From an uncultured Aquimarina sp. (GTDB lineage: Bacteria > Bacteroidota > Bacteroidia > Flavobacteriales > Flavobacteriaceae): 64,000 nt of DNA. The number at the start of each line of letters is the position of its first letter. The first letter of the stretch is position 1. The position numbers were made by a program, and so were the translations under genes. The DNA lies in NCBI GenBank assembly GCA_947498935.1, contig CANMMM010000003.1, positions 124,001-188,000 on the forward strand. Direction: 5' to 3'. Positions 1-64,000 of this stretch are shown piece after piece. A model generated the notes under the pieces. That model saw only the letters and a list, made by a program, of their open reading frames with translations, was not told the DNA's origin and did no database searches.

Positions 1-2073
1 TGCCTGCTTTTTAGCTACCTGGTGTGATAACGACAATGAATATAAATAATGAATTTCTGCTACTTCTATCAAATGCGTTTGATCAGCTATCGGCATCAAT
101 GTTTCGAAAGGCAAGTACTGCAAGGACTGATCTGGAATAATCGTTAACTTTCTTGTACTAGTAGTATCCCACGAGATCGAGATAGGGAACAATTGTCGAT
201 AAATCGTATGCGCTAGTGATTGATACGTAGCCAACTCTTGGGAAGTTTGTAGCGGTTTACGTAATAACTTACGATATGCCTCCAGTGATTGTTGCAGAGC
301 AGCCATCTCTTTTATTCTAAAAAAAACAGGAACTCCCTCTGTACTGTATATACCATATCCATCTGTGTCTGAAAAAATATACGCTATCAAATCCGTGTCC
401 GTTTCCTTTGTATGTGCTATCGCTGCCGAAAAATCCGCTATCTGTATATCTTTTCGATAGGCATAATAAGCAGGAAAACGCGATGCGATACTGTCTAAGA
501 ACGATTCATAGCGCTTTTCTTTTTCAAAAACATTTTGTCGCTGCTCCGCAGCAGAAATCTGATCCTGTTTCGTATCAGTCGCTTTTGCCTGCTGAATATC
601 CTGTAATAATTGGTATTCTCGTTCTTGCATTTGCTCTGGCAAAGCCGCTTGCTTCTTAGCTTGCTCATGGGTGAGTTCTTCTAATAAGGATAGGGATTTA
701 CTTTTTTCCATAAAATAAAAAGCCTGGTCTGGTGCTTTTAATTGATAGCAGATAGATACTGCTAGCGTATACAGATCCACCCCTTTTTCTCGCCAGAAGA
801 ATTTGGTTTGTGTTTCATAACTCGCCAAATGGATCTCATCCATCACCTGATCCGCTACGATAATCGTTTGTAGTGCTTGCTGCAAATAATCGCGATTGCC
901 CTGCAGTTCATACCATTGATACCAAGCATTCGCTTTGTCTTTTAAGTCATTGACCAATGCCGCTTTATCCACTGCCGAAGCGATAGCTACCCCAGTAGGT
1001 AATTGCCGATAATCCTGCGGAACCGTATCACTAAAATTATAATAAATCGCCTTTTGGTAATGCTGTAAAGCGGTCTCCATATCCTGCTGTGTCACATAAT
1101 AATCTCCTAAATTATCATATGCCGCGGTTTCAGTAGGATTGTGTGCCAGTGCTTTCCGAAATAAAGCCACTCCTTTTTGCGGCCGCCCCTGCTTTACATA
1201 GATATACCCCAATGCATTGTACAAAGTGGCAATATGATTTGGATTGGGTGTAGGCAATGATAGCGCTATCTCCAATGCCTTTGCATAATGCTGTATTGCT
1301 TTGGGATATACTGCTAATTCTTCATACACATACCCATAGCGATTCTCGATCACAGTCTGCAATTGCAATTGTTTTTCTTTGGGCAAATGCGTAATCGCAT
1401 GCTCCGCATTTTCTAAATACGCTAGTACTTTTTGATACCGATCCACCGTCTGCGTATAGCGTAATACCCTAGAAAAACTGATATATACACTATACAACTC
1501 TCGGTATAGAGTCGGGTCATCGGATTGCAAGATCATTTGTTCGGCCTCATTCAAGTAGTCCAGCACCTTAAAATAATCCCCGCGTTGCATATAATAATTC
1601 GTAATTCCTATGGTATATGCCTGTACCGTAAATCGATCCTTATGTGATTGTCGAGTCAATTCCTTAAAGGTGTTGAGTGCTGCCAATGCATCCCCCGATT
1701 GTTTATAGAAATAAGCTAGATTATTGTAATTTTTATTCACCAACGTAGGCACCGAATCCCGGTACGGATGTAATAAGGACAATGCCTGCCGATTGTGTAT
1801 AATCGCATTTTTAAAATCATGGTGCTGGTAACAGAATTTGCCCAATTCTCCGTACAAAATCCCGCTGGCAATCGAGTCCTGCGCATGTCTCTCTGCCGTG
1901 AGTAGTGATGTAAATGCTTTCAATTGCTGGGCATACGATACCTCTTCCTGATTACGGATGTCTTCAAATGCGTCTGACAATACTACGCTAGGAGACTGTG
2001 CCAGTATACCCCCCACGCTATAGCCATACAGCCATAGGATACTAATAATGCTAAAAAAATAATGTGTGTGCAT
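1..2073 (-). CDS. Exported TPR-CHAT domain protein (C-terminus beyond left edge)
   Basis: The reading frame is open from an ATG at 2073 to the window edge: 691 codons, no stop. The N-terminus (about residues 1-26) is a Sec-type signal peptide ending near ILAQS. Residues about 40-420 are helical repeats of TPR type, with motifs such as YVKQGRPQKGVALFRKAL and YYVTQQDMETALQHYQKAI. A long acidic/basic helical stretch follows. From about residue 540 the pattern is that of the start of a CHAT (caspase-like) domain: a strand-rich AYIFSDTDGYGIYS segment, then LTIIPDQSLQYLPFETLM. The catalytic His and Cys of CHAT would lie to the left of the window, so activity cannot be judged. It is downstream of the subtilase lipoprotein on the same strand, 213 bp away, and divergent from a sigma/anti-sigma pair. 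An exported CHAT protease acting in the periplasm is the inference. Confidence 0.8.
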   Translation of the reverse strand, partial: MHTHYFFSIISILWLYGYSVGGILAQSPSVVLSDAFEDIRNQEEVSYAQQLKAFTSLLTAERHAQDSIASGILYGELGKFCYQHHDFKNAIIHNRQALSLLHPYRDSVPTLVNKNYNNLAYFYKQSGDALAALNTFKELTRQSHKDRFTVQAYTIGITNYYMQRGDYFKVLDYLNEAEQMILQSDDPTLYRELYSVYISFSRVLRYTQTVDRYQKVLAYLENAEHAITHLPKEKQLQLQTVIENRYGYVYEELAVYPKAIQHYAKALEIALSLPTPNPNHIATLYNALGYIYVKQGRPQKGVALFRKALAHNPTETAAYDNLGDYYVTQQDMETALQHYQKAIYYNFSDTVPQDYRQLPTGVAIASAVDKAALVNDLKDKANAWYQWYELQGNRDYLQQALQTIIVADQVMDEIHLASYETQTKFFWREKGVDLYTLAVSICYQLKAPDQAFYFMEKSKSLSLLEELTHEQAKKQAALPEQMQEREYQLLQDIQQAKATDTKQDQISAAEQRQNVFEKEKRYESFLDSIASRFPAYYAYRKDIQIADFSAAIAHTKETDTDLIAYIFSDTDGYGIYSTEGVPVFFRIKEMAALQQSLEAYRKLLRKPLQTSQELATYQSLAHTIYRQLFPISISWDTTSTRKLTIIPDQSLQYLPFETLMPIADQTHLIEVAEIHYLYSLSLSHQVAKKQA

Positions 2074-2081
2074 AAAAAAAC

Positions 2082-2115
2082 AAAAAGATACCTACTACAA
2101 TGTAAGTATCTTTTT
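2082..2115 (-). terminator. Hairpin plus T-run directly before the TPR-CHAT start codon
   Basis: AAAAAGATAC (2082-2091) pairs with GTATCTTTTT (2106-2115), extended inward by three further pairs after one mismatch around a TACAAT loop. On the minus strand the hairpin is followed by TTTTTG and seven T, then ATG at 2073. The form is that of an intrinsic terminator or attenuator inside the leader. It could equally terminate transcription coming from the subtilase gene. Confidence 0.5.
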
Positions 2116-2118
2116 ATT

Positions 2119-2180
2119 GAAGTGGATTAAACTTTTTAAAATTTGCTATAAAAAAACGATCTTTTGCACCCAAATTTTGC
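2119..2180 (+). repeat. Family-1 palindromic element, left arm only
   Basis: Starts GAAGTGGATTAAACTTTTT and continues through the family motif ACGATCTTTTGCACCCAAAT, then breaks off and is followed within 7 bp by a family-2 element. The right arm and the second terminal repeat are absent. Confidence 0.75.
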
Positions 2181-2186
2181 TATTAT

Positions 2187-2273
2187 GGCGTTCCCCAAGG
2201 GTCGGGCTATCCACTGTATCTTTTTTGGTTTTACAAAAAACCAAAAAAGGATGCCGTTCCTATCCCTAACGCA
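2187..2273 (+). repeat. Family-2 intergenic element
   Basis: Carries the conserved ends GGCGTTCCCCAAGGGTCGGG and CTATCCCTAACGCA. Its middle differs from most other copies: it is a strong hairpin, TTTTTTGGTTTT (2221-2232) against AAAAAACCAAAAAA. It lies between the stop of the subtilase gene and the leader of the CHAT gene. Confidence 0.75.
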
Positions 2274-2286
2274 ATCACATACTCAC

Positions 2287-3564
2287 TTAATGCCCCAGCA
2301 CAGGCAGGTAACTCTCTATAACCACATCCGTAAAGCCTACAGGTAATAAAGTGCTATTCGGTGTAGCCTGCTGGTATAATAAGGTTTGTATTTCATCTTT
2401 TGGGTAGTTTGATTGCAAAGCCGCTTTCGCCGATACCAAGGCAGCTGCATACGAAGTTCCTTTCAGCACATAAGGATTCCCCTTATAATCCACAAAAGAA
2501 AACCCATCTTGCGCTAGAAAATCTACAGATAGTATTCCATAATTAGAATAAGGAGTTTTTACAAACGTACCACCCTCTACCTGCTCGCATGCCCCTACAC
2601 TAATCACATGCTTCTCTTGGATATTAGAAGGATAATGAGGTGTTTTATCCGTATTTGCATGACTATTCCCTGCTGAGGCTACATGTAATATGTCCGTGTT
2701 TCTATGAATCAGGCGTTCTAAGATCGTACTTCTAGCGCCATACCACCCAAAACTCATATTCATTACTCTTACTTCTGGTTTCGAGGCAGCGTACATATAC
2801 CCACATAAGATATTAAACGTACTTCCCTTTCCTTGATCATCAAATATTTTTACAGGTAGCAGTGTATAGGAGTCAAAACCAGCCTTGCGTAATTGAGACT
2901 GAATGGTATGCGTAATCGCCGACCCATGCCCGTGATCATCAAAAGGATCTGGATCTTGGTTCACAAAATCCCAACCACTAATCTCTTTTTTCTGTGCATC
3001 ACAGCTGATAGGGTTTGCTGAGTTATTATATAAGAAAGGTTCTCGTTTCTTAAATACAGAAAGATCAATCCCCGTATCCAATATCGCGATAGTAGTCTCT
3101 ACTGGGTAGGGATACACCGCAGCCTGCAATTGAGTAGCAGTATGTGCTGCCGAGGTATTGGCTGCGATTTGTAACGTATATTCGTGCGTATAATTAAATA
3201 AAAAATCTACGCCCTCTACACCGCCTTCTTGGGCAATATCACCTTTACGCCCTTCGATATCTACACCCGGCGCAAAAGTCCATGTCTCTAATGAGTTGTT
3301 ACTACAATCGCAGCGTCGAGAGCGCTGTACCTTATAGCGTGCTCGCAAATCTTCTTTAAGGTTTTCGGATACCTCATCTTTAAACAACACAATCAAGGTA
3401 TTTTTAGAAGGTCTAGGAAATTTGGGCAAAAACTTTCGTTGCGATTTTTCTACTGTTACTAAGGCTGATGTTTCGGCTGCTCCATCAAAATCTGTATCAA
3501 CAGTACAACTGGTCATAAAAATAAATATGATAAAAAAGCTGAGTAATAGTTGTGAAGTTTTCAT
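2287..3564 (-). CDS. Subtilisin-like S8 serine peptidase, lipoprotein
   Basis: A 425-residue secreted protease. Residues 1-20 form a lipoprotein signal peptide with lipobox FMTSC (Cys20), so it should be anchored to a membrane on the periplasmic or surface side. Residues about 55-130 look like a short inhibitor/pro-region, with a C-x-C pair at 85-87 followed by LETW. The catalytic domain shows all the S8 blocks: Asp163 in AILDTGID, His213 in DDHGHGSA, oxyanion Asn300 in SAGN, and Ser371 in KGTSYAAA. The triad is intact, so it is predicted active. It is read towards the TPR-CHAT gene and is divergent from the sigma factor at 3925. The substrate is unknown; a neighbouring membrane-bound TPR protein is a candidate by position only. 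Confidence 0.9.
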   Translation of the reverse strand: MKTSQLLLSFFIIFIFMTSCTVDTDFDGAAETSALVTVEKSQRKFLPKFPRPSKNTLIVLFKDEVSENLKEDLRARYKVQRSRRCDCSNNSLETWTFAPGVDIEGRKGDIAQEGGVEGVDFLFNYTHEYTLQIAANTSAAHTATQLQAAVYPYPVETTIAILDTGIDLSVFKKREPFLYNNSANPISCDAQKKEISGWDFVNQDPDPFDDHGHGSAITHTIQSQLRKAGFDSYTLLPVKIFDDQGKGSTFNILCGYMYAASKPEVRVMNMSFGWYGARSTILERLIHRNTDILHVASAGNSHANTDKTPHYPSNIQEKHVISVGACEQVEGGTFVKTPYSNYGILSVDFLAQDGFSFVDYKGNPYVLKGTSYAAALVSAKAALQSNYPKDEIQTLLYQQATPNSTLLPVGFTDVVIESYLPVLGH

Positions 3565-3924
3565 TTTGAAATTAATTTTTAAGTACTATTTTTATCCTAT
3601 AGAGCGAAAAATAAAAATTCATTACCCTGAAGTGGTTCAAACTTTTTGCAATTAGCTATAAAAACGATCTTTTGCACCCAAATTTTGTGATTTTTGAGTT
3701 CCGTAGCGCTGCTATGTAACAAAAAAATTACTGTATTTGGTCACAAAATCTTGCGATTTTCGCTAAAATCGAAAAAGTTTATACCACTTCCCTATTATTT
3801 TTCTAAACCCATGCATTGAAGTAGTTTTTCCTGCTTTGCAATAGTTGTTCCCAGCTTAGGAGTTAATACCGCTCTAAAAGCTATTCGCTCTAATCGCTAA
3901 ATTTATAGAATTAATCGTTCCTGG
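3565..3924. other. Divergent intergenic region between subtilase and sigma factor genes
   Basis: 360 bp holding one complete family-1 element (3629-3790). Roughly 130 bp are left on the sigma side and 64 bp on the protease side for promoters. I see no good TAnnTTTG match on either side, so transcription may depend on a non-housekeeping sigma factor, possibly the one encoded next door. That is inference. Confidence 0.5.
3629..3790 (+). repeat. Family-1 palindromic element (MITE-like), full length
   Basis: 162 bp. The ends are inverted repeats, GAAGTGGTTCAAACTTTTT at the left and AAAAAGTTTATACCACTTC at the right. The two halves are imperfect complements up to the apex TAGCGCTGCTA, so an RNA copy would fold into one long hairpin. 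It is flanked by a perfect 3-bp direct repeat, CCT (3626-3628 and 3791-3793). It sits between the divergent subtilase and sigma-factor genes. Confidence 0.9.
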
Positions 3925-4491
3925 ATGAACAGAACAAAACCGCAAGCGGTTGCTGCAGAAACATATATACAAGCACTTATTAATAAAGATAGTACAATTG
4001 TATATGATATTTACCAACGTTTTTTTCCAAAAACATTACAGTATGTGACCCAAAACCAAGGTACCGAAGAACAAGCCAAAGATGTATTTCAGGAATCCTT
4101 ATTACATATCATTGTAGGGTCGCAAAAAAAGCGGCTTACGATCCAAAATTTTGAGGCCTATTTATTTACGGTCTGTAAAAATATGTGGAGACGAGAAGCA
4201 GAAAGTCAAAAAAAACGGGTAATATATTCGGAGTTTCCTACTCTTATAGATAAAGATACTGATATGGCACTATTTGCATTAGAACAAGAACGACAAGAAA
4301 TCTATAGAGATCAGTTCCAATTACTGTCTACGAATTGCCAAGAGATATTAGCGCTTTTCTTTAATAACACTTCCTACGAAGCGATTGTAGAAGAGCTATC
4401 CTATGCCTCTATCAATACCGCTAGACAGCGCATCTTTAAGTGTAGAAATAAATTAGTAAGCCTTATCAAAAAAGCTATACATCATTATTAA
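3925..4491 (+). CDS. ECF-type RNA polymerase sigma factor
   Basis: 188 residues. Region 2 is recognisable at about residues 25-90, with the core-binding segment AKDVFQESLLHII (51-63) and the DNA-melting part ending LFTVCKNMWRRE. Region 4 is at about 130-185, with the helix-turn-helix TSYEAIVEELSYASINTARQ and the basic tail FKCRNKLVSLIKKA. There is no region 3, as in ECF sigma factors. It is followed after 15 bp by the membrane TPR protein at 4507, the usual place for an anti-sigma factor. It is divergent from the subtilase/CHAT genes. The regulon is unknown; autoregulation and control of the divergent proteases are reasonable guesses. Confidence 0.88.
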   Translation: MNRTKPQAVAAETYIQALINKDSTIVYDIYQRFFPKTLQYVTQNQGTEEQAKDVFQESLLHIIVGSQKKRLTIQNFEAYLFTVCKNMWRREAESQKKRVIYSEFPTLIDKDTDMALFALEQERQEIYRDQFQLLSTNCQEILALFFNNTSYEAIVEELSYASINTARQRIFKCRNKLVSLIKKAIHHY

Positions 4492-4506
4492 AAAAACAGT
4501 ACAGTC

Positions 4507-5307
4507 GTGGATTTTGAAGATACTTTATACAATACCATCGATGCATACCTATCTGGCAGCTTATCCGCTACGGAGCAGCAAGCATTCGAGCAGGAAATAA
4601 CGCAAAACCCTGAAATAAAAAAAGAAATAGAACTCTATCAGTCACTCCAGCAGCATCTACGAGGTGACTGGACACGATTAGACCCTGCCTTACACACAGA
4701 AGAGCTTAAAAACCTGAGTGCATATCGTAGGAGTAACGAGTTTGTAGACATCAAGCAACATCTAGAACAGGTAGGAACTACCTATTTCGAACAGCCAACT
4801 CCTACCACGAAACGGAGATGGTGGTACTACGCCGCTGCCATTGCGGTATTGGTGATAGGTATGGTCTCTGTACAAATGTTTACCACTCCTACTACTGATG
4901 CGCTGTATGCGGAGTATGCGACATGGAAAGAATTGCCTTCGCTAACTGTACAGGGAGACGACGCAACTACAGTAGCTCAGGGGGAAGCTTTATTCTATAA
5001 AAAACAATATCGAGAGGCAATTCGCATTTTTGAAACAGCACAAACTACCGACACATATCCAACCATATGGATGTATTTAGGTGCCTCTTATTTAGAGATG
5101 GGCAATACAGAAAAAGCCATTGCACTATTCCAACAATTAAAAGATTCGAATACATTAGACAGCCCAAAAGCGAACTGGTATCTAGCACTCGCCTATCTCA
5201 AAACAGGGAATAACGAACAAAGTAAGCAAGCATTACAACAATTAATATCCACTAAGAATAATTTTAAGCAAGCAGAAGCAATACAACTGCTCGATGCGTT
5301 GGAATAA
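4507..5307 (+). CDS. Single-pass membrane TPR protein, probable anti-sigma factor
   Basis: 266 residues from a GTG start 15 bp after the sigma-factor stop; the same operon. Residues 1-50 resemble the N-terminal zone of Bacteroidota anti-sigma proteins (IDAYLSGSLSATEQQAFE). KRRWW at 102-106 precedes one transmembrane helix at about 106-125, so the N-terminus should be cytoplasmic and the C-terminus periplasmic. Residues about 155-266 are TPR-like (ALFYKKQYREAIRIFE, LGASYLEMGNTEKAIALF, LALAYLKTGNNEQSKQAL). No zinc-binding HxxxCxxC motif is present, so this is not a classical ZAS anti-sigma. The arrangement suggests that a periplasmic signal or cleavage is passed to the sigma factor. The anti-sigma role is inferred from position and topology. 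Confidence 0.7.
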   Translation: MDFEDTLYNTIDAYLSGSLSATEQQAFEQEITQNPEIKKEIELYQSLQQHLRGDWTRLDPALHTEELKNLSAYRRSNEFVDIKQHLEQVGTTYFEQPTPTTKRRWWYYAAAIAVLVIGMVSVQMFTTPTTDALYAEYATWKELPSLTVQGDDATTVAQGEALFYKKQYREAIRIFETAQTTDTYPTIWMYLGASYLEMGNTEKAIALFQQLKDSNTLDSPKANWYLALAYLKTGNNEQSKQALQQLISTKNNFKQAEAIQLLDALE

Positions 5308-5626
5308 TTGGTTTTAAAAAAACTGTACCGTATGTCAGTGCTATCGAAGTGGTGTAAACTTTTTATAACTAGTTATAAAAATGATCTTTTAGTCCTAAAT
5401 TTTTGAGTTCCGTAGTGATGGTATGCAACCAAAAAATTATTGCATCAAGAAAACTGATCGTAAAAAAAGAAAATGTAGTATTTGTTAGAAAATAACCTAT
5501 ACAGAGCTATATGTATTGAATCGCAAGAGAAAGAAACACCTGTGCAAACGAAATGACAATCACTATGTTACAGAGGATGAGGCACATTATATGGCGTATT
5601 GTTATGGATCAAAATCCTAATTATTT
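5308..5626. other. Intergenic region with truncated repeat
   Basis: 319 bp between the anti-sigma gene and a convergent hypothetical gene. Apart from the family-1 fragment I see no gene, tRNA or clear terminator in it. Confidence 0.5.
5346..5445 (+). repeat. Family-1 element, left half and apex only
   Basis: Begins GAAGTGGTGTAAACTTTTT and carries the core TTTTTGAGTTCCGTAG, then decays after AACCAAAAAATTATTGCAT. The right arm and terminal repeat are missing. Confidence 0.7.
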
Positions 5627-5950
5627 TTAATGATTAAATCCCTTGATTTTTAATGTTTTTAAGTAATCGCTTACTTCTATAAACATCGCTTCTTTGCTCA
5701 ATTTACTCTCGATGCCATTTACGGTATGGTAACCGAATACATAATTCATCGAAAACTCATCAATATCTATTAATTCTGGGTGGTTTTTATAATTCTTTAC
5801 CGATTCTGTAAACCTTCCTAAAATATCAGTATAATCTATATTGTATAACTTAGTGTGTTCTAAATTATCGATAATGCCTTGTACTTTATTATTTAACTCC
5901 ATAAGCTTCTGCCATCCGTTTTTTAAAAATGTAAAATTCTCTTTGCTCAT
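5627..5950 (-). CDS. Hypothetical 107-residue protein
   Basis: I do not recognise this protein. It has an ATG start (MSKENFTFLKNGWQKLMELN), no signal peptide and no membrane segment. The first half is predicted helical and rich in Asn, Lys and Asp, and the end is basic (KTLKIKGFNH). The frame is clean, with flavobacterial-looking codon use, which supports a real gene. It stands alone between two repeat-bearing spacers and converges with the sigma/anti-sigma operon, so context gives no function. Confidence 0.5.
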   Translation of the reverse strand: MSKENFTFLKNGWQKLMELNNKVQGIIDNLEHTKLYNIDYTDILGRFTESVKNYKNHPELIDIDEFSMNYVFGYHTVNGIESKLSKEAMFIEVSDYLKTLKIKGFNH

Positions 5951-6366
5951 CTTGGGACTTGTTTAATTAGTTATTGTATTGGTTTCTAATTACAATTGCA
6001 AGATACACACAAAAGAAGGGATCTCACCTGAAGCATAGCTGATATGCTGTTTTCTATCGGTGAATGGGTTTTATCGGTCGGTGAACTGATTTTTGGGGTG
6101 CTAAAATTTATAATTAAGGGAATAAAGCCTTATGTATAGTCCGTAATACATACTGTTTTAAACCGTAATGGTTCTACCAAAATTAGTATTTTAGCACTAT
6201 AAATATACGCTTTTTTATAATTAGTATGCTTTTTTTTGCGTTAGGGATAGCAGCGGAAATCCCACAGCCCTGACCAAAGGAAGGGCGAGGAATTGCAGCG
6301 AATAGCCCGACCCTTGGGGAACGCCCTCATAAAAAATAGTATCACAAATCTATTAACTATCATGGT
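5951..6366. other. Repeat-bearing intergenic region
   Basis: 416 bp containing a family-2 element at 6238-6326 and, before it, two imperfect direct repeats around 6056-6085 sharing TATCGGT and GGTGAA. No open frame of interest is visible. The regulatory meaning of the short repeats is unknown. Confidence 0.4.
6238..6326 (-). repeat. Family-2 intergenic element
   Basis: Reads GCGTTAGGGATAGCAGCGG at the left and GCCCGACCCTTGGGGAACGC at the right, the reverse orientation relative to the copy at 2187. It lies just upstream of the S41 peptidase gene, so its right end is within 41 bp of that start codon. Confidence 0.8.
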
Positions 6367-7755
6367 ATGAATAAATGTATCTTATTAGGACTAACGATGC
6401 TGCTAGGTATAGCATGCAAACAATCAACAGCTACCTCTACCCCAGTAACTAGAGAAAATTTAGACGGTTTCTGGGAGCAACAAGGTGAGGGAGAACTTGT
6501 GGCATTTGAAGACTCTGTAGTTACTTTTTATGATCGTAATCGCTTTGCATGTTTTCCTAGTTGGAACATGACTAGAGCGGATTTTAATTCCAAGATTACT
6601 GCGATCAAGGTCATAAATGATACTACATTTACCAATCAAGAGGGATATACGATTTTTACCTATCATAAGTTGGCTACACCTCCTAATGTATGCAAGGAAT
6701 TAACCAGTAAACAAATCAATAGCCATACCTATAACTTTGAAACGCTATGGCATACATTTAATGAACAATATGCATTTTTTAAAGAGCGAAACGTAGATTG
6801 GGCTGCACTAAAGACCAAATATCAACAGCGATTTACAGATACTACGCCAGCATTCGAATTCTATACCGTACTCGCCGAAATGGTAGGCGAACTACAGGAT
6901 GATCACTCTACTGTAGAAGTACCGGATGCATTCGAAGCACAGTGGGAAACACTACATCCCGAAACAGATAGTATCGCTTACAAACCAATGATTAAGGAAA
7001 AAATACAAACTACATACTTAGATGCTGTAAGACGCTATAATGGTGGTCAGATAACTTGGGGACGCATCGATACGGATATCGCATATATACAGTTTAATGG
7101 CATGGATGGACTGGCGGATTACCAAACCACTAATGGCGATGTATATTGGACCAAAGCAGCAGAAAGTGATGATTACCAAAAAGACTTGATAGACGGTACG
7201 CATAAGATCACTCATCGTATCCTTACAGCGCTTAAAGATACCAAGGCATGCATTATCGACCTACGGTTTAATAGTGGAGGGTATGATCAGGTAGGGTTGG
7301 CATTTATGAGCCATTTTATCGACCAATCGTACGAGGTATTTACCAAAAAACGAACGTTTAACGGTAGTTTTGCTGGACAGCAAACCATTAACATTACCCC
7401 GGCAGAGGATCCGTACCTAAAACCTGTGTTTATCCTTACGAGTCCATATACGGTGAGTGCCGCAGAAACTACGCTATTGGCTACGATGAATTTCCCTAAT
7501 TTTTCGCGTGTAGGAAGCGCTACCAATGGTGCTATGTCGGATATGCTATTTAAAGAATTGCCGAATGGATGGATGTACTCGCTTTCTAATGAAGTCTATG
7601 AATCTATGACACAACAAAGTTATGAAGTGACTGGCATACCTCCTACATATGAAATACCATATCCTAGGGACACTGCTACCCTATTCCGTAATATATACAA
7701 CGAGTTTACCACTACCGACAGCGCCATCGAAAAGGTAAAAGAGTTGATGCAGTAG
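6367..7755 (+). CDS. S41-family (C-terminal processing type) peptidase, lipoprotein
   Basis: 462 residues. The lipobox LGIAC (Cys17) marks a lipoprotein. After a Bacteroidota-specific N-terminal region comes a tricorn-core-like segment (FETLWHTFNEQYAFFKERNV, then VGELQDDHSTVEV). The S41 catalytic core follows: CIIDLRFNSGGYDQVGLAF, then ILTSPYTVSAAETTLLA with nucleophile Ser364. No PDZ domain is evident between them, unlike CtpA-type enzymes, so it resembles the smaller flavobacterial S41 lipoproteins. It is a single gene with repeats on both sides. Target proteins are unknown. Confidence 0.85.
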   Translation: MNKCILLGLTMLLGIACKQSTATSTPVTRENLDGFWEQQGEGELVAFEDSVVTFYDRNRFACFPSWNMTRADFNSKITAIKVINDTTFTNQEGYTIFTYHKLATPPNVCKELTSKQINSHTYNFETLWHTFNEQYAFFKERNVDWAALKTKYQQRFTDTTPAFEFYTVLAEMVGELQDDHSTVEVPDAFEAQWETLHPETDSIAYKPMIKEKIQTTYLDAVRRYNGGQITWGRIDTDIAYIQFNGMDGLADYQTTNGDVYWTKAAESDDYQKDLIDGTHKITHRILTALKDTKACIIDLRFNSGGYDQVGLAFMSHFIDQSYEVFTKKRTFNGSFAGQQTINITPAEDPYLKPVFILTSPYTVSAAETTLLATMNFPNFSRVGSATNGAMSDMLFKELPNGWMYSLSNEVYESMTQQSYEVTGIPPTYEIPYPRDTATLFRNIYNEFTTTDSAIEKVKELMQ

Positions 7756-7772
7756 CCTTGTAAATACACAAT

Positions 7773-7934
7773 GAAGTGGTTTAAACTTTTTTGATTTAAG
7801 CGAACATCGTAAGATTTTGTGACCAAATGAAGTGATTTTTTTGTTGCACAGCAGCGCTACGGAACTCAAAAATCACAAAATTTGGGTGCAAAAGATCGTT
7901 TTTATAGCAAATTGAAAAAAGTTTAAACCACTTC
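7773..7934 (-). repeat. Family-1 palindromic element (MITE-like), full length
   Basis: 162 bp, in the reverse orientation relative to 3629. The terminal repeats are GAAGTGGTTTAAACTTTTT and its near complement at the right. It is flanked by a perfect 3-bp direct repeat AAT (7770-7772 and 7935-7937). It lies in the convergent spacer between the S41 gene and the HxlR gene, where the hairpin could also help end transcription. Confidence 0.9.
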
Positions 7935-7956
7935 AATAATAAGAAACTACTTCTTA

Positions 7957-8307
7957 TTATTTGGAGTATGTTGCTGCATAGTTCCCCCATTCTGCAATGG
8001 CATGAATGAGTGGGATTAAAGTTTCGCCTAATGGTGTTAAAGAATATACCACCTTTAGAGGAGGTTTAGAGGTATATACCTTTCGGTGAATAATTCCATC
8101 TTCTTCTAGCCTTTTTAATTGCAAGCTGAGTGTACGCTCTGTAACCATAGGCATGGCTTTTCTTAATTCATTATATCGCTGTGCTCCTTCTATCAAGTGG
8201 TATAGGATAACTGTTTTCCATTTTCCTCCTATCACTCCCATCGTTAAACTGGTACAACAAGGGTATTCTTTTTGATTATATGTATACATAAAAAAACAAA
8301 CTATCAT
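7957..8307 (-). CDS. HxlR-family winged-helix transcriptional regulator
   Basis: 116 residues. The family signature is complete: TMGVIGGKWKTVILYHLIEG (helices 1-2), RYNELRKAMPMVTERTLSLQ (recognition region), LKRLEEDGIIHRKVY, then the wing VVYSLTPLGETLIPLI. Cys residues in EYPCCTSL lie just before the winged helix, at the position of the redox-sensing Cys of YodB/HypR-type members. The upstream ATG (8307) is used here; a second Met seven codons in (8289) would give MYTYNQKEYP and is equally possible. It is divergent from the nitroreductase at 8426, with a palindrome between them, which points to control of that gene and of itself. Confidence 0.88.
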   Translation of the reverse strand: MIVCFFMYTYNQKEYPCCTSLTMGVIGGKWKTVILYHLIEGAQRYNELRKAMPMVTERTLSLQLKRLEEDGIIHRKVYTSKPPLKVVYSLTPLGETLIPLIHAIAEWGNYAATYSK

Positions 8308-8322
8308 TTATGACCGTTATTG

Positions 8323-8330
8323 CAAAGATA
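8323..8330 (-). promoter_or_regulatory. -7 element for the HxlR gene
   Basis: TATCTTTG on the minus strand is a perfect match to the Bacteroidota TAnnTTTG consensus, 16 bp before the upstream start codon. A matching TTTG at the -33 position is not clear. Confidence 0.45.
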
Positions 8331-8351
8331 AAAAACTATACATAGGTTTGT

Positions 8352-8370
8352 AACTATAAAAAATATAGTT
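8352..8370. promoter_or_regulatory. Probable HxlR operator palindrome
   Basis: AACTATA (8352-8358), a 5-bp spacer of A, and TATAGTT (8364-8370) form a perfect 7-bp inverted repeat midway between the divergent HxlR and nitroreductase genes. A half-site ACTATA occurs again at 8335-8340. Confidence 0.5.
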
Positions 8371-8425
8371 TAAAATAACCGACACTTTTTGACACTTCAA
8401 AAAGGATAAAAACACATTCATATTT

Positions 8426-9088
8426 ATGATTCCTAAAAAAGAAATTATCGATGCTTTTGAATTCAGACATGCTACAAAAGAGTTTGATGCGACTAAAAAG
8501 CTGACAGAAGAGGATATTCAATTCATTTTACAAGCAGCTCACTTATCACCAAGTTCTTTTGGTTTTGAGCCTTGGCATTTTATAGTCGTACAAGATCCTG
8601 CACTACGCGAGCTATTAAAACCTGTGGCTTGGGGTGCTCCTTTAAAACTAGATACGGCGAGCCATTTCATCCTAGGGCTAAGTATGAAAGCGCCAATGAC
8701 CAAATGGGATTCTGAATATATTGCACATATGATGAAAGAGGTAAAACAATTTCCCAAAGATGTAATAGAGATGTATTCTAAATTTTATCGAGAGTTCCAA
8801 GAACGCGATTTTAAGTTAGATTCTGACAAGAAACTGTTTGATTGGGCTTCTAAACAAACCTATATCGCATTAGGAAATATGATGACTGCTGCTGCCTTAC
8901 ATGGTATAGACAGTTGCCCTATCGAAGGATTTGATCAAGAAAAAACAGAGGCCTTATTGGCTAATGAATTTGGTGTAGATACTACTAAATACGGATTGTC
9001 ATACATGGTAGCATTTGGACATCGAAAGGCAGCGCCTGCACATCCAAAAACTCGTAGAGAATTAGCGTCGATTGTGACTTGGAAATAA
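8426..9088 (+). CDS. NAD(P)H-dependent nitroreductase family oxidoreductase
   Basis: 220 residues, the usual length of NfsB-like FMN enzymes. The start EFRHATKEFDATKKLTEEDI holds the FMN-phosphate-binding Arg/His region. LSPSSFGFEPWHFIVVQD is the PSSxxxQPW-type segment, and ALGNMMTAAALHGIDSCPIE followed by YMVAFGHRKA is the second FMN-binding region. Likely substrates are quinones or nitro-compounds, reduced in the cytoplasm. The divergent HxlR gene and the palindrome in between suggest induction by electrophiles, as for YodB/AzoR-type pairs. Confidence 0.88.
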   Translation: MIPKKEIIDAFEFRHATKEFDATKKLTEEDIQFILQAAHLSPSSFGFEPWHFIVVQDPALRELLKPVAWGAPLKLDTASHFILGLSMKAPMTKWDSEYIAHMMKEVKQFPKDVIEMYSKFYREFQERDFKLDSDKKLFDWASKQTYIALGNMMTAAALHGIDSCPIEGFDQEKTEALLANEFGVDTTKYGLSYMVAFGHRKAAPAHPKTRRELASIVTWK

Positions 9089-9122
9089 TACTACCAAAAC
9101 AATGTTTACATAGAATTCATAC

Positions 9123-9160
9123 AAAAACAGTCTGAAACACTACGCTTCAGACTGTTTTTA
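9123..9160. terminator. Bidirectional intrinsic terminator
   Basis: AAAAACAGTCTGAA (9123-9136) pairs perfectly with TTCAGACTGTTTTT (9146-9159). T-runs on both strands suit the convergent nitroreductase and S9 peptidase genes. Confidence 0.85.
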
Positions 9161-9189
9161 TAATTAGTAGACAAAAAAGAGAGTTGTTT

Positions 9190-11505
9190 TTAGCCTTTTA
9201 CAGGTTTTGTTGCTTCTTTTTTCCCGATATGCTTTGCATAGAATCCCATCATGGCTTTGTACATGGTAATGGAGTTCTCTTCTTTAGCAAACCCATGACC
9301 TTCGTCATAACGCACCATATACGGCACATCATACCCTTTAGCTCTTAGGGCTTCTACGATCTGATCCGATTCATCGATATTTACACGAGGATCATTAGCA
9401 CCTTGTACTACGAACAAAGGTTTTGTTACTTTATCGATCTGATATACAGGCGATACTTCTTTCATGATTGCTTTTTCTGCAGCCACATCCTCGTCATACC
9501 AAATCTCTTTGATGATCTTTAGGTAAGGTTTCCAATACGGAGGGATGGTTTTCATAAATGTAAACAGGTTAGAAACCCCTACATAATCTACCCCACAAGC
9601 GTATAAATCTGGTGTTTTAGTCAATCCTCTTAATACAGCATATCCTCCATGGCTTCCTCCATAAATGGCTACACGATCTTTATCTACCCATCCTTGTTCG
9701 ATCACATATTGTAATCCATCTTCTACATCATCCATGGCTTTTCTACCGATCTGCTTAAACCCAGATTCTAAAAATTCTTTTCCATAACCTCCAGAAATTC
9801 TAAAGTTTACTTGTAACGTAGCATAACCTCTACTCGCAAAAAGCTGTGCTTCTGGATTGAATCCCCATGAATCTCTGATCCCTTGTGGACCTCCGTGCGG
9901 ATTTACTACTAATGGTACTTTTTCACCAGCAATCGCTTCTTTTGGCAAAGTAATATAGCCATGTATCGTTTTACCATCTCTACTGGTGAAGGTAATAGGA
10001 CGCATCTCTGCCATATCTTCTTCCTTAAGCTGTGGCATTAAGTTATACACGAGTGTAAATGCATCTTTCTTTACATCATAGGAGTAATATACCCCATATA
10101 ATTTATCGCTCTGTAAGAAGATTAAGTATTTATCTTCCTCATCTGTGGTACCTGTGATACTATACTGATATGCTGGAAACTCCTTGCGAATTCGCTGGTC
10201 TAGCTTTTTATAATAGTCACTTACTGGCACAATCACTTTTTTCTCTCCTTGGTATACGAAATAATCCAACTCATACCCTCTTTTTCTAGATACCGAAAGA
10301 TTCGACACATCATACTTCTCATTAGAGAAGATTTTCTTGATCACCTTATCTTCTTTAAGATCGTATAAAAAGATTTCGGATTTATCGGTGTCTAAGTTAG
10401 ATACGACATACGCATCGTGTGGATTTTCAGAAGCATAATCAAAGTTGATGATCGAAAAAGAATCTTTCCAGTTTAATTGTTTGATGATTTCATACTTCCC
10501 TTCTTCCTTTGCATAATAGATATCGAAATCTACTCCATTTCTAATTCTTGCATACCCTCTTAAGGTTCCATCTTTATCAAAGGTATATCCAGAGATAGGA
10601 TTTACTGCATCTTCATTTTTAAATAACTGCTTTAATTCCCCTGTGATGATATTAATCTTATAAGGTTCAAAAATCTGCTTGTTATTCTTATTCATAGAGA
10701 TGATCATATGATCTTTATCCTCTCGTAGTCCTTCTAAGATACGTACCTGTACACCTTCATATGGAGTCAATTCTTTTTGGTTTTGGCCATCGATACCTGA
10801 GGCAAATAAATGATAATCTTCATTTCCTCCTTTATCCATTACATAGACCAATCGCTCATTATTAGCCCATCCGTACCCTCTGATCAATTCTTCTTTTTCT
10901 TCGATCACACGAGTTACTTTGCCAGAGGCTATTTCTTTTACATAAACATGATTCTTTTTTTGTTCATCTTTTTCTCTGTAGGCTAAGTATTTCCCATCAG
11001 GAGAAAACTGAAAGCTTCTGGCTTTAGGTTTTGCAAAATAATCTTCTACAGAATAGGCATACGCTCCTTGATCGAGTGCTGCCATTGTTTCTAATGTAGA
11101 CTCCGAGGAAACCAATGCTGGATTTCCAGGTTGTTTGTGTACTGTTTTTTCCATGTGTAAGGGGAGTTCCATTCCTCCCTGATAAAAAGTTCCTTTTAAT
11201 GCAGTAGCCTTTAAAGTACCAACATACTTTATGCCTGCCTGCTTAAAAACCAAAGTTAACTGATTATTTTCAAAAACGGTACTATCCATTGGCAAGCCTG
11301 TTGCGCCCTGAGATGGACTGTCCATCGTAGTTGATAATGCTCCTTCTTTTTCTGACACATGGAATAGTAGTGGCATTTCTGTACCTTTTACAGATAGCGT
11401 ACCCTTCCAAGTCCCTAAAATAGCAGCTGGTTCTTGTCCATATACACGGACAAACGACATACATACCAAAATGGCCAATGCCCCAATGAGTGATTTAGAT
11501 TTCAT
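9190..11505 (-). CDS. S9-family prolyl oligopeptidase-like peptidase, secreted
   Basis: 771 residues. A signal peptide (about 1-23, ending VRVYGQ) sends it out of the cytoplasm. Residues about 27-125 form a small beta-rich domain (ILGTWKGTLSVKGTEMPLLF), unusual for S9 but seen in flavobacterial proteins. A beta-propeller follows (about 150-500; FSPDGKYLAYREKD and similar). The C-terminal alpha/beta-hydrolase domain carries Ser618 in YGGSHGGYA, Asp705 in GANDPRVN and His737 in DEGHGF, so the triad is complete. It probably trims peptides in the periplasm, like dipeptidyl- or acylaminoacyl-peptidases. It is monocistronic. Confidence 0.88.
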   Translation of the reverse strand: MKSKSLIGALAILVCMSFVRVYGQEPAAILGTWKGTLSVKGTEMPLLFHVSEKEGALSTTMDSPSQGATGLPMDSTVFENNQLTLVFKQAGIKYVGTLKATALKGTFYQGGMELPLHMEKTVHKQPGNPALVSSESTLETMAALDQGAYAYSVEDYFAKPKARSFQFSPDGKYLAYREKDEQKKNHVYVKEIASGKVTRVIEEKEELIRGYGWANNERLVYVMDKGGNEDYHLFASGIDGQNQKELTPYEGVQVRILEGLREDKDHMIISMNKNNKQIFEPYKINIITGELKQLFKNEDAVNPISGYTFDKDGTLRGYARIRNGVDFDIYYAKEEGKYEIIKQLNWKDSFSIINFDYASENPHDAYVVSNLDTDKSEIFLYDLKEDKVIKKIFSNEKYDVSNLSVSRKRGYELDYFVYQGEKKVIVPVSDYYKKLDQRIRKEFPAYQYSITGTTDEEDKYLIFLQSDKLYGVYYSYDVKKDAFTLVYNLMPQLKEEDMAEMRPITFTSRDGKTIHGYITLPKEAIAGEKVPLVVNPHGGPQGIRDSWGFNPEAQLFASRGYATLQVNFRISGGYGKEFLESGFKQIGRKAMDDVEDGLQYVIEQGWVDKDRVAIYGGSHGGYAVLRGLTKTPDLYACGVDYVGVSNLFTFMKTIPPYWKPYLKIIKEIWYDEDVAAEKAIMKEVSPVYQIDKVTKPLFVVQGANDPRVNIDESDQIVEALRAKGYDVPYMVRYDEGHGFAKEENSITMYKAMMGFYAKHIGKKEATKPVKG

Positions 11506-11867
11506 GATTGTATGAGATTAGTTTACTAAATATTTACACTATAGGTACTTATTATATACCATGCGTTACAACAATTAACATAACTTTAATTAAGGGCTCG
11601 TATTGAATCTACAGAAATTCTGTTACAGTTTTCCCAATTGCAATGTATAAACATAGTAGTTTTAGTACTTTTAATATGAAGTGATTTACGTTTTTTAGAT
11701 TTCGGCTAAAATCGAAGATTTTTTGACAAAACATCGTCTTTTTAGTTATGTAGCGGCGCTACGGAACTCAAAAAAATCCAAAATTTGGAACAAAAAATTG
11801 TTGTGATAATAAATTACAAAAAGCATACATCACTTCTATGTACTATACACACTTTAAAAACCCAATT
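11506..11867. other. Divergent intergenic region with family-1 element
   Basis: 362 bp between the S9 peptidase and a lipoprotein gene. It holds one family-1 element (11678-11836), which ends only 31 bp before the lipoprotein start, so that gene's promoter must overlap the element or lie in the short remainder. Nothing else is recognised. Confidence 0.5.
11678..11836 (-). repeat. Family-1 palindromic element (MITE-like), nearly full length
   Basis: 159 bp, reverse orientation. The ends are more diverged (GAAGTGATTTACGTTTTTT / AAAAAGCATACATCACTTC), but the apex TAGCGGCGCTACGGAACTC is kept. It is flanked by a perfect 3-bp direct repeat TAT (11675-11677 and 11837-11839). Confidence 0.88.
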
Positions 11868-12716
11868 ATGAAAAAAATTCTGATTGCTATCGTACTCATA
11901 AGTAGTATCGGTTGCCAAACAGCAAAAAAAGAAAAAAATACTGAATCTACTACGAGTACTGTAGAAAACACTCCTCCTGTAGTAGCTGAAACGCATACAG
12001 AAGAAGCGACTTTAACCATTGCAGAACAATTTGTAAAAAATATAGAAACAGCACATAAAAAAGAAGCATTTCTACAACATCCTGTAGTAAGTTTCTCTAT
12101 CGCACTCAATTTTGGTGGCACTGAAGTATTACAAGCCAAAATTACGATGCTTACTAATTCTTCTAAAATTCGAATCGACAAAAAAGATACTAGTAAGTTG
12201 ATCTTCGATGGTACTCAGATGTATCTATGCCCTGTAGATGCAAGTGAAAAAGGAGCTAGATTTGATATGTTTACATGGACCTATTTCTTCGGACTGCCTT
12301 ACAAATTAGATGATCCTGGAACTATCTGGGAGGTACAAGCCGATCGCCCATTAGATGAAAAAGCGCATGCTACAGCCAAATTATCATTTGCCGCGGGTAC
12401 GGGTGACGCTCCTGATGATTGGTATGTAATCTACAAAGAACCTAACTCTAATCTACTTAAAGCGGCTGCATATATCGTAACCTATGGGAATACAGGAGAT
12501 ATTACCAAAGCCGAAGCGGATCCACATGCTATCAAATACACGAATTTTACCACCGTAGATAACATTCCCTTTGCCACTACATGGGAATTTTATGGATGGA
12601 CTATCGATCAAGGAATGACTAAAAAACTTGGAGAAGCAACCATCTCTGATATTACATTTCTAAACAGTGCTGGAGACCTTTTTGATAGACCTGAAAACGC
12701 TAAAATCATACCTTAA
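11868..12716 (+). CDS. Lipoprotein of unknown function (possibly DUF6503-like)
   Basis: 282 residues from the ATG at 11868. An in-frame ATG at 11838 would add MYYTHFKNPI before the signal peptide and is rejected, because the lipobox SSIGC (Cys16 from the chosen start) needs the inner one. A Thr/Glu-rich linker follows. The rest is a beta-rich domain with segments such as VVSFSIALNFGGTEVLQAKI, SKIRIDKKDTSKLIFDGTQM and MFTWTYFFGLPYKLDDPGT, which remind me of flavobacterial outer-membrane lipid-handling-like proteins grouped as DUF6503; that link is from memory and uncertain. It is a single gene with its own terminator at 12767. Confidence 0.7.
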   Translation: MKKILIAIVLISSIGCQTAKKEKNTESTTSTVENTPPVVAETHTEEATLTIAEQFVKNIETAHKKEAFLQHPVVSFSIALNFGGTEVLQAKITMLTNSSKIRIDKKDTSKLIFDGTQMYLCPVDASEKGARFDMFTWTYFFGLPYKLDDPGTIWEVQADRPLDEKAHATAKLSFAAGTGDAPDDWYVIYKEPNSNLLKAAAYIVTYGNTGDITKAEADPHAIKYTNFTTVDNIPFATTWEFYGWTIDQGMTKKLGEATISDITFLNSAGDLFDRPENAKIIP

Positions 12717-13078
12717 CATAGCCTTCAACAACTATACACACATTAGGTATACACCTAATAATCATTCGTTACGCTTCATAATTGTATCCCAATATGAAGC
12801 GTAACGCTTTTTATGCTTCTTATTTTTTTGTATCTTTAAGAGAACACAACAAGTGGATGTAATACCATGATCGTATAGATGTAATTGAATACCCTATTTT
12901 TTTCTGTCTCAACCCAGAATAAAAAAATCGTAGCTCTGTTTACTGTTGATTCTTTATTAAACGAAAAAACTTGATTCTTGTATCCAGCGCAGGTAAAACA
13001 ATAATTGGTATCACTCATCGAATACACCCCCTATAGTTGTGATCACTAATGCTATATTAATTAACAAATCTCTTCGAT
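12717..13078. other. Intergenic region
   Basis: 362 bp with the terminator at 12767-12812, a palindrome ATTAGGTATACACCTAAT just before it, and a TATCTTTA (-7-like) near 12830. A 63-codon minus-strand frame here has no family resemblance and is not accepted. Confidence 0.4.
12767..12812 (+). terminator. Intrinsic terminator of the lipoprotein gene
   Basis: CGTTACGCTTCATA (12767-12780) and TATGAAGCGTAACG (12793-12806) form a perfect 14-bp stem followed by CTTTTT. Confidence 0.85.
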
Positions 13079-13543
13079 ATGACAGCACTATTCAAAAAAC
13101 TACAATTACCCGCCTCCATTGATGAAATCTTGGTATTGAATGAACCAGAAGGCTTTGCCAAAGAATTAGAGCAATTACAAGGGATTACCGTCAAAGAATC
13201 TCTGATACAAGTATCCGAAGTAGACTTTGCCTTGGTATTTGTAACCGAAAAAAAACAGATCGAAAACCGCATCGAAACCCTATATCCTAAATTGATCGGA
13301 GATGCTGTCTTATGGTTTGTCTATCCCAAAAAGAGCTCTAAAAAGTATACAACAGAAATCACCCGAGATCACGGTTGGGGTGTATTAGGAGATTACAATA
13401 TAGAACCTGTAAGACAAGTAGCTATTGATGAGGACTGGTCTGCTTTGCGTTTTAGAAAAGTACGATTCATTCCCAAAATGACCCGTAGTACTAATCATAG
13501 TATTAGTACAGCAGGCAAAGAAAAAATTACAGAGGTTTCATAA
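13079..13543 (+). CDS. Conserved hypothetical protein (DUF3052-like)
   Basis: 154 residues, cytoplasmic, with no signal or membrane segment. The second half is the recognisable part: VLWFVYPKKSSKKYTTEITR, then a short linker and VRQVAIDEDWSALRFRKV. The pattern 'WFxYPKKxS...D...W...AIDEDWSALRFR' is widespread in small bacterial proteins of unknown role. The N-terminal half may be a Rossmann-like fold (EILVLNEPEGFAKELEQL; DFALVFVTEKKQ). It is followed by its own terminator and then the AlkB gene on the same strand. Confidence 0.65.
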   Translation: MTALFKKLQLPASIDEILVLNEPEGFAKELEQLQGITVKESLIQVSEVDFALVFVTEKKQIENRIETLYPKLIGDAVLWFVYPKKSSKKYTTEITRDHGWGVLGDYNIEPVRQVAIDEDWSALRFRKVRFIPKMTRSTNHSISTAGKEKITEVS

Positions 13544-13621
13544 CCTAATCCTGAAGTCATATGTACTTTTTGAATTCAGTAAAAAAAAGAATACCTCTTT
13601 CTTACAAAAAACCTATTATAG

Positions 13622-13657
13622 AAACACCAGATAGCTTGGCTATCTAGGTGTTTTTTG
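13622..13657 (+). terminator. Intrinsic terminator
   Basis: AAACACCAGATAGC and GCTATCTAGGTGTTTTTT pair with one bulged A around a TTG loop, then six T. It ends the gene at 13079-13543 and overlaps the GTG that would be the longest start of the AlkB frame. Confidence 0.8.
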
Positions 13658-13725
13658 TTTACAGGGCTGCATTGCACACCTTATTGATTACAAACCTGTA
13701 TCTTTATCCCATAGGAAACTACACA

Positions 13726-14337
13726 TTGGATTTATTCGACACTTCACACACGCCCATTTCACTCGATATGCCTGATGCATCGGTGCTCTATTACCCGTAT
13801 TTTTTTGATACGCAGACCTCCGATCAACTGTATACCGCATTACACAGTTCTATCCAATGGCAGCAAGATCATATCCGAGTTTTCGGAAAAACGCATCTAC
13901 AGCCCAGACTCACCGCATTATATGCCTCTAATGAAATGCCTTATTCTTATTCTAACATCACGATGCATCCCCATCCGTTTACAGAAGAACTCTTGGCTAT
14001 CAAGAAAAAAATAGAAACTACAGTAGCTACAGATTTCACTACCTGTTTGCTCAACTTATATAGAGACGGGCAAGATAGTAATGGATGGCATGCTGATAAT
14101 GAAAAAGAGTTAGGACCTCATCCCATTATAGCTTCTGTAAGTTTTGGAGCAGAAAGATGGTTTCATTTTAAACATCGCACCCAACCTGATCTAAAGAAAA
14201 AAATACAATTACGACATGGCAGTCTCTTACTGATGAAAGGCAGTACTCAAGAACATTGGCTACATCAAATCCCAAAATCTAAAAAAATCACCCAAGCAAG
14301 AATTAACCTCACATTTAGAGTGATTCAATTGGCATAG
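13726..14337 (+). CDS. alkB: AlkB-like Fe(II)/2-oxoglutarate dioxygenase
   Basis: 204 residues from a TTG at 13726, giving (M)DLFDTSHTP, as in flavobacterial AlkB proteins that begin MDLF. The frame is open to a GTG at 13648, but that lies inside the upstream terminator. The family core is clear: WQQDHIRVFGKTHLQPRLTA, then YSYSNITMHPHPF, LNLYRDGQDSNGWHADNE with metal ligands His122 and Asp124, IIASVSFGAERWFHF, HGSLLLMKGSTQEHWLH (distal His), and RINLTFR for 2-oxoglutarate. It repairs alkylated DNA or RNA bases by oxidative demethylation. A TATCTTTA about 20 bp before the TTG could be its -7 element. Confidence 0.88.
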   Translation: MDLFDTSHTPISLDMPDASVLYYPYFFDTQTSDQLYTALHSSIQWQQDHIRVFGKTHLQPRLTALYASNEMPYSYSNITMHPHPFTEELLAIKKKIETTVATDFTTCLLNLYRDGQDSNGWHADNEKELGPHPIIASVSFGAERWFHFKHRTQPDLKKKIQLRHGSLLLMKGSTQEHWLHQIPKSKKITQARINLTFRVIQLA

Positions 14338-14353
14338 AGTTTCTCAGAATGTT

Positions 14354-14410
14354 GAAGTCGTTTAAACTTTTTACAATTGGCTATTAAAATAATCTTTTTG
14401 CTTCCTATTT
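14354..14410 (+). repeat. Family-1 element, left arm only
   Basis: Begins GAAGTCGTTTAAACTTTTT and runs into a family-2 element within 4 bp, the same composite arrangement as at 2119-2273. Confidence 0.65.
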
Positions 14411-14413
14411 TTG

Positions 14414-14503
14414 GGGCGTTTCCCTATCGGGTCGGGCTATCCGTTTCAATTCCTCGCTCTCCTAAGGTCGAGCTGTGGGATTTCCACTACTATCCCTAAC
14501 GCA
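14414..14503 (+). repeat. Family-2 intergenic element
   Basis: Conserved ends GGGCGTTTCCC with GGGTCGGGCTATCCG at the left, and GATTTCCACTACTATCCC then TAACGCA at the right. Confidence 0.8.
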
Positions 14504-14906
14504 GCAATTTGATTATAGGAGTTATTTCTTGCTATCAAAAAACATATCATATCATGTTACAGACATACAACCTCTTTTATCTTATCCGATATGCACCACT
14601 GACACTATATTAACGTGTAAAAAAGTATAGACAGTTGTTAAAAAAAACTATCTTTTCTACTCTTTAATTTACAAAAAAGCGGAAAAAAACATGAAAAATA
14701 CTAGTATTTTTTATTAATTTTAACGTTACAATAACGATCTTGTTGATAATATCTCCCCCTTTTTCGTAGTTTAAAATGTTAATTTTTTTATTTCTTGATA
14801 AAAAAAATCAAAAAAAGGTGAATTTTCCCTCAATTAAATCATAACAAAACCTTTCACCTATCACTCAATTAACTAAAAAACAATTACATACAAATATAAA
14901 ATAGTA

Positions 14907-14918
14907 TATACTAGTATA
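14907..14918. promoter_or_regulatory. Palindrome upstream of AraC-type gene
   Basis: TATACTAGTATA, a perfect 12-bp palindrome 59 bp before the start codon. Its ATACTAGTAT core occurs again at 14698-14707. It may be an operator; this is inferred only from symmetry and repetition. Confidence 0.35.
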
Positions 14919-14976
14919 TTTCCACAGTTTATTATTGGTTTTATTTTTGTAACTTTAGTATACCTAAGATTAGTAT

Positions 14977-15837
14977 ATGAATCGCTATACACTACACGAA
15001 ATTTTTGTCGTCCACCAATATTCTATCGAAAAGTGGGAGGTCGACCCCCAAGAAAACCGTTATTTTGAAATCATTTTTATCGAATTCGGAGAAGGTTACC
15101 TCCACATTAATGGTGCTAAACACCCCTATACTGGATATGATATTTTCTTAATCGGATCTGAAGACGATTATGAATTTGAAATAGAGCAACATTCTGGTTT
15201 TTCTCATTTTAAATTCACAGATTTATTATTTTCTAGCAAGAACAGCCTTGCAGACAGAAAATTATGGTTGCAACGTATAGAACAATTGCTACATCACCCC
15301 AATAGCAATAGCAGCGATGTAATTGTACATGAAGAAGATCGTAAAACCATTTGGGATATCTTTACAATCATCATGGTAGAATTTAAAAACGAGAAGATCT
15401 ATTATCAAGAAATCATCTCCAATGCCATTAGTACCATTCTGAGTGTCATTGTACGAAATATATCTGATAAACATGATACTACCAATAAGCGCTTGGCTAT
15501 AAACAGCTCTAGAATAGAACAGATTCTAGGTCACATTAGACAGAATGTATATGACAATGATTTGACCAAAATCAGTTATATGGCTAATAAATTTAATATG
15601 TCGCAAAGTTCTATAAGTTCTTATTTTAAGAAAACGACAGGAGAATCTATTCACCAATATGTAACTAAATACAAAATGAAATTGGTAGAATATCGATTAA
15701 TGCATACCGAATTTACGATTGCAGAAATCGCCTACCAACTTGGATATACAGATGAAAGCCACTTGACTAAAACGTTTAAAAAGCATTATTCCATGTCTCC
15801 AAAACAATATCGAAAAGACGTGGTGGTTAATCAATAG
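14977..15837 (+). CDS. AraC-family transcriptional regulator
   Basis: 286 residues. The N-terminal ~130 residues look like a cupin-type sensing domain (FEIIFIEFGEGYLHINGAKH). A helical linker follows. The C-terminal domain has both helix-turn-helix motifs: LTKISYMANKFNMSQSSISS (first) and TIAEIAYQLGYTDESHLTK (second), then the family end FKKHYSMSPKQYRK. It stands alone, with a convergent nuclease gene 44 bp downstream. The long leader with repeated palindromes suggests autoregulation. The ligand and targets are unknown. Confidence 0.88.
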   Translation: MNRYTLHEIFVVHQYSIEKWEVDPQENRYFEIIFIEFGEGYLHINGAKHPYTGYDIFLIGSEDDYEFEIEQHSGFSHFKFTDLLFSSKNSLADRKLWLQRIEQLLHHPNSNSSDVIVHEEDRKTIWDIFTIIMVEFKNEKIYYQEIISNAISTILSVIVRNISDKHDTTNKRLAINSSRIEQILGHIRQNVYDNDLTKISYMANKFNMSQSSISSYFKKTTGESIHQYVTKYKMKLVEYRLMHTEFTIAEIAYQLGYTDESHLTKTFKKHYSMSPKQYRKDVVVNQ

Positions 15838-15881
15838 GACAACAATAAGTAATACACATTATTGTTTTCAGATGTACTTCG

Positions 15882-16664
15882 CTATGCTGCAAATATATCA
15901 TTGAGTAACTTTGCCAATCGTATGCCTCCTTTTTGGAGTTGCTTGCGAACTATTGGAAACTGCTGATACATATAGCTATAACCTATTTTTTGACCTATTT
16001 CGGCAGAAGCATATACCTTTTTTGCTAACGCTCTGGTTTCTTCTACCCAATCGATTATAGTACCCTCTTGCAGTGTTTTCACTGCTATTGGGGCTAAACG
16101 ATCCGCATTGGCCGCTAGTTCTGTGTAACTCATACCATAGTAGTCGATCATATCACTATCCCATACTCTATGTAAATTACTTCCTTCTCTAAACCAACGT
16201 ACCTGAATATCATTACCTCCTTTATCTTCTCCTCTGCCCACATGTAGCGGTTGGTGTAAATCTCCGACTAGATGTACTAGCATTTTTAAATAAAATACCT
16301 TTTCTTCATGCGTCGCTTTAGTGCTTTTTAGCACTTGTACACAAGTTGTAATACCTTGTATGAGATCTCCATGTTTACTCGGTTTCTCATCACCATATTT
16401 TTTATCAAAAGGATAATTTACATAATGCCAAGGGCCGTATTTTTTATACCGATCATCACTTTTAATGTCATCTCCATACACCGAAACAAAAGCCAATCCC
16501 TGTCCGTTCAATAGACTATCAATTTGTTTTTTAGCTTCTGGGGTTAAGTAATTTTCTGCAATCTCTCCCGTTACCCGATGTCCTGTTTTACCCCAATCAT
16601 TGGCCATCCCTACACTGTATACGATACAACTCAAACATAAACTGATTAAAATGCGCATGCTCAT
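15882..16664 (-). CDS. S1/P1-type zinc-dependent nuclease, secreted
   Basis: 260 residues. The signal peptide (1-22, ending GMAN) is cut close to Trp24, whose free amino terminus is a zinc ligand in this family. The ligand set is visible: WGKTGHRVTGEIA (His29), VYGDDIKSD, GPWHYVNYPF, LVHLVGDLHQPLHVGRGEDK with GGND, and NLHRVWDSDM. It cleaves single-stranded DNA or RNA (3'-nucleotidase activity in relatives), probably in the periplasm or medium for nucleotide scavenging. A second in-frame ATG lies at 16658. Confidence 0.9.
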   Translation of the reverse strand: MSMRILISLCLSCIVYSVGMANDWGKTGHRVTGEIAENYLTPEAKKQIDSLLNGQGLAFVSVYGDDIKSDDRYKKYGPWHYVNYPFDKKYGDEKPSKHGDLIQGITTCVQVLKSTKATHEEKVFYLKMLVHLVGDLHQPLHVGRGEDKGGNDIQVRWFREGSNLHRVWDSDMIDYYGMSYTELAANADRLAPIAVKTLQEGTIIDWVEETRALAKKVYASAEIGQKIGYSYMYQQFPIVRKQLQKGGIRLAKLLNDIFAA

Positions 16665-16681
16665 CTGATTTTTTTAGGTTG

Positions 16682-16689
16682 CAAAGATA
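16682..16689 (-). promoter_or_regulatory. -7 element of the S1/P1 nuclease gene
   Basis: TATCTTTG on the minus strand, a perfect TAnnTTTG, 18 bp before the start codon. No clear -33 TTTG at 18-19 bp. Confidence 0.5.
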
Positions 16690-16814
16690 CGCAAAGGGGA
16701 TGTTAGAAATTAGTTAAAGATTTTTCACAAAAGAAAAGGTATGATATGATTTGCTGATTTTATTTTCATATATTTAGTAATTCTTTATATATGAAAATAC
16801 TCGTCATTAGATGA

Positions 16815-16855
16815 TGAAGTGATATAAACTTTTTTCAATTTGTTATAAAAAAGCT
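16815..16855 (+). repeat. Family-1 element, left-end fragment
   Basis: GAAGTGATATAAACTTTTT followed by TCAATTTGTTATAAAA matches the left arm of the family. Everything after AAAAAGC is unrelated. Confidence 0.6.
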
Positions 16856-17032
16856 TGCGTCACCTCAGCTAACAAGTCATAAAGTTTAACACCTAAATAA
16901 CCTGCCACAATTATACCTACCGAACAATCATCGCTATTTACAGAATGCGTGCTGCTATTTTTTAGGAATATGCCTAAACATCGTTACTGCACTCTATACT
17001 TGTATACCCCTTTTAAATATTAGTAATAACAT

Positions 17033-17971
17033 ATGAAAATACGCTTATTTATAGTTCTTTTTATCCTTGCTGCTACAGGTATTGCACAAGAAAAAACCGA
17101 ACAAGAATACAATGCTGCTACTGTACAAGTGAATCGATTCATTGATGGAACATTAATGACCCCATATTCTGACACACAAGTACCGCTCATTATTTTTGTA
17201 ATGGATGCTGGGATGATCAACAGAGATGGAAACGATCAATTATCCAGAAATGACACTTTTAAATCACTGGCCATCACATTAGCTAAACATGGAATCGCTA
17301 CCTATCGATATGACAAACGATTGTTTCGTATCAATGCCTTAGGCATCCATGAAAGTGCCGTTTCTATAGATCACTTTATAGAAGATACACAAGCGATCGT
17401 ACGCTATTTTGCCAAAAACAACACCTATTCCAAAATCATCCTAGCGGGTCATGGACAAGGGTCCCTCATTAGTATCAAAGCGGCTACCAATGCTCCTGTA
17501 GATGCGTTGATTTCTATTGCTGGAAATGCACAAGCGATCGATCAAATCATTATACAGCAGTTAACAAAACAAGCACCTGGGTTGGACAAAAGTGCTACTA
17601 TAGCTTTTAAAGAACTCCGAGAGCAAGGGCGTGCTACTAATTATGAACCTGCTTTGGCCTCTATTTTTGCTCATAGTATACAACCCTTTATGAAATCATG
17701 GATACAGTATACTCCATCAGAAGTTATCAAGGCATTAGACATACCTATACTTATTCTACAAGGAAATAAAGATCTACTAGTAGAAACCACAGAAGGCGAA
17801 CTATTAAAGCAAGCAGTACCTAATGCTACCTACATGCTTATACCCGATATGAACCACATACTCAGAGAGATCAAAGGAAACCGATTGGAAAATCATAAGT
17901 CCTATAACGAACACTGGCGCAAAATTATGCCAGAAGTTATCGATAGTATTGTTAAATTTGTTCACTCATAA
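17033..17971 (+). CDS. Secreted alpha/beta-hydrolase-fold protein with altered nucleophile
   Basis: 312 residues. Signal peptide 1-18 (FILAATGIAQ). The fold of the serine aminopeptidase/esterase group is recognisable: VPLIIFVMDAG, HGIATYRYDKRLF, KIILAGHGQGSLISI, IPILILQGNKDLLV (Asp247) and PDMNHIL (His275). The nucleophile elbow, normally GHSxGS, reads GHGQGS here: codon 141 is GGA (Gly) where the catalytic Ser should be. Asp and His remain. It is either a pseudo-enzyme, an enzyme using another residue (Ser144 is three positions on), or a recent loss. It is a single gene, 57 bp before the HAD gene on the same strand. Confidence 0.8.
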   Translation: MKIRLFIVLFILAATGIAQEKTEQEYNAATVQVNRFIDGTLMTPYSDTQVPLIIFVMDAGMINRDGNDQLSRNDTFKSLAITLAKHGIATYRYDKRLFRINALGIHESAVSIDHFIEDTQAIVRYFAKNNTYSKIILAGHGQGSLISIKAATNAPVDALISIAGNAQAIDQIIIQQLTKQAPGLDKSATIAFKELREQGRATNYEPALASIFAHSIQPFMKSWIQYTPSEVIKALDIPILILQGNKDLLVETTEGELLKQAVPNATYMLIPDMNHILREIKGNRLENHKSYNEHWRKIMPEVIDSIVKFVHS

Positions 17972-18028
17972 GTAGTATATTCATGCTGAATATGTTACCA
18001 AACTGTAACCACAAGAAAAAAATACCGC

Positions 18029-18832
18029 ATGCCACACCACATTGTATTCTCTGATATCGACGGAACATTACTAAATCCTGAAAGAGAATTATCCGAAGCG
18101 ACCATTACCCAAGTACAACGTATCAAAGATACAGTACCTGTGATTCTTATTTCTTCTCGTATGCCAAGTGCTATGACACACCTACAAAAAGAACTAGGTA
18201 TTACAGAACAACCTATTATATGCTACAATGGAGGACTTATTTTAGTAAATCAGCAACCTGTACATTCTACTGCAATTCCTTTATCTATTGTAGCGGCATT
18301 ACATGAGTTTACTAAAGAGACTCCTTTTCATGTCAGCTTGTATAATAATGATGATTGGTATGTGCCTAGCATGGATTTCTGGGCTAATCGAGAAATGCAA
18401 AATACTAAAGTAACCCCTGTAGTCAAAGCCACAGACGAGGTAATAGCACTATGGGAAACCGAAGATAAAGGAGCACATAAAATTATGTGCATGGGAGAAG
18501 AAGCGTATATTGATAAAGCTTTTGCTTTTTTAGAATCTAATTATGGTGATCAATTACACTTGTACAGATCAAAACCAACATATATAGAAGTAGCCCATAA
18601 AGACATCTCTAAACTCACGGCCATCGAACAGTTATTAGACACTCATTTTCATATAGATATTAAAGATGCAGTGGCTTTTGGTGATAATTATAATGATATC
18701 GCTATGCTCAAAGCTGTAGGAACAGGGGTTGCTGTTGCCAATGCAAAACCTGAAACCTTAGAAATTGCTGACGTAATTACTGCTGCTGGAAAAGAAGACG
18801 GAGTTGCTATCTATATAAAAAACAATATCTAA
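18029..18832 (+). CDS. Cof-type HAD-IIB phosphatase
   Basis: 267 residues, cytoplasmic. Motif I FSDIDGTLLNPE, motif II ILISSRMPSAM, a Lys-containing motif III region (KDISKLTAIEQLL) and motif IV AFGDNYNDIAML are all present. The large C2 cap lies between residues about 80 and 190. Such enzymes hydrolyse sugar phosphates, FMN or similar metabolites; the substrate cannot be told from sequence. It is followed 5 bp later by the M61 peptidase gene, so the two are co-transcribed. Confidence 0.9.
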   Translation: MPHHIVFSDIDGTLLNPERELSEATITQVQRIKDTVPVILISSRMPSAMTHLQKELGITEQPIICYNGGLILVNQQPVHSTAIPLSIVAALHEFTKETPFHVSLYNNDDWYVPSMDFWANREMQNTKVTPVVKATDEVIALWETEDKGAHKIMCMGEEAYIDKAFAFLESNYGDQLHLYRSKPTYIEVAHKDISKLTAIEQLLDTHFHIDIKDAVAFGDNYNDIAMLKAVGTGVAVANAKPETLEIADVITAAGKEDGVAIYIKNNI

Positions 18833-18837
18833 AGCCT

Positions 18838-20751
18838 GTGACATCCAAGAAGCATCGCATGGGTATAGTTACACTACTATGCCTCTTATTAATTTTAGTA
18901 ACTATAGTAAGTTGTACCGCTACTGTAGCACCTACACGTATGGCTGCTACACGCACGAATGCGCTGCCTACCTACACCACTCCAATCGATGTAACGATCG
19001 ATCTAGTAAATGTACAAAACGATAAAGTAAAAGTGACAATCCATATCGATAGCATCGATATGGATACTGTACATTACTACATTCCTAAGATTGTTCCTGG
19101 AACTTATCAAAACAATGATTACGGGGATTATATCGAACAGTTTACAGCATTGGATCTACAGGGGAATACACTTGCCACGCATAAACATGGTAAAAACCAA
19201 TGGGGCATCCAAAATGCACGTCAATTGCACTCCATTACTTACTGGGTGAATGATACTTTTGATACAGAGGATACGCATCAAATCTTTTCTCCTACTGGAA
19301 CGAATATAGAAAAAGGTCAAAATTTCATTCTTAATTTATATGCGTTTATTGGGTATTTTGACAAGATGAAAGAAAGAGCATATACTTTACATGTCATACA
19401 TCCACCACATTTGGAGGCTGCCACCTCGGCAGAAGAATTACCGTCTACTAATGAAACAGATCGGTTTAGTTTTAGCAGATATGCTGCTGTAACGGATGCA
19501 CCTATTATGTATACCGCCCCTGAAAACAAAGCGTCTTTTAATATCAATGAGGTAGAGGTACTACTCAGCATTTATTCTCCAAACAACATCCACAAGGTAA
19601 GTAACTTATTACCGCAGATGGAACGGATGATTCGTGCCCAAAAAAACTTTTTAGGCAGTATAAACGCTACAAAAAAATACAGTGTTCTCGTATATCTATC
19701 TAGTGCTACACAAGGGCATGCCAGAGGATTTGGCGCTTTAGAACACAATACCTCTACTGTGGTCGTGCTACCTGAATCTCTTCCGCTAGAACGACTTAAT
19801 GAATCATTAACCGATGTCGTATCCCATGAATTTTTTCATATCGTTACACCGCTGAATATCCACTCTGAAGAGATTCATAATTTTGATTACAACAATCCTA
19901 AAATGTCAAAACACTTATGGTTATATGAAGGGACTACAGAATACTTTTCGATGCTCTTTCAGATCCATCAAGGATTGATTTCTAAAGAAGAATTTTTTAA
20001 TCGTATTTTAGACAAAATTAATGACACTAAGCACTATGATGATACAATGTCGTTTACCGAAATGAGTGAACACATTCTTGTGGCTCCTTATCACAAAAAC
20101 TACCCTAATGTATATGAAAAAGGCGCCTTAATTTCTATGTGTATTGACATTATTATTAGAGAACAGACCTACAGTACATCTGGGATCGTAGATCTTATAC
20201 ACCAACTGTCTAAAACTTTTGGAGCTGAGAATCCTTTTAAGGATGATGAACTAATTCAACATATCAGAAGTATGTCGTACCCATCTGTTGCTGATTTTCT
20301 AGAAACTCATGTCGTAGGAAACACTCCTATTGACTATATGTTTTATTTACATAAGGCTGGAGTAGGCTACGGAATGAAAGAGATCCCTTCTCAATATTTT
20401 TTAGATTTACAAGAACCACTAATCAAAGGATCTGAAAGCACTAATGAAATCGTTTTTACATCTGGAGTTGCTAATCACAATTTCTTATCGAAAGCAGGGA
20501 TCAAAGGAGGCGATATTCTGCTGAGCATTAATGACAAAAAATACACTATTAAAAACATCTATGACTTGTTTGGGGATTCTAAAAAATGGCGTATTGGAGA
20601 CACTGTACTCTTTACCTACAAACGAGCAGAAAAAATACTAACAACTAAGGTCTCTGTGATTGAACCTAAGATACAACAGAAATGCCTACATGAATTACCA
20701 AATCCAACCGATACACAAACAAGTATCCTAAAAGGATGGATCAATGACTAA
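18838..20751 (+). CDS. M61-family (glycyl aminopeptidase-type) metallopeptidase with PDZ domain, lipoprotein
   Basis: Up to 637 residues. A GTG at 18838 is 5 bp after the HAD gene; an inner ATG at 18859 (MGIVTLLCLLL) would also keep the lipobox VTIVSC (Cys26 from the GTG). The N-terminal beta-sandwich region (about 50-230) carries HYYIPKIVPGTYQNNDYGDY, typical of M61. The catalytic motif is SHEFFHIVTPLNIHS (His330, Glu331, His334) with Glu364 in YEGTTEYF. Residues about 535-620 form a PDZ domain (AGIKGGDILLSIN). It removes N-terminal residues, Gly or Ala in characterised relatives. The two start codons cannot be separated by sequence alone. Confidence 0.9.
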   Translation: MTSKKHRMGIVTLLCLLLILVTIVSCTATVAPTRMAATRTNALPTYTTPIDVTIDLVNVQNDKVKVTIHIDSIDMDTVHYYIPKIVPGTYQNNDYGDYIEQFTALDLQGNTLATHKHGKNQWGIQNARQLHSITYWVNDTFDTEDTHQIFSPTGTNIEKGQNFILNLYAFIGYFDKMKERAYTLHVIHPPHLEAATSAEELPSTNETDRFSFSRYAAVTDAPIMYTAPENKASFNINEVEVLLSIYSPNNIHKVSNLLPQMERMIRAQKNFLGSINATKKYSVLVYLSSATQGHARGFGALEHNTSTVVVLPESLPLERLNESLTDVVSHEFFHIVTPLNIHSEEIHNFDYNNPKMSKHLWLYEGTTEYFSMLFQIHQGLISKEEFFNRILDKINDTKHYDDTMSFTEMSEHILVAPYHKNYPNVYEKGALISMCIDIIIREQTYSTSGIVDLIHQLSKTFGAENPFKDDELIQHIRSMSYPSVADFLETHVVGNTPIDYMFYLHKAGVGYGMKEIPSQYFLDLQEPLIKGSESTNEIVFTSGVANHNFLSKAGIKGGDILLSINDKKYTIKNIYDLFGDSKKWRIGDTVLFTYKRAEKILTTKVSVIEPKIQQKCLHELPNPTDTQTSILKGWIND

Positions 20752-20836
20752 TTTTTGTTTCTAAAGAATCTCCTGCTAGTTTTTAAAAGCAAATTATAGC
20801 ATATTTGCATTCTCTTATTAAATTATATTATACTAA

Positions 20837-21562
20837 ATGCGTTATTTTTCTATCATCTTATGTACCATCGCTGTAATTGCTAGCTGTAGCCCTACTCCTA
20901 AAAAGAAAGGCAACGTTACTATCAGTGGAAATATCAAAGGATTAAAAAAAGGAACTTTGTACTTACAAAAAGTGCAAGATACTACTCTAGTTACAGTAGA
21001 TTCTCTAGTACTTAATGGAAGTGCTGACTTTCTTTTTTACACTCAGGTGATCGAACCCGAAATCCATTACCTCTATTTAGATAAAGATGACGGTACAGCG
21101 TATAATGATCGTATCGATTTTTTTGCTGAGCCAGGGGATATCACTATTTACACTTCTGTAAATGATTTTGAAAATGATGTGGTAATCAGCGGAGGGGTTA
21201 ATCAAACCAAACTAACCGAGTTTAAACAGATGAATGTACAATTTAGTGTACAAAACCTACGATTACTCAAAGAAGATCATGAAGCTAGAAAACAAAATGA
21301 CCAAGAGCGCTTGTTACGCAATGAAAAGGAATACCAAAGCCTTTTAAGACGTAAATATTTGTACACGATTAATTTTGCGATAACGAATAAGGAATTTGCT
21401 GTAGCTCCTTATATAACACTCCATGAGGTTATGGATGCAAACACAAAATACTTAGATTCTTTGGCTAATTCACTGACTCCACAGATTAAAAAATCTAAAT
21501 ATGGACAGCAATTTATCCAACAGCTACAAAAACAAAAAACAGACCTGATCGCAAAGGAATAA
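20837..21562 (+). CDS. DUF4369-domain lipoprotein
   Basis: 241 residues. Lipobox VIASC (Cys17). Residues about 27-130 match the DUF4369 pattern (VTISGNIKGLKKGTLYLQKV, DSLVLNGSADFLF, IDFFAEPGDITIYTS) that normally precedes a TlpA-like thioredoxin domain in Bacteroidota. The C-terminal part is helical and contains no CxxC, so the thioredoxin half is absent. Some members of the family are naturally this short. A strong terminator follows at 21606. The function is unknown; an envelope role is likely. Confidence 0.8.
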   Translation: MRYFSIILCTIAVIASCSPTPKKKGNVTISGNIKGLKKGTLYLQKVQDTTLVTVDSLVLNGSADFLFYTQVIEPEIHYLYLDKDDGTAYNDRIDFFAEPGDITIYTSVNDFENDVVISGGVNQTKLTEFKQMNVQFSVQNLRLLKEDHEARKQNDQERLLRNEKEYQSLLRRKYLYTINFAITNKEFAVAPYITLHEVMDANTKYLDSLANSLTPQIKKSKYGQQFIQQLQKQKTDLIAKE

Positions 21563-21605
21563 GTACCCTATCTTATATAGCTTACTTCCCTTACTACAGC
21601 ATAAC

Positions 21606-21646
21606 ATCTAGTATACACATTGAACGTGTATACTAGATATTTTTTA
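21606..21646 (+). terminator. Intrinsic terminator
   Basis: ATCTAGTATACAC (21606-21618) and GTGTATACTAGAT (21626-21638) form a perfect 13-bp stem followed by ATTTTTT. Confidence 0.88.
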
Positions 21647-21778
21647 TGTGATATAGATTCTCCTCTATTTTAAGATTAACTAGTTTTTTTTGTGTAGCCG
21701 CAACAATTGGTATCGATCACTTTTGATCTTGATCCATCCCTAATTTGGGGTCTCTTTTTACGAAAATATAAGGTATAA

Positions 21779-21811
21779 AAAAGCCCGATTTCCTAGTGAA
21801 ATCGGGCTTTT
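21779..21811 (-). terminator. Intrinsic terminator downstream of tRNA-Thr
   Basis: AAAAGCCCGATTTC and GAAATCGGGCTTTT form a perfect 14-bp stem with a 5-nt loop. On the minus strand a T-run follows. It is 11 bp past the tRNA 3' end. Confidence 0.88.
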
Positions 21812-21821
21812 AGCACTTTAG

Positions 21822-21895
21822 AGCCGATAGAGGGACTCGAACCCACGACCTGCTGATTACAAATCAGCTGCTCTAGCCAGCTGAGCTATATCGGC
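21822..21895 (-). tRNA. tRNA-Thr (anticodon UGU)
   Basis: Cloverleaf with acceptor GCCGATA, D-arm GCTCAGCTGGCTAGAGC, anticodon stem CTGAT / ATCAG with loop TTGTAA (anticodon TGT), and T-arm GTGGGTTCGAGTCCCT. CCA is not encoded. The same sequence occurs at 51464-51537. Confidence 0.95.
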
Positions 21896-21905
21896 AAAGC
21901 GGATG

Positions 21906-21936
21906 CAAATATAAGAGCTATCATTATATTTGCAAA
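21906..21936 (-). promoter_or_regulatory. Promoter of tRNA-Thr
   Basis: TTTG (21933-21936), 19 bp, then TATATTTG (21906-21913) on the minus strand: full match to the Bacteroidota TTTG/TAnnTTTG promoter, ending 10 bp before the tRNA. Confidence 0.8.
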
Positions 21937-21952
21937 ATAATTTTAAAAAAAA

Positions 21953-22219
21953 TTACAACGAATTTACTTTTTCTATTAATTCGATGGCTTTCGCTTCTAA
22001 ATCTTTGCGGATGGACTTAAAATGAGCTGCTGGTTTTTCGATCTTACGCTCACTTACTCTAGCCATAAATGTATCGAAAGATGCGATAGCATCGTCGATA
22101 ATGGCTTCTCCTGCCTTTGCATCTTTATCTGGGTTACTGGCTTCCCATACGTATACTTCTTCTATGATATCACCTAATACGTAGTTGATGTCTTTCTTTA
22201 AATCTCTCTTGTTTGCCAT
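21953..22219 (-). CDS. Conserved hypothetical helical protein
   Basis: 88 residues, entirely helical and charged (MANKRDLKKDINYVLGDIIE ... AHFKSIRKDLEAKAIELIEK), with no signal peptide. I recognise it only as a small protein common in Bacteroidota genomes; its role is not known to me. The start ATG is preceded by an A-rich leader without a Shine-Dalgarno. It ends about 15 bp before the tRNA-Thr promoter. Confidence 0.7.
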   Translation of the reverse strand: MANKRDLKKDINYVLGDIIEEVYVWEASNPDKDAKAGEAIIDDAIASFDTFMARVSERKIEKPAAHFKSIRKDLEAKAIELIEKVNSL

Positions 22220-22288
22220 AATAGTTATTTTTCTACAAAAGTAATTTTTTAAATGAGGAATCTGCTATTTTCTATTGCTTAAAATATA

Positions 22289-22450
22289 GAAGTGGTTTAA
22301 ACTTTTTGCAATTTGCTATAAACACGATCTTTTGCACCTAAATTTTGTAATTTTTGAGTTCCGTAACGCTGCCATGCAACAAAAAAATTACTGCATTTGG
22401 TCACAAAATCTTACGATGTTCGCTAAAATCGAAAAAGTCTAAACCACTTC
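22289..22450 (+). repeat. Family-1 palindromic element (MITE-like), full length
   Basis: 162 bp with ends GAAGTGGTTTAAACTTTTT and AAAAAGTCTAAACCACTTC. It is flanked by a perfect 3-bp direct repeat ATA (22286-22288 and 22451-22453). A second, degenerate family-1 arm begins immediately after the right-hand ATA. Confidence 0.9.
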
Positions 22451-22453
22451 ATA

Positions 22454-22503
22454 GAAATAGTATACACTTTTTTATAATTAGCTATAAAAACAATCTTATC
22501 TCT
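22454..22503 (+). repeat. Degenerate family-1 left arm next to a full copy
   Basis: GAAATAGTATACACTTTTT followed by TATAATTAGCTATAAAAAC and AATCTTATC aligns with the left arm of the full copy at 22289. It shares the flanking ATA with it. Confidence 0.55.
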
Positions 22504-22554
22504 TTGTATGGAATCCTATTACGAAGAATCGTTACAATTCACTAATCAATGCTA

Positions 22555-22642
22555 TGCGTTAGGGATAGTAGCGGCATCCTTTTGGTAGCACCATAGTGCT
22601 GCCAAAAGATATAGCGGATAGCCCGACCCTTGGGGAACGCCC
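22555..22642 (-). repeat. Family-2 intergenic element
   Basis: Ends TGCGTTAGGGATAGTAGCGG and GCCCGACCCTTGGGGAACGC. The middle is an internal hairpin (CTTTTGGTAGCACC / GTGCTGCCAAAAG) different from most copies. It ends 13 bp from the manA stop codon. Confidence 0.8.
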
Positions 22643-22655
22643 TACTAAAAACCTC

Positions 22656-23633
22656 TTAGATATATACTTGTAGTAACTTAGCTTCTACTGCTTGAATGGT
22701 GATTTCTGATATACTTGCTGGGACCAAAAAGGTTTCTCCACATTGAATATCGATGGAATTGGCTACACATGTTACCTGCGCACTGCCTGCTACACACATA
22801 TAGATCACAAAAGAATCTAACGCTGTATGATTGAGGCGTACGGTTTCTGTAACTTCTATAACATTGGTTATAAAATGGGTACAGTTCACTAAATCAGCAG
22901 GATGATTGGGCTGTAGGGTATATGGTACTTTATAGGGAGTGGTATTTTCGAAATCAATGGCTTCTGCGGCGTCTTGCTGATGCAGCTCTCTATAATTCCC
23001 TTGCTTATCTGTACGATCCCAGTCATATACTCTATAGGTTATGTCTGAGGTTTGCTGAATTTCTGCTAGTAAAACACCTTTTCCAATCGCATGAATTAAA
23101 CCTGAGTAGACAAAAAATGTATCTCCACTGCTCACGGGTTCGTAATGCAAGATATCCTTGATCGTTTTTTCTGCGACATGCTGCTCATAGAGAGGTCTGT
23201 CTACCTGCTGATTAAATCCTATAATGATATTGGCTTCTGGTTCTGCTTGTACCACATACCACATCTCTGTTTTACCGAGTGAATTATGTTTTCGTTTGGC
23301 AATGGTATCACCAGGATGCAATTGTACCGATAGGTCTTCTTTGGCATCTATAAATTTAATCAACAACGGAAATTGATTACCAAATCGCTGGTAATTCTTG
23401 TGGCCTAATAAGGCTTCTTTATAATTAGTGAGCAAAGTACGTAATGATGCTCCTGCGAGTGCCCCATTCTGTACGATAGAACAGTTGTGCTCTACATCGC
23501 TAATCTCCCAACTTTCGCCTACAGCGTCTCCTGCTGCTGTTTTTTGTAAGAGCGTATGCAGCTTGGTACCGCCCCATATTTTTTCTTTTAGTATCGGGGT
23601 AAACTTTAGAATATATAATGGATCGCTATGCAT
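22656..23633 (-). CDS. manA: Type I mannose-6-phosphate isomerase
   Basis: 325 residues, the short bacterial class-I length. Zinc-site and active-site segments are visible: LSVQLHPGD, GKTEMWYVV, VYSGLIHAIGKGVLLAEIQQ, and DITYRVYDW. The N-terminal IWGGTKL and ESWEISD are also typical. It interconverts mannose-6-phosphate and fructose-6-phosphate, feeding GDP-mannose for polysaccharides. The queD and idi genes are upstream on the same strand but separated by a strong hairpin (23674-23728). Confidence 0.9.
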   Translation of the reverse strand: MHSDPLYILKFTPILKEKIWGGTKLHTLLQKTAAGDAVGESWEISDVEHNCSIVQNGALAGASLRTLLTNYKEALLGHKNYQRFGNQFPLLIKFIDAKEDLSVQLHPGDTIAKRKHNSLGKTEMWYVVQAEPEANIIIGFNQQVDRPLYEQHVAEKTIKDILHYEPVSSGDTFFVYSGLIHAIGKGVLLAEIQQTSDITYRVYDWDRTDKQGNYRELHQQDAAEAIDFENTTPYKVPYTLQPNHPADLVNCTHFITNVIEVTETVRLNHTALDSFVIYMCVAGSAQVTCVANSIDIQCGETFLVPASISEITIQAVEAKLLQVYI

Positions 23634-23673
23634 GGTAGAGGTATTGAAGTGATAAAGTCACTGGCTTATGATT

Positions 23674-23728
23674 TTTAGAAATTACTTCTTATATGCATCA
23701 AATGACTGTTATAGAAGTAATTTCTAAA
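23674..23728. terminator. Long perfect hairpin between queD and manA
   Basis: TTTAGAAATTACTTCT (23674-23689) and AGAAGTAATTTCTAAA (23713-23728) are perfectly complementary over 16 bp with a 23-nt loop. There is no long T-run, so termination is only one possibility; processing or a repeat remnant are others. Confidence 0.5.
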
Positions 23729-23770
23729 TATACTCCTAACTAGTAGATGGACACATCTGTTCTTTTTATT

Positions 23771-24181
23771 TTATGTTCCGGTATAGATAACATAATTACG
23801 TGGCGTTTCGTATAAAGTTACTTCAATTTCATACTTTACTTCGATGCGTTTGCGCAATCTATTCCAGATAACAAATGCTATATTTTCTGCTGTTGGGTTT
23901 AGTGTTTTAAATTCTTCTACCTCTTCATTCAGATTTTTATGATCGAAAGGATTTTCCACTTCTTCTTTGATATACTGCTTTAAAATCTTAAGATCAATCA
24001 AATAGCCTGTTTCTGGATCTACATCACCAATGACTGCTACGATCAACTCATAATTATGTCCGTGGTAATGGGAGTTACTACATTTACCAAATACCTGAAT
24101 GTTTCTTTCTTCGCTCCAATCTTTTCTGTACAATCGATGGGCTGCATTAAAATGAGCTTTTCTACAAGCTTTTATTCTCAT
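23771..24181 (-). CDS. queD: 6-pyruvoyl/6-carboxy-tetrahydropterin synthase family protein
   Basis: 136 residues. Zinc ligands His15 (FNAAHRL), His40 and His42 (SHYHGHNYEL) are present, with Cys34 in GKCSNSHYHGH as the catalytic thiol. DPETGYLIDLKILK and PFDHKNLNE are further family blocks, and the end ETPRNYVIY supplies the pterin-binding Glu. In bacteria the usual role is QueD, making 6-carboxy-tetrahydropterin for queuosine. No other queuosine gene is in the window, so a pterin-related role is not excluded. Confidence 0.85.
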   Translation of the reverse strand: MRIKACRKAHFNAAHRLYRKDWSEERNIQVFGKCSNSHYHGHNYELIVAVIGDVDPETGYLIDLKILKQYIKEEVENPFDHKNLNEEVEEFKTLNPTAENIAFVIWNRLRKRIEVKYEIEVTLYETPRNYVIYTGT

Positions 24182-24246
24182 CTGTTCTTCTTTTTTGTGT
24201 GAATGGTTTGCTATAACTAATAGTATGCATATACAATTACGATTGT

Positions 24247-24765
24247 TTACAGTTTAAGGTAGGTATAGAACTTCTCGAAGATGATTTTAAACCAAGCGGT
24301 ATAGGCTGCTGGTTCTGCTGCAATGGCAACTTTTACTTCTTCTAGGGGCATCCATTTCCAATCTGCTACTTCCGCTGGATTGATGATCGGAGCGCCTTCA
24401 TAATGACCTATAAGAATATGATCTAATTCATGTTCTGTGAGTCCGTTATCAAAAGGTGCTTTATAAATAAATGAAATGGTTTCTTTAAGTGGAGTTACAA
24501 ACCCCATTTCTTCTCGCAATCGCCTAGTACCTGCTTGTATATTAGTCTCTCCATCTCGCTGATGACTGCAACAAGTATTGGTCCATAATCCTGGGGAATG
24601 GTATTTATGATGTGCACGTTGTTGGAGCATTACTTCGTTTTGCTCATTGAGTACAAATACTGAAAATGCTCTGTGTAATAAGGCTTTTTCGTGCGCTTCC
24701 AACTTAGGCATTAATCCTATTGGCTCATCATTTTCGTTTACTAAAATGACTTTTTCTTCTTCCAT
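24247..24765 (-). CDS. idi: Isopentenyl-diphosphate delta-isomerase, type I
   Basis: 172 residues. The active-site Cys motif reads LWTNTCCSHQRDGE (TNTCCSHP in most enzymes; Pro is Gln here). The Nudix-like helix AGTRRLREEMGF and the catalytic Glu region EHELDHILIG follow. LMPKLEAHEKALLHRAFSVF is the N-terminal block. It converts IPP to DMAPP for quinone and carotenoid synthesis. It lies 65 bp upstream of queD on the same strand, possibly in one transcript. Confidence 0.92.
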   Translation of the reverse strand: MEEEKVILVNENDEPIGLMPKLEAHEKALLHRAFSVFVLNEQNEVMLQQRAHHKYHSPGLWTNTCCSHQRDGETNIQAGTRRLREEMGFVTPLKETISFIYKAPFDNGLTEHELDHILIGHYEGAPIINPAEVADWKWMPLEEVKVAIAAEPAAYTAWFKIIFEKFYTYLKL

Positions 24766-24871
24766 TTTTTTCTATTGCCCCAAAATTACAAAATCACAAT
24801 ACGATTACCAATTATCTGATAGATTTAGACAATAATCATCGCAATGAGGAGGCTAAGACTAGGTAAAAGAA

Positions 24872-24900
24872 AAACCGCCTAAAAATATCTTAGACGGTTT
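24872..24900 (-). terminator. Terminator of the adhesin-PorP-OmpA operon
   Basis: AAACCGCCTAA pairs with TTAGACGGTTT with one mismatch. On the minus strand TTTTTCTTTT follows. It is 59 bp past the OmpA-family stop. Confidence 0.75.
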
Positions 24901-24958
24901 CTACTCTTTTTATAACGTAGATCTATATAGTGTAATGACACTATTATAAACACAGTAC

Positions 24959-26920
24959 TTATTCAACTATAATAAACTCACTCCGTCTATTCAACTGATG
25001 ATTTTCTTTAGAACAAGGTACTTTATTCTTACAGTGATTTACTAACTCAGATTCTCCATACCCCTTGCCTGTGAGTCGGCCATTGGTGATACCTTTACTA
25101 ACGATGTAGCCTACTGTGGCCTTTGCTCTTCTGTTAGAAAGTGCTAAGTTATATTGATCATTAGCCCTACTATCGGTATGGGATCGTACTTCTATTTTCA
25201 TTTGTGGGTATTGCTGCATTACCTCAATCACTTTGGCTAGCTCTACAGCTGCATCAGGCCTGATGGTAGCGCTATCAAAATTAAAATAAATAGGATTTAA
25301 AGATAATACCTTGGCTAAATCATCTCCGATGGTGGCTTTCTTAATACTATTCTCTATTAGTAGAGGTACTGTAAGTGTAGTGGTTTTTCCTGGTGTAGTC
25401 ACTAATTTTTCTGCGGTAACATAGTTTTCTTTTTCTGCGCGTACGAAGTATTCTGAGCCACATTTTACTTCCTGTGTATATGCTGCATCTGCTCCTACTA
25501 CATGAGAGGCTATGAGATTATTACTACTATCGTATATAGCTACCTTAGCGCCTGCTAATAATTCACCCGTATCTTTATCTGTTACCACTCCTGTAAGTGT
25601 TATTTTACAGAAACTTCTTCTGTCTTCTAATTTCAGAAAGCTATAAATATCGTCTTTCCCTTTTCCTTCTTCTCTATTAGAAGAGAAATACCCTCTTTTA
25701 GATGCTTCATCTACGATAAATGCAAAGTCATCTTTCTGACTGTTTACGGGTTTACCGATATTGATTACCAAGCCTTCTTCTTCGGTTAATGGTACTAAGC
25801 GGGTTACAAATACATCGAGTCCTCCTAATCCTATATGGCCATCAGATGCAAAATACAGGTCATTATTGGTACTGATAAACGGAAAGGTTTCTTTTCCTTC
25901 TGTATTTATTTTTTTTCCTAGATTTTCGGGGGTTCCGAAACTACCATCGCTATTGATCGCTATTTTATAAAGATCCGATTGCCCTTCTCCTCCTGGCATA
26001 TCAGACGAAAAGTACAACGTTTTTTCATCTATACTTAAAGCTGGATGTGCTGTAGAAAACTCATCGCTATTAAAGGGTAATGGCTGTGGTGTAGTCCAGC
26101 TACCTTGACTGTTTTTATAAGCTCTGTATAATTGTAACTTGTTGGTTCCTTTAGCATCTTTCCCAATTTTTTTTCCATCGTAATTATTTCTGGTGAAATA
26201 TACGGTAGCACCATCTTTGGTAAAAACTGGAGTAGATTCATGGAATTTGGTATTGAGTTTTCCATCTCCAAATTTCTTTACTTCCGATAACTCGCCATTC
26301 GTAGCATTGTATTCTGCACTAAAAAGTTCTAAGAAAGACTCTTCATTCCATTGATGTATTCGCTTATTAAACAACAATGTATCTCTAGAGGAGCTAAAGA
26401 TAATATGCCTCCCAAAAAAGGCTGTTCCAAAGTCTGTGTATGCAGAGTTGATCGCTACATTTGCTATTTCGAAACGCCCAGACTGAAAATCTATACGTTC
26501 TAAATAATCTGGTTCTTCTTCAAACAACTGCCCTCTTTGATCGGTTCCTTTAGAAGCTACAAATTTTTCCATATATGTATCTGCTTCTGCATACTTTCCT
26601 ATAGACTTAAGCGTCTGTGAGTATCTAAAATAGTACTCTGGTGTTGCTTCTTCTGGATAGGATTGTATCAATTCTCCATACCATTTTGCAGCTTCCTTGA
26701 ACTGACTATTAAAATAGTAGCTATTCCCTAAATTCTGAAACAATTCTGCACTACGATATCCTTTTTCTACTACCTTGAGATAGGTTTCTTGTGCATTAAT
26801 ATATTCATATTGTTCGTATTGCTTGGTTGCTTTTTGTAGTTCTTTTTCTTGGGCAGAAACCATACCTACTATTAAACAACTGATACTTATATATAAAATG
26901 TTACGTACTTGTGTTATCAT
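24959..26920 (-). CDS. OmpA-family protein with TPR and PD40 repeats (T9SS-associated type)
   Basis: 653 residues. Signal peptide 1-23 (GMVSAQ). Residues about 28-130 are TPR-like (NLGNSYYFNSQFKEAAKWYG). Residues about 160-430 are PD40 beta-propeller blades (IIFSSSRDTLLF, PALSIDEKTLYFSSDMPGGE, YFASDGHIGLGGLDVF). Residues about 440-525 form a carboxypeptidase-regulatory-like fold (LTGVVTDKDTGELLAGAKVA). Residues about 545-653 are the OmpA C-terminal peptidoglycan-binding domain (YFNFDSATIRPDAAVELAKV, SHTDSRANDQYNLALSNRRA). This architecture resembles PorE-type periplasmic subunits of T9SS loci and the OmpA proteins encoded after PorP/SprF. It lies 33 bp after the SprF-like gene. Confidence 0.9.
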   Translation of the reverse strand: MITQVRNILYISISCLIVGMVSAQEKELQKATKQYEQYEYINAQETYLKVVEKGYRSAELFQNLGNSYYFNSQFKEAAKWYGELIQSYPEEATPEYYFRYSQTLKSIGKYAEADTYMEKFVASKGTDQRGQLFEEEPDYLERIDFQSGRFEIANVAINSAYTDFGTAFFGRHIIFSSSRDTLLFNKRIHQWNEESFLELFSAEYNATNGELSEVKKFGDGKLNTKFHESTPVFTKDGATVYFTRNNYDGKKIGKDAKGTNKLQLYRAYKNSQGSWTTPQPLPFNSDEFSTAHPALSIDEKTLYFSSDMPGGEGQSDLYKIAINSDGSFGTPENLGKKINTEGKETFPFISTNNDLYFASDGHIGLGGLDVFVTRLVPLTEEEGLVINIGKPVNSQKDDFAFIVDEASKRGYFSSNREEGKGKDDIYSFLKLEDRRSFCKITLTGVVTDKDTGELLAGAKVAIYDSSNNLIASHVVGADAAYTQEVKCGSEYFVRAEKENYVTAEKLVTTPGKTTTLTVPLLIENSIKKATIGDDLAKVLSLNPIYFNFDSATIRPDAAVELAKVIEVMQQYPQMKIEVRSHTDSRANDQYNLALSNRRAKATVGYIVSKGITNGRLTGKGYGESELVNHCKNKVPCSKENHQLNRRSEFIIVE

Positions 26921-26953
26921 GCTGGTGTGTAATTATTATATTGAGTTTCGTTT

Positions 26954-27910
26954 CTAAAAGAAACGCGGTGTAAGCATTCTGTTATATTTTTTAAATAACT
27001 CAAAACGAAGCATTACTTCATAACTTCCGTCATTAAATTGAGTTCTTCCTAATTCTGTGGTTTCTCTGTCATATGCAAATCCAATCATCATAGCATCTGA
27101 TATTTGAAAAGCTGCCATAGCACTCACAGCGGCACTCCATCTATATGCGACTCCTAAAGTTAACTTATTATTCAATAAGAAATTAGCTGAAACATCTACT
27201 TGTAGTGGGGCTCCAAACACTAATTTACTAAGCAATGCTGGCTTAAACTTTATGGCATCACTAAGGGTAAACACATGCCCTGCTATTAAATAATAATTGA
27301 CGCGTTCTTCGGCTATAAATGTAGTGGAGTCATTACTATTTACTGTGGCATCTTCATCGAAATGATCTGTTTCTAAAAGATTAGGCGCACTCAATCCGAT
27401 ATATGACTTATCTGTATGATAATATAGTCCTATTCCTAGATTAGGGCTGAATTTATTATCGATAGGTTCTGCAAAATTAGGGTCATTAATTTCGAATTGC
27501 GTAAGGCGCTGAAAATTCACATTTAATAAGTGTCCGCCAGCTTTCAATCCAAAACTAAGTTTTCCTTTTTCTGAGGTAGGGATTGTATACGAGAAATCAA
27601 TATCAAAATAGGTTTCATCTGTAGGACCAATTTCATCATTGACGATCGAGAAGCCAAGTCCTACCTTGTTATTCTCTCCAATTGGTGTATTTACAGTTAA
27701 TGTTTGTGTTCTAGGTGCACCATCTAATCCTACCCATTGGCTGCGATGTAATCCCATAACACTTACGACACCTCTACTTCCTGCATATGCAGGGTTTACA
27801 CTAATTGTGTTATACATATATTGTGTATACTGAGCGTCTTGCTGTGCATTACTTAGATTGGCAACTAAACTACAGAGCGCCAGCATACAAATTGTTAATA
27901 GTCTATTCAT
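26954..27910 (-). CDS. PorP/SprF-family type IX secretion outer-membrane protein
   Basis: 318 residues. Signal peptide 1-22 (LSNAQQ). The family start QQDAQYTQYMYNTISVNPAY, then AGSRGVVSVMGLHRSQWVGL with APRTQTLTVNTPIG, is unmistakable. The remainder is an amphipathic beta-barrel pattern. SprF is needed for secretion of the adhesin SprB in gliding flavobacteria, and relatives are usually encoded next to the large T9SS substrate they serve. Here that substrate is the 2299-residue gene directly upstream. Confidence 0.92.
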   Translation of the reverse strand: MNRLLTICMLALCSLVANLSNAQQDAQYTQYMYNTISVNPAYAGSRGVVSVMGLHRSQWVGLDGAPRTQTLTVNTPIGENNKVGLGFSIVNDEIGPTDETYFDIDFSYTIPTSEKGKLSFGLKAGGHLLNVNFQRLTQFEINDPNFAEPIDNKFSPNLGIGLYYHTDKSYIGLSAPNLLETDHFDEDATVNSNDSTTFIAEERVNYYLIAGHVFTLSDAIKFKPALLSKLVFGAPLQVDVSANFLLNNKLTLGVAYRWSAAVSAMAAFQISDAMMIGFAYDRETTELGRTQFNDGSYEVMLRFELFKKYNRMLTPRFF

Positions 27911-27936
27911 AAGATTCTTATTAGATTAGGGAATAA

Positions 27937-27944
27937 CAAATATA
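27937..27944 (-). promoter_or_regulatory. Possible internal -7 element before the SprF-like gene
   Basis: TATATTTG on the minus strand in the 53-bp gap after the adhesin gene. The -33 TTTG is not evident, so an internal promoter for the PorP and OmpA genes is only possible. Confidence 0.35.
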
Positions 27945-27963
27945 TAGTATTCCGAATAAAACT

Positions 27964-30900
27964 TTATCTATTGATATACAAGTACCCCGATTTGGTCTTG
28001 GTGCTATTGCTTGCATTTACATATTCTACTATGTAATAATAGGTTCCTACAGGTAGTTCATCTTTTTCTGCAATTGTAACTCTTCCATTACTAACGCCCT
28101 TAAATTTCGCTACTCCTGGTTGCATATATCCCTCTTTATCAAAAACCTTTACTCCCCATCGGTTAAAGATACGCAATGTGTTATCTGGAAAATCTTCTAA
28201 GCCTACAATTGTAAACTCGTCATTGATATTATCTCCATTAGGACTTACCGATGTATAGACCACAATCTCTTCTTGCTGAGCTATTTCTGTAACTGTTACA
28301 TCTTCTGCATCACCATCATTATCTAAATCAACATTGGTGGTATCTGCTACACTATCAGAAAGATCTGTTACTTCTGATCCATCTGGTGCCATTCCTATTA
28401 CTGTAGCTTGGTTACGTACATTGCCTTGCAATACATCTGCTCCGGTAAGTATATAACTCGCTGTAAAAGAGTTACTATCTGTTTCTCCCACTGCTAAATC
28501 TATAGAGTCTCCTACTACTAATACTCCGGGTAATGGATCTTCTATGATGATATTCGTGATTCTTACGTTTCCTGTATTGGTAATCGTAAATGTATAATCG
28601 ATTCTATCTCCTACATTAGGCAATTGATCACCATTTACATCTATGTACTTCCCTTCTTTTAGTAGTTCTAAGTTAGGTATTTGCGTGATCATAGAAATCG
28701 TCTCATCATTGGTAGGATCTCCATCAATATTTTCATCTACGCTAGCATCTCCACTATCGGACACATCAGTTACATCGTTTGTATTTCCTGGACTACTTCC
28801 TGTAACAGTAGCACTGTTTATCACTTGTCCGTTATCTACATCTGATTGCGTTAGCGTATATACTGCTGTAGCAACGCCAACATCTCCTGGGCCTAAAAGC
28901 GCTGGACTAAGTGCTAGTGCTACACTGCCTGTTAAAGGATCATCAATACTAATACCACTAATAGTTACACTTCCGGTATTGGTTACTGTAAAGGTATAAT
29001 CAATAGTATCTCCTTCGTTAGAACCATTTACAACCGCCGTTTTTACTAATTCTAATGTCGCAGTTTGTCCTATATTAGAAATCGTCTCATCATTGGTAGG
29101 ATCTCCATCATCATTTTCATCTACACTAGCATCTCCGCTATCCGATACATCAGTTACATCATTTGTATTTCCTGGACTACTTCCTGTAACAGTAGCACTG
29201 TTTACCACTCGACCATCGTCTACATTGGATTGAGTCAACGTATATGTTGCAGTAGCAACACCAACTTCTTCTGGATCTAAACTCGGTGGAGTAATTGAAA
29301 TCTGTGCACTACCTAATAAGGGATCAGTAATCCTAATATCATCAATAGTTACATTTCCTCTATTGGTTACTGTAAAGGTATAATCGATAGTATCACCTAC
29401 ATTCGTACCATTTACAACTGACGTTTTTACTAACTCTAAGGAAGATGTCTGAATCAAGATCGTTTCCGTATCATCTTCGAAATCGCCATCATTATCCGTA
29501 TCAGTGGTATCTGTAGTATCAGTTGGATCATCACTAACATCTGTAACATCATCCGTATTACCTGGGCTACTTCCTATAGCTGTGGCACTGTTTACTACAA
29601 ATCCTCTATTGATGTCTGATTGCTGAATAGCATAAGAACCGGTAAAAGTAGTCAAATCATCATCTCCTGCTCCTAAAGGAAGAGTACGAGTCCCTGATAA
29701 ACTACCATTTACATCTTCTAATAATGAATCTTCTATACGAATATCTCCAAGATCTACATTTCCAGTATTACGAACTACAAAAGTGTAATCGATACGATCA
29801 TTTGTATCTACAATACCATTACCATTAACATCTACATAAATTCCAGTCTTTTCTAAAGATAAATTTGGACTTTGAGTCAAGATCGTTTCCGTATCATCCT
29901 CGAAATCGCCATCATTGTCCGTATCAGTGGTATCTGTAGTATCAGTTGGATCATCACTAACATCTGTAACATCATCCGTATTACCTGGGCTACTTCCTAT
30001 AGCTGTGGCACTGTTTACTACAAATCCTCTATTGATGTCTGATTGTTGAATAGCATAAGAACCGGTAAAAGTAGTCAAATCATCATCTCCTGCTCCTAAA
30101 GGAAGAGTACGAGTCCCTGATAAACTACCATTTACATCTTCTAATAATGAATCTTCTATACGAATATCTCCAAGATCTACATTTCCAGTATTACGAACTA
30201 CAAATGTATAATCAATACGATCCCCTAAATTCACAATACCATCTCCATTAGCATCTACATAAACTCCTGTCTTTTCTAAAGATAAGTTGGGACTTTGAGT
30301 CAAGATCGTTTCCGTATCATCCTCGAAATCGCCATCATTATCCGTATCTGTAGTATCTGTAGTATCAGTTGGATCGTCACTAACATCAGTAACATCATCT
30401 GTATTGCCTGGGCTGCTTCCGATAGCTGTGGCACTGTTTACTACAAATCCTCTATTAATGTCTGATTGCTGAATCGTATAAGAACCTGTAAAAGTAGTCA
30501 AATCATCATCTCCTGCTTCTAAAGGAAGAATACGAGTCCCTGATAAACTACCATTTACATCTTCTAATAATGAATCTTCTATACGAATATCTCCAAGATC
30601 TACATTTCCTGTATTACGAACTACAAATGTATAATCAATACGATCCCCTAAATTCACAAGACCATCTCCATTAGCATCTACATAAACTCCTGTCTTTTCT
30701 AAAGATAAGTTGGGACTTTGAGTCAAGATCGTTTCCGTATCATCTTCGAAATCGCCATCATTATCCGTATCTGTAGTATCTGTAGTATCAGTTGGATCGT
30801 CACTAACATCAGTAACATCATCTGTATTGCCTGGGCTGCTTCCGATAGCTGTGGCACTGTTTACTACAAATCCTCTATTAATGTCTGATTGCTGAATCGT

Positions 30901-33900
30901 ATAAGAACCTGTAAAAGTATCCGTATCAACTAATCCTGCTCCTAAAGGAAGAGTACGCATACCTGATAAACTACCATTGGGTCCAACTAATAATGGATCT
31001 TCTATACGAATATCTCGAAGATCTACATTTCCTGTATTACGAACTACAAATGTATAATCAATACGATCCCCTAAATTCACAAGACCATCTCCATTAGCAT
31101 CTACATAAACTCCTGTCTTTTCTAAAGATAAGTTGGGACTTTGAGTCAAGATCGTTTCCGTATCATCCTCGAAATCACCATCATTATCCGTATCGGTAGT
31201 ATCTGTAGTATCAGTTGGATCATCACTAACATCTGTAACATCATCCGTATTACCTGGGCTACTTCCGATAGCTGTGGCACTGTTTACTACAAATCCGTTA
31301 TTGATGTCTGATTGCTGAATAGCATAAGAACCGGTAAAAGTAGTCAAATCATCATCTCCTGCTCCTAAAGGAAGAGTACGAGTTCCTGATAAACTACCAT
31401 TTACATCTTCTAATAATGAATCTTCTATACGAATATCTCCAAGATCTACATTTCCAGTATTACGAACTACAAATGTATAATCAATACGATCCCCTAAATT
31501 CACAAGACCATCTCCATTAGCATCTACATAAACTCCTGTCTTTTCTAAAGATAAGTTGGGACTTTGAGTCAAGATCGTTTCCGTATCATCTTCGAAATCG
31601 CCATCATTATCCGTATCGGTAGTATCTGTAGTATCAGTTGGATCGTCACTAACATCAGTAACATCATCTGTATTGCCTGGACTGCTTCCCGTAGCAGTAG
31701 CACTGTTTACTACAAATCCTCTATTAATGTCTGATTGCTGAATCGTATAAGAACCTGTAAAAGTATCCGTATCAACTAATCCTGCTCCTAAAGGAAGAGT
31801 ACGCATACCTGATAAACTACCATTGGGTCCAACTAATAATGGATCTTCTATACGAATATCTCGAAGATCTACATTTCCTGTATTACGAACTACAAAAGTG
31901 TAATCGATACGATCACCTAAATTCACAATACCATTGCCATTAACATCTACATACACTCCGGTCTTCTCTAAAGATAAATTTGGACTTTGAGTCAAGATCG
32001 TTTCCGTATCATCCTCGAAATCGCCATCATTATCCGTATCGGTAGTATCTGTAGTATCAGTTGGATCGTCACTAACATCAGTAACATCATCTGTATTGCC
32101 TGGGCTGCTTCCGATAGCTGTGGCACTGTTTACTACAAATCCTCTATTAATGTCTGATTGCTGAATAGCATAAGAACCGGTAAAAGTAGTCAAATCATCA
32201 TCTCCTGCTCCTAAAGGAAGAGTACGAGTTCCTGATAAACTACCATTTACATCTTCTAATAATGAATCTTCTATACGAATATCTCCAAGATCTACATTTC
32301 CTGTATTACGAACTACAAATGTATAATCAATACGATCCCCTAAATTCACAAGACCATCTCCATTAGCATCTACATAAACTCCTGTCTTTTCTAAAGATAA
32401 GTTGGGACTTTGAGTCAAGATCGTTTCCGTATCATCTTCGAAATCGCCATCATTATCCGTATCAGTGGTATCTGTAGTATCAGTTGGATCGTCACTAACA
32501 TCAGTAACATCATCTGTATTGCCTGGACTGCTTCCCGTAGCAGTAGCACTGTTTACTACAAATCCTCTATTAATATCTGATTGCTGAATCGTATATGAAC
32601 CTGTAAAAGTAGTCAAATCATCATCTCCTGCTCCTAGATCAATCGCACTCCCTGATAAACTACCATTGGGAGTAACTAATAATGGATCTTCTATACGAAT
32701 AGATGTAAGATCTACATTTCCGCTATTACGAACTACAAATGTATAATCAATACGATCCCCTAAATTCACAAGACCATCTCCATTAACATCTACATAAATT
32801 CCAGTCTTTTCTAAAGATAAATTTGGAGTTGGTATTTCTGTACAAAAAGATAGGTTTCCAAATCCATAACCATGTCTTACAGGACTACAAGCATCGCAAT
32901 TATCCCAAACAATGGTAATACTAGCGATTCCATTAAAACTTTCAAAGTTTACACCTAATTGACTATTCGTAATATCAGTACTTCTATTCACAGCTTCTAC
33001 AATACCTGTACTATTATCTACCGTATATGTAGCTGCTGCTGCTGCTGTGGTAAACACAGGGAAGATTTGATTCCCTAAACCATCTGTAGCGGTAATCGTA
33101 AATTTATCTCCATTACTACTAAACCTATCAATATTATACAGATCAAAGCCCATCGAGAAAATGGTAGTTCCTGCTCCAAAAGAAATCGTTTGTGTGATCC
33201 CTGGTGTAGCAGTACCCATTGTAAATAACTGTAGTACTTCTTTGTTTCCTAGAGTTGCATTAGTTCCTACCTGCGGACTAACTCCATCTGCTGTCCCAGA
33301 AGCAGATGAACTCCATCTACCTAAATCTGCTGTATTCCCTGAGAAGGCCATTGTCATATCAATACCGGACCCATCTACATTAGAAAAAGTGTCCGTGATT
33401 GTACCATCTGATGTCCAATCAAATTCATTAACCCCATTAGGTGCTGATGTATCCCAATCAAAATTGTAGACTGTACCTGCTATACACGAAGGGGTTTGGT
33501 ACATCGTAGCAGGAGTAACAAAAGTGTATCCATCTGCTCCTGCATTTACTATTGTATTTGTAACTACGGCATGTACAGAAGGGTCTGTTCCTTCTGTTTG
33601 TGTAGCCCCTGCTGGTAAATCTGTATCATCTACATCTACTGTAGCATTTCCTGGTGCTAGTGAGGTAATGACCCATACGCCATTATTTGCTGTGCGCTCT
33701 GTACGCACTATTCCATTCGCATCGGTAACTGATACATCTACTCCTGATAAGTTTAGCTCTCCATTATCTTGTACACCATTTCCATTGGTATCTATATATA
33801 ACTTTCCTGTAAGTCTAGTACATGTATTGACAGCTGCATTAGTCACTTCTGCATTCGTCCCTAATGTGTAATCAATTCCTGACTCTGTAACGAGTCCATT

Positions 33901-34863
33901 AGCTGGGTCTACTGTTGCTGGATCAGCAGCTCCAAATTGCTCGCCATCTCCTCCATCTGCATTAGGATTGTTATACGCTTCATTAGCATCACTACATCCA
34001 TCATTATCACTATCACCATCTACAAAATTTTCTAAACCATCTCCATCACTATCAGGGCAAATGGATACAGAAAATCTTCCTGAGTTAAGTGTTGATAACA
34101 GTGTGATATTATTTATTAAGGAAACAGAAACTTGTGATATTGGTTCACTAGCGGTAATACTAAATTCTGCAAAAGGCCCTGTACCTCCACCACCAGCAGT
34201 GCTGCTTCCTGTAATAGTTACAGTGTCTCCTGCTCGAGTAATCGTAGCATTGTTTGAAGAAGTAACCATCCAATTAAAATCTGTAGAGGCTCCTACTGCT
34301 GTTAATACCAATTGATCTGATTGATTAATATTAGAATTTCCTATAGAAGCGTCTATAGCAAACGTTATCGTACTTGGATTAGAAAGTGTAATGGTACTGC
34401 TCACTCCTTCTCCGGCTCTAAAACCGTTATCATCTTCGAATCGAAGTACTGTTCCTCCAAGTTCACTTTCTATATTCACATCTGCTGCCCCTCCTACTGG
34501 TGTGGGAGCTGAAAGTGTAAGCACGGATGTAAGAGGCCCACTACTATTCGTAGAAAAATTTACTGATGGGTCTCCTGCTACTAAGCGACTCCCACCTATA
34601 ATACTTGAAAAATCAATGGTATCAAATGGACACTCTATCGTATCTAGAATTCCATCATTGTCATCATCTTGATCACAACCATCTGGAACATTATCGTTAT
34701 CTGCATCCGCTAAGTCATCAAAACCTGCACAAATATCTGTCGCATCTGCAACTCCGTCTCCGTCTGTATCTTGTGAATATATAGTAGTTATCGAAAATAC
34801 TACTAGTACGAAGAGACAACAATGTCGCTTATTCCCTAAGAGAAATTGAGTAATTTTTTTCAT
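27964..34863 (-). CDS. Giant T9SS-secreted repeat adhesin (DUF11 repeats, type-B sorting domain)
   Basis: 2299 residues. The order is: signal peptide (to about 31, ITTIYSQ); thrombospondin type-3-like Asp-rich repeats (DTDGDGVADATDIC, DNDNVPDGCDQDDDNDGILD); a beta-rich region; a second TSP3 stretch (CPDSDGDGLENFVDGDSDND); an SdrD-B/CnaB-like domain (TGKLYIDTNGNGVQDNGELN); another beta-rich region; eight DUF11-type repeats of exactly 141 residues opening with LSLEKTG; three more diverged repeats (LELVKTSV, LELVKTAV, LELLKEGK); and the C-terminal gliding-motility/T9SS type-B sorting domain (SVSPNGDNINDEFTIVGLED, FNRWGVKVFDKEGY, PVGTYYYIVEY). It should be exported by T9SS and anchored at the surface, with calcium-binding Asp clusters. 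The SprF-like and OmpA genes follow. Confidence 0.93.
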   Translation of the reverse strand: MKKITQFLLGNKRHCCLFVLVVFSITTIYSQDTDGDGVADATDICAGFDDLADADNDNVPDGCDQDDDNDGILDTIECPFDTIDFSSIIGGSRLVAGDPSVNFSTNSSGPLTSVLTLSAPTPVGGAADVNIESELGGTVLRFEDDNGFRAGEGVSSTITLSNPSTITFAIDASIGNSNINQSDQLVLTAVGASTDFNWMVTSSNNATITRAGDTVTITGSSTAGGGGTGPFAEFSITASEPISQVSVSLINNITLLSTLNSGRFSVSICPDSDGDGLENFVDGDSDNDGCSDANEAYNNPNADGGDGEQFGAADPATVDPANGLVTESGIDYTLGTNAEVTNAAVNTCTRLTGKLYIDTNGNGVQDNGELNLSGVDVSVTDANGIVRTERTANNGVWVITSLAPGNATVDVDDTDLPAGATQTEGTDPSVHAVVTNTIVNAGADGYTFVTPATMYQTPSCIAGTVYNFDWDTSAPNGVNEFDWTSDGTITDTFSNVDGSGIDMTMAFSGNTADLGRWSSSASGTADGVSPQVGTNATLGNKEVLQLFTMGTATPGITQTISFGAGTTIFSMGFDLYNIDRFSSNGDKFTITATDGLGNQIFPVFTTAAAAATYTVDNSTGIVEAVNRSTDITNSQLGVNFESFNGIASITIVWDNCDACSPVRHGYGFGNLSFCTEIPTPNLSLEKTGIYVDVNGDGLVNLGDRIDYTFVVRNSGNVDLTSIRIEDPLLVTPNGSLSGSAIDLGAGDDDLTTFTGSYTIQQSDINRGFVVNSATATGSSPGNTDDVTDVSDDPTDTTDTTDTDNDGDFEDDTETILTQSPNLSLEKTGVYVDANGDGLVNLGDRIDYTFVVRNTGNVDLGDIRIEDSLLEDVNGSLSGTRTLPLGAGDDDLTTFTGSYAIQQSDINRGFVVNSATAIGSSPGNTDDVTDVSDDPTDTTDTTDTDNDGDFEDDTETILTQSPNLSLEKTGVYVDVNGNGIVNLGDRIDYTFVVRNTGNVDLRDIRIEDPLLVGPNGSLSGMRTLPLGAGLVDTDTFTGSYTIQQSDINRGFVVNSATATGSSPGNTDDVTDVSDDPTDTTDTTDTDNDGDFEDDTETILTQSPNLSLEKTGVYVDANGDGLVNLGDRIDYTFVVRNTGNVDLGDIRIEDSLLEDVNGSLSGTRTLPLGAGDDDLTTFTGSYAIQQSDINNGFVVNSATAIGSSPGNTDDVTDVSDDPTDTTDTTDTDNDGDFEDDTETILTQSPNLSLEKTGVYVDANGDGLVNLGDRIDYTFVVRNTGNVDLRDIRIEDPLLVGPNGSLSGMRTLPLGAGLVDTDTFTGSYTIQQSDINRGFVVNSATAIGSSPGNTDDVTDVSDDPTDTTDTTDTDNDGDFEDDTETILTQSPNLSLEKTGVYVDANGDGLVNLGDRIDYTFVVRNTGNVDLGDIRIEDSLLEDVNGSLSGTRILPLEAGDDDLTTFTGSYTIQQSDINRGFVVNSATAIGSSPGNTDDVTDVSDDPTDTTDTTDTDNDGDFEDDTETILTQSPNLSLEKTGVYVDANGDGIVNLGDRIDYTFVVRNTGNVDLGDIRIEDSLLEDVNGSLSGTRTLPLGAGDDDLTTFTGSYAIQQSDINRGFVVNSATAIGSSPGNTDDVTDVSDDPTDTTDTTDTDNDGDFEDDTETILTQSPNLSLEKTGIYVDVNGNGIVDTNDRIDYTFVVRNTGNVDLGDIRIEDSLLEDVNGSLSGTRTLPLGAGDDDLTTFTGSYAIQQSDINRGFVVNSATAIGSSPGNTDDVTDVSDDPTDTTDTTDTDNDGDFEDDTETILIQTSSLELVKTSVVNGTNVGDTIDYTFTVTNRGNVTIDDIRITDPLLGSAQISITPPSLDPEEVGVATATYTLTQSNVDDGRVVNSATVTGSSPGNTNDVTDVSDSGDASVDENDDGDPTNDETISNIGQTATLELVKTAVVNGSNEGDTIDYTFTVTNTGSVTISGISIDDPLTGSVALALSPALLGPGDVGVATAVYTLTQSDVDNGQVINSATVTGSSPGNTNDVTDVSDSGDASVDENIDGDPTNDETISMITQIPNLELLKEGKYIDVNGDQLPNVGDRIDYTFTITNTGNVRITNIIIEDPLPGVLVVGDSIDLAVGETDSNSFTASYILTGADVLQGNVRNQATVIGMAPDGSEVTDLSDSVADTTNVDLDNDGDAEDVTVTEIAQQEEIVVYTSVSPNGDNINDEFTIVGLEDFPDNTLRIFNRWGVKVFDKEGYMQPGVAKFKGVSNGRVTIAEKDELPVGTYYYIVEYVNASNSTKTKSGYLYINR
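29449..32832 (-). repeat. Eight tandem 423-bp coding repeats in the adhesin gene
   Basis: The marker GATCGTTTCCGTATCATC recurs at 29458, 29881, 30304, 30727, 31150, 31573, 31996 and 32419, a spacing of exactly 423 bp each time. Units differ by few bases, apart from a type-A (EDSLLEDVNGSLSG) or type-B (EDPLLVGPNGSLSG) middle block. Each unit ends with the acidic linker DDPTDTTDTTDTDNDGDFED. Confidence 0.95.
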
Positions 34864-35401
34864 AAAACGATGGTAATGTATGTGTATTTATCGACAATGG
34901 GTATATTGCTATAAATACATATTTTTAAACTTTCCTTAACATTGAAACGATAGTTGATTTTACGGTAATACCGTAAAAACTATCCGTAACAAATATCAAA
35001 ATTGATTTCATTTTTCAATAGAAAATTTTCACTTTTTTTTAGAGTTTTCGTCAAAAAACTCAAAAAAACGACATAAAACACACATTACACCTAACATTTT
35101 AACCTACAATTCCATTTTTAATCAGAAAATCGTAATTTTTTGGCTTAAAACAACACTCTTTTTTCCCACTTTTCTATGATTTTTGTTTTATAAAATTGGT
35201 TTGCAAAACACTAGAACTAATCAAAAAGGGAATTATCCCCTATATTTTCACAGAATATTCTTACACACTCTTCTATTATTTTTTATGTGTAAGAAAAATA
35301 TCCATTAACACATTTTTTTGAAATAAACAGGTCTGAATTAAGTAATGGATGTGTAGATATCATTTTTTGACACGTAAAAACTCCCCTCCTTTTTCTGCAT
35401 G

Positions 35402-35515
35402 AAAAGGTTTACCATTTTATATAAAAAAGAATCTTTTTCTTCCAATCTTTACAATTTTTGAGCTCCGTAACGCTACTAGACAGCAAAAAAATGTACTTCG
35501 ATACATTCATTACAT
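35402..35515 (+). repeat. Diverged family-1 remnant
   Basis: GAAAAGGTTTACCATTTTAT at the left is weak, but the middle CAATTTTTGAGCTCCGTAAC followed by GCTACTAGACAGCAAAAAAA clearly matches the family core and apex. Confidence 0.55.
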
Positions 35516-35534
35516 CTGATCGCAACCTCTTTGC

Positions 35535-35624
35535 TGCGTTAAGGATAGTAGTGGAAATCCCGCAGCCCGACGATAGGAGGTGCGAGGAATTGGAGCGGAT
35601 AGCCTGACCCGCAGGGGAACGCCC
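35535..35624 (-). repeat. Family-2 intergenic element
   Basis: Reads TGCGTTAAGGATAGTAGTGG at the left and GACCCGCAGGGGAACGCCC at the right. It is 20 bp beyond a family-1 remnant. Confidence 0.78.
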
Positions 35625-35701
35625 TCATCATTTAGCATATATATAAGTATACTTTTTAGGGAATCTGAATTCAATTGAGGCTGGTTTCTATTTTTTCGTA
35701 G

Positions 35702-35709
35702 TATATTTG
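35702..35709 (+). promoter_or_regulatory. -7 element of prfC
   Basis: TATATTTG, a perfect TAnnTTTG, 28 bp before the ATG at 35737. A start site about 7 bp downstream would exclude the longer TTG start at 35707. The -33 element is not well conserved. Confidence 0.6.
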
Positions 35710-35736
35710 CGGCTTAGAATTTTTGAGTTCCGTCCT

Positions 35737-37323
35737 ATGAAATTTATCGAAGAAATCAAGAGAAGAAGAACTTTTGGTATTATTTCTCATCCAGATGCTG
35801 GTAAAACTACCTTAACTGAAAAACTACTGCTCTTTGGTGGAGCTATACAAGAAGCTGGTGCCGTAAAGTCTAATAAGATAAAAAAAGGGGCTACAAGTGA
35901 CTTTATGGAGATAGAAAGACAACGTGGAATTTCTGTAGCTACTTCTGTACTGGCTTTTGAATATAAAGGAACAAAAATTAATATTCTAGATACGCCTGGT
36001 CACAAGGATTTTGCAGAAGATACTTTTAGAACACTCACTGCTGTGGATAGTGTGATCGTAGTCATCGATGTCGCTAAAGGGGTCGAGGAACAAACAGAAA
36101 AGTTAGTATCTGTATGTAGAATGCGTAACATACCGATGATTGTTTTTATCAATAAATTAGATAGAGAGGGTAAAGACGCATTCGAACTACTAGATGAAAT
36201 CGAAAGCAAATTAAAACTAACGGTTACTCCGCTTAGTTTTCCTATCGGAATGGGCTACGATTTTAAAGGTATCTATAATAAATGGGAGAAAAACATCAAT
36301 CTATTTAGTGGTGATAGCCGAAAAGATATTGAAGAAACAATCGAAATATCTGATCTAGCAGCTCCTGAACTGAATGAATTAATAGGAGATACTGCTGCCG
36401 AAACACTGAGAGAAGAAGTAGAACTGGTAGATGGTATTTACCCAAGTTTCGACCAAGAATCGTATCAAAACGGTAGCTTACAACCTGTGTTTTTTGGTTC
36501 TGCATTGAATAACTTTGGGGTACGCGAATTGTTAGATTGCTTTGTTTCTATAGCACCTACCCCACGAGCTAAAGAAAGTGATGTGCGAACAGTAGCGCCT
36601 ACTGAAAAGGATTTTACAGGCTTTGTGTTTAAAATACACGCTAATATGGATCCTAAACACAGGGATCGTCTGGCATTTATAAAAATTGTATCGGGTACTT
36701 TCGAGCGTAATGTACCTTACTTACACACGAGGCATAACAAGAAACTAAAATTCTCTAGTCCAAACGCTTTTTTTGCAGAAAAGAAAGAAATCGTAGATAT
36801 TTCCTACCCTGGCGATATTGTAGGACTGCATGATACTGGAAATTTTAAAATTGGTGATACCCTGACTACTGGAGAAAAATTAAATTATAAAGGAATTCCT
36901 AGCTTTTCTCCTGAGCACTTTAGATATATCAATAATGCAGATCCTATGAAATCTAAACAGTTAGCAAAAGGAATCGATCAATTGATGGACGAAGGAGTAG
37001 CGCAACTATTTACCTTAGAATTGAACGGGCGTAAAGTTATCGGTACTGTAGGAGCACTCCAATACGAAGTAATCCAATACCGTCTAGAACATGAATACGG
37101 TGCGAAATGCTCGTATGAGAATCTAAATGTACACAAAGCTTGCTGGGTAGATCCTGAAGATCCTAGCAATGAAGAATTCAAGGAGTTTAAACGGGTAAAG
37201 AGTAAATTTTTAGCCAAAGACAAACAAGATCAACTGGTATTTTTAGCAGATTCTTCATTTAGCCTGCAAATGACACAGCAAAAATTCCCTAGTATTCAAT
37301 TTCATTTTACCTCGGAATATTAA
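35737..37323 (+). CDS. prfC: Peptide chain release factor 3
   Basis: 528 residues from the ATG at 35737 (MKFIEEIKRRRTFGIISHPD). An upstream in-frame TTG at 35707 overlaps the -7 promoter element and is rejected. GTPase motifs: G1 SHPDAGKTTLTEKL, G2/switch I RQRGISVATS, G3 DTPGHKDF, G4 NKLD. The C-terminal RF3-specific region contains VGALQYEVIQYRLEHEYGAK. It recycles RF1 and RF2 after peptide release. It is monocistronic, and its short leader contains a 15-bp match to the family-1 repeat core. Confidence 0.95.
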   Translation: MKFIEEIKRRRTFGIISHPDAGKTTLTEKLLLFGGAIQEAGAVKSNKIKKGATSDFMEIERQRGISVATSVLAFEYKGTKINILDTPGHKDFAEDTFRTLTAVDSVIVVIDVAKGVEEQTEKLVSVCRMRNIPMIVFINKLDREGKDAFELLDEIESKLKLTVTPLSFPIGMGYDFKGIYNKWEKNINLFSGDSRKDIEETIEISDLAAPELNELIGDTAAETLREEVELVDGIYPSFDQESYQNGSLQPVFFGSALNNFGVRELLDCFVSIAPTPRAKESDVRTVAPTEKDFTGFVFKIHANMDPKHRDRLAFIKIVSGTFERNVPYLHTRHNKKLKFSSPNAFFAEKKEIVDISYPGDIVGLHDTGNFKIGDTLTTGEKLNYKGIPSFSPEHFRYINNADPMKSKQLAKGIDQLMDEGVAQLFTLELNGRKVIGTVGALQYEVIQYRLEHEYGAKCSYENLNVHKACWVDPEDPSNEEFKEFKRVKSKFLAKDKQDQLVFLADSSFSLQMTQQKFPSIQFHFTSEY

Positions 37324-37362
37324 AAACCTTTGTTGCATATATTCTTAGATAAATTAACATTT

Positions 37363-37451
37363 GGGCGTTCCCCAAGGGTCGGGCTATTCGCTCCAATTCC
37401 TCGCACCTCCTAAGGTCGGGCTGTGGGATTTCCACTGCTATCCCTAACGCA
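37363..37451 (+). repeat. Family-2 intergenic element
   Basis: The best consensus copy: GGGCGTTCCCCAAGGGTCGG at the left and CCACTGCTATCCCTAACGCA at the right, with TCCAATTCCTCGCACCTCC in the middle. It is the only copy without a family-1 arm beside it. Confidence 0.82.
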
Positions 37452-37480
37452 AAAAACACAACCTACACCTACCTTAACTA

Positions 37481-37529
37481 AAAAAAGCCTCTTTAGTCAT
37501 CGTTATAGATACTAAAGAGGCTTTTTTTT
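37481..37529. terminator. Bidirectional intrinsic terminator
   Basis: AAAAAGCCTCTTTAGT and ACTAAAGAGGCTTTTT form a perfect 16-bp stem with T-runs on both strands, serving prfC and the DUF3467 gene. Confidence 0.88.
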
Positions 37530-37553
37530 GTATTTATTTTTGAGTAAGATTGC

Positions 37554-37868
37554 TTACGCTTGTCCTGTAGGTCCAAAATTTAGAGGAATAGGTGGCTGCT
37601 CGTAATCTTTGATCTCTCCGTGTGCTGCTTCAAATCTAGAAACATTATCATGCAATGCCTTCAATAACCTTTTTGCATGCTGTGGTGTAAGGATAACTCT
37701 GCTCTTGACCTTACTCTTTGGTCTTCCAGGCATGATATTCACAAAATCTACCACAAACTCTGATACAGAGTGATTAATGATTGCTAGATTGCTATAAATC
37801 CCATCTGCGATCTCTTCGTCTAATTCTATATTTAACTGGTGTTGTTTTTGATTATTTTGATCTGCCAT
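37554..37868 (-). CDS. DUF3467 protein
   Basis: 104 residues, cytoplasmic. The family pattern is clear: LNIELDEEIADGIYSNLAII, then SEFVVDFVNIMPGRPKSKVK and SRVILTPQHAKRLLKALHDN. The function is not established. It is encoded just after rpoC in many Flavobacteriia, as here. A rpoC terminator in between (37930-37964) means it has its own promoter or depends on read-through. Confidence 0.88.
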   Translation of the reverse strand: MADQNNQKQHQLNIELDEEIADGIYSNLAIINHSVSEFVVDFVNIMPGRPKSKVKSRVILTPQHAKRLLKALHDNVSRFEAAHGEIKDYEQPPIPLNFGPTGQA

Positions 37869-37929
37869 AATACGTGTTGTATATTAAATGCTATACATAT
37901 GTGCTACCAATGAAATGGAAACACTACTA

Positions 37930-37964
37930 CAAAAAAGAAAAGCCTGCCATTAAAGGCAGGCTTT
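37930..37964 (-). terminator. rpoC operon terminator
   Basis: AAAGCCTGCC / GGCAGGCTTT stem with loop ATTAAA. On the minus strand TTTTCTTTTTTG follows. It begins 5 bp past the rpoC stop. Confidence 0.9.
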
Positions 37965-37969
37965 CTGTA

Positions 37970-40900
37970 TTAGTTAAAATTTACTTCTTGTCGTTTTTCC
38001 ATTCGATCTTCGAACTCTTCCTTAGAGCCTACAATAATGCTTTCGTAGTCTCTCATTCCTGTACCTGCTGGAATTCTATGTCCAACAATTACATTTTCTT
38101 TCAGTCCTTCTAAGCTATCTACTTTACCACTTACAGCAGCTTCGTTTAATACTTTAGTCGTTTCTTGGAAAGAAGCCGCAGAGATAAACGATTTTGTTTG
38201 CAGCGATGCTCTGGTAATACCTTGCAGTATTGGCGTCGCAGTTGCTGGCGTTGCTTCTCTAGCGATCACCAACTCCTTATCTTCTCTACGTAGGATAGAA
38301 TTTTCGTCTCTTAGGTCACGTGGGGTTACAATCTGACCTGCTTTCAGGTTCTGACTGTCCCCAGCGTCTTCGATCACTTTCATTCCAAAGATTCCGTCAT
38401 TCTCTTCGATAAAATCAGACTTATGTACTAATTGATTTTCTAAGAAAATAGTGTCTCCTGGATCCTGAATTCTTACTTTACGCATCATTTGTCGTACTAC
38501 TACTTCAAAATGCTTATCATTAATCTTCACCCCTTGTAGACGGTATACTTCTTGTACTTCATTTACTAGGTATTGTTGTACAGCAGAAGGTCCTTTGATT
38601 TTTAAGATGTCTTCTGGAGTAACAGAACCATCTGATAATGGCATTCCTGCTCTTACAAAGTCATTTTCCTGTACTAAAATCTGATTCGATAATTTAACCA
38701 AGTATTTCTTGATCTCACCGATTCTAGACTCTACAATGATCTCGCGATTACCACGCTTGATCTTACCAAAAGATACCACACCATCAATCTCACTTACTAC
38801 AGCTGGGTTAGAAGGGTTACGTGCTTCGAATAATTCTGTTACACGTGGTAGACCTCCTGTAATATCCCCTGCTTTTGCAGACTTACGAGGTATTTTTACT
38901 AAAATCTTACCGATCTTGATCTTTTCATCATCATCTACCATTAGGTGAGCTCCTACTGGTAAGTTGTACGAACGTAATACTTCTTCTCCTTTACCCATTA
39001 TTAATAAAGTAGGAATCTTTTTCTTATCACGAGATTCTGAGATTACTTTTTCTTGGAATCCAGTTTGCTCATCTATCTCTACCTGATAGGTAACTCCTTG
39101 CTCTACATTCTCATAACGTACCTTACCTGCAAATTCAGAAATAATTACACCATTATATGGATCCCACTGACAGATACTCTGATCTACCTCTACCATATCA
39201 CCATTATTGATGAATAACTGAGATCCATAAGGAATCAAATTGGTACTTAATACAATTTTTGTATTAGGATCGATGATTTTAACCTCTGAAGTACGAGAGA
39301 TCACTACGTCTATCTCATTTCCTTCTGGGTCTTCACCTTTTACTGTCTTCAGTTCTTCTATTTCTGCTTTACCAGCAAATTTAGATTTCAGTTTATTTTC
39401 TTCAGAAATGTTACTTGCGATACCCCCTACGTGGAATGTACGAAGTGTAAGCTGTGTTCCTGGTTCTCCAATAGACTGTGCAGCAACTACCCCTACAGCT
39501 TCTCCTCGCTGTACCGTTTTTCCTGTTGCTAGGTTTCGTCCGTAACATTTTACACAAATTCCTTTTTTAGCTTCACAGGTCAATGCAGAACGTACTTCTA
39601 CAGATTCTACTGGAGATGCCTCGATACGTTTTGCTGTTTCATCATCAATCTCTGCTCCTGCTTCTACAAGTACTTCTTGTGTAAGTGGGTTTATTACGTC
39701 TAATAATGAAGTTCTACCTACTATTCTAGCAGCTAAACCTTCTATAATTTCTTCATTCTTCTTTAATGGACTTACTTCTACCCCTCTTAGTGTACCACAA
39801 TCTTCGATATTAACGATTACATCTTGTGCTACATCTACAAGACGACGTGTTAGGTATCCTGCATCTGCCGTTTTTAATGCTGTATCCGCAAGTCCTTTAC
39901 GTGCACCGTGAGTAGAAATAAAGTATTCAAGAATCGAAAGTCCTTCTTTAAAGTTAGAAAGAATCGGGTTTTCAATAATTTCACCCCCAGCTGAATTCGA
40001 TTTCTTTGGTTTTGCCATCAATCCACGCATACCTGTAAGCTGTCGGATCTGTTCTTTAGACCCCCTTGCTCCAGAATCAAGCATCATATATACTGAGTTG
40101 AATCCTTGCTGGTCTTCGCTAATACGCTTCATTGACAATTCTGTCAATTCGGAATTGGTCGATGTCCAAATATCAATTACCTGATTGTATCGTTCGTTAT
40201 TGGTAATTAATCCCATGTTATAGTTAGCTACAATCGTATCTACCTCGCCATTGGCTTTGGTAATCATGTTGTGCTTTTCTTCTGGAATAATGATATCACC
40301 TAAACTAAATGATAATCCACCTCTAAATGCGAAATTATATCCTAATGTCTTAATTTCATCTAAGAAGGCAGCTGTTTCTGGTACACTTGTTACTTTTAGA
40401 ATATCACCAATAATATCTCTTAGCGATTTCTTAGTTAATACCTTATTGATATATCCTGCTCTTTCAGGTACTTTTTGGTTAAAAAGTACACGCCCTGTAG
40501 TAGTTTCAATAATCTTGGTAACTATTTTTCCATCTTCTACATCTTGAGTTCTTACTTTGATATTGGCATTAATATCCAATCTCTTTTCATTATAAGCAAT
40601 CACTACTTCTTCTGGCGAATAGAAAGTAAGGTCTTCTCCTTTAATAATTAATTCGGGTGTAGATCTACGTGACTTAGTCATGTAGTATAATCCGAGTACC
40701 ATATCCTGCGATGGTACCGTTACTGGTGAACCATTTGCTGGGTTTAATATATTATGAGAAGCTAACATTAATAATTGTGCTTCTAATATTGCCTCTGGTC
40801 CTAACGGAAGGTGTACCGCCATCTGATCTCCATCAAAATCTGCATTAAATGCCGTACATACTAATGGGTGTAACTGAATTGCTTTTCCTTCAATTAGTTT

Positions 40901-42268
40901 TGGTTGGAATGCTTGTATACCTAGTCTGTGAAGCGTAGGAGCACGGTTCAGTAGTACAGGATGTCCTTTTAGTACATTTTCTAAAATATCCCAAACTACT
41001 GGCTCTTTTCTATCTATAATCTTTTTAGCAGACTTTACTGTTTTTACAATCCCTCTTTCGATTAGTTTTCTAATCACGAATGGCTTGTATAATTCAGCTG
41101 CCATATTCTTTGGCAGACCACATTCAAATAATTTTAATTCAGGCCCTACAACAATTACAGAACGTGCTGAATAATCTACACGTTTTCCTAGTAAGTTCTG
41201 ACGGAAACGCCCTTGCTTACCTTTTAGAGAGTCTGATAATGATTTTAATGGTCTGTTAGAATCTGTTTTTACTGCTGATGCTTTACGCGTGTTATCAAAT
41301 AATGAATCAACTGATTCTTGTAACATACGCTTTTCATTACGTAAAATTACCTCTGGAGCTTTGATTTCCATCAAACGCTTCAAACGGTTGTTTCTGATGA
41401 TCACACGACGGTATAAGTCATTCAAATCAGAAGTTGCAAAACGCCCTCCATCTAGTGGTACCAATGGACGTAATTCTGGCGGAATTACAGGTACTACTTT
41501 TAGAATCATCCACTCTGGGCGATTTTCTCTATTCTTGTTTGCATCACGGAATGACTCCACTACTTGCAAACGCTTTAACGCCTCAGTCTTACGTTGCTTA
41601 GACGTTTCATTATTAGCCTTATGTCTCAGCTCATATGACAAAGCATCTAGGTCAATTCTTCGTAAGATCTCGATCAAACACTCTGCTCCCATTTTTGCAA
41701 TAAACTTATTAGGATCTGTATCCTCTAAGTATAAGTTTTCTTGCGGAAGGCTATCTAATATATTTAAGTATTCTTCTTCTGTAAGGAAATCCATTTTTTG
41801 TACTGGTTCTCCTTCTTCATTTTTAGCGATTCCTGGTTGGATTACTACATAACGCTCGTAGTAAATAATCATGTCTAATTTCTTAGACGGCAATCCTAAT
41901 AAGTATCCTATTTTATTTGGTAATGAACGGAAATACCAAATATGTGCTACAGGCACTACTAAATTGATGTGCCCAACACGATCTCTACGAACTTTTTTCT
42001 CCGTTACTTCTACTCCACATCGATCACATACGATCCCCTTGTAACGAATTCTTTTATATTTTCCACAAGCACACTCAAAGTCCTTTACAGGTCCAAAAAT
42101 ACGCTCACAGAACAAACCATCACGTTCTGGTTTGTGTGTACGATAATTAATAGTTTCAGGTTTTAACACCTCTCCCTGCGAAGCTGCTAGTACCGACTCA
42201 GGAGATGCCAAACCAATAGAGATTTTATTAAATCTCTTTACTGCATTCTTATCATTATTTCTTGCCAT
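37970..42268 (-). CDS. rpoC: RNA polymerase beta' subunit
   Basis: 1432 residues. The N-terminal zinc ribbon [20 protein letters not shown], the catalytic Mg-binding [12 protein letters not shown], the second zinc site ([20 protein letters not shown]) and the following [20 protein letters not shown] are intact. The length fits Bacteroidota beta' subunits. It is downstream of rpoB with a 102-bp gap carrying a hairpin, and ends at a strong terminator. Confidence 0.98.
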
Positions 42269-42326
42269 AATATATGGTTCCTTAAGAATTATTGTAATTT
42301 AATTTTGAATCCTAAAGTGTACACCT

Positions 42327-42355
42327 CCATCGCTAGCGAAGCTGCTAAGCGATGG
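42327..42355 (-). other. Hairpin in the rpoB-rpoC spacer
   Basis: CCATCGCT (42327-42334) pairs with AGCGATGG (42348-42355), with a smaller AGCGAAGCT motif in the loop and no T-run. It may be an mRNA processing or stability element. Confidence 0.45.
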
Positions 42356-42370
42356 GGTATATACAATTTA

Positions 42371-45300
42371 TTATTCCTCTAATCTGATATCTAGCCCTAG
42401 ACCTTTTAATTCATGCATTAATACATTGAAAGATTCTGGTAGTCCTGGCTCTGGCATTGGCTCACCTTTTACGATACTTTCGTATGTTTTGGCTCTACCA
42501 ATTACATCATCAGATTTTACAGTCAATATTTCGCGTAATGTACTTGATGCTCCGTATGCTTCTAATGCCCATACCTCCATCTCTCCAAAACGCTGACCAC
42601 CAAACTGAGCTTTACCTCCTAATGGTTGTTGCGTAATTAAAGAGTAAGGACCGATAGAACGAGCGTGCATCTTATCATCTACCATATGCCCTAATTTAAG
42701 CATGTAGATAACTCCTACTGTTGCAGGTTGATCAAAACGGTCTCCCGTTCCTCCGTCATATAAATACGTATGTCCAAATCTTGGAATTCCTGCTTCGTCG
42801 GTGTATTCATTAATCTGGTCTAATGATGCTCCATCAAAAATTGGTGTTGCATATTTTCTACCTAATTTCTGACCTGCCCAACCTAGTACAGTTTCATAAA
42901 TCTGTCCAATATTCATACGAGATGGTACCCCTAATGGATTCAATACGATATCAACCGGTGTTCCATCTTCTAGGAATGGCATGTCTTCCTCACGTACTAT
43001 ACGGGCTACAATACCCTTATTTCCGTGACGTCCTGCCATCTTATCTCCTACTTTCAGTTTACGCTTCTTAGCAATATATACTTTAGCAAGCTTGATGATT
43101 CCTGATGGTAACTCATCTCCCACAGAAATTGTAAACTTCTCTCTTCGTAGGTTTCCTTGTAAGTCATTTTCCTTGATCTTGTAATTATGGATCAAATCAG
43201 CAACCATTTTATTTACATCATCATCGGTAGTCCAAGTCCCTTTGGTAAGGTGCGCATAATCATCTACACTGTTCAGCATTTTCTGAGTATACTTCTTACC
43301 TTTTGGTAATACTTCTTCTCCTAGATCATTAATCACTCCCTGAGAAGTTTTACCTCCAACTATTAGAAATAATTTATCGATTAACTCCGATTTTAATAGC
43401 GCGAATTTCGCTTCATAAGACCTTTCTAAGATTGCGATATCTTCTTTGTCTTGTGAGCGTTTACGCTTATCTTTAATTGCTCTAGCAAATAATTTTTTAT
43501 CAATTACTACTCCATGTAGTGATGGAGACGCTTTTAAAGAAGCATCTTTTACATCTCCAGCTTTATCACCAAAGATCGCTCTTAATAACTTTTCTTCTGG
43601 AGTTGGATCACTTTCTCCTTTTGGTGTAATTTTACCAATTAAGATATCACCAGGTTTGATCTCCGCTCCTATACGAATCATTCCGTTTTCATCTAGATCT
43701 TTGGTAGCATCTTCAGAAACATTTGGAATATCATTCGTCAATTCTTCATTACCTAATTTGGTATCTCTTACTTCTAAAGAATACTCATCGATATGAATAG
43801 ATGTAAAGATGTCTTCGCGTACTACTTTTTCTGAAATTACAATCGCATCCTCGAAGTTATATCCTTTCCAAGGCATGAAGGCAACCTTCATATTTCTTCC
43901 TAATGCCAGCTCTCCATTTTCAGTAGCATATCCCTGACACAATACTTGACCTTTAGCTACTCTATCGCCAACTTTTACGATTGGTTTTAGGTTGATCGAA
44001 GTACCTTGATTCGTCTTTCGGAATTTAATTAAGTTGTATGTTTTAGAATCATCATCAAAGCTTACCATTCGCTCTTCATCAGTTCTGTCGTACTTAATCG
44101 TAATTTTCTGTGCATCTACATACTCTACTACTCCATCTCCTTCTGAGTTAATCAATACTCTAGAGTCTGATGCTACTTGACGTTCTAAACCTGTTCCTAC
44201 GATTGGTGCATCTACACGCAATAATGGTACTGCTTGACGCATCATGTTCGATCCCATCAAGGCACGGTTTGCATCATCATGCTCTAAGAAAGGAATCAAT
44301 GAAGCTGATATCGACGCGATCTGGTTTGGTGCTACATCTGCATAGTTTACTTGTGTAGGATCGATTACAGGGAAGTCACCTTCCATACGAGCAATTACCT
44401 TATCTGTTTCAATCGTTCCATCTTCTTGCAGTGCTAAGTTAGCCTGCATGATCAGTTTTTCTTCTTCTTCTTCTGCACTTAAGTATCTGTACTCTGTAAG
44501 ATCTACTTTTCCATTCTCTACCTTACGGTATGGAGTTTCTAAGAATCCCATAGAGTTTACCTTAGCAAATACAGCTAATGAAGAGATCAGACCAATATTC
44601 GGCCCTTCTGGTGTTTCGATAGGACACAAACGACCATAATGTGTATAGTGTACATCTCGCACCTCAAAACCTGCTCTTTCTCTAGATAAACCTCCAGGTC
44701 CTAATGCAGATAATCGTCTTTTATGTGTAATCTCGGCTAATGGATTTGTTTGGTCCATAAACTGAGATAACTGGTTCGTTCCAAAAAATGAATTAATTAC
44801 AGACGATAATGTTTTAGCATTGATCAAATCGATAGGTGTAAATACTTCATTATCTCTAACGTTCATACGCTCACGGATTGTACGTGCCATTCGTGCCAAT
44901 CCTACACCAAATTGCTGAGACAATTGCTCTCCTACTGTTCTTACACGTCTGTTAGAAAGGTGATCAATATCGTCAATCTCAGCTTTAGAATTAATTAATT
45001 CAATTAGGTACTTGATAATAGTAATAATATCTTCTTTGGTAAGTACTTGCTTATCCATTTCGATATTAAGACCTAATTTCTTATTCATTCTGTAACGACC
45101 AACTTCACCTAAGTTATAACGCTGATCAGAGAAGAATAATTTATCTATGATACCTCTTGCAGTCTCCTCATCAGGCGGTTCTGCATTACGTAATTGTCTG
45201 TATATATGTTCTACAGCCTCTTTTTCTGAGTTTGTAGGGTCTTTTTGCAATGTGTTATGAATAATTGCATAGTCACCTTTATCATTATCTTCTTTGTGCA

Positions 45301-46180
45301 ATAAGATTGTTTTTGCACCAGAATCTACGATTTCATCTAGGTGATCTTTGTCTAAGATAGTATCACGATCTAGTACGATTTCGTTACGCTCTATGGATAC
45401 TACTTCTCCTGTATCTTCGTCTACAAAATCTTCGTGCCATGTATTCAATACACGTGCAGCTAATTTGCGACCCAATACTTTTTTAAGTCCAGTTTTAGAA
45501 ACTTTTACTTCTTCTGCAAGATCGAAAATTTCTAAAATATCTTTATCTCTTTCAAAACCGATAGCTCTAAAAAGAGTTGTTACTGGTAATTTTTTCTTTC
45601 TATCAATATAGGCGTACATTACGCTATTGATATCTGTAGCAAATTCTATCCAAGATCCTTTAAAAGGAATTACTCTGGCAGAATACAGCTTAGTTCCATT
45701 TGCATGGAAAGATTGTCCAAAGAATACACCTGGCGAACGATGCAACTGAGATACTACAACACGCTCTGCTCCGTTGATACAAAACGTACCACTTGGCGTC
45801 ATATAAGGAATTGTCCCTAAATATACATCTTGTACAATTGTCTCGAAGTCTTCGTGCTCTGGGTCTGTACAGAAAAGTTTCAGACGTGCTTTTAGAGGTA
45901 CACTATACGTAAGTCCTCTTTCTATACACTCTTGGAGATCATATCGTGGTGGATCTACAAAATAATCTAAAAATTCAAGTACAAATTGATTACGTGTATC
46001 AGTAATCGGGAAATTTTCCATGAAGGTGTTGTAAAGGCCTTCATTTCCTCTTTCTTCTGACTTAGTTTCTAATTGAAAAAAGTCTTGAAAAGATTTGATC
46101 TGTATATCCAAAAAGTCAGGATAATCAGGTCTATTCTTTACAGAAGAAAAATTCAATCTTTCAGTTTGCGTTGCTAACAT
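42371..46180 (-). CDS. rpoB: RNA polymerase beta subunit
   Basis: 1269 residues from the ATG at 46180; the frame also offers a TTG one codon earlier. The rifampicin pocket is of sensitive type: [20 protein letters not shown] and [20 protein letters not shown], with the Asp, His and Ser positions unchanged relative to E. coli 516, 526 and 531. [17 protein letters not shown] and [12 protein letters not shown] are also present. It follows rplL after 133 bp containing a strong hairpin. Confidence 0.98.
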
Positions 46181-46253
46181 CAATGGACGGAATTAAATTA
46201 AAGTTTTCATTAGTGTTGCATATTTTAACACTTCGTATTTATATATGCAAAAT

Positions 46254-46291
46254 GGTTTAGACCTTAGAGAATAAATCTCTAGGTCTAAACC
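46254..46291 (-). other. Hairpin in the rplL-rpoB spacer
   Basis: GGTTTAGACCTTAGAG and CTCTAGGTCTAAACC pair with one bulge. On the minus strand it is followed by ATTTTGCATA, a poor T-run. The position matches the partial attenuator/RNase III site known between rplL and rpoB in E. coli. Confidence 0.55.
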
Positions 46292-46313
46292 TATATGTCA
46301 ATATATGGTAAGC

Positions 46314-46691
46314 TTATTTAAGCTCAACCTCAGCTCCAGCCTCTTCTAATTGTGCTTTAAGCGCTTCAGCTTCATCTTTTGCTACTCCTTCTTTGATTGC
46401 ACTTGGTGCTCCATCAACTAATCCTTTAGCATCCTTAAGTCCAAGTCCAGTTAATTCTTTAACTAACTTTACAACTGCAAGCTTAGCTCCACCAGCCGCT
46501 TTAAGGATTACGTCAAATTCAGTCTTTTCGTCAGCAGCATCTCCACCAGCAGCTCCACCACCAGCAGCAACAGCTACTGCAGCAGCAGCAGGCTCAATAC
46601 CATACTCTTCTTTTAATATATCAGCTAACTCATTAACTTCTTTTACTGTTAAGTTAACTAATTGTTCTGCGAAATCTTTTAAATCTGCCAT
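46314..46691 (-). CDS. rplL: 50S ribosomal protein L7/L12
   Basis: 125 residues. The N-terminal dimerisation domain ([20 protein letters not shown]), the Ala/Gly-rich hinge (about 37-52) and the C-terminal domain ([40 protein letters not shown]) are complete. It forms the ribosomal stalk that recruits translational GTPases. It is in the rplKAJL-rpoBC cluster. Confidence 0.97.
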
Positions 46692-46755
46692 TTTCTATCG
46701 TTTTTAATAATTTTTATTGAAATATAATTTGGTAAAAAGTGCGTACACGCTTTGA

Positions 46756-47277
46756 TTATCCTTCTTTCTCGGATAATGTTTTAAGGATTCCTGCAAGTTT
46801 TCCTCCACTTGATTTAAGTGCAGAAACAACATTCTTAGCAGGCGATTGTAATAATCCGATGATATCTCCGATTACTTCTTCCTTAGACTTAATATTAACT
46901 AATGCGTCTAAGTTCTCATCTCCTACAAAGATTGCTTCTTCTACAAAAGCACCTTTTAATAAAGGTTTTTCAGATTTCTTACGAAATTCTTTAATTACTT
47001 TTGCAGGTGCATTTCCTGTCTCAGAAAACATAATAGAAGTGTTACCTTTTAATACATCAGGTAACTCTCCAAAATCTTTATCTGATTTTTCCATTGCTTT
47101 CGCAAGCAATGTATTCTTTACAACTGAAAGTGATACGTTTGCTTTAAAACAAGCTCTACGTAAATTTGAAGTTGTCCCAGCATCTAATCCTGAAATATCA
47201 GCTAAATATATATTAGCGTTTTCAGCTAACTGAGCAGTTAAGTCTTCAATTACTTGTGATTTTTCTTCTCTTGTCAT
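46756..47277 (-). CDS. rplJ: 50S ribosomal protein L10
   Basis: 173 residues. Family blocks: EEKSQVIEDLTAQLAENANI, then DAGTTSNLRRACFKANVSLS and VVKNTLLAKAMEK. The C-terminal helix that anchors L7/L12 is present (SALKSSGGKLAGILKTLSEK). It is only 12 bp after rplA, so there is no room for the long L10-binding leader known from enterobacteria. Confidence 0.97.
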   Translation of the reverse strand: MTREEKSQVIEDLTAQLAENANIYLADISGLDAGTTSNLRRACFKANVSLSVVKNTLLAKAMEKSDKDFGELPDVLKGNTSIMFSETGNAPAKVIKEFRKKSEKPLLKGAFVEEAIFVGDENLDALVNIKSKEEVIGDIIGLLQSPAKNVVSALKSSGGKLAGILKTLSEKEG

Positions 47278-47289
47278 AATCTATCTTAA

Positions 47290-47985
47290 TTACCCAGCAA
47301 AGTTCTTAGAATCTATCTGAACACCTGGGCTCATTGTAGATGATAGGTATATAGATTTGATATATATACCTTTTGCAGCCACAGGCTTCAACTTTACTAA
47401 TGTTGTTAATAATTCTTTTGCATTACCTGCTAATTTATCAGCAGAAAAAGACGACTTACCAATTGCAGCGTGTACAATACCAGTTTTATCTACTTTAAAG
47501 TCGATTTTACCAGCTTTTACATCTGACACTGCTTTTGCTATGTCCATAGTTACTGTACCTGTTTTTGGGTTAGGCATTAAACCTCTAGGACCTAATACAC
47601 GACCTAATGGTCCTAATTTACCCATTACACTAGGCATCGTGATGATTACATCTACATCTGTCCAACCATCTTTGATTTTCTGTAAATACTCATCTAATCC
47701 TACAAAATCAGCACCAGCTTCTTTAGCTTCTGCTTCTTTGTCTGGAGTTACTAATGCAAGAACTTTTACATCTTTTCCAGTACCATGGGGTAGCGTAACT
47801 ACACCACGTACCATTTGGTTTGCTTTTCTAGGGTCTACATTCAGACGCACAGCTAAATCTACAGATGCATCAAAATTTACCGTAGTTATTTCTTTTACTA
47901 AAGCAGTTGCCTCGTCTAATGAATAAGCTTTATTCTTATCTACTTTAGCACGAGTTTCCTTTTGCTTCTTTGTTACTTTTGCCAT
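47290..47985 (-). CDS. rplA: 50S ribosomal protein L1
   Basis: 231 residues. Signature segments: [59 protein letters not shown]. It binds the L1 stalk of 23S rRNA and can repress its own operon in other bacteria. It is 18 bp after rplK. Confidence 0.97.
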
Positions 47986-48003
47986 TTTGTACAGGTTTTT
48001 TTA

Positions 48004-48441
48004 TTAAAAAGGAGCATCTCCTTTTACAGTTACACCCATTGAACGAGCAGTACCAGCGATCATTTTCATAGCAGATTCGATAGTGAATGCATTTAAGTCT
48101 TGCATTTTATCTTCAGCTATTGTACGTACTTGATCCCAAGTAACACTTGCTACTTTTTTACGATTAGGCTCTCCTGAACCTTTTTTTGTTTTTGCTGCTT
48201 CCAATATTTGTACAGCCGCTGGTGGAGTTTTAATTACAAAGTCAAAAGATTTGTCTTTGTATACACTAATAACCACTGGTAATACTTTACCAGCTTTATC
48301 TTGTGTTCTACCATTGAATTGCTTACAGAATTCCATGATATTCACACCGGCAGCACCTAAAGCAGGTCCAACTGGTGGTGACGGATTCGCCGCTCCACCA
48401 CGTACTTGTAGTTTTACAACCTTACTTAATTCTTTAGCCAT
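48004..48441 (-). CDS. rplK: 50S ribosomal protein L11
   Basis: 145 residues. [20 protein letters not shown] and [15 protein letters not shown] mark the N-terminal domain. The rRNA-binding C-terminal domain has [19 protein letters not shown] and [10 protein letters not shown]. It belongs to the GTPase-associated centre. It is the first ribosomal gene after nusG. Confidence 0.97.
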
Positions 48442-48518
48442 TTTTCTAATTTTAAATTAGAATTGTCCTATTATGTGGAAGCAATTAGAACAATTCAGGA
48501 TATATAATGTAACAATTA

Positions 48519-49073
48519 TTATACTTTCTCTACTTGCATATAACTAAGTTCTAACGGTGTCTTTCTTCCAAAGATTTTCACCATTACTTCTAGTTTACGC
48601 TTTTCTTCATTTACTTTCTCAACATTTCCGTTGAAACCATTAAATGGACCATCAATTACTTTTACAGTTTCTCCTACAGCATATGGGATAGCAACATTAT
48701 CTGTTTTTACAGCTAATTCATCTACTTTCCCTAACATTCTATTGATCTCAGATTTTCTTAATGGTACTGGATCACCTCCTTTTACTTCACCTAAGAAACC
48801 GATTACTCCGTTAATCGATTTAATAATATGTGGAATTTCTCCAGATAAGTTAGCTTCTATCATCACATATCCTGGAAAATAAACTCTTTCTTTGTTTATT
48901 TTTTTTCCATTCCTTACTTGTACTACTTTTTCTGTAGGGACTAAAATCTGTGATACATAATCTTCTAAGCCCATATGACTGATTTCTCTTTCTATATAGT
49001 CTTTTACTTTATTCTCTTGTCCACTAACAGCACGTACAACGTACCACTTCTTTGTATTATTACCTTCAGCCAT
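48519..49073 (-). CDS. nusG: Transcription termination/antitermination protein NusG
   Basis: 184 residues. The NGN domain (KWYVVRAVSGQENKVKDYIE, KERVYFPGYVMIEANLSGEI) is followed by a KOW domain (AVGETVKVIDGPFNGFNGNV). It binds RNA polymerase and couples it to ribosomes or Rho. It is 6 bp after secE, in the normal order. Confidence 0.97.
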   Translation of the reverse strand: MAEGNNTKKWYVVRAVSGQENKVKDYIEREISHMGLEDYVSQILVPTEKVVQVRNGKKINKERVYFPGYVMIEANLSGEIPHIIKSINGVIGFLGEVKGGDPVPLRKSEINRMLGKVDELAVKTDNVAIPYAVGETVKVIDGPFNGFNGNVEKVNEEKRKLEVMVKIFGRKTPLELSYMQVEKV

Positions 49074-49079
49074 GTATAC

Positions 49080-49277
49080 TTATGATTTAACTAAAGTGAA
49101 GTAATACTCTATCATGTTACTAAAAACGGTATCAATACCCCAGATGGCTAGTGAAAATAAAACCGAAAACACAATAACTATCAAAGTAAGTTTTTGTGCC
49201 TCTGCCCATGGTGTCCATGTCACATGATTTTTTAACTCATTAAATGATTCTGTTACATAATCGATCAATCCAGCCAT
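49080..49277 (-). CDS. secE: Preprotein translocase subunit SecE
   Basis: 65 residues. A cytoplasmic amphipathic helix (TESFNELKNHVTWTPWAEAQ) is followed by one transmembrane helix (LIVIVFSVLFSLAIWGIDTV). This is the small, single-span form of most bacteria. It clamps SecY in the translocon. It lies between tRNA-Trp and nusG. Confidence 0.95.
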   Translation of the reverse strand: MAGLIDYVTESFNELKNHVTWTPWAEAQKLTLIVIVFSVLFSLAIWGIDTVFSNMIEYYFTLVKS

Positions 49278-49382
49278 TGTATTAATTTCGTTATATACCG
49301 TACTTAAAAAGCACCGTATTATTATTTTTCTAATCCAACAATTTAAAAAATGTGTTGGTGTTCATTATCTCTTATTATATAC

Positions 49383-49417
49383 TAAAACATTTACCTTCAT
49401 ATCAGATAAATGTTTTA
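49383..49417. other. Hairpin in the tRNA-Trp to secE spacer
   Basis: TAAAACATTTA (49383-49393) and TAAATGTTTTA (49407-49417) are perfectly complementary over 11 bp. A weaker pair CCAACA / TGTTGG lies nearer secE (about 49337-49356). These may be processing sites in the 245-bp leader. Confidence 0.45.
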
Positions 49418-49522
49418 ATAAAATTTAAAGTAACTTTCTCTTCTTGAAGTCTATCACTTTAAAGTAATGTTCTAAAAACTATGTTTGAAGTTTTGAATGC
49501 TACGAACATCAGTTTTTGTATG

Positions 49523-49595
49523 CACGGGTTGAGAGGCTCGAACTCCCGACACCTGGTTTTGGAGACCAGTGCTCTACCAACTGAGCTAAACCCGT
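49523..49595 (-). tRNA. tRNA-Trp (anticodon CCA)
   Basis: Acceptor ACGGGTT with G73, D-arm GCTCAGTTGGTAGAGC, anticodon stem CTGGT / ACCAG with loop CTCCAAA, and T-arm GGGAGTTCGAGCCTC. It lies between tuf and secE, a conserved location. Confidence 0.95.
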
Positions 49596-49600
49596 ATACA

Positions 49601-49635
49601 ATAAGTTAAGGTATTTTAGAAACACCTTAACTTAT
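49601..49635 (-). terminator. Hairpin after tuf
   Basis: ATAAGTTAAGGT (49601-49612) and ACCTTAACTTAT (49624-49635) make a perfect 12-bp stem just past the tuf stop and before tRNA-Trp. There is no T-run, so it may be a processing or partial termination site. Confidence 0.5.
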
Positions 49636-49648
49636 AGTGTTCTTATAA

Positions 49649-50836
49649 TTAGTCTAGGATTTCAGTTACTTGACCTGCTCCTACTGTTCTACCTCCTTCA
49701 CGGATAGCAAAACGAAGACCTACATTCATTGCGATTGGCTGGATAAGCTCTACAGTAATTGTTAAGTTATCACCTGGCATTACCATCTCTACTCCATCAG
49801 GAAGTGCAATATTTCCTGTTACGTCAGTTGTACGTACGTAGAATTGTGGACGGTAGTTATTATGGAATGGAGTGTGACGTCCACCTTCTTCTTTCTTAAG
49901 GATATATACCTCAGCTTTGAAGTTTTTATGTGGAGTTACAGAACCTGGCTTAGTGATTACCATACCTCTAGAGATTTGAGTCTTTTCAATACCTCTTAAT
50001 AGGATACCTGCGTTATCACCAGCTTCACCTCTATCTAATATTTGACGGAACATTTCGATACCTGTAATGGTAGAAGTTAATTTCTCAGCTCCCATACCGA
50101 TAATCTCTACAGGATCTCCAGTGTTAGCGATACCAGTTTCGATACGTCCTGTTGCTACAGTACCACGACCAGTAATAGAGAATACATCTTCGATAGGCAT
50201 TAAGAAATCTTTATCGATCTCACGTAATGGCTCTTCGATCCAAGCATCAACTTCTTTCATTAAGTCTAATACTGTATCTACCCACTTTTGCTCACCATTA
50301 AGTGCTCCAAGTGCAGAACCAGCTACAACAGGTCCATTATCACCATCATATTCGTAGAAAGATAATAAGTCTCTTACTTCCATTTCTACTAATTCAAGTA
50401 ATTCTTCATCGTCTACCATATCCACTTTATTAAGGAATACAACGATTCTTGGAATACCTACCTGACGTCCTAAAAGGATATGTTCACGTGTTTGTGGCAT
50501 TGGTCCATCAGTAGCAGCTACTACTAAGATCGCACCATCCATTTGTGCAGCACCAGTAACCATGTTCTTTACGTAATCGGCGTGACCTGGACAGTCTACG
50601 TGAGCGTAGTGACGGTTAGCTGTTTGATACTCTACGTGAGATGTATTAATAGTAATACCTCTTTCTTTTTCTTCTGGAGCGTTGTCGATAGTATCGAAAT
50701 CTCTAGCCTCAGAAAGACCAGCGTCTGCTAATACTTTAGTAATTGCAGCAGTTAATGTAGTTTTACCGTGATCAACGTGTCCAATAGTACCAATATTTAA
50801 GTGCGGTTTGGAACGATCAAAAGTTTCCTTTGCCAT
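49649..50836 (-). CDS. tuf: Elongation factor Tu
   Basis: 395 residues. G1 [11 protein letters not shown]3 [13 protein letters not shown]4 [10 protein letters not shown] and G5 SALGAL are intact. Domains 2 and 3 are complete to [15 protein letters not shown]. It delivers aminoacyl-tRNA to the ribosome. It is embedded in a tRNA operon, downstream of tRNA-Thr(GGU). Confidence 0.98.
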
Positions 50837-50894
50837 AATTAATTTATTTAATCTTAGTTATATATTAGTGTTCAATTTATGCTTCTGAACCAAG

Positions 50895-50966
50895 AGCCAA
50901 TGACGAGATTTGAACTCGTGACCTCTTCCTTACCAAGGAAACGCTCTACCCCTGAGCTACACCGGC
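50895..50966 (-). tRNA. tRNA-Thr (anticodon GGU)
   Basis: Acceptor GCCGGTG, D-arm GCTCAGGGGTAGAGC, anticodon stem TTTCC / GGAAG with loop TTGGTAA, and T-arm CACGAGTTCAAATCTCG. CCA is not encoded. Confidence 0.93.
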
Positions 50967-51088
50967 TTTTTTAAGTACAAGATGATAAATCAGAATTCTC
51001 TAAATAACTAGCTAGAAGAAAACCGATTCATCATATATTTTAAAAAACCCAATGCTAAGAATGCATCAAGATTAGCTCTTTACTTTAG

Positions 51089-51161
51089 AGCGGGAGACCG
51101 GGTTCGAACCGGCGACATTCAGCTTGGAAGGCTGACGCTCTACCAACTGAGCTACTCCCGC
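51089..51161 (-). tRNA. tRNA-Gly (anticodon UCC)
   Basis: Acceptor GCGGGAG, D-arm GCTCAGTTGGTAGAGC, anticodon stem TCAGC / GCTGA with loop CTTCCAA, and T-arm GCCGGTTCGAACCCGG. Confidence 0.95.
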
Positions 51162-51207
51162 ATTTACGACTTTATTATTTTTAAATAATATAATAAATCG
51201 ATGGTAG

Positions 51208-51289
51208 TGGGGAGAGCAGGATTCGAACCTGCGAAGGTAAAACCAACAGATTTACAGTCTGTCCTCGTTGGCCGCTTGAGTATCTCCCC
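51208..51289 (-). tRNA. tRNA-Tyr (anticodon GUA)
   Basis: Class II tRNA with a long variable arm. Acceptor GGGGAGA, anticodon stem CAGAC / ATCTG with loop TGTAA, T-arm GCAGGTTCGAATCCTGC, discriminator A. It is the first tRNA after the operon promoter. Confidence 0.95.
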
Positions 51290-51345
51290 AATTACAAAAT
51301 CATTATTTCAAAATGAACTTCATATCGTTTTTGATTTTGAGTGTG

Positions 51346-51375
51346 CAAAATTAAACATTTATTTTGTTTTTCAAA
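51346..51375 (-). promoter_or_regulatory. Promoter of the tRNA-Tyr/Gly/Thr-tuf operon
   Basis: TTTG (51372-51375), 18 bp, then TAATTTTG (51346-51353) on the minus strand, a full TTTG/TAnnTTTG match 57 bp upstream of tRNA-Tyr. Confidence 0.75.
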
Positions 51376-51463
51376 AAAAAATTTAATTTTTTTCTTTAAA
51401 AATTTTACGCTTGCCTTTCTAAACACACAACAGTATAAAAACTGATAAATTTCATTATTTCAG

Positions 51464-51537
51464 AGCCGATAGAGGGACTCGAACCCACGACCTGCTGATT
51501 ACAAATCAGCTGCTCTAGCCAGCTGAGCTATATCGGC
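51464..51537 (-). tRNA. tRNA-Thr (anticodon UGU), second copy
   Basis: Identical over the whole gene to the tRNA at 21822-21895. It has its own promoter at 51589-51619 and is separated from the tRNA-Tyr operon promoter by about 90 bp. Confidence 0.95.
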
Positions 51538-51560
51538 TTTTCACCTGCCTTTTTTGTCAC

Positions 51561-51587
51561 AAAAAAGCCCGCTATTTCTAGCGGACT
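51561..51587 (-). terminator. Terminator after hpf, overlapping the tRNA-Thr promoter
   Basis: CCGCTA and TAGCGG (extended with one mismatch to AGCCCGCTA / TAGCGGACT) around a TTTC loop, followed on the minus strand by six T. It lies between the hpf stop and tRNA-Thr. Confidence 0.7.
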
Positions 51588-51588
51588 G

Positions 51589-51619
51589 CAAAGATAGACG
51601 TTTTAAACCTTCTACCAAA
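51589..51619 (-). promoter_or_regulatory. Promoter of the second tRNA-Thr
   Basis: TTTG (51616-51619), 19 bp, then TATCTTTG (51589-51596) on the minus strand. The predicted start falls inside the adjacent terminator stem. Confidence 0.75.
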
Positions 51620-51638
51620 CTTTTTTAAAAAAAAATGA

Positions 51639-51941
51639 TCAAAAATGTGCTTTTAATTTTTCCTTTCGTTTTTTCAAACGACGCTCCAAAGAACTAACAC
51701 ACTCATCTACACCTTCTTCGAAACTTTTATTGATTTTTTTGATTATAAATTCATCTCCTGGCACACTTAACAAAATTTCTGTAATCTTGTTCTCTTTACC
51801 ACTTGTATTCATCACCTTCAAGAATACATCTGCATGTATAATCTTACTAAAATGATTTTCGAGCTTATCCAATTTTGTTTGTGTGAAATTTACCAACTTC
51901 TGATCTACATTAAAATTTACGGATTGTAGGTTCACTTTCAT
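51639..51941 (-). CDS. hpf: Ribosome hibernation promoting factor (short HPF/RaiA family)
   Basis: 100 residues, the short form without the dimerising C-terminal tail. Family pattern: VNLQSVNFNVDQKLVNFTQT, then KLDKLENHFSKIIHADVFLK and KSFEEGVDECVSSLERRLKK with the basic end KRKEKLKAHF. It binds idle ribosomes. It is 60 bp after xerC on the same strand. Confidence 0.92.
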   Translation of the reverse strand: MKVNLQSVNFNVDQKLVNFTQTKLDKLENHFSKIIHADVFLKVMNTSGKENKITEILLSVPGDEFIIKKINKSFEEGVDECVSSLERRLKKRKEKLKAHF

Positions 51942-52001
51942 AGGTGCTAGTTTTTAGATTAAACAAAAAAAAGTAAACTGTAAAAAAGTGCTCAGAAAGA
52001 C

Positions 52002-52904
52002 TTAGTGACGCTCTTTCTTAGCATTACGCGGATGAGTTTGCTCATGTATCTTAGCCAATTGCGCTATATTTTGATGTGTATACACTTGTGTCGCAGCTAA
52101 ACTAGAATGACCAAGAAGCTCTTTTACAGCATTTAAATCTGCCCCTTCACTCAACAAATGAGTCGCAAATGAGTGCCTTACTATATGCGGACTCTTTTTT
52201 ATCTTAGAAGAGACCTCACTAAAGTAATGATTTATAACACGATAAACAAGCATTTCATAAATTTTCACTCCTTTTTCAGTAAGCAATAAAAAACCATCAT
52301 CTACACCACACACTACTTGCTTTCTTTCTTCTAGATACAACACCAACGTTTCTAACACCGAAGGAATCAACGGCACCAATCTTTCCTTATTCCTTTTCCC
52401 CAACACCTTTACCTGCTTATTCAACACATCTACATCTTCTAATCGCAACTGCACCAACTCTATTCTACGCATACCCGTAGCATACAACAACTCTACTATT
52501 AACCGATCCCTAAACGCCTTAAACCCCTGCGACTGCCGCAACATCTCCAATACCTCCGACATTTCTACCTGAGAAAATGGCACTTGATTCACCTTAGAAG
52601 CCTTTAATGATTTATGCCCCAACAAAGGACTCTTCTGTACACACCCTATTTTTAACAAAAACTTATAATACGCGGTCAGTGAAGAAACCTTTCTATTAAT
52701 AGTCCTATTACTCTTACCCTCCTCCACCAAACTAACAATCCAAGACCTTATTTGCACATAATGCGCTTTAGAAATATCTGCATCTTCATACGTTTTCTCA
52801 AAAAAAACAACAAAAGATCGCAAATCAGCTTCATAAGCTGTAACGGTATGCTTAGAAAATTTCTTTTCTAAAGAAAGATATGTTATAAACTCAGATAATA
52901 GCAT
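52002..52904 (-). CDS. xerC: Tyrosine recombinase XerC/XerD family
   Basis: 300 residues. N-terminal SAM-like DNA-binding domain (FITYLSLEKKFSKHTVTAYE). The catalytic set is complete: Arg146 in YATGMRRIEL, Lys170 in VLGKRNKERLVPL, His240 and Arg243 in SPHIVRHSFATHLL, His266 in LLGHSS, and Tyr275 in TQVYTH. The place between rpsU and hpf is normal for the housekeeping chromosome-dimer recombinase of flavobacteria, not a phage integrase. Whether it is XerC or XerD cannot be fixed here. A hairpin with T-run abuts its start codon. Confidence 0.9.
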   Translation of the reverse strand: MLLSEFITYLSLEKKFSKHTVTAYEADLRSFVVFFEKTYEDADISKAHYVQIRSWIVSLVEEGKSNRTINRKVSSLTAYYKFLLKIGCVQKSPLLGHKSLKASKVNQVPFSQVEMSEVLEMLRQSQGFKAFRDRLIVELLYATGMRRIELVQLRLEDVDVLNKQVKVLGKRNKERLVPLIPSVLETLVLYLEERKQVVCGVDDGFLLLTEKGVKIYEMLVYRVINHYFSEVSSKIKKSPHIVRHSFATHLLSEGADLNAVKELLGHSSLAATQVYTHQNIAQLAKIHEQTHPRNAKKERH

Positions 52905-52909
52905 AAAAA

Positions 52910-52954
52910 AATCGTTGAATCGTAAAAGTATAAAACTTTATTGATTCAACGATT
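52910..52954 (-). terminator. Hairpin plus T-run in the xerC leader
   Basis: ATCGTTGAATC (52911-52921) pairs with GATTCAACGAT (52943-52953). On the minus strand seven T follow and lead straight into the xerC ATG. rpsU already has its own terminator at 52969-53015. Confidence 0.6.
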
Positions 52955-52968
52955 TTATGTGATATAGT

Positions 52969-53015
52969 AAAAAAACGGATTGTGTTTTACACCACGGTAA
53001 AGCACAACATATCCG
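52969..53015 (-). terminator. rpsU terminator
   Basis: CGGATTGTGTTTTAC and GTAAAGCACAACATATCCG pair with small bulges. On the minus strand seven T follow. It begins 17 bp after the rpsU stop. Confidence 0.75.
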
Positions 53016-53031
53016 CTTCTACGTATTTCCT

Positions 53032-53226
53032 CTAGATTTCTTCTTGATCTCTTAAGTGCTGAATGTACTGCGCTTTTTGAACCTGAGCTCTTCGCTCTAC
53101 AGAAGGCTTTGTGAATGCTTGACGCTTACGCAACTGACGCATAGTCCCTGTTCTATCAAATTTACGTTTGAAACGCTTTAGCGCTCTATCTATATTTTCT
53201 CCGTCTTTAACTGGTATAATTAACAT
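53032..53226 (-). CDS. rpsU: 30S ribosomal protein S21
   Basis: 64 residues. MLIIPVKDGENIDRALKRFK, then RKFDRTGTMRQLRKRQAFTK and a basic end. It is the small-subunit protein that, in Bacteroidota ribosomes, helps hide the 3' end of 16S rRNA. It has a canonical Shine-Dalgarno (see 53236-53241), unlike other genes here, which fits autogenous control through anti-SD exposure. Confidence 0.95.
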   Translation of the reverse strand: MLIIPVKDGENIDRALKRFKRKFDRTGTMRQLRKRQAFTKPSVERRAQVQKAQYIQHLRDQEEI

Positions 53227-53235
53227 AGCTTATAA

Positions 53236-53241
53236 CCTCCT
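53236..53241 (-). promoter_or_regulatory. Strong Shine-Dalgarno before rpsU
   Basis: AGGAGG, within GAGAGGAGGT, 9 nt before the ATG. Nearly all other genes in the window have only A/T-rich leaders without such a site. The strong SD of rpsU is known from Flavobacterium and relates to S21 autoregulation. Confidence 0.85.
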
Positions 53242-53261
53242 CTCTTTAAAATTTCAGTGTG

Positions 53262-53291
53262 CAAATATAATACATTTCTACTAGCTACAAA
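53262..53291 (-). promoter_or_regulatory. rpsU promoter
   Basis: TTTG (53288-53291), 18 bp, then TATATTTG (53262-53269) on the minus strand, giving a leader of about 28 nt that contains the Shine-Dalgarno. Confidence 0.8.
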
Positions 53292-53380
53292 GTTTACATC
53301 ATTTTTTTTTGAAAAAAATCATACAATCAACTACTAACACAACCTCTATTAGCTACACAACTACTTAATTTGTATTTTTT

Positions 53381-54541
53381 TTAAGATGTTGCTGGTCTGT
53401 ATTCTTTTTTATCAATCACCATTTTAGCAATGATTTCTTTTAAAATCTCTGATGTACCACCACCAATAGGCCCAAGCCTACTGTCTCTAAAAAGCCTAGC
53501 CAAAGGATAATCTTCCATATACCCATATCCCCCTAATAGCTGAAGGCATTTATACATCACTTCATCTGCAATTTTAGTAGACAACAATTTAGACATACTT
53601 GCTTCTTTTACTACATAGGCGCCATCATTTAATCGTTTAGCAATTGTATAATTAAATTCTCTACACATCTCTACTTCACTTGCCATCTCGGCCACTGTAT
53701 GGCGTAATGCCTGAAACTGATCGATTGTTTTCCCGAAAGCTTCTCGCTCCTTCATGTATCCTATTGTGTACTCCAAAGCATATTCAGCTCTCGCATGTGC
53801 ATTAACCCCCATGATAAGGCGTTCTAATGCAAAATGCTGCATGATATAAGAAAATCCTTTATTCTCTTCTCCCATTAAATTTGCCACAGGAATCTTTACA
53901 TTATCGAATGCAATCTCTCCTGTATCAGAAGCTCTCCAACCTAGTTTATTTAATTTAGTAGCACTAACTCCAGGTGTTTCTCTGTCCACCACAAAAATAC
54001 TAATGCCTTTATTCCCTAATTCAGGAGTTGTTTTTGCTGCGACTACTAAATAGTCGCTATACACACCATTAGTGATAAAGGTTTTAGAACCATTAAGTAC
54101 ATAGTGCGCTCCATCTCTAATAGCTGTGGTACGCATTCCTGCTACATCTGACCCTCCAAAAGGTTCTGAAATACAGAGACAGCCTATCTTTTTTCCTTCT
54201 ATACTAGCTTTTAGATACTTATTCTTTATAGCTTCATCCCCTTCTTTATTCAAATGGGTCATTGCTAAATATACATGAGCCCATACTGCTGCAGCAAATC
54301 CTCCTGAATTTATTTTCTGCAACTCTTCTAAAAAAACAATTGTATAAAAAAGATCCAGATCCATCCCTCCGTATTTTTCTGGATATGCTATACCTAGATA
54401 CCCCATCTCTCCTAATTTTTCCCAGATAAAGCGTTCTATAGTACCTGTTTCCTCCCATTTTTCGATATGAGGAACTACTTCTTTTTGCAAAAAGTCTTGC
54501 AAACTTTTTCTAAACAATTCGTGTTCTTCTGTAAAATACAT
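53381..54541 (-). CDS. Acyl-CoA dehydrogenase
   Basis: 386 residues, a FAD flavoprotein of fatty-acid or branched-chain acyl-CoA oxidation. IAYPEKYGGMDLDLFYTIVF, CLCISEPFGGSDVAGMRTT, NGSKTFITNGVYSDYLVVAA and the C-terminal LQLLGGYGYMEDYPLARLFR are typical. The usual medium-chain catalytic Glu position (YEGT) reads GGGTSEI here. Glu240 in FALERLIMG is instead at the place used by isovaleryl-CoA and long-chain enzymes, so the substrate may be of that class. It stands alone. Confidence 0.88.
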   Translation of the reverse strand: MYFTEEHELFRKSLQDFLQKEVVPHIEKWEETGTIERFIWEKLGEMGYLGIAYPEKYGGMDLDLFYTIVFLEELQKINSGGFAAAVWAHVYLAMTHLNKEGDEAIKNKYLKASIEGKKIGCLCISEPFGGSDVAGMRTTAIRDGAHYVLNGSKTFITNGVYSDYLVVAAKTTPELGNKGISIFVVDRETPGVSATKLNKLGWRASDTGEIAFDNVKIPVANLMGEENKGFSYIMQHFALERLIMGVNAHARAEYALEYTIGYMKEREAFGKTIDQFQALRHTVAEMASEVEMCREFNYTIAKRLNDGAYVVKEASMSKLLSTKIADEVMYKCLQLLGGYGYMEDYPLARLFRDSRLGPIGGGTSEILKEIIAKMVIDKKEYRPATS

Positions 54542-54702
54542 ATTACTTAAAAAATGATAACTTTAAATTTATAGCAATTACTGCACCTAACCTATCCCCA
54601 TAAGCGAGATGACAGCTAACACCTTTGTTTTTTCTTGATTCAATAAAAAAACAATGTTTTTTATCAAATATTCACAAAACAAACGGTATAATTTTTTATT
54701 TT

Positions 54703-55569
54703 TTAATTTATTTGCAAATATAATGCTATTCTCTCTATTTTCTCGATAGACAATCCTTCTATTTTTCTTAATTCTTCTATTTGCATTACACCTTCTGACT
54801 GATCGACGAAATCTTTTATCATTAGTGCTGTCTCAAAATCTAGATACGGTATTTCTAGTAACTCTTTGACAGAAGCTGTATTAATATTTATTTTATAGTT
54901 CATTCGTTTCTTCTTTACAGTGTAAGTTGCTTGTATTTTATTTCTATGTACAGCATACAACCCTTTTACATCACGTAACTGTACATCATCTACAAATCCT
55001 TCTAATCGGTCTCTATAGCGAATGATTCTATCTGCTATAAAATCTGGAACTCCTATATTTTTGATCAACTCTTCGGCTGTCACTGTATTCAGATCCTTTT
55101 TTTGGGCATATGATTTTACCGTAACACTTTTTTTACTTTTATATTTAGGGGTAGCTACCCAATCTGGAAATTTAAACAAAGTTTTGACAACACTTAACAG
55201 CGAATCTGATATACCTGTTACTTGCTGAAAGTCCTTAGCAGAAGACAACCATTTTTCTTTTTTTCGATAGGCATATAATTTATCTAATTCTGTTGTAGAC
55301 ATTCCTAATCTATACCCTTTGTAATCTGTAATAAAATTAGGATTAAATGGTTTTATTGATACTTTTTTTTCTGCCAGTATCTGCTGTTGCTTCCTAAGTG
55401 AATCTATTTGTTTCTGATAGGATTCTAAGAGTACAAAATCTACAGTTGGTGAATACCATACCGAATACACATAGGTACCACTAAATACCAATGCTATCAG
55501 TACTACTAAAAAAAGAATCCCATTTCGAAATCGTGTATGCATTTCGAAATGGGATTTTATAAAATTCAT
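54703..55569 (-). CDS. Helix-hairpin-helix (ComEA-like) membrane protein
   Basis: 288 residues. One N-terminal transmembrane helix (NGILFLVVLIALVFSGTYVY) after a short basic segment. Two helix-hairpin-helix pairs: DLNTVTAEELIKNIGVPDFI with ADRIIRYRDR, and ININTASVKELLEIPYLDFE. ComEA proteins bind incoming DNA for uptake; long Bacteroidota versions are common and not all are proven competence proteins. It lies 18 bp after the AGCS symporter gene. Confidence 0.8.
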   Translation of the reverse strand: MNFIKSHFEMHTRFRNGILFLVVLIALVFSGTYVYSVWYSPTVDFVLLESYQKQIDSLRKQQQILAEKKVSIKPFNPNFITDYKGYRLGMSTTELDKLYAYRKKEKWLSSAKDFQQVTGISDSLLSVVKTLFKFPDWVATPKYKSKKSVTVKSYAQKKDLNTVTAEELIKNIGVPDFIADRIIRYRDRLEGFVDDVQLRDVKGLYAVHRNKIQATYTVKKKRMNYKININTASVKELLEIPYLDFETALMIKDFVDQSEGVMQIEELRKIEGLSIEKIERIALYLQIN

Positions 55570-55587
55570 TGTTTTATTAAATTCAAG

Positions 55588-57153
55588 CTATTTTTTAATA
55601 GCTTTATTATATTTCTGTAATTCCTCTTTTACCTTAGATAGTAATAATGATACTCCTATTAAATTTGGTACTGCCATTGCAAAAATCATCGCATCTGAAA
55701 AGTCCGTTACAGCTCCTAAACTAATAGAAGCTCCTATCACTGTAAATATGCAAAAAATGATTTTATAAGCCACTATATTCCTTTTGGTCCTCCCGAATAA
55801 AAACAACCAAGATTGTAACCCGTAATAAGACCAAGAAATCATCGTAGAGAACGCAAATAATATTACTGCTACTGTAAGCACATACGGAAACCAAGGAATC
55901 GCACTTGCGAATGCATCTGACGTCAATTGCACACCAGAAGCAGCACCTGGATCTAAATAATTTCCAGTAATTACAATCACTAATGCCGTAATTGTACACA
56001 CGACTACTGTATCGATAAATGGCTCTAACAAAGCTACAATCCCTTCACTCGCTGCATAATTGGTTTTTACGGCACTATGTGCAATCGCTGCACTTCCTAC
56101 TCCTGCTTCATTAGAAAAAGCAGCTCTTCTAAATCCTTGAACTAGTACTCCGATCACACCTCCTACTACTCCTTCTGGCGAGAAAGCACCACTAAAGATA
56201 GACCCGAAAGCGCTACCGATTTGATCAAAATTCATTCCGATGACTACCAAAGCTGCTAACATATAGATTCCTACCATAAAAGGCACGACTTTTTCTGTCA
56301 CAGAAGCGATTCGTTTTACACCTCCAATAATTACAATCCCTACAAAAACAGCCATCACTAAACCAAACCAAAATCCTGCACTTGCACTTTCGATTCCTGC
56401 TATATCATTAAATATCTGAGCTGCTTGGTTACTTTGGAACATGTTTCCTCCTCCGAAAGACCCTCCAATACAGAATATCGCAAACAAGATTGCTAAAATT
56501 CTACCTAATGTTGCTGCTCCTTTTTCAGTAAGTCCTTTTTTCAGATAGTACATTGGCCCTCCGTACACAGTACCATCAGCTCCAACATCTCTATATTTAA
56601 CCCCTAAAGTACATTCTGCAAATTTTGATGTCATACCCAATAATCCTGCTACGATCATCCAAAAAGTAGCTCCTGGACCTCCAATAGTAATAGCAATAGC
56701 AACTCCTGCTATATTCCCTAATCCTACTGTTCCAGACAAAGCTGCAGTAAGCGCCTGAAAATGAGAAACCTCCCCTTCTTGACTTTCATCTTTAATAGTA
56801 TCTACTAGATCACCATCTACTGTATTTACATTGGTCTTTTCTTGTTTTCCGTGATCATCTACCGAATCATATTCCCCTCTTACTACATTGATAGCTGTAA
56901 TAAATCCTCTGATATTAATAAACTTGAAATAAAATGTAAAAAAGGTAGCAAATCCCAAAAGCATAATTACTACCCATGGTATTCCTACTTTTTCTGTAAT
57001 TGGTATTTGGTAAAAAATCGCGTTTACAAACCAGCCTGTATAATTTGCAAAAACTTCATTGATTTTTTCATCTAAACCTTTTTCAGCTGCTTCTTGTGCT
57101 ACTGTAATAAATGGCAGAATAAGTGCAGTAATGGAAAGAAGAATTCTCTTCAT
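55588..57153 (-). CDS. Alanine/glycine:cation symporter (AGCS family)
   Basis: 521 residues. A cleavable-looking N-terminus (LPFITVAQEA) precedes about 10-11 membrane helices. The family signature is clear: ALSGTVGLGNIAGVAIAITI, GGPGATFWMIVAGLLGMTSK, FAECTLGVKYR, and RAAFSNEAGVGSAAIAHSAV. It imports alanine or glycine with Na+ or H+. A hydrophilic insert rich in Asp and Glu (about residues 92-125) separates the first two helices and is longer than in E. coli relatives. Confidence 0.92.
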   Translation of the reverse strand: MKRILLSITALILPFITVAQEAAEKGLDEKINEVFANYTGWFVNAIFYQIPITEKVGIPWVVIMLLGFATFFTFYFKFINIRGFITAINVVRGEYDSVDDHGKQEKTNVNTVDGDLVDTIKDESQEGEVSHFQALTAALSGTVGLGNIAGVAIAITIGGPGATFWMIVAGLLGMTSKFAECTLGVKYRDVGADGTVYGGPMYYLKKGLTEKGAATLGRILAILFAIFCIGGSFGGGNMFQSNQAAQIFNDIAGIESASAGFWFGLVMAVFVGIVIIGGVKRIASVTEKVVPFMVGIYMLAALVVIGMNFDQIGSAFGSIFSGAFSPEGVVGGVIGVLVQGFRRAAFSNEAGVGSAAIAHSAVKTNYAASEGIVALLEPFIDTVVVCTITALVIVITGNYLDPGAASGVQLTSDAFASAIPWFPYVLTVAVILFAFSTMISWSYYGLQSWLFLFGRTKRNIVAYKIIFCIFTVIGASISLGAVTDFSDAMIFAMAVPNLIGVSLLLSKVKEELQKYNKAIKK

Positions 57154-57417
57154 AATGTTATGTGAGTTATATTGAATTTAGTTATGTTTTTATGGATGAG
57201 CAAGATGCTAAAAAAAAAAGTCCTTTACAATTTTTTAACTGTTTTATAAATGTAGTGGTTTCGTGTTTTGGTTTCGATAAAAAAAAGAAAATAGTGAGAT
57301 CATAAACGGTCACTTTTTAACCGTACACCGATACCAAGAACTTCTAAAAACAGACCAAAAATCACAACTTAATTATTTACAACAACTTACAGCAAGCTTA
57401 TACTATTATACGATTTC

Positions 57418-58425
57418 CTAAATATCAAATTCTTTCTTCAGCAGGTTAACTTGTTCAGGTCTACCTAATACTACTACCTTAGATCCGAGGCGTAATAGGG
57501 TATCTGCTTCTGGATTAACAATATATTCACCTTCGGGGGATTTATAACCTATGATGGTACATCCTGTTCTAGATCTCATATTAATAGTACGTATGGTTCT
57601 CTCTTGCTGATCATCAAACATATCTTCAAAGGCTACTTCTTCTATATTGATAGATTTTTTTCCGACTATTGATAGGTTATCTAAAAATTCAATTAGATCA
57701 GGAACGACTACTAATGATGCCATGTGATCACCTCCTATACGATCTGGCATGATTACATTATCTGCTCCTGCTAGTTTGATTTTTTTATAAGAGGTATCTC
57801 TTGAAGCTCTACTAATAATCTTTAAATCATTATTGAGCTGTCTGGCCGATAATACAATAAATAAGTTGTCTGCATCTTCGGGCAGTGTGCAAATGAGGCA
57901 GGCTGCTTTTTTGATTCCGGCTTCTATAAGTACATCATCTTCTGTAGCATTGCCTTCTATGAATAAAAAAGGGGTATTCTCATGCTTTTCAATCACTTTT
58001 TTATTTTTTTCTATGATAATAAATGGTTTTTCATATGCCAACAACTTGTCGGCTGCTTGCTTTCCATTTCTACCATACCCTACAATGATAATATGTTCTT
58101 CTAATGCCTGTATCATACGCTGTATTTTTCGCTGTTGTGCTTTTAGGGGGTCGCTTCGTTTTACAATATATTCAGTGATTACTGATATGGAATAGGTAAA
58201 CACCACTGCATTGGTAACAATAAGAACTATGGTAAATATTTTTGCTCCACTGTTTAAAGGATCTACTTCTCCAAACCCTACCGTAAACATGGTGATCACT
58301 GTCATGTACAGGGCATTAAGCCATGAGTAGTCTGCTATAAAATGATAGCCAAATACACCTATAATCACAATCCCAATAAGAAACGTTAATGCTATGTAAA
58401 TCCTAGATGTAAACCACTTACTCAT
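57418..58425 (-). CDS. Potassium channel with RCK (TrkA-N/TrkA-C) domains
   Basis: 335 residues. Two transmembrane helices (about 9-30 and 62-86) enclose a pore loop with the filter TVGFG (48-52), where Phe replaces the usual Tyr. A Rossmann RCK domain starts HIIIVGYGRNGKQAADKL (GxGxxG at 115-121), followed by a TrkA-C domain at about 250-335. This is the MthK-like plan. It is 3 bp after the PspC gene, in one operon with PspC and DUF2851. Confidence 0.9.
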   Translation of the reverse strand: MSKWFTSRIYIALTFLIGIVIIGVFGYHFIADYSWLNALYMTVITMFTVGFGEVDPLNSGAKIFTIVLIVTNAVVFTYSISVITEYIVKRSDPLKAQQRKIQRMIQALEEHIIIVGYGRNGKQAADKLLAYEKPFIIIEKNKKVIEKHENTPFLFIEGNATEDDVLIEAGIKKAACLICTLPEDADNLFIVLSARQLNNDLKIISRASRDTSYKKIKLAGADNVIMPDRIGGDHMASLVVVPDLIEFLDNLSIVGKKSINIEEVAFEDMFDDQQERTIRTINMRSRTGCTIIGYKSPEGEYIVNPEADTLLRLGSKVVVLGRPEQVNLLKKEFDI

Positions 58426-58428
58426 ACA

Positions 58429-58650
58429 TTACAGATCAAAAACTGAGGTTCTTTTGGTATAAATTAGGTCTTTGATCTTTAACCAAAAAGCGAGTATCAA
58501 ATAGATAACAAAACCGAATCCTACGGTTGCAAATGTGACATATATGAAGAATAAGCGTACGTTTTTTGCCCTCATTCCCAATCGATCTGCCAATCTACTC
58601 GACACATAAAAACCGTTACGCTCTAAAAAATGTCTTAAATTATATAGCAT
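58429..58650 (-). CDS. PspC-domain protein
   Basis: 73 residues. The PspC pattern is seen: FYVSSRLADRLGMRAKNVRL, then a single membrane helix FFIYVTFATVGFGFVIYLIL. Small stand-alone PspC proteins of this kind occur in many Bacteroidota, with no proven link to phage-shock. It is wedged between the DUF2851 gene (24 bp) and the K+ channel gene (3 bp). Confidence 0.85.
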   Translation of the reverse strand: MLYNLRHFLERNGFYVSSRLADRLGMRAKNVRLFFIYVTFATVGFGFVIYLILAFWLKIKDLIYTKRTSVFDL

Positions 58651-58674
58651 ATTGCAAATTACTTATTTTTCTAC

Positions 58675-59967
58675 TTATTTTCCTCGTTGATCCAGTAATT
58701 TATTACCTATAGCGCATTGCAAACATTTTTTGGAATCACAATACACTTTTTTTAGCTGTAGGACGGCTTGTGAATGTACTGCATCTTCCATGGGTACACC
58801 TAATGTTTCAAATTTAGCGGTGATGCGATTTCGTTCTGGCGCTAATTGAGACATGATTTGCAATAGTTCTTCTGCACCTACTGCGCCTTTATAGGTATTA
58901 TACATGTATTTTAAGGGCACGATGGTATTAATGATTAATAATTCTACAAACGCTTTTGTCATTTTTTTGGGACGGTGAGTGGTTGTTTTATGAAACGTAT
59001 AATGGGTTTCCCAAAATTGGCTTGTAGCTGTATTGCATATTTCTGATAATGCTGTAAGCGTAGTTGCCGCCATCAATTTAGCAAACAATTGCTGATGTTG
59101 ATGGTATAGCATCGCTAATTGCGCTATCCGAATGGTAGGAAAGTTTGCTGGGCGTAGTCTAAAGAAATGAAATGGTAACACTCCTTGATTACTTAACGAA
59201 AACTTAGTTGCTAAATAGGTATAGGTATGTTTCAACTTTTGGGCATAAGGATTTTCATGCAGATCCTGTAGCAAACCTGATTGCCCAAAAAACAATGCTT
59301 CTAATTGATGTAGGTCATGACTACATTTGCGGACGACACTATATGGAATTGATCTAGCCAAACTTAAGAAAGATTCTTGATTACTATGCAACCCAAAGTT
59401 TTTGGCTACTAATATAAAAAGTACTGCTTCCCAGTCGTTGGTTGCTGCGGCTAGCATAGGTTTAATATGGGCTGCTTTTTCTTCTAATCTTTCTAAATAT
59501 AAGCGTTCTTGCCAATGTGCTATTGTAAACTGCGAAACGGTAGGTATGCTTGTTTCGCAGGGTATCCATTTGTTTTCTGATGTTTCGAATAGCTTTTGAT
59601 AGGTAGCGAGTAAAGGTGCTGCGATATACTCTTTTAATTGCAATGTGGGTATTCTGGTGTTATTTTTTCTAAACACTTCTACATCATCTTCCCAGACTAC
59701 ATGCAATATTACATTTTCATAAGCAGGATCTGTTTCATGATGATGTACATACCAATCACTGGATTTTATATGTATTTCTACGGTGCCTGCCCATCGCTGT
59801 TCTCCTATTATGAGCTGTGCATTAAAAAAATCTGGTCCTGACAGCTGCTGATTGTGATCACCGCTTCTTTTGATCATTAATTCTTCTCCTTCTGTGGTGC
59901 TGAGTTGTGTACTATTGAATTTTTTGTATTTCCAGAGATAGTGTAGAAAATCTTCATTCATATGCAT
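58675..59967 (-). CDS. DUF2851 family protein
   Basis: 430 residues. The family opening is clear: MNEDFLHYLWKYKKFNSTQL, then SGDHNQQLSGPDFFNAQLII, WAGTVEIHIKSSDWYVHHHE, and AYENVILHVVWEDD. A C-terminal Cys cluster (CDSKKCLQCAIGNKLL) may bind a metal. The function is unknown. It is probably the first gene of the operon with PspC and the K+ channel. A second in-frame ATG (59961) gives the more usual MNEDFL start. Confidence 0.85.
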   Translation of the reverse strand: MHMNEDFLHYLWKYKKFNSTQLSTTEGEELMIKRSGDHNQQLSGPDFFNAQLIIGEQRWAGTVEIHIKSSDWYVHHHETDPAYENVILHVVWEDDVEVFRKNNTRIPTLQLKEYIAAPLLATYQKLFETSENKWIPCETSIPTVSQFTIAHWQERLYLERLEEKAAHIKPMLAAATNDWEAVLFILVAKNFGLHSNQESFLSLARSIPYSVVRKCSHDLHQLEALFFGQSGLLQDLHENPYAQKLKHTYTYLATKFSLSNQGVLPFHFFRLRPANFPTIRIAQLAMLYHQHQQLFAKLMAATTLTALSEICNTATSQFWETHYTFHKTTTHRPKKMTKAFVELLIINTIVPLKYMYNTYKGAVGAEELLQIMSQLAPERNRITAKFETLGVPMEDAVHSQAVLQLKKVYCDSKKCLQCAIGNKLLDQRGK

Positions 59968-60189
59968 AGGTACTACGGTTATATGTTACTTCCTATTTCA
60001 CTACTAGTACTAGCTCACTTCTGTTTCTCAATCTTCTAGAGGAAAAAGGCTTTTACTATACTGTTGCATTTTTTAGAAAAATGTTACCCCTATTTATCGT
60101 ATTATTTCCTGATTTTTTGGATTCACTAAAAAAGAATCATTCAAGTTATTTTCCCTTCTCTTCTTATTACATTATATGATATACATAGA

Positions 60190-60362
60190 GGTTTGAATTT
60201 TTGAGCACTGCTATGAATTTCAAAAAGTGCCTCATCCAGTCAAATCTTTTCTCATTTTTGGTCAAAAACAAAAACTAAAGATGAGTTCATCTAAAAAATC
60301 ACTGTATTTAATCACATAATCTTGCGATGTTCATTGAAATCAAAAAAGTGTAAACCACTTCA
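60190..60362 (+). repeat. Chimera: family-1 element with family-3 right half inside
   Basis: GAATTTTTGAGCACTGCTATG resembles the family-1 core. Then comes AATTTCAAAAAGTGCCTCAT through to GATGAGTTC (60288), the family-3 right half. From 60289 the family-1 right arm resumes to GTGTAAACCACTTC. Confidence 0.7.
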
Positions 60363-60645
60363 TATGATATTCTTTATAATTGATAATGTTTTTTGCACTC
60401 TTTACAACCGACATATCTATACACTTCCGTATTGAGAATAGTACACTTCTACCCTTTTTTTAATCTTAATTAACAAAAATATTTCTTAAAAAAATCAAAA
60501 ATGTACTATTGGTAATGTTTTATGTATTAATGGTAACTGTTAAGCTGTTTTCATTGCCGTAATTTGTCCCATACAAAAGAAAGAAAAGTACTATTTACTA
60601 TACAATTTAAAAATCCTAAGCTTAGTTGAGTTTGTGTTAGGTTAT

Positions 60646-60680
60646 AGAAGGTTATCATTTTTGATAACCTTCTTTATTTT
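60646..60680 (+). terminator. Orphan intrinsic terminator
   Basis: AGAAGGTTATCA (60646-60657) and TGATAACCTTCT (60662-60673) form a perfect 12-bp stem with a TTTT loop, followed by TTATTTTAT on the plus strand only. No gene on the plus strand precedes it within 20 kb, which suggests a non-coding transcript. Confidence 0.7.
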
Positions 60681-60726
60681 ATACTAATTCGCTTGTAAAA
60701 AGAGAGTGCGCCAAGAACGAGTATAT

Positions 60727-60866
60727 GAAATGATTCAAACTTTTTATAGTTTGCTGTAAAAATAATCTTTTGCAACCAAGATTTTGCAATTTTTGAGTTG
60801 CGTAGCGCTACTATGTAATGAACTCATCTTTGATCTTCATTGAAATCAAAAAGTGTAAACTACTTC
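60727..60866 (+). repeat. Chimera: family-1 element with family-3 left end inside
   Basis: The left arm GAAATGATTCAAACTTTTT and core TTTTTGAGTTGCGTAGCGC are family 1. GAACTCATCTTTGA at 60820 is the family-3 left end. The family-1 right end (AAAAAGTGTAAACTACTTC) closes it. Confidence 0.7.
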
Positions 60867-60920
60867 AGTATGTAGTTACTAGCATACGTATGTTATTGTA
60901 TATGTTCCTCTTTTTTATTT

Positions 60921-61008
60921 GCGTTAGGGATAGCAGTGGAAATCCCACAGCTCGACCTTAGGAGAGCGAGGAATTGGAACGGATAGCCCGACCCTTGTGG
61001 TAACGCCC
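60921..61008 (-). repeat. Family-2 intergenic element
   Basis: Ends GCGTTAGGGATAGCAGTGG and GCCCGACCCTTGTGGTAACG. It ends 8 bp before the stop codon of the AraC gene at 61017. Confidence 0.8.
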
Positions 61009-61016
61009 AACTTATA

Positions 61017-62003
61017 TTATTCTGGCTTGTTTACATCTGGAAGCATATCAAATCTATTGATAAATGCTTTTCTAAATTTAGAGGAATTGGAATAATTTAG
61101 ATTGACCATTACTTGTTTTACGGTCAGTCCTTCTGTAAAAATCATATTATAGGAGCTTTCTAATTTCTTATTATTAAAAAATTCTAGTGGCGTTTGACCA
61201 TGAATTTCTTTAAACATATTAAAGAAGTTAGTGCGACTCATATGTGCCATGGCGGCTAATTGGTCTACTCCGACAAAGGGTTCTTGTAAATTATTTTCTA
61301 AATACGTACTTACCTTATAAATATTTCCTACTTGTGCACTATTAATATTAAATGGATTACTGGCAGTCTGCCATTGCAATACGTCTTTCCAGAATGTTTC
61401 TAATAATCGAATGCCTCTAGCTATAAAGTATAAATAATTTTCTACAGCTTCTATTCTAGGAGATACGATCTGATCGAATAATACGGATTGCTTGTATGAT
61501 AGGTAAAATTTATCAAAATGCTGATGCGAATCGCGTATGTAATGGTCTAGTTTCTCTGTCATGGTATTGCTCTTCATAAAATAGGGCTCTGTATACGAAC
61601 TTTTGAGCACGATCATCGTAGATTTTACATCTGCTCCTTTGGGAATATAGACTTGTTCTCCGCGTCTTGCATCCATACACCTCATATTGCCTGGTGTATA
61701 GCTATCTGAATACTTACTGATGATCTGATTTTCTTCTACTTGATGATCTAATGCATATTTACGAAAGTGTAAAATAATGTCTTTTTCGTCTATAGGTTCT
61801 CTCTGGTATTCTATATCTACGTGTGCACGATAGTTATTGACTAACAGAAAAACTTCTGGCGAAATTTTATAATAACTTAGATAGCCTTCTCCTATTTCTG
61901 GAGGGAAGTAAATTCTATCAGTAGTTCCTGTAGGGTTTAACTGGGTTCTAAAATAATTGCGTAGGGTATCTATATCTGCAAAATCAAACGAATATTTGAG
62001 CAT
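61017..62003 (-). CDS. AraC-family transcriptional regulator
   Basis: 328 residues. The N-terminal ~215 residues are a sensing region I do not recognise (FADIDTLRNYFRTQ; MRCMDARRGEQVYIPKGADV). The C-terminal domain has FVGVDQLAAMAHMSRTNFFN with MFKEIHGQTPLEFFNNKKLE, and a second helix-turn-helix LTVKQVMVNLNYSNSSKFRK. It ends unusually early after the second motif. It is flanked by repeat-filled spacers on both sides, so no target gene is suggested by position. Confidence 0.85.
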   Translation of the reverse strand: MLKYSFDFADIDTLRNYFRTQLNPTGTTDRIYFPPEIGEGYLSYYKISPEVFLLVNNYRAHVDIEYQREPIDEKDIILHFRKYALDHQVEENQIISKYSDSYTPGNMRCMDARRGEQVYIPKGADVKSTMIVLKSSYTEPYFMKSNTMTEKLDHYIRDSHQHFDKFYLSYKQSVLFDQIVSPRIEAVENYLYFIARGIRLLETFWKDVLQWQTASNPFNINSAQVGNIYKVSTYLENNLQEPFVGVDQLAAMAHMSRTNFFNMFKEIHGQTPLEFFNNKKLESSYNMIFTEGLTVKQVMVNLNYSNSSKFRKAFINRFDMLPDVNKPE

Positions 62004-62180
62004 GATCTTAACGTCTTGTTATCTTCGTGATTTCTTTACCTATAAACGCTACTACTAATAAATGGACTACTATACCTATTTTAGTTTGACGAGCATTTTT
62101 TACTTTCTACTATATGTATTACCATACGTATAGCATCGAAGAAATCACTTTTAATTCTTACTTTTTGTTTTTTATTTATT

Positions 62181-62337
62181 GAACTCATCTTGACTTTTTC
62201 TTTTCCTAAAAAATGACTGAAATTCATCTGTATTTCGTTACTTTTTTATCCGTAGCGCAGCTATGAATTTCAAAAAGTGCCTTATCCAGTAAATTTTCTT
62301 CTCATTTTCGGTCAAAAACAAAAAGTAAAATGAGTTT
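62181..62337 (+). repeat. Family-3 palindromic element (MITE-like), full length
   Basis: 157 bp. The ends are GAACTCATCTTGACTTTTT and AAAAAGTAAAATGAGTTT, imperfect inverted repeats. The middle ATCCGTAGCGCAGCTATGAA is related to the family-1 apex. It is flanked by a perfect 3-bp direct repeat ATT (62178-62180 and 62338-62340). Confidence 0.78.
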
Positions 62338-62340
62338 ATT

Positions 62341-62475
62341 GAAGCGGTTTCAACTTTTTATGTTTTCCCATAAAAGCGATCTTCTATCCCATAATTTTAC
62401 ATTTTTTTGAGTTCTGTAACGCTGCTATGCAACAAAAAAATCACCCCTCCATTATCAAGATGGCGTACACTACTT
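62341..62475 (+). repeat. Degenerate family-1 element
   Basis: GAAGCGGTTTCAACTTTTT at the left, core TTTTTTGAGTTCTGTAACGC, then AACAAAAAAATCACC. The right end is eroded (ACACTACTTG). It begins directly after the ATT flanking the family-3 element. Confidence 0.7.
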
Positions 62476-62721
62476 GACTAAATATCGTATTGCTATTTTT
62501 TTATTTTCGCAATATACTATCGTACTGCTTTTTGCACACCTGTCTACTGATAACTATACTATTTTTTTCTATAGCATACTATTCTTGTACCCTATAGTCG
62601 TATTTTTTTTCAAAACATGATTTTAAAAAAGTGTTAAATAAACACTCTATCAAAAAATCCCCTAAACTGATCGCTTTGATCAATAAAGGGGAGTATGCTT
62701 ATTGTCTTCAAATATACTATT

Positions 62722-64000
62722 TTATTTGATATGACTGATCACATCATATTTGGTAACTATATGGTATTTTTTATTCTCTAAGGCAACTAATACTGCGGGA
62801 TTTCCTTTTTTGATCAATTTAGCAATGTCATCCAATGAGGTGGCTGCTGTAACTACAGGAAAGGGAGGGTTCATCACTTCTTTGATCGGTGTATCTGCAG
62901 TATGCTTGTTTTCTAAAAATGCACTAAACAAAGCGCTTTCATCTACCGATCCCACAAAACCTTCGCTATCTATTACTGGAATTTGTGATATCTGAAACTT
63001 GCGCATGCGTTCTATAGCATGCGACACGAGTTCTTCTGTTTTTACGGTAATGAGTGGTTTATCGATGTGATTTTTTACGAGATCTACTGCGGTAGATATT
63101 TCTTCTTCTAGGAAACCTCTTTCGCGCATCCAATCGTCATTAAACATTTTCCCTACATACCTACTCCCGTGATCGTGAAATAGTACGACGACTACATCAT
63201 CTTTATGAAAATGATGCTGTAATTGTAAGACTCCTTTTATGGCGGCTCCTGCACTATTGCCCAGAAACATCCCTTCTTCTTTGGCTAACCGCTGGGTATA
63301 TACTGCTGCATCTTTATCGGTGACTTTGGTAAATCCATCTATGATAGAAAAATCGACATTAGCGGGTAGTATATCTTCTCCTATGCCTTCAGTGATGTAG
63401 GAATAGATCTCGTTTTCATCAAAAATACCTGTTTCATGGTATTTTTTGAATACAGACCCATAGGTATCTACTCCCCATATTTTTACGTTAGGATTTTGTT
63501 CTTTTAGGTATTTTGCCACTCCAGAAATGGTACCTCCTGTACCTACTCCTACGACAAAATGCGTGATTTTACCTGCTGTTTGCTCCCATATTTCTGGCCC
63601 TGTACTTTCGTAATGTGCCAGTGCATTAGATGGATTATCATATTGATTTACGTACCATGAGTTGGGCGTTTCTTCGGCCAGTCGTTTGGATACCGAGTAG
63701 TATGATCTAGGATCATCGGGCTCTACATTGGTGGGGCATACCATCACCTTAGCGCCTACAGCTCTGAGTATGTCCATTTTTTCTTTGGATTGCTTATCTG
63801 CCATAACGCAAATCAGCTTGTAGCCTTTTATGATCGCTACGAGTGCTAATCCCATTCCTGTATTACCAGAGGTGCCTTCGATAATAGTCCCCCCAGGCTG
63901 TAATCGACCATCCGCTTCTGCATCTTCTACCATCTTTAAGGCCATGCGGTCTTTTACAGAATTCCCTGGATTAAAGGTTTCGTACTTGGCGAGTACTAGT
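62722..64000 (-). CDS. Cystathionine beta-synthase-like PLP enzyme (N-terminus beyond right edge)
   Basis: 425 residues are in view and the frame is open to the edge (LVLAKYETFNPGNSVKDR precedes the first Met at 63945), so the gene starts outside the window. The PLP Lys is the AAA at 63952-63954 in NSVKDR. Substrate loop EGTSGNTGMG and phosphate loop GVGTGGTISG are intact. After the fold type II domain (to about residue 300 of the visible part) come two CBS motifs (QISQIPVIDSEGFVGSVDE, and IAKLIKKGNPAVLVA). It probably makes cystathionine from homocysteine and serine, or cysteine; the CBS pair suggests regulation by an adenosyl ligand. Confidence 0.9.
   Translation of the reverse strand, partial: LVLAKYETFNPGNSVKDRMALKMVEDAEADGRLQPGGTIIEGTSGNTGMGLALVAIIKGYKLICVMADKQSKEKMDILRAVGAKVMVCPTNVEPDDPRSYYSVSKRLAEETPNSWYVNQYDNPSNALAHYESTGPEIWEQTAGKITHFVVGVGTGGTISGVAKYLKEQNPNVKIWGVDTYGSVFKKYHETGIFDENEIYSYITEGIGEDILPANVDFSIIDGFTKVTDKDAAVYTQRLAKEEGMFLGNSAGAAIKGVLQLQHHFHKDDVVVVLFHDHGSRYVGKMFNDDWMRERGFLEEEISTAVDLVKNHIDKPLITVKTEELVSHAIERMRKFQISQIPVIDSEGFVGSVDESALFSAFLENKHTADTPIKEVMNPPFPVVTAATSLDDIAKLIKKGNPAVLVALENKKYHIVTKYDVISHIK

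Follow-up and report, generated by a model that had tools for sequence, protein, structure and literature searches.

In Escherichia coli, sigma-E is controlled by RseA, DegS and RseP through the stepwise proteolysis of a single-pass anti-sigma factor. To our knowledge, few bacterial caspase-fold proteases have known substrates, and the sigma-linked ones that we found in the literature were all described in CRISPR or conflict systems. Craspase, of type III-E CRISPR, comprises the TPR-CHAT protease Csx29, Csx30 and CASP-sigma; the available text of the report describes an RNA-guided complex with Cas7-11, with Csx30 as its substrate, which acts in the end on a sigma factor (PMC10028731). In the type III CRISPR system CalpL/CalpT/CalpS, the accessible part of the article describes a Lon-SAVED protease switched by cA4 (PMC11417357); a protease, an anti-sigma substrate and an ECF sigma factor are joined there in one system, as proposed below for the present locus. 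A system of EACC2 and caspase-domain proteins likewise has a caspase-superfamily protease, an ECF sigma factor and a TPR protein as neighbours; in the available portion of its description EACC2 and the caspase domain are the constant elements, and neither envelope topology nor an anti-sigma factor is mentioned. Among the literature matches listed there was no account of a module of the kind described here in Bacteroidota.

The locus analysed lies at the start of a stretch of 64,000 nucleotides (the window; C3:124001-188000 of the source genome, G000). An ORF check of the window confirmed that all four genes are real and agreed with the initial annotation in coordinates and strands:

1..2073, minus strand: TPR-CHAT protease, cut by the window edge to its N-terminal 691 of 931 aa; apparent signal peptide, TPRs and start of the CHAT domain
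2287..3564, minus strand: S8 subtilase, 425 aa; lipobox Cys20, I9-like propeptide domain, Asp163/His213/Ser371
3565..3924, no strand: divergent intergenic region; TTACCC at 3622 (plus strand), 303 bp upstream of the sigma start
3925..4491, plus strand: ECF sigma factor, 188 aa; from Pfam, NCBIfam and profile alignment
4507..5307, plus strand: presumed membrane anti-sigma factor, 266 aa, GTG start; from a sub-cut-off NCBIfam match and predicted topology

With its membrane-held caspase-like protease and membrane-restrained sigma switch, the locus looks like an apparently CRISPR-free, protease-triggered alarm of some Bacteroidota. The reading that we prefer, with a probability of roughly one half, is that of an envelope-facing module free of CRISPR, in which a caspase-fold protease located in the periplasm acts through an anti-sigma factor to control the corresponding ECF sigma factor.

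A check of gene neighbourhoods confirmed that CHAT, sigma and anti-sigma genes recur together in Bacteroidota. Across 120 genomes of the family, 61 of the 77 CHAT matches had a matching sigma gene no more than 10 kb away; the number expected is about 1.2 if 3.6 Mb is assumed for every genome but that of the window (the row G076:C1:458546-459751, which is the second half of an already counted CHAT, was left out). In 80 named loci, 54 of the 90 CHAT ORFs had a sigma gene within 5 ORFs (42/58 away from locus ends) and 36 had none, 20 of these near locus ends. In a sample of the phylum (79 CHAT rows merged to 76 loci), at least 25 CHAT loci were accompanied by a sigma gene, with 1.1 expected, and 51 had none among the 150 sigma matches listed. 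The initial annotation had implied that the sigma/anti-sigma pair would not be kept without the two proteases. For S8 this did not hold, as the pair persists without it; for CHAT it held among the closest sigma genes, of which 15/17 adjoin a CHAT gene (one of the two exceptions being at a contig end), and not across the 129 sigma matches with E up to 1e-6 in the family genomes, 60 with a CHAT gene within 10 kb and 69 without, which implies that the sigma family at large has no fixed tie to CHAT.

Gene order was variable and adjacency retained, since 84 cassettes comprised 44 divergent, 25 convergent and 15 co-directional arrangements. It is possible, if doubtful, that CHAT and S8 are the outputs of the system, such that the sigma factor, freed by some other signal, induces envelope proteases that break down foreign or damaged proteins or bring about cell death. 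ECF sigma factors often control adjacent genes, and both the predominance of divergent cassettes and the resemblance of the S8 protein to an ordinary subtilase zymogen would agree with this explanation. However, adjacency also held in the convergent pairs, which have no common upstream region, and the element GTTACCC (a candidate promoter only), present in sense orientation upstream of 20/86 sigma genes, never preceded in that orientation any of 107 separate CHAT operons, a distribution that weakly fits CHAT as an input rather than a target. In antisense orientation the element was detected before 14/107 CHAT operons and 35/1,220 other ORFs; in divergent cassettes such antisense copies fall in the region upstream of the sigma gene itself. 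A two-box ECF promoter common to both divergent operons was also sought, and gapped-word counts yielded only A/T-rich words; as TTACCC, the sole G/C-bearing element, had no fixed second box, we claim no promoter. TTACCC does not appear in the available part of a paper on Flavobacterium psychrophilum promoters (PMC9723704).

Reading 723 bases to the left of the window completed the CHAT gene (931 aa; C3:123278-126073, L006:11278-14073), whose product shows an apparent signal peptide, TPRs, a CHAT domain with His and Cys, a C-terminal TM helix and a basic tail. The catalytic dyad sought by this extension was present as His757/Cys795; it lies, together with the TM helix and the stop codon, left of the window. 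The window part alone gave a CHAT match in Pfam of 5.3e-7, and in the genome-wide search the full gene scored 170.9 bits against a cut-off of 24 for the peptidase family PF12770, to which, with its dyad, it belongs. The signal peptide, assigned by eye, and the C-terminal helix with its basic tail predict that the protease should face the periplasm. Forty family regions were hand-picked from the matches, so that counts on them, including those on their 38 CHATs, are not from a random sample; 27/38 of these CHATs showed an N-terminal segment in a crude hydropathy scan, and a C-terminal TM helix was found in 38/38, as in 66/90 of the named CHATs. We consider it unlikely that CHAT is a non-proteolytic receptor whose body binds the TPR domain of the anti-sigma factor and alters its grip on sigma. 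Both proteins carry TPRs (Pfam, window proteins), predicted to be periplasmic in each partner, but the His and Cys were kept in 38/38 aligned CHATs, distant members included, which points to catalysis.

The S8 protein proved to be the intact lipoprotein protease that had been annotated: it matched the S8 domain in Pfam (1.6e-25), has the lipobox Cys20 and retains D163, H213, N300 and S371. In the predicted structure, residues 52-126, with a CxC at 85/87, form a propeptide domain without a Pfam match, whose fold we take to be I9-like; this fold and the triad would make the protein a subtilase with an I9-type propeptide. The closest known proteins are the pro-subtilases ProN-Tk-SP (3afg) and pro-Tk-subtilisin (2e1p), from which it differs in being a lipoprotein, in the CxC of its propeptide and in that the same gene slot of relatives holds propeptide-like small proteins. 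The triad residues were found in 27 of 28 S8 rows, the last being cut by its contig end, and 11/13 S8 matches of this family adjoin CHAT, as would be expected if the S8 lipoprotein were the site-1 protease and CHAT a second, accessory one. Yet S8 matches occurred in 12/120 genomes versus 52/120 for CHAT, and in various relatives a small lipoprotein resembling the propeptide, or some other accessory, occupies the slot, so we regard this explanation as quite improbable. The S8 protease is thus optional in the cassette and, contrary to the initial proposal, not part of a two-protease core. The 28-row S8 set and the set of 82 anti-sigmas include repeat loci: L084/L125 and L090/L150, at a minimum, each represent one locus entered twice, and L130/L148 are nearly identical.

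When 16 of the small lipoproteins were aligned against the S8 propeptide, hhalign gave a probability of 94 (E 1e-7), in support of homology with this modelled domain. The 11 weakest alone gave a probability of 15 (E 0.0017) with an unchanged register, and 8 other companion lipoproteins gave an E of 0.42 in the same comparison; retaining the signal peptides inflates the match. L087 and L091, unlike by eye, were excluded from the alignment, as were the small ORFs before CHAT in L130, L135, L138, L145 and L148, among others. The three small lipoproteins scanned (L122, L092 and L090) had no Pfam match. These proteins would represent a protease propeptide domain that persists as a stand-alone part.

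A CHAT-domain profile of 19 sequences had its best PDB matches in chains that we take to be Craspase, their database label being only 'CHAT domain protein' (E 0.0017, with His and Cys aligned), which bears out the analogy with Csx29; the single-sequence CHAT domain produced one noise match (0.76) only, and the best 60 of 232 matches of a whole-protein profile bore the names of TPR-type proteins. The two systems thus share a TPR-CHAT protease with a His/Cys dyad, CHAT domains related by sequence, and a locus that encodes an inhibitor, presumed here, of an ECF-type sigma factor. Unlike Craspase, the present module has an apparent signal peptide, a C-terminal TM helix and a membrane anti-sigma factor with TPRs. 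The presumed inhibitor here is a predicted single-pass membrane protein, in the place of the Csx30 substrate of Craspase. PADLOC matches were generic (TPR, subtilase), except for a weak IetS match to S8 (0.004) and a BovA match to a paralogous CHAT (1.6e-10), and lent no support to the self/non-self role suggested initially; an anti-phage or CRISPR-linked module resembling Craspase is very improbable, even though its CHAT is distantly similar and it too acts finally on a sigma factor (according to the available text of PMC10028731), given these matches, the apparent export of the proteins and the absence of a Cas7-11-sized gene, none of the ORFs listed for L006:7000-17400 exceeding the 931-aa CHAT in length.

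The sigma factor scored below the Pfam cut-off for region 2 (2.5e-4; 21.2 bits against 24) and above that of the NCBIfam model sigma70-ECF, TIGR02937 (44.8 against 42.9), and positions 3-176 of 189 of its profile aligned with a solved ECF sigma factor across regions 2 to 4. The protein encoded downstream is probably an anti-sigma factor that binds and inhibits this sigma factor, as suggested by its operon position and by sub-cut-off model matches (NCBIfam anti-sigma model, 2.5e-8 but 34.2 against a cut-off of 100, well below). Its predicted layout is of the RseA type: a cytoplasmic helical domain (5-94), one TM helix (105-125, modelled with low confidence, in blocks of 49-73) and a periplasmic part, formed by a coil (138-154) and a TPR domain (155-265). 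The predicted topologies place the TPR domain in the same compartment as CHAT, in line with the initial annotation. As for RseA, stepwise proteolysis of a single-pass protein would be expected; the differences are that the periplasmic part here is a TPR domain and that a caspase-fold CHAT, instead of a PDZ trypsin-like protease, is the candidate for site-1 cleavage. Among the four proteins of the window (CHAT scanned as its window part), Pfam revealed neither a DegS-type PDZ protease nor a Lon or SAVED domain. A Phocaeicola sigma/anti-sigma pair was considered as a relative and rejected, as its anti-sigma factor ends in an outer-membrane barrel, according to the available part of its description (PMC9308784).

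Some 26 residues past the TM helix, the anti-sigmas have a periplasmic stretch in common, with Arg or Lys in 66/79 and, in the next column, Gly or Ser in 62/80. This stretch was modelled as coil; in the protein of the window LPSLTVQG sits in the coil, and the Arg/Lys column holds Gln. Six anti-sigmas without a nearby CHAT keep the same stretch (R or K in five, a gap in one), so it may be structural. The correlation of distances was 0.497 for CHAT and anti-sigma and 0.815 for sigma and anti-sigma; the former could come from shared descent alone.

According to the preferred reading, in which periplasmic CHAT controls sigma, the anti-sigma factor would keep sigma at the inner membrane via its cytoplasmic helical domain, while the exported TPR-CHAT protein, anchored by its C-terminal helix, would hold the caspase-fold domain in the periplasm beside it. 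CHAT might be switched on by a signal at its TPRs or by the lipoprotein encoded adjacent to it, either the S8 protease with its I9-like propeptide or a lone propeptide-like domain. It would then cut the anti-sigma factor at site 1, within the conserved periplasmic stretch between the TM helix and the TPR domain, and general intramembrane and cytoplasmic proteases would complete the breakdown and release sigma. The proposal that exported proteases act on the periplasmic TPR domain to free sigma is partly supported.

If true, this widespread CRISPR-free TPR-CHAT/ECF module would place CHAT proteases in routine signalling at the envelope, and it would supply a defined substrate candidate, the anti-sigma factor. 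It would also be a place to look for how the Craspase sigma arm arose: tentatively, membrane-tethered periplasmic CHATs of Bacteroidota may be dedicated site-1 proteases for ECF anti-sigmas, with lipoprotein inputs that can be exchanged (an S8 zymogen, a propeptide-like domain alone, or others), and Csx29/Csx30/sigma of CRISPR systems may be a cytoplasmic offshoot of a module of this kind.

Besides the cassette of the window, the source genome has another with all four genes and a third that takes the form of a sigma/anti-sigma/CHAT operon; it also contains sigma pairs that lack CHAT (L106, L112) and CHATs that lack a sigma gene (L007, L008).

The CHAT gene and the sigma/anti-sigma pair very likely constitute a conserved functional unit (probability of about 0.9). 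In a survey of 120 Flavobacteriaceae genomes, with one search per protein and E limits of 1e-20 (S8), 1e-6 (sigma) and 1e-20 (CHAT), matches were found in 12, 65 and 52 genomes, respectively. A sigma match lay within 10 kb of 61 of the 77 CHAT matches and within 5 kb of 46, as compared with about 1.2 and 0.7 expected at random placement. Among the 17 closest sigma matches, 15 adjoined a CHAT gene; one exception, locus L122, abuts the end of its contig and already has the lipoprotein, and the true one is locus L106, where CHAT is not adjacent. Only 60 of all 129 sigma matches had CHAT within 10 kb, so that linkage to CHAT is not a property of the wider sigma family. In a sample of 118 Bacteroidota genomes at least 25 of 76 CHAT loci were sigma-linked (1.1 expected), and outside the family at least 12 of 59. 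In 80 loci from named organisms sigma was found within five ORFs of 54 of the 90 CHAT ORFs (42/58 when away from locus ends), and the unit recurred in Aquimarina, Tenacibaculum, Bizionia, Maribacter, Psychroserpens, Dokdonia, Chitinophagales, Saprospiraceae, Runella, Roseivirga and others. Of the 84 distinct cassettes, 44 were divergent and 25 convergent, and the co-directional ones had sigma first in 10 cases and last in 5. The two genes are adjacent in all four arrangements, which suggests that the order was rearranged repeatedly while the CHAT-sigma link was retained.

The window's contig, C3, belongs to a genome of 4.77 Mb that carries further genes of these families:

C3:1556-7165, second complete four-gene cassette, order and strands as in the window cassette
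Contig C2, third cassette, a single operon of sigma, anti-sigma and TPR-CHAT, without S8
L007:5929-8811 and L008:6552-9671, stand-alone TPR-CHAT genes, no sigma near
Loci L106 and L112, sigma/anti-sigma pairs without CHAT nearby

The four proteins of the second cassette are 33-39% identical to those of the window. The stand-alone CHAT proteins and the CHAT-less pairs might work together in trans.

The four window genes occupy the positions assigned in the initial annotation, and domain model matches bore out their families. Extension by 723 bases leftwards yielded a full-length CHAT gene of 931 aa, with the anticipated dyad present as H757 in LLHLATHA and C795 in LVVLDACETG. A signal-peptide-like N-terminus (judged by eye) is followed by TPRs, the CHAT domain, a hydrophobic helix (901-919) and a basic tail. 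Read by the positive-inside rule, this helix and tail indicate that the TPR and CHAT domains should face the periplasm. The dyad was retained in 38/38 aligned CHAT proteins. A C-terminal TM was present in all 38 family CHATs and in 66 of the 90 from named organisms, 32 of those 90 being close to the end of a locus; a hydrophobic segment at the N-terminus was flagged in 27/38 and 65/90. In the S8 protein (window 2287-3564), Cys 85, 87 and 254, besides the lipobox Cys, fall in invariant columns among 22 aligned homologues, perhaps forming a disulfide or metal site.

The analogy with the Craspase TPR-CHAT protease had been called structural only. A profile of 19 CHAT domains retrieved six PDB sequences at E ≤1. 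Five are titled CHAT domain protein, the best being 8d9f at E 0.0017, and we take these to be TPR-CHAT chains of Craspase; the sixth is 8rot (E 0.005). Each of the two alignments given places the conserved dyad residues opposite a His and a Cys of the PDB chain, and thus the analogy extends to a remote relationship in sequence. In Craspase (PMC10028731) and CalpL/T/S (PMC11417357) CRISPR controls an ECF sigma through cutting of its inhibitor, and caspase-domain systems that have ECF sigma and TPR genes as neighbours are on record (PMC8195603). Unlike these systems as described there, the module here is apparently exported and membrane-tethered, with a membrane anti-sigma. A published description of a Bacteroidota CHAT/sigma/anti-sigma module was not among the matches listed in the open-access literature.

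Whether CHAT acts upstream of sigma by cutting the anti-sigma seems to us an evenly balanced proposition. The motif GTTACCC, in sense and within 200 bp upstream, preceded 20 of 86 sigma genes (as in L092, L107 and L126) and 9 of 1,220 other ORFs, and none of the 107 CHAT operons that do not include sigma. In the window only the shorter TTACCC occurs, at 3622, distant from the sigma start. If GTTACCC is sigma's own putative promoter element, CHAT is not sigma's target. The AlphaFold model of the window anti-sigma (mean pLDDT 84) comprises a helical cytoplasmic domain, a low-confidence TM (105-125), a short helix, a coil (138-154) and TPRs. Across 82 anti-sigmas, some places being counted twice, a column at a median of 26 residues past the TM holds R in 57/79, K in 9/79 and Q in 7/79, followed by G or S in 62/80; for the window's clade the stretch can be written approximately as LYxxYxxxxxLPSLxxRG. 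As clan CD proteases often cleave after Arg or Lys, this column is a candidate site-1 cut. Alternatively, the conserved stretch may be a structural feature, given that R or K also occupies the column in 5 of 6 anti-sigmas without a nearby CHAT and that the window protein has Gln there. That the S8 protein, or the propeptide-like lipoprotein, serves as input or brake of the CHAT protein is a tentative idea that we rate below even.

Other genes accompany CHAT. Retropepsin-like aspartyl protease genes (Pfam checked for L107) adjoin it on the same strand, and therefore another protease type can occupy its neighbourhood:

L107:4239-4685
L108:3444-3887
L162:10163-10618
L192:9992-10477

A second companion lipoprotein family (225-237 aa) occupies the ORF before CHAT in L101, L103, L105 and L120; the one member scanned against Pfam, that of L103, had no match. 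In L094, L097, L098, L133, L137, L139 and L141 the ORF directly after CHAT, on its strand, encodes a VKOR/thioredoxin/C39-like membrane protein (521-541 aa; Pfam checked for L097 and L094), and in 4 of these 7 loci the next gene encodes a C39-type ABC exporter.
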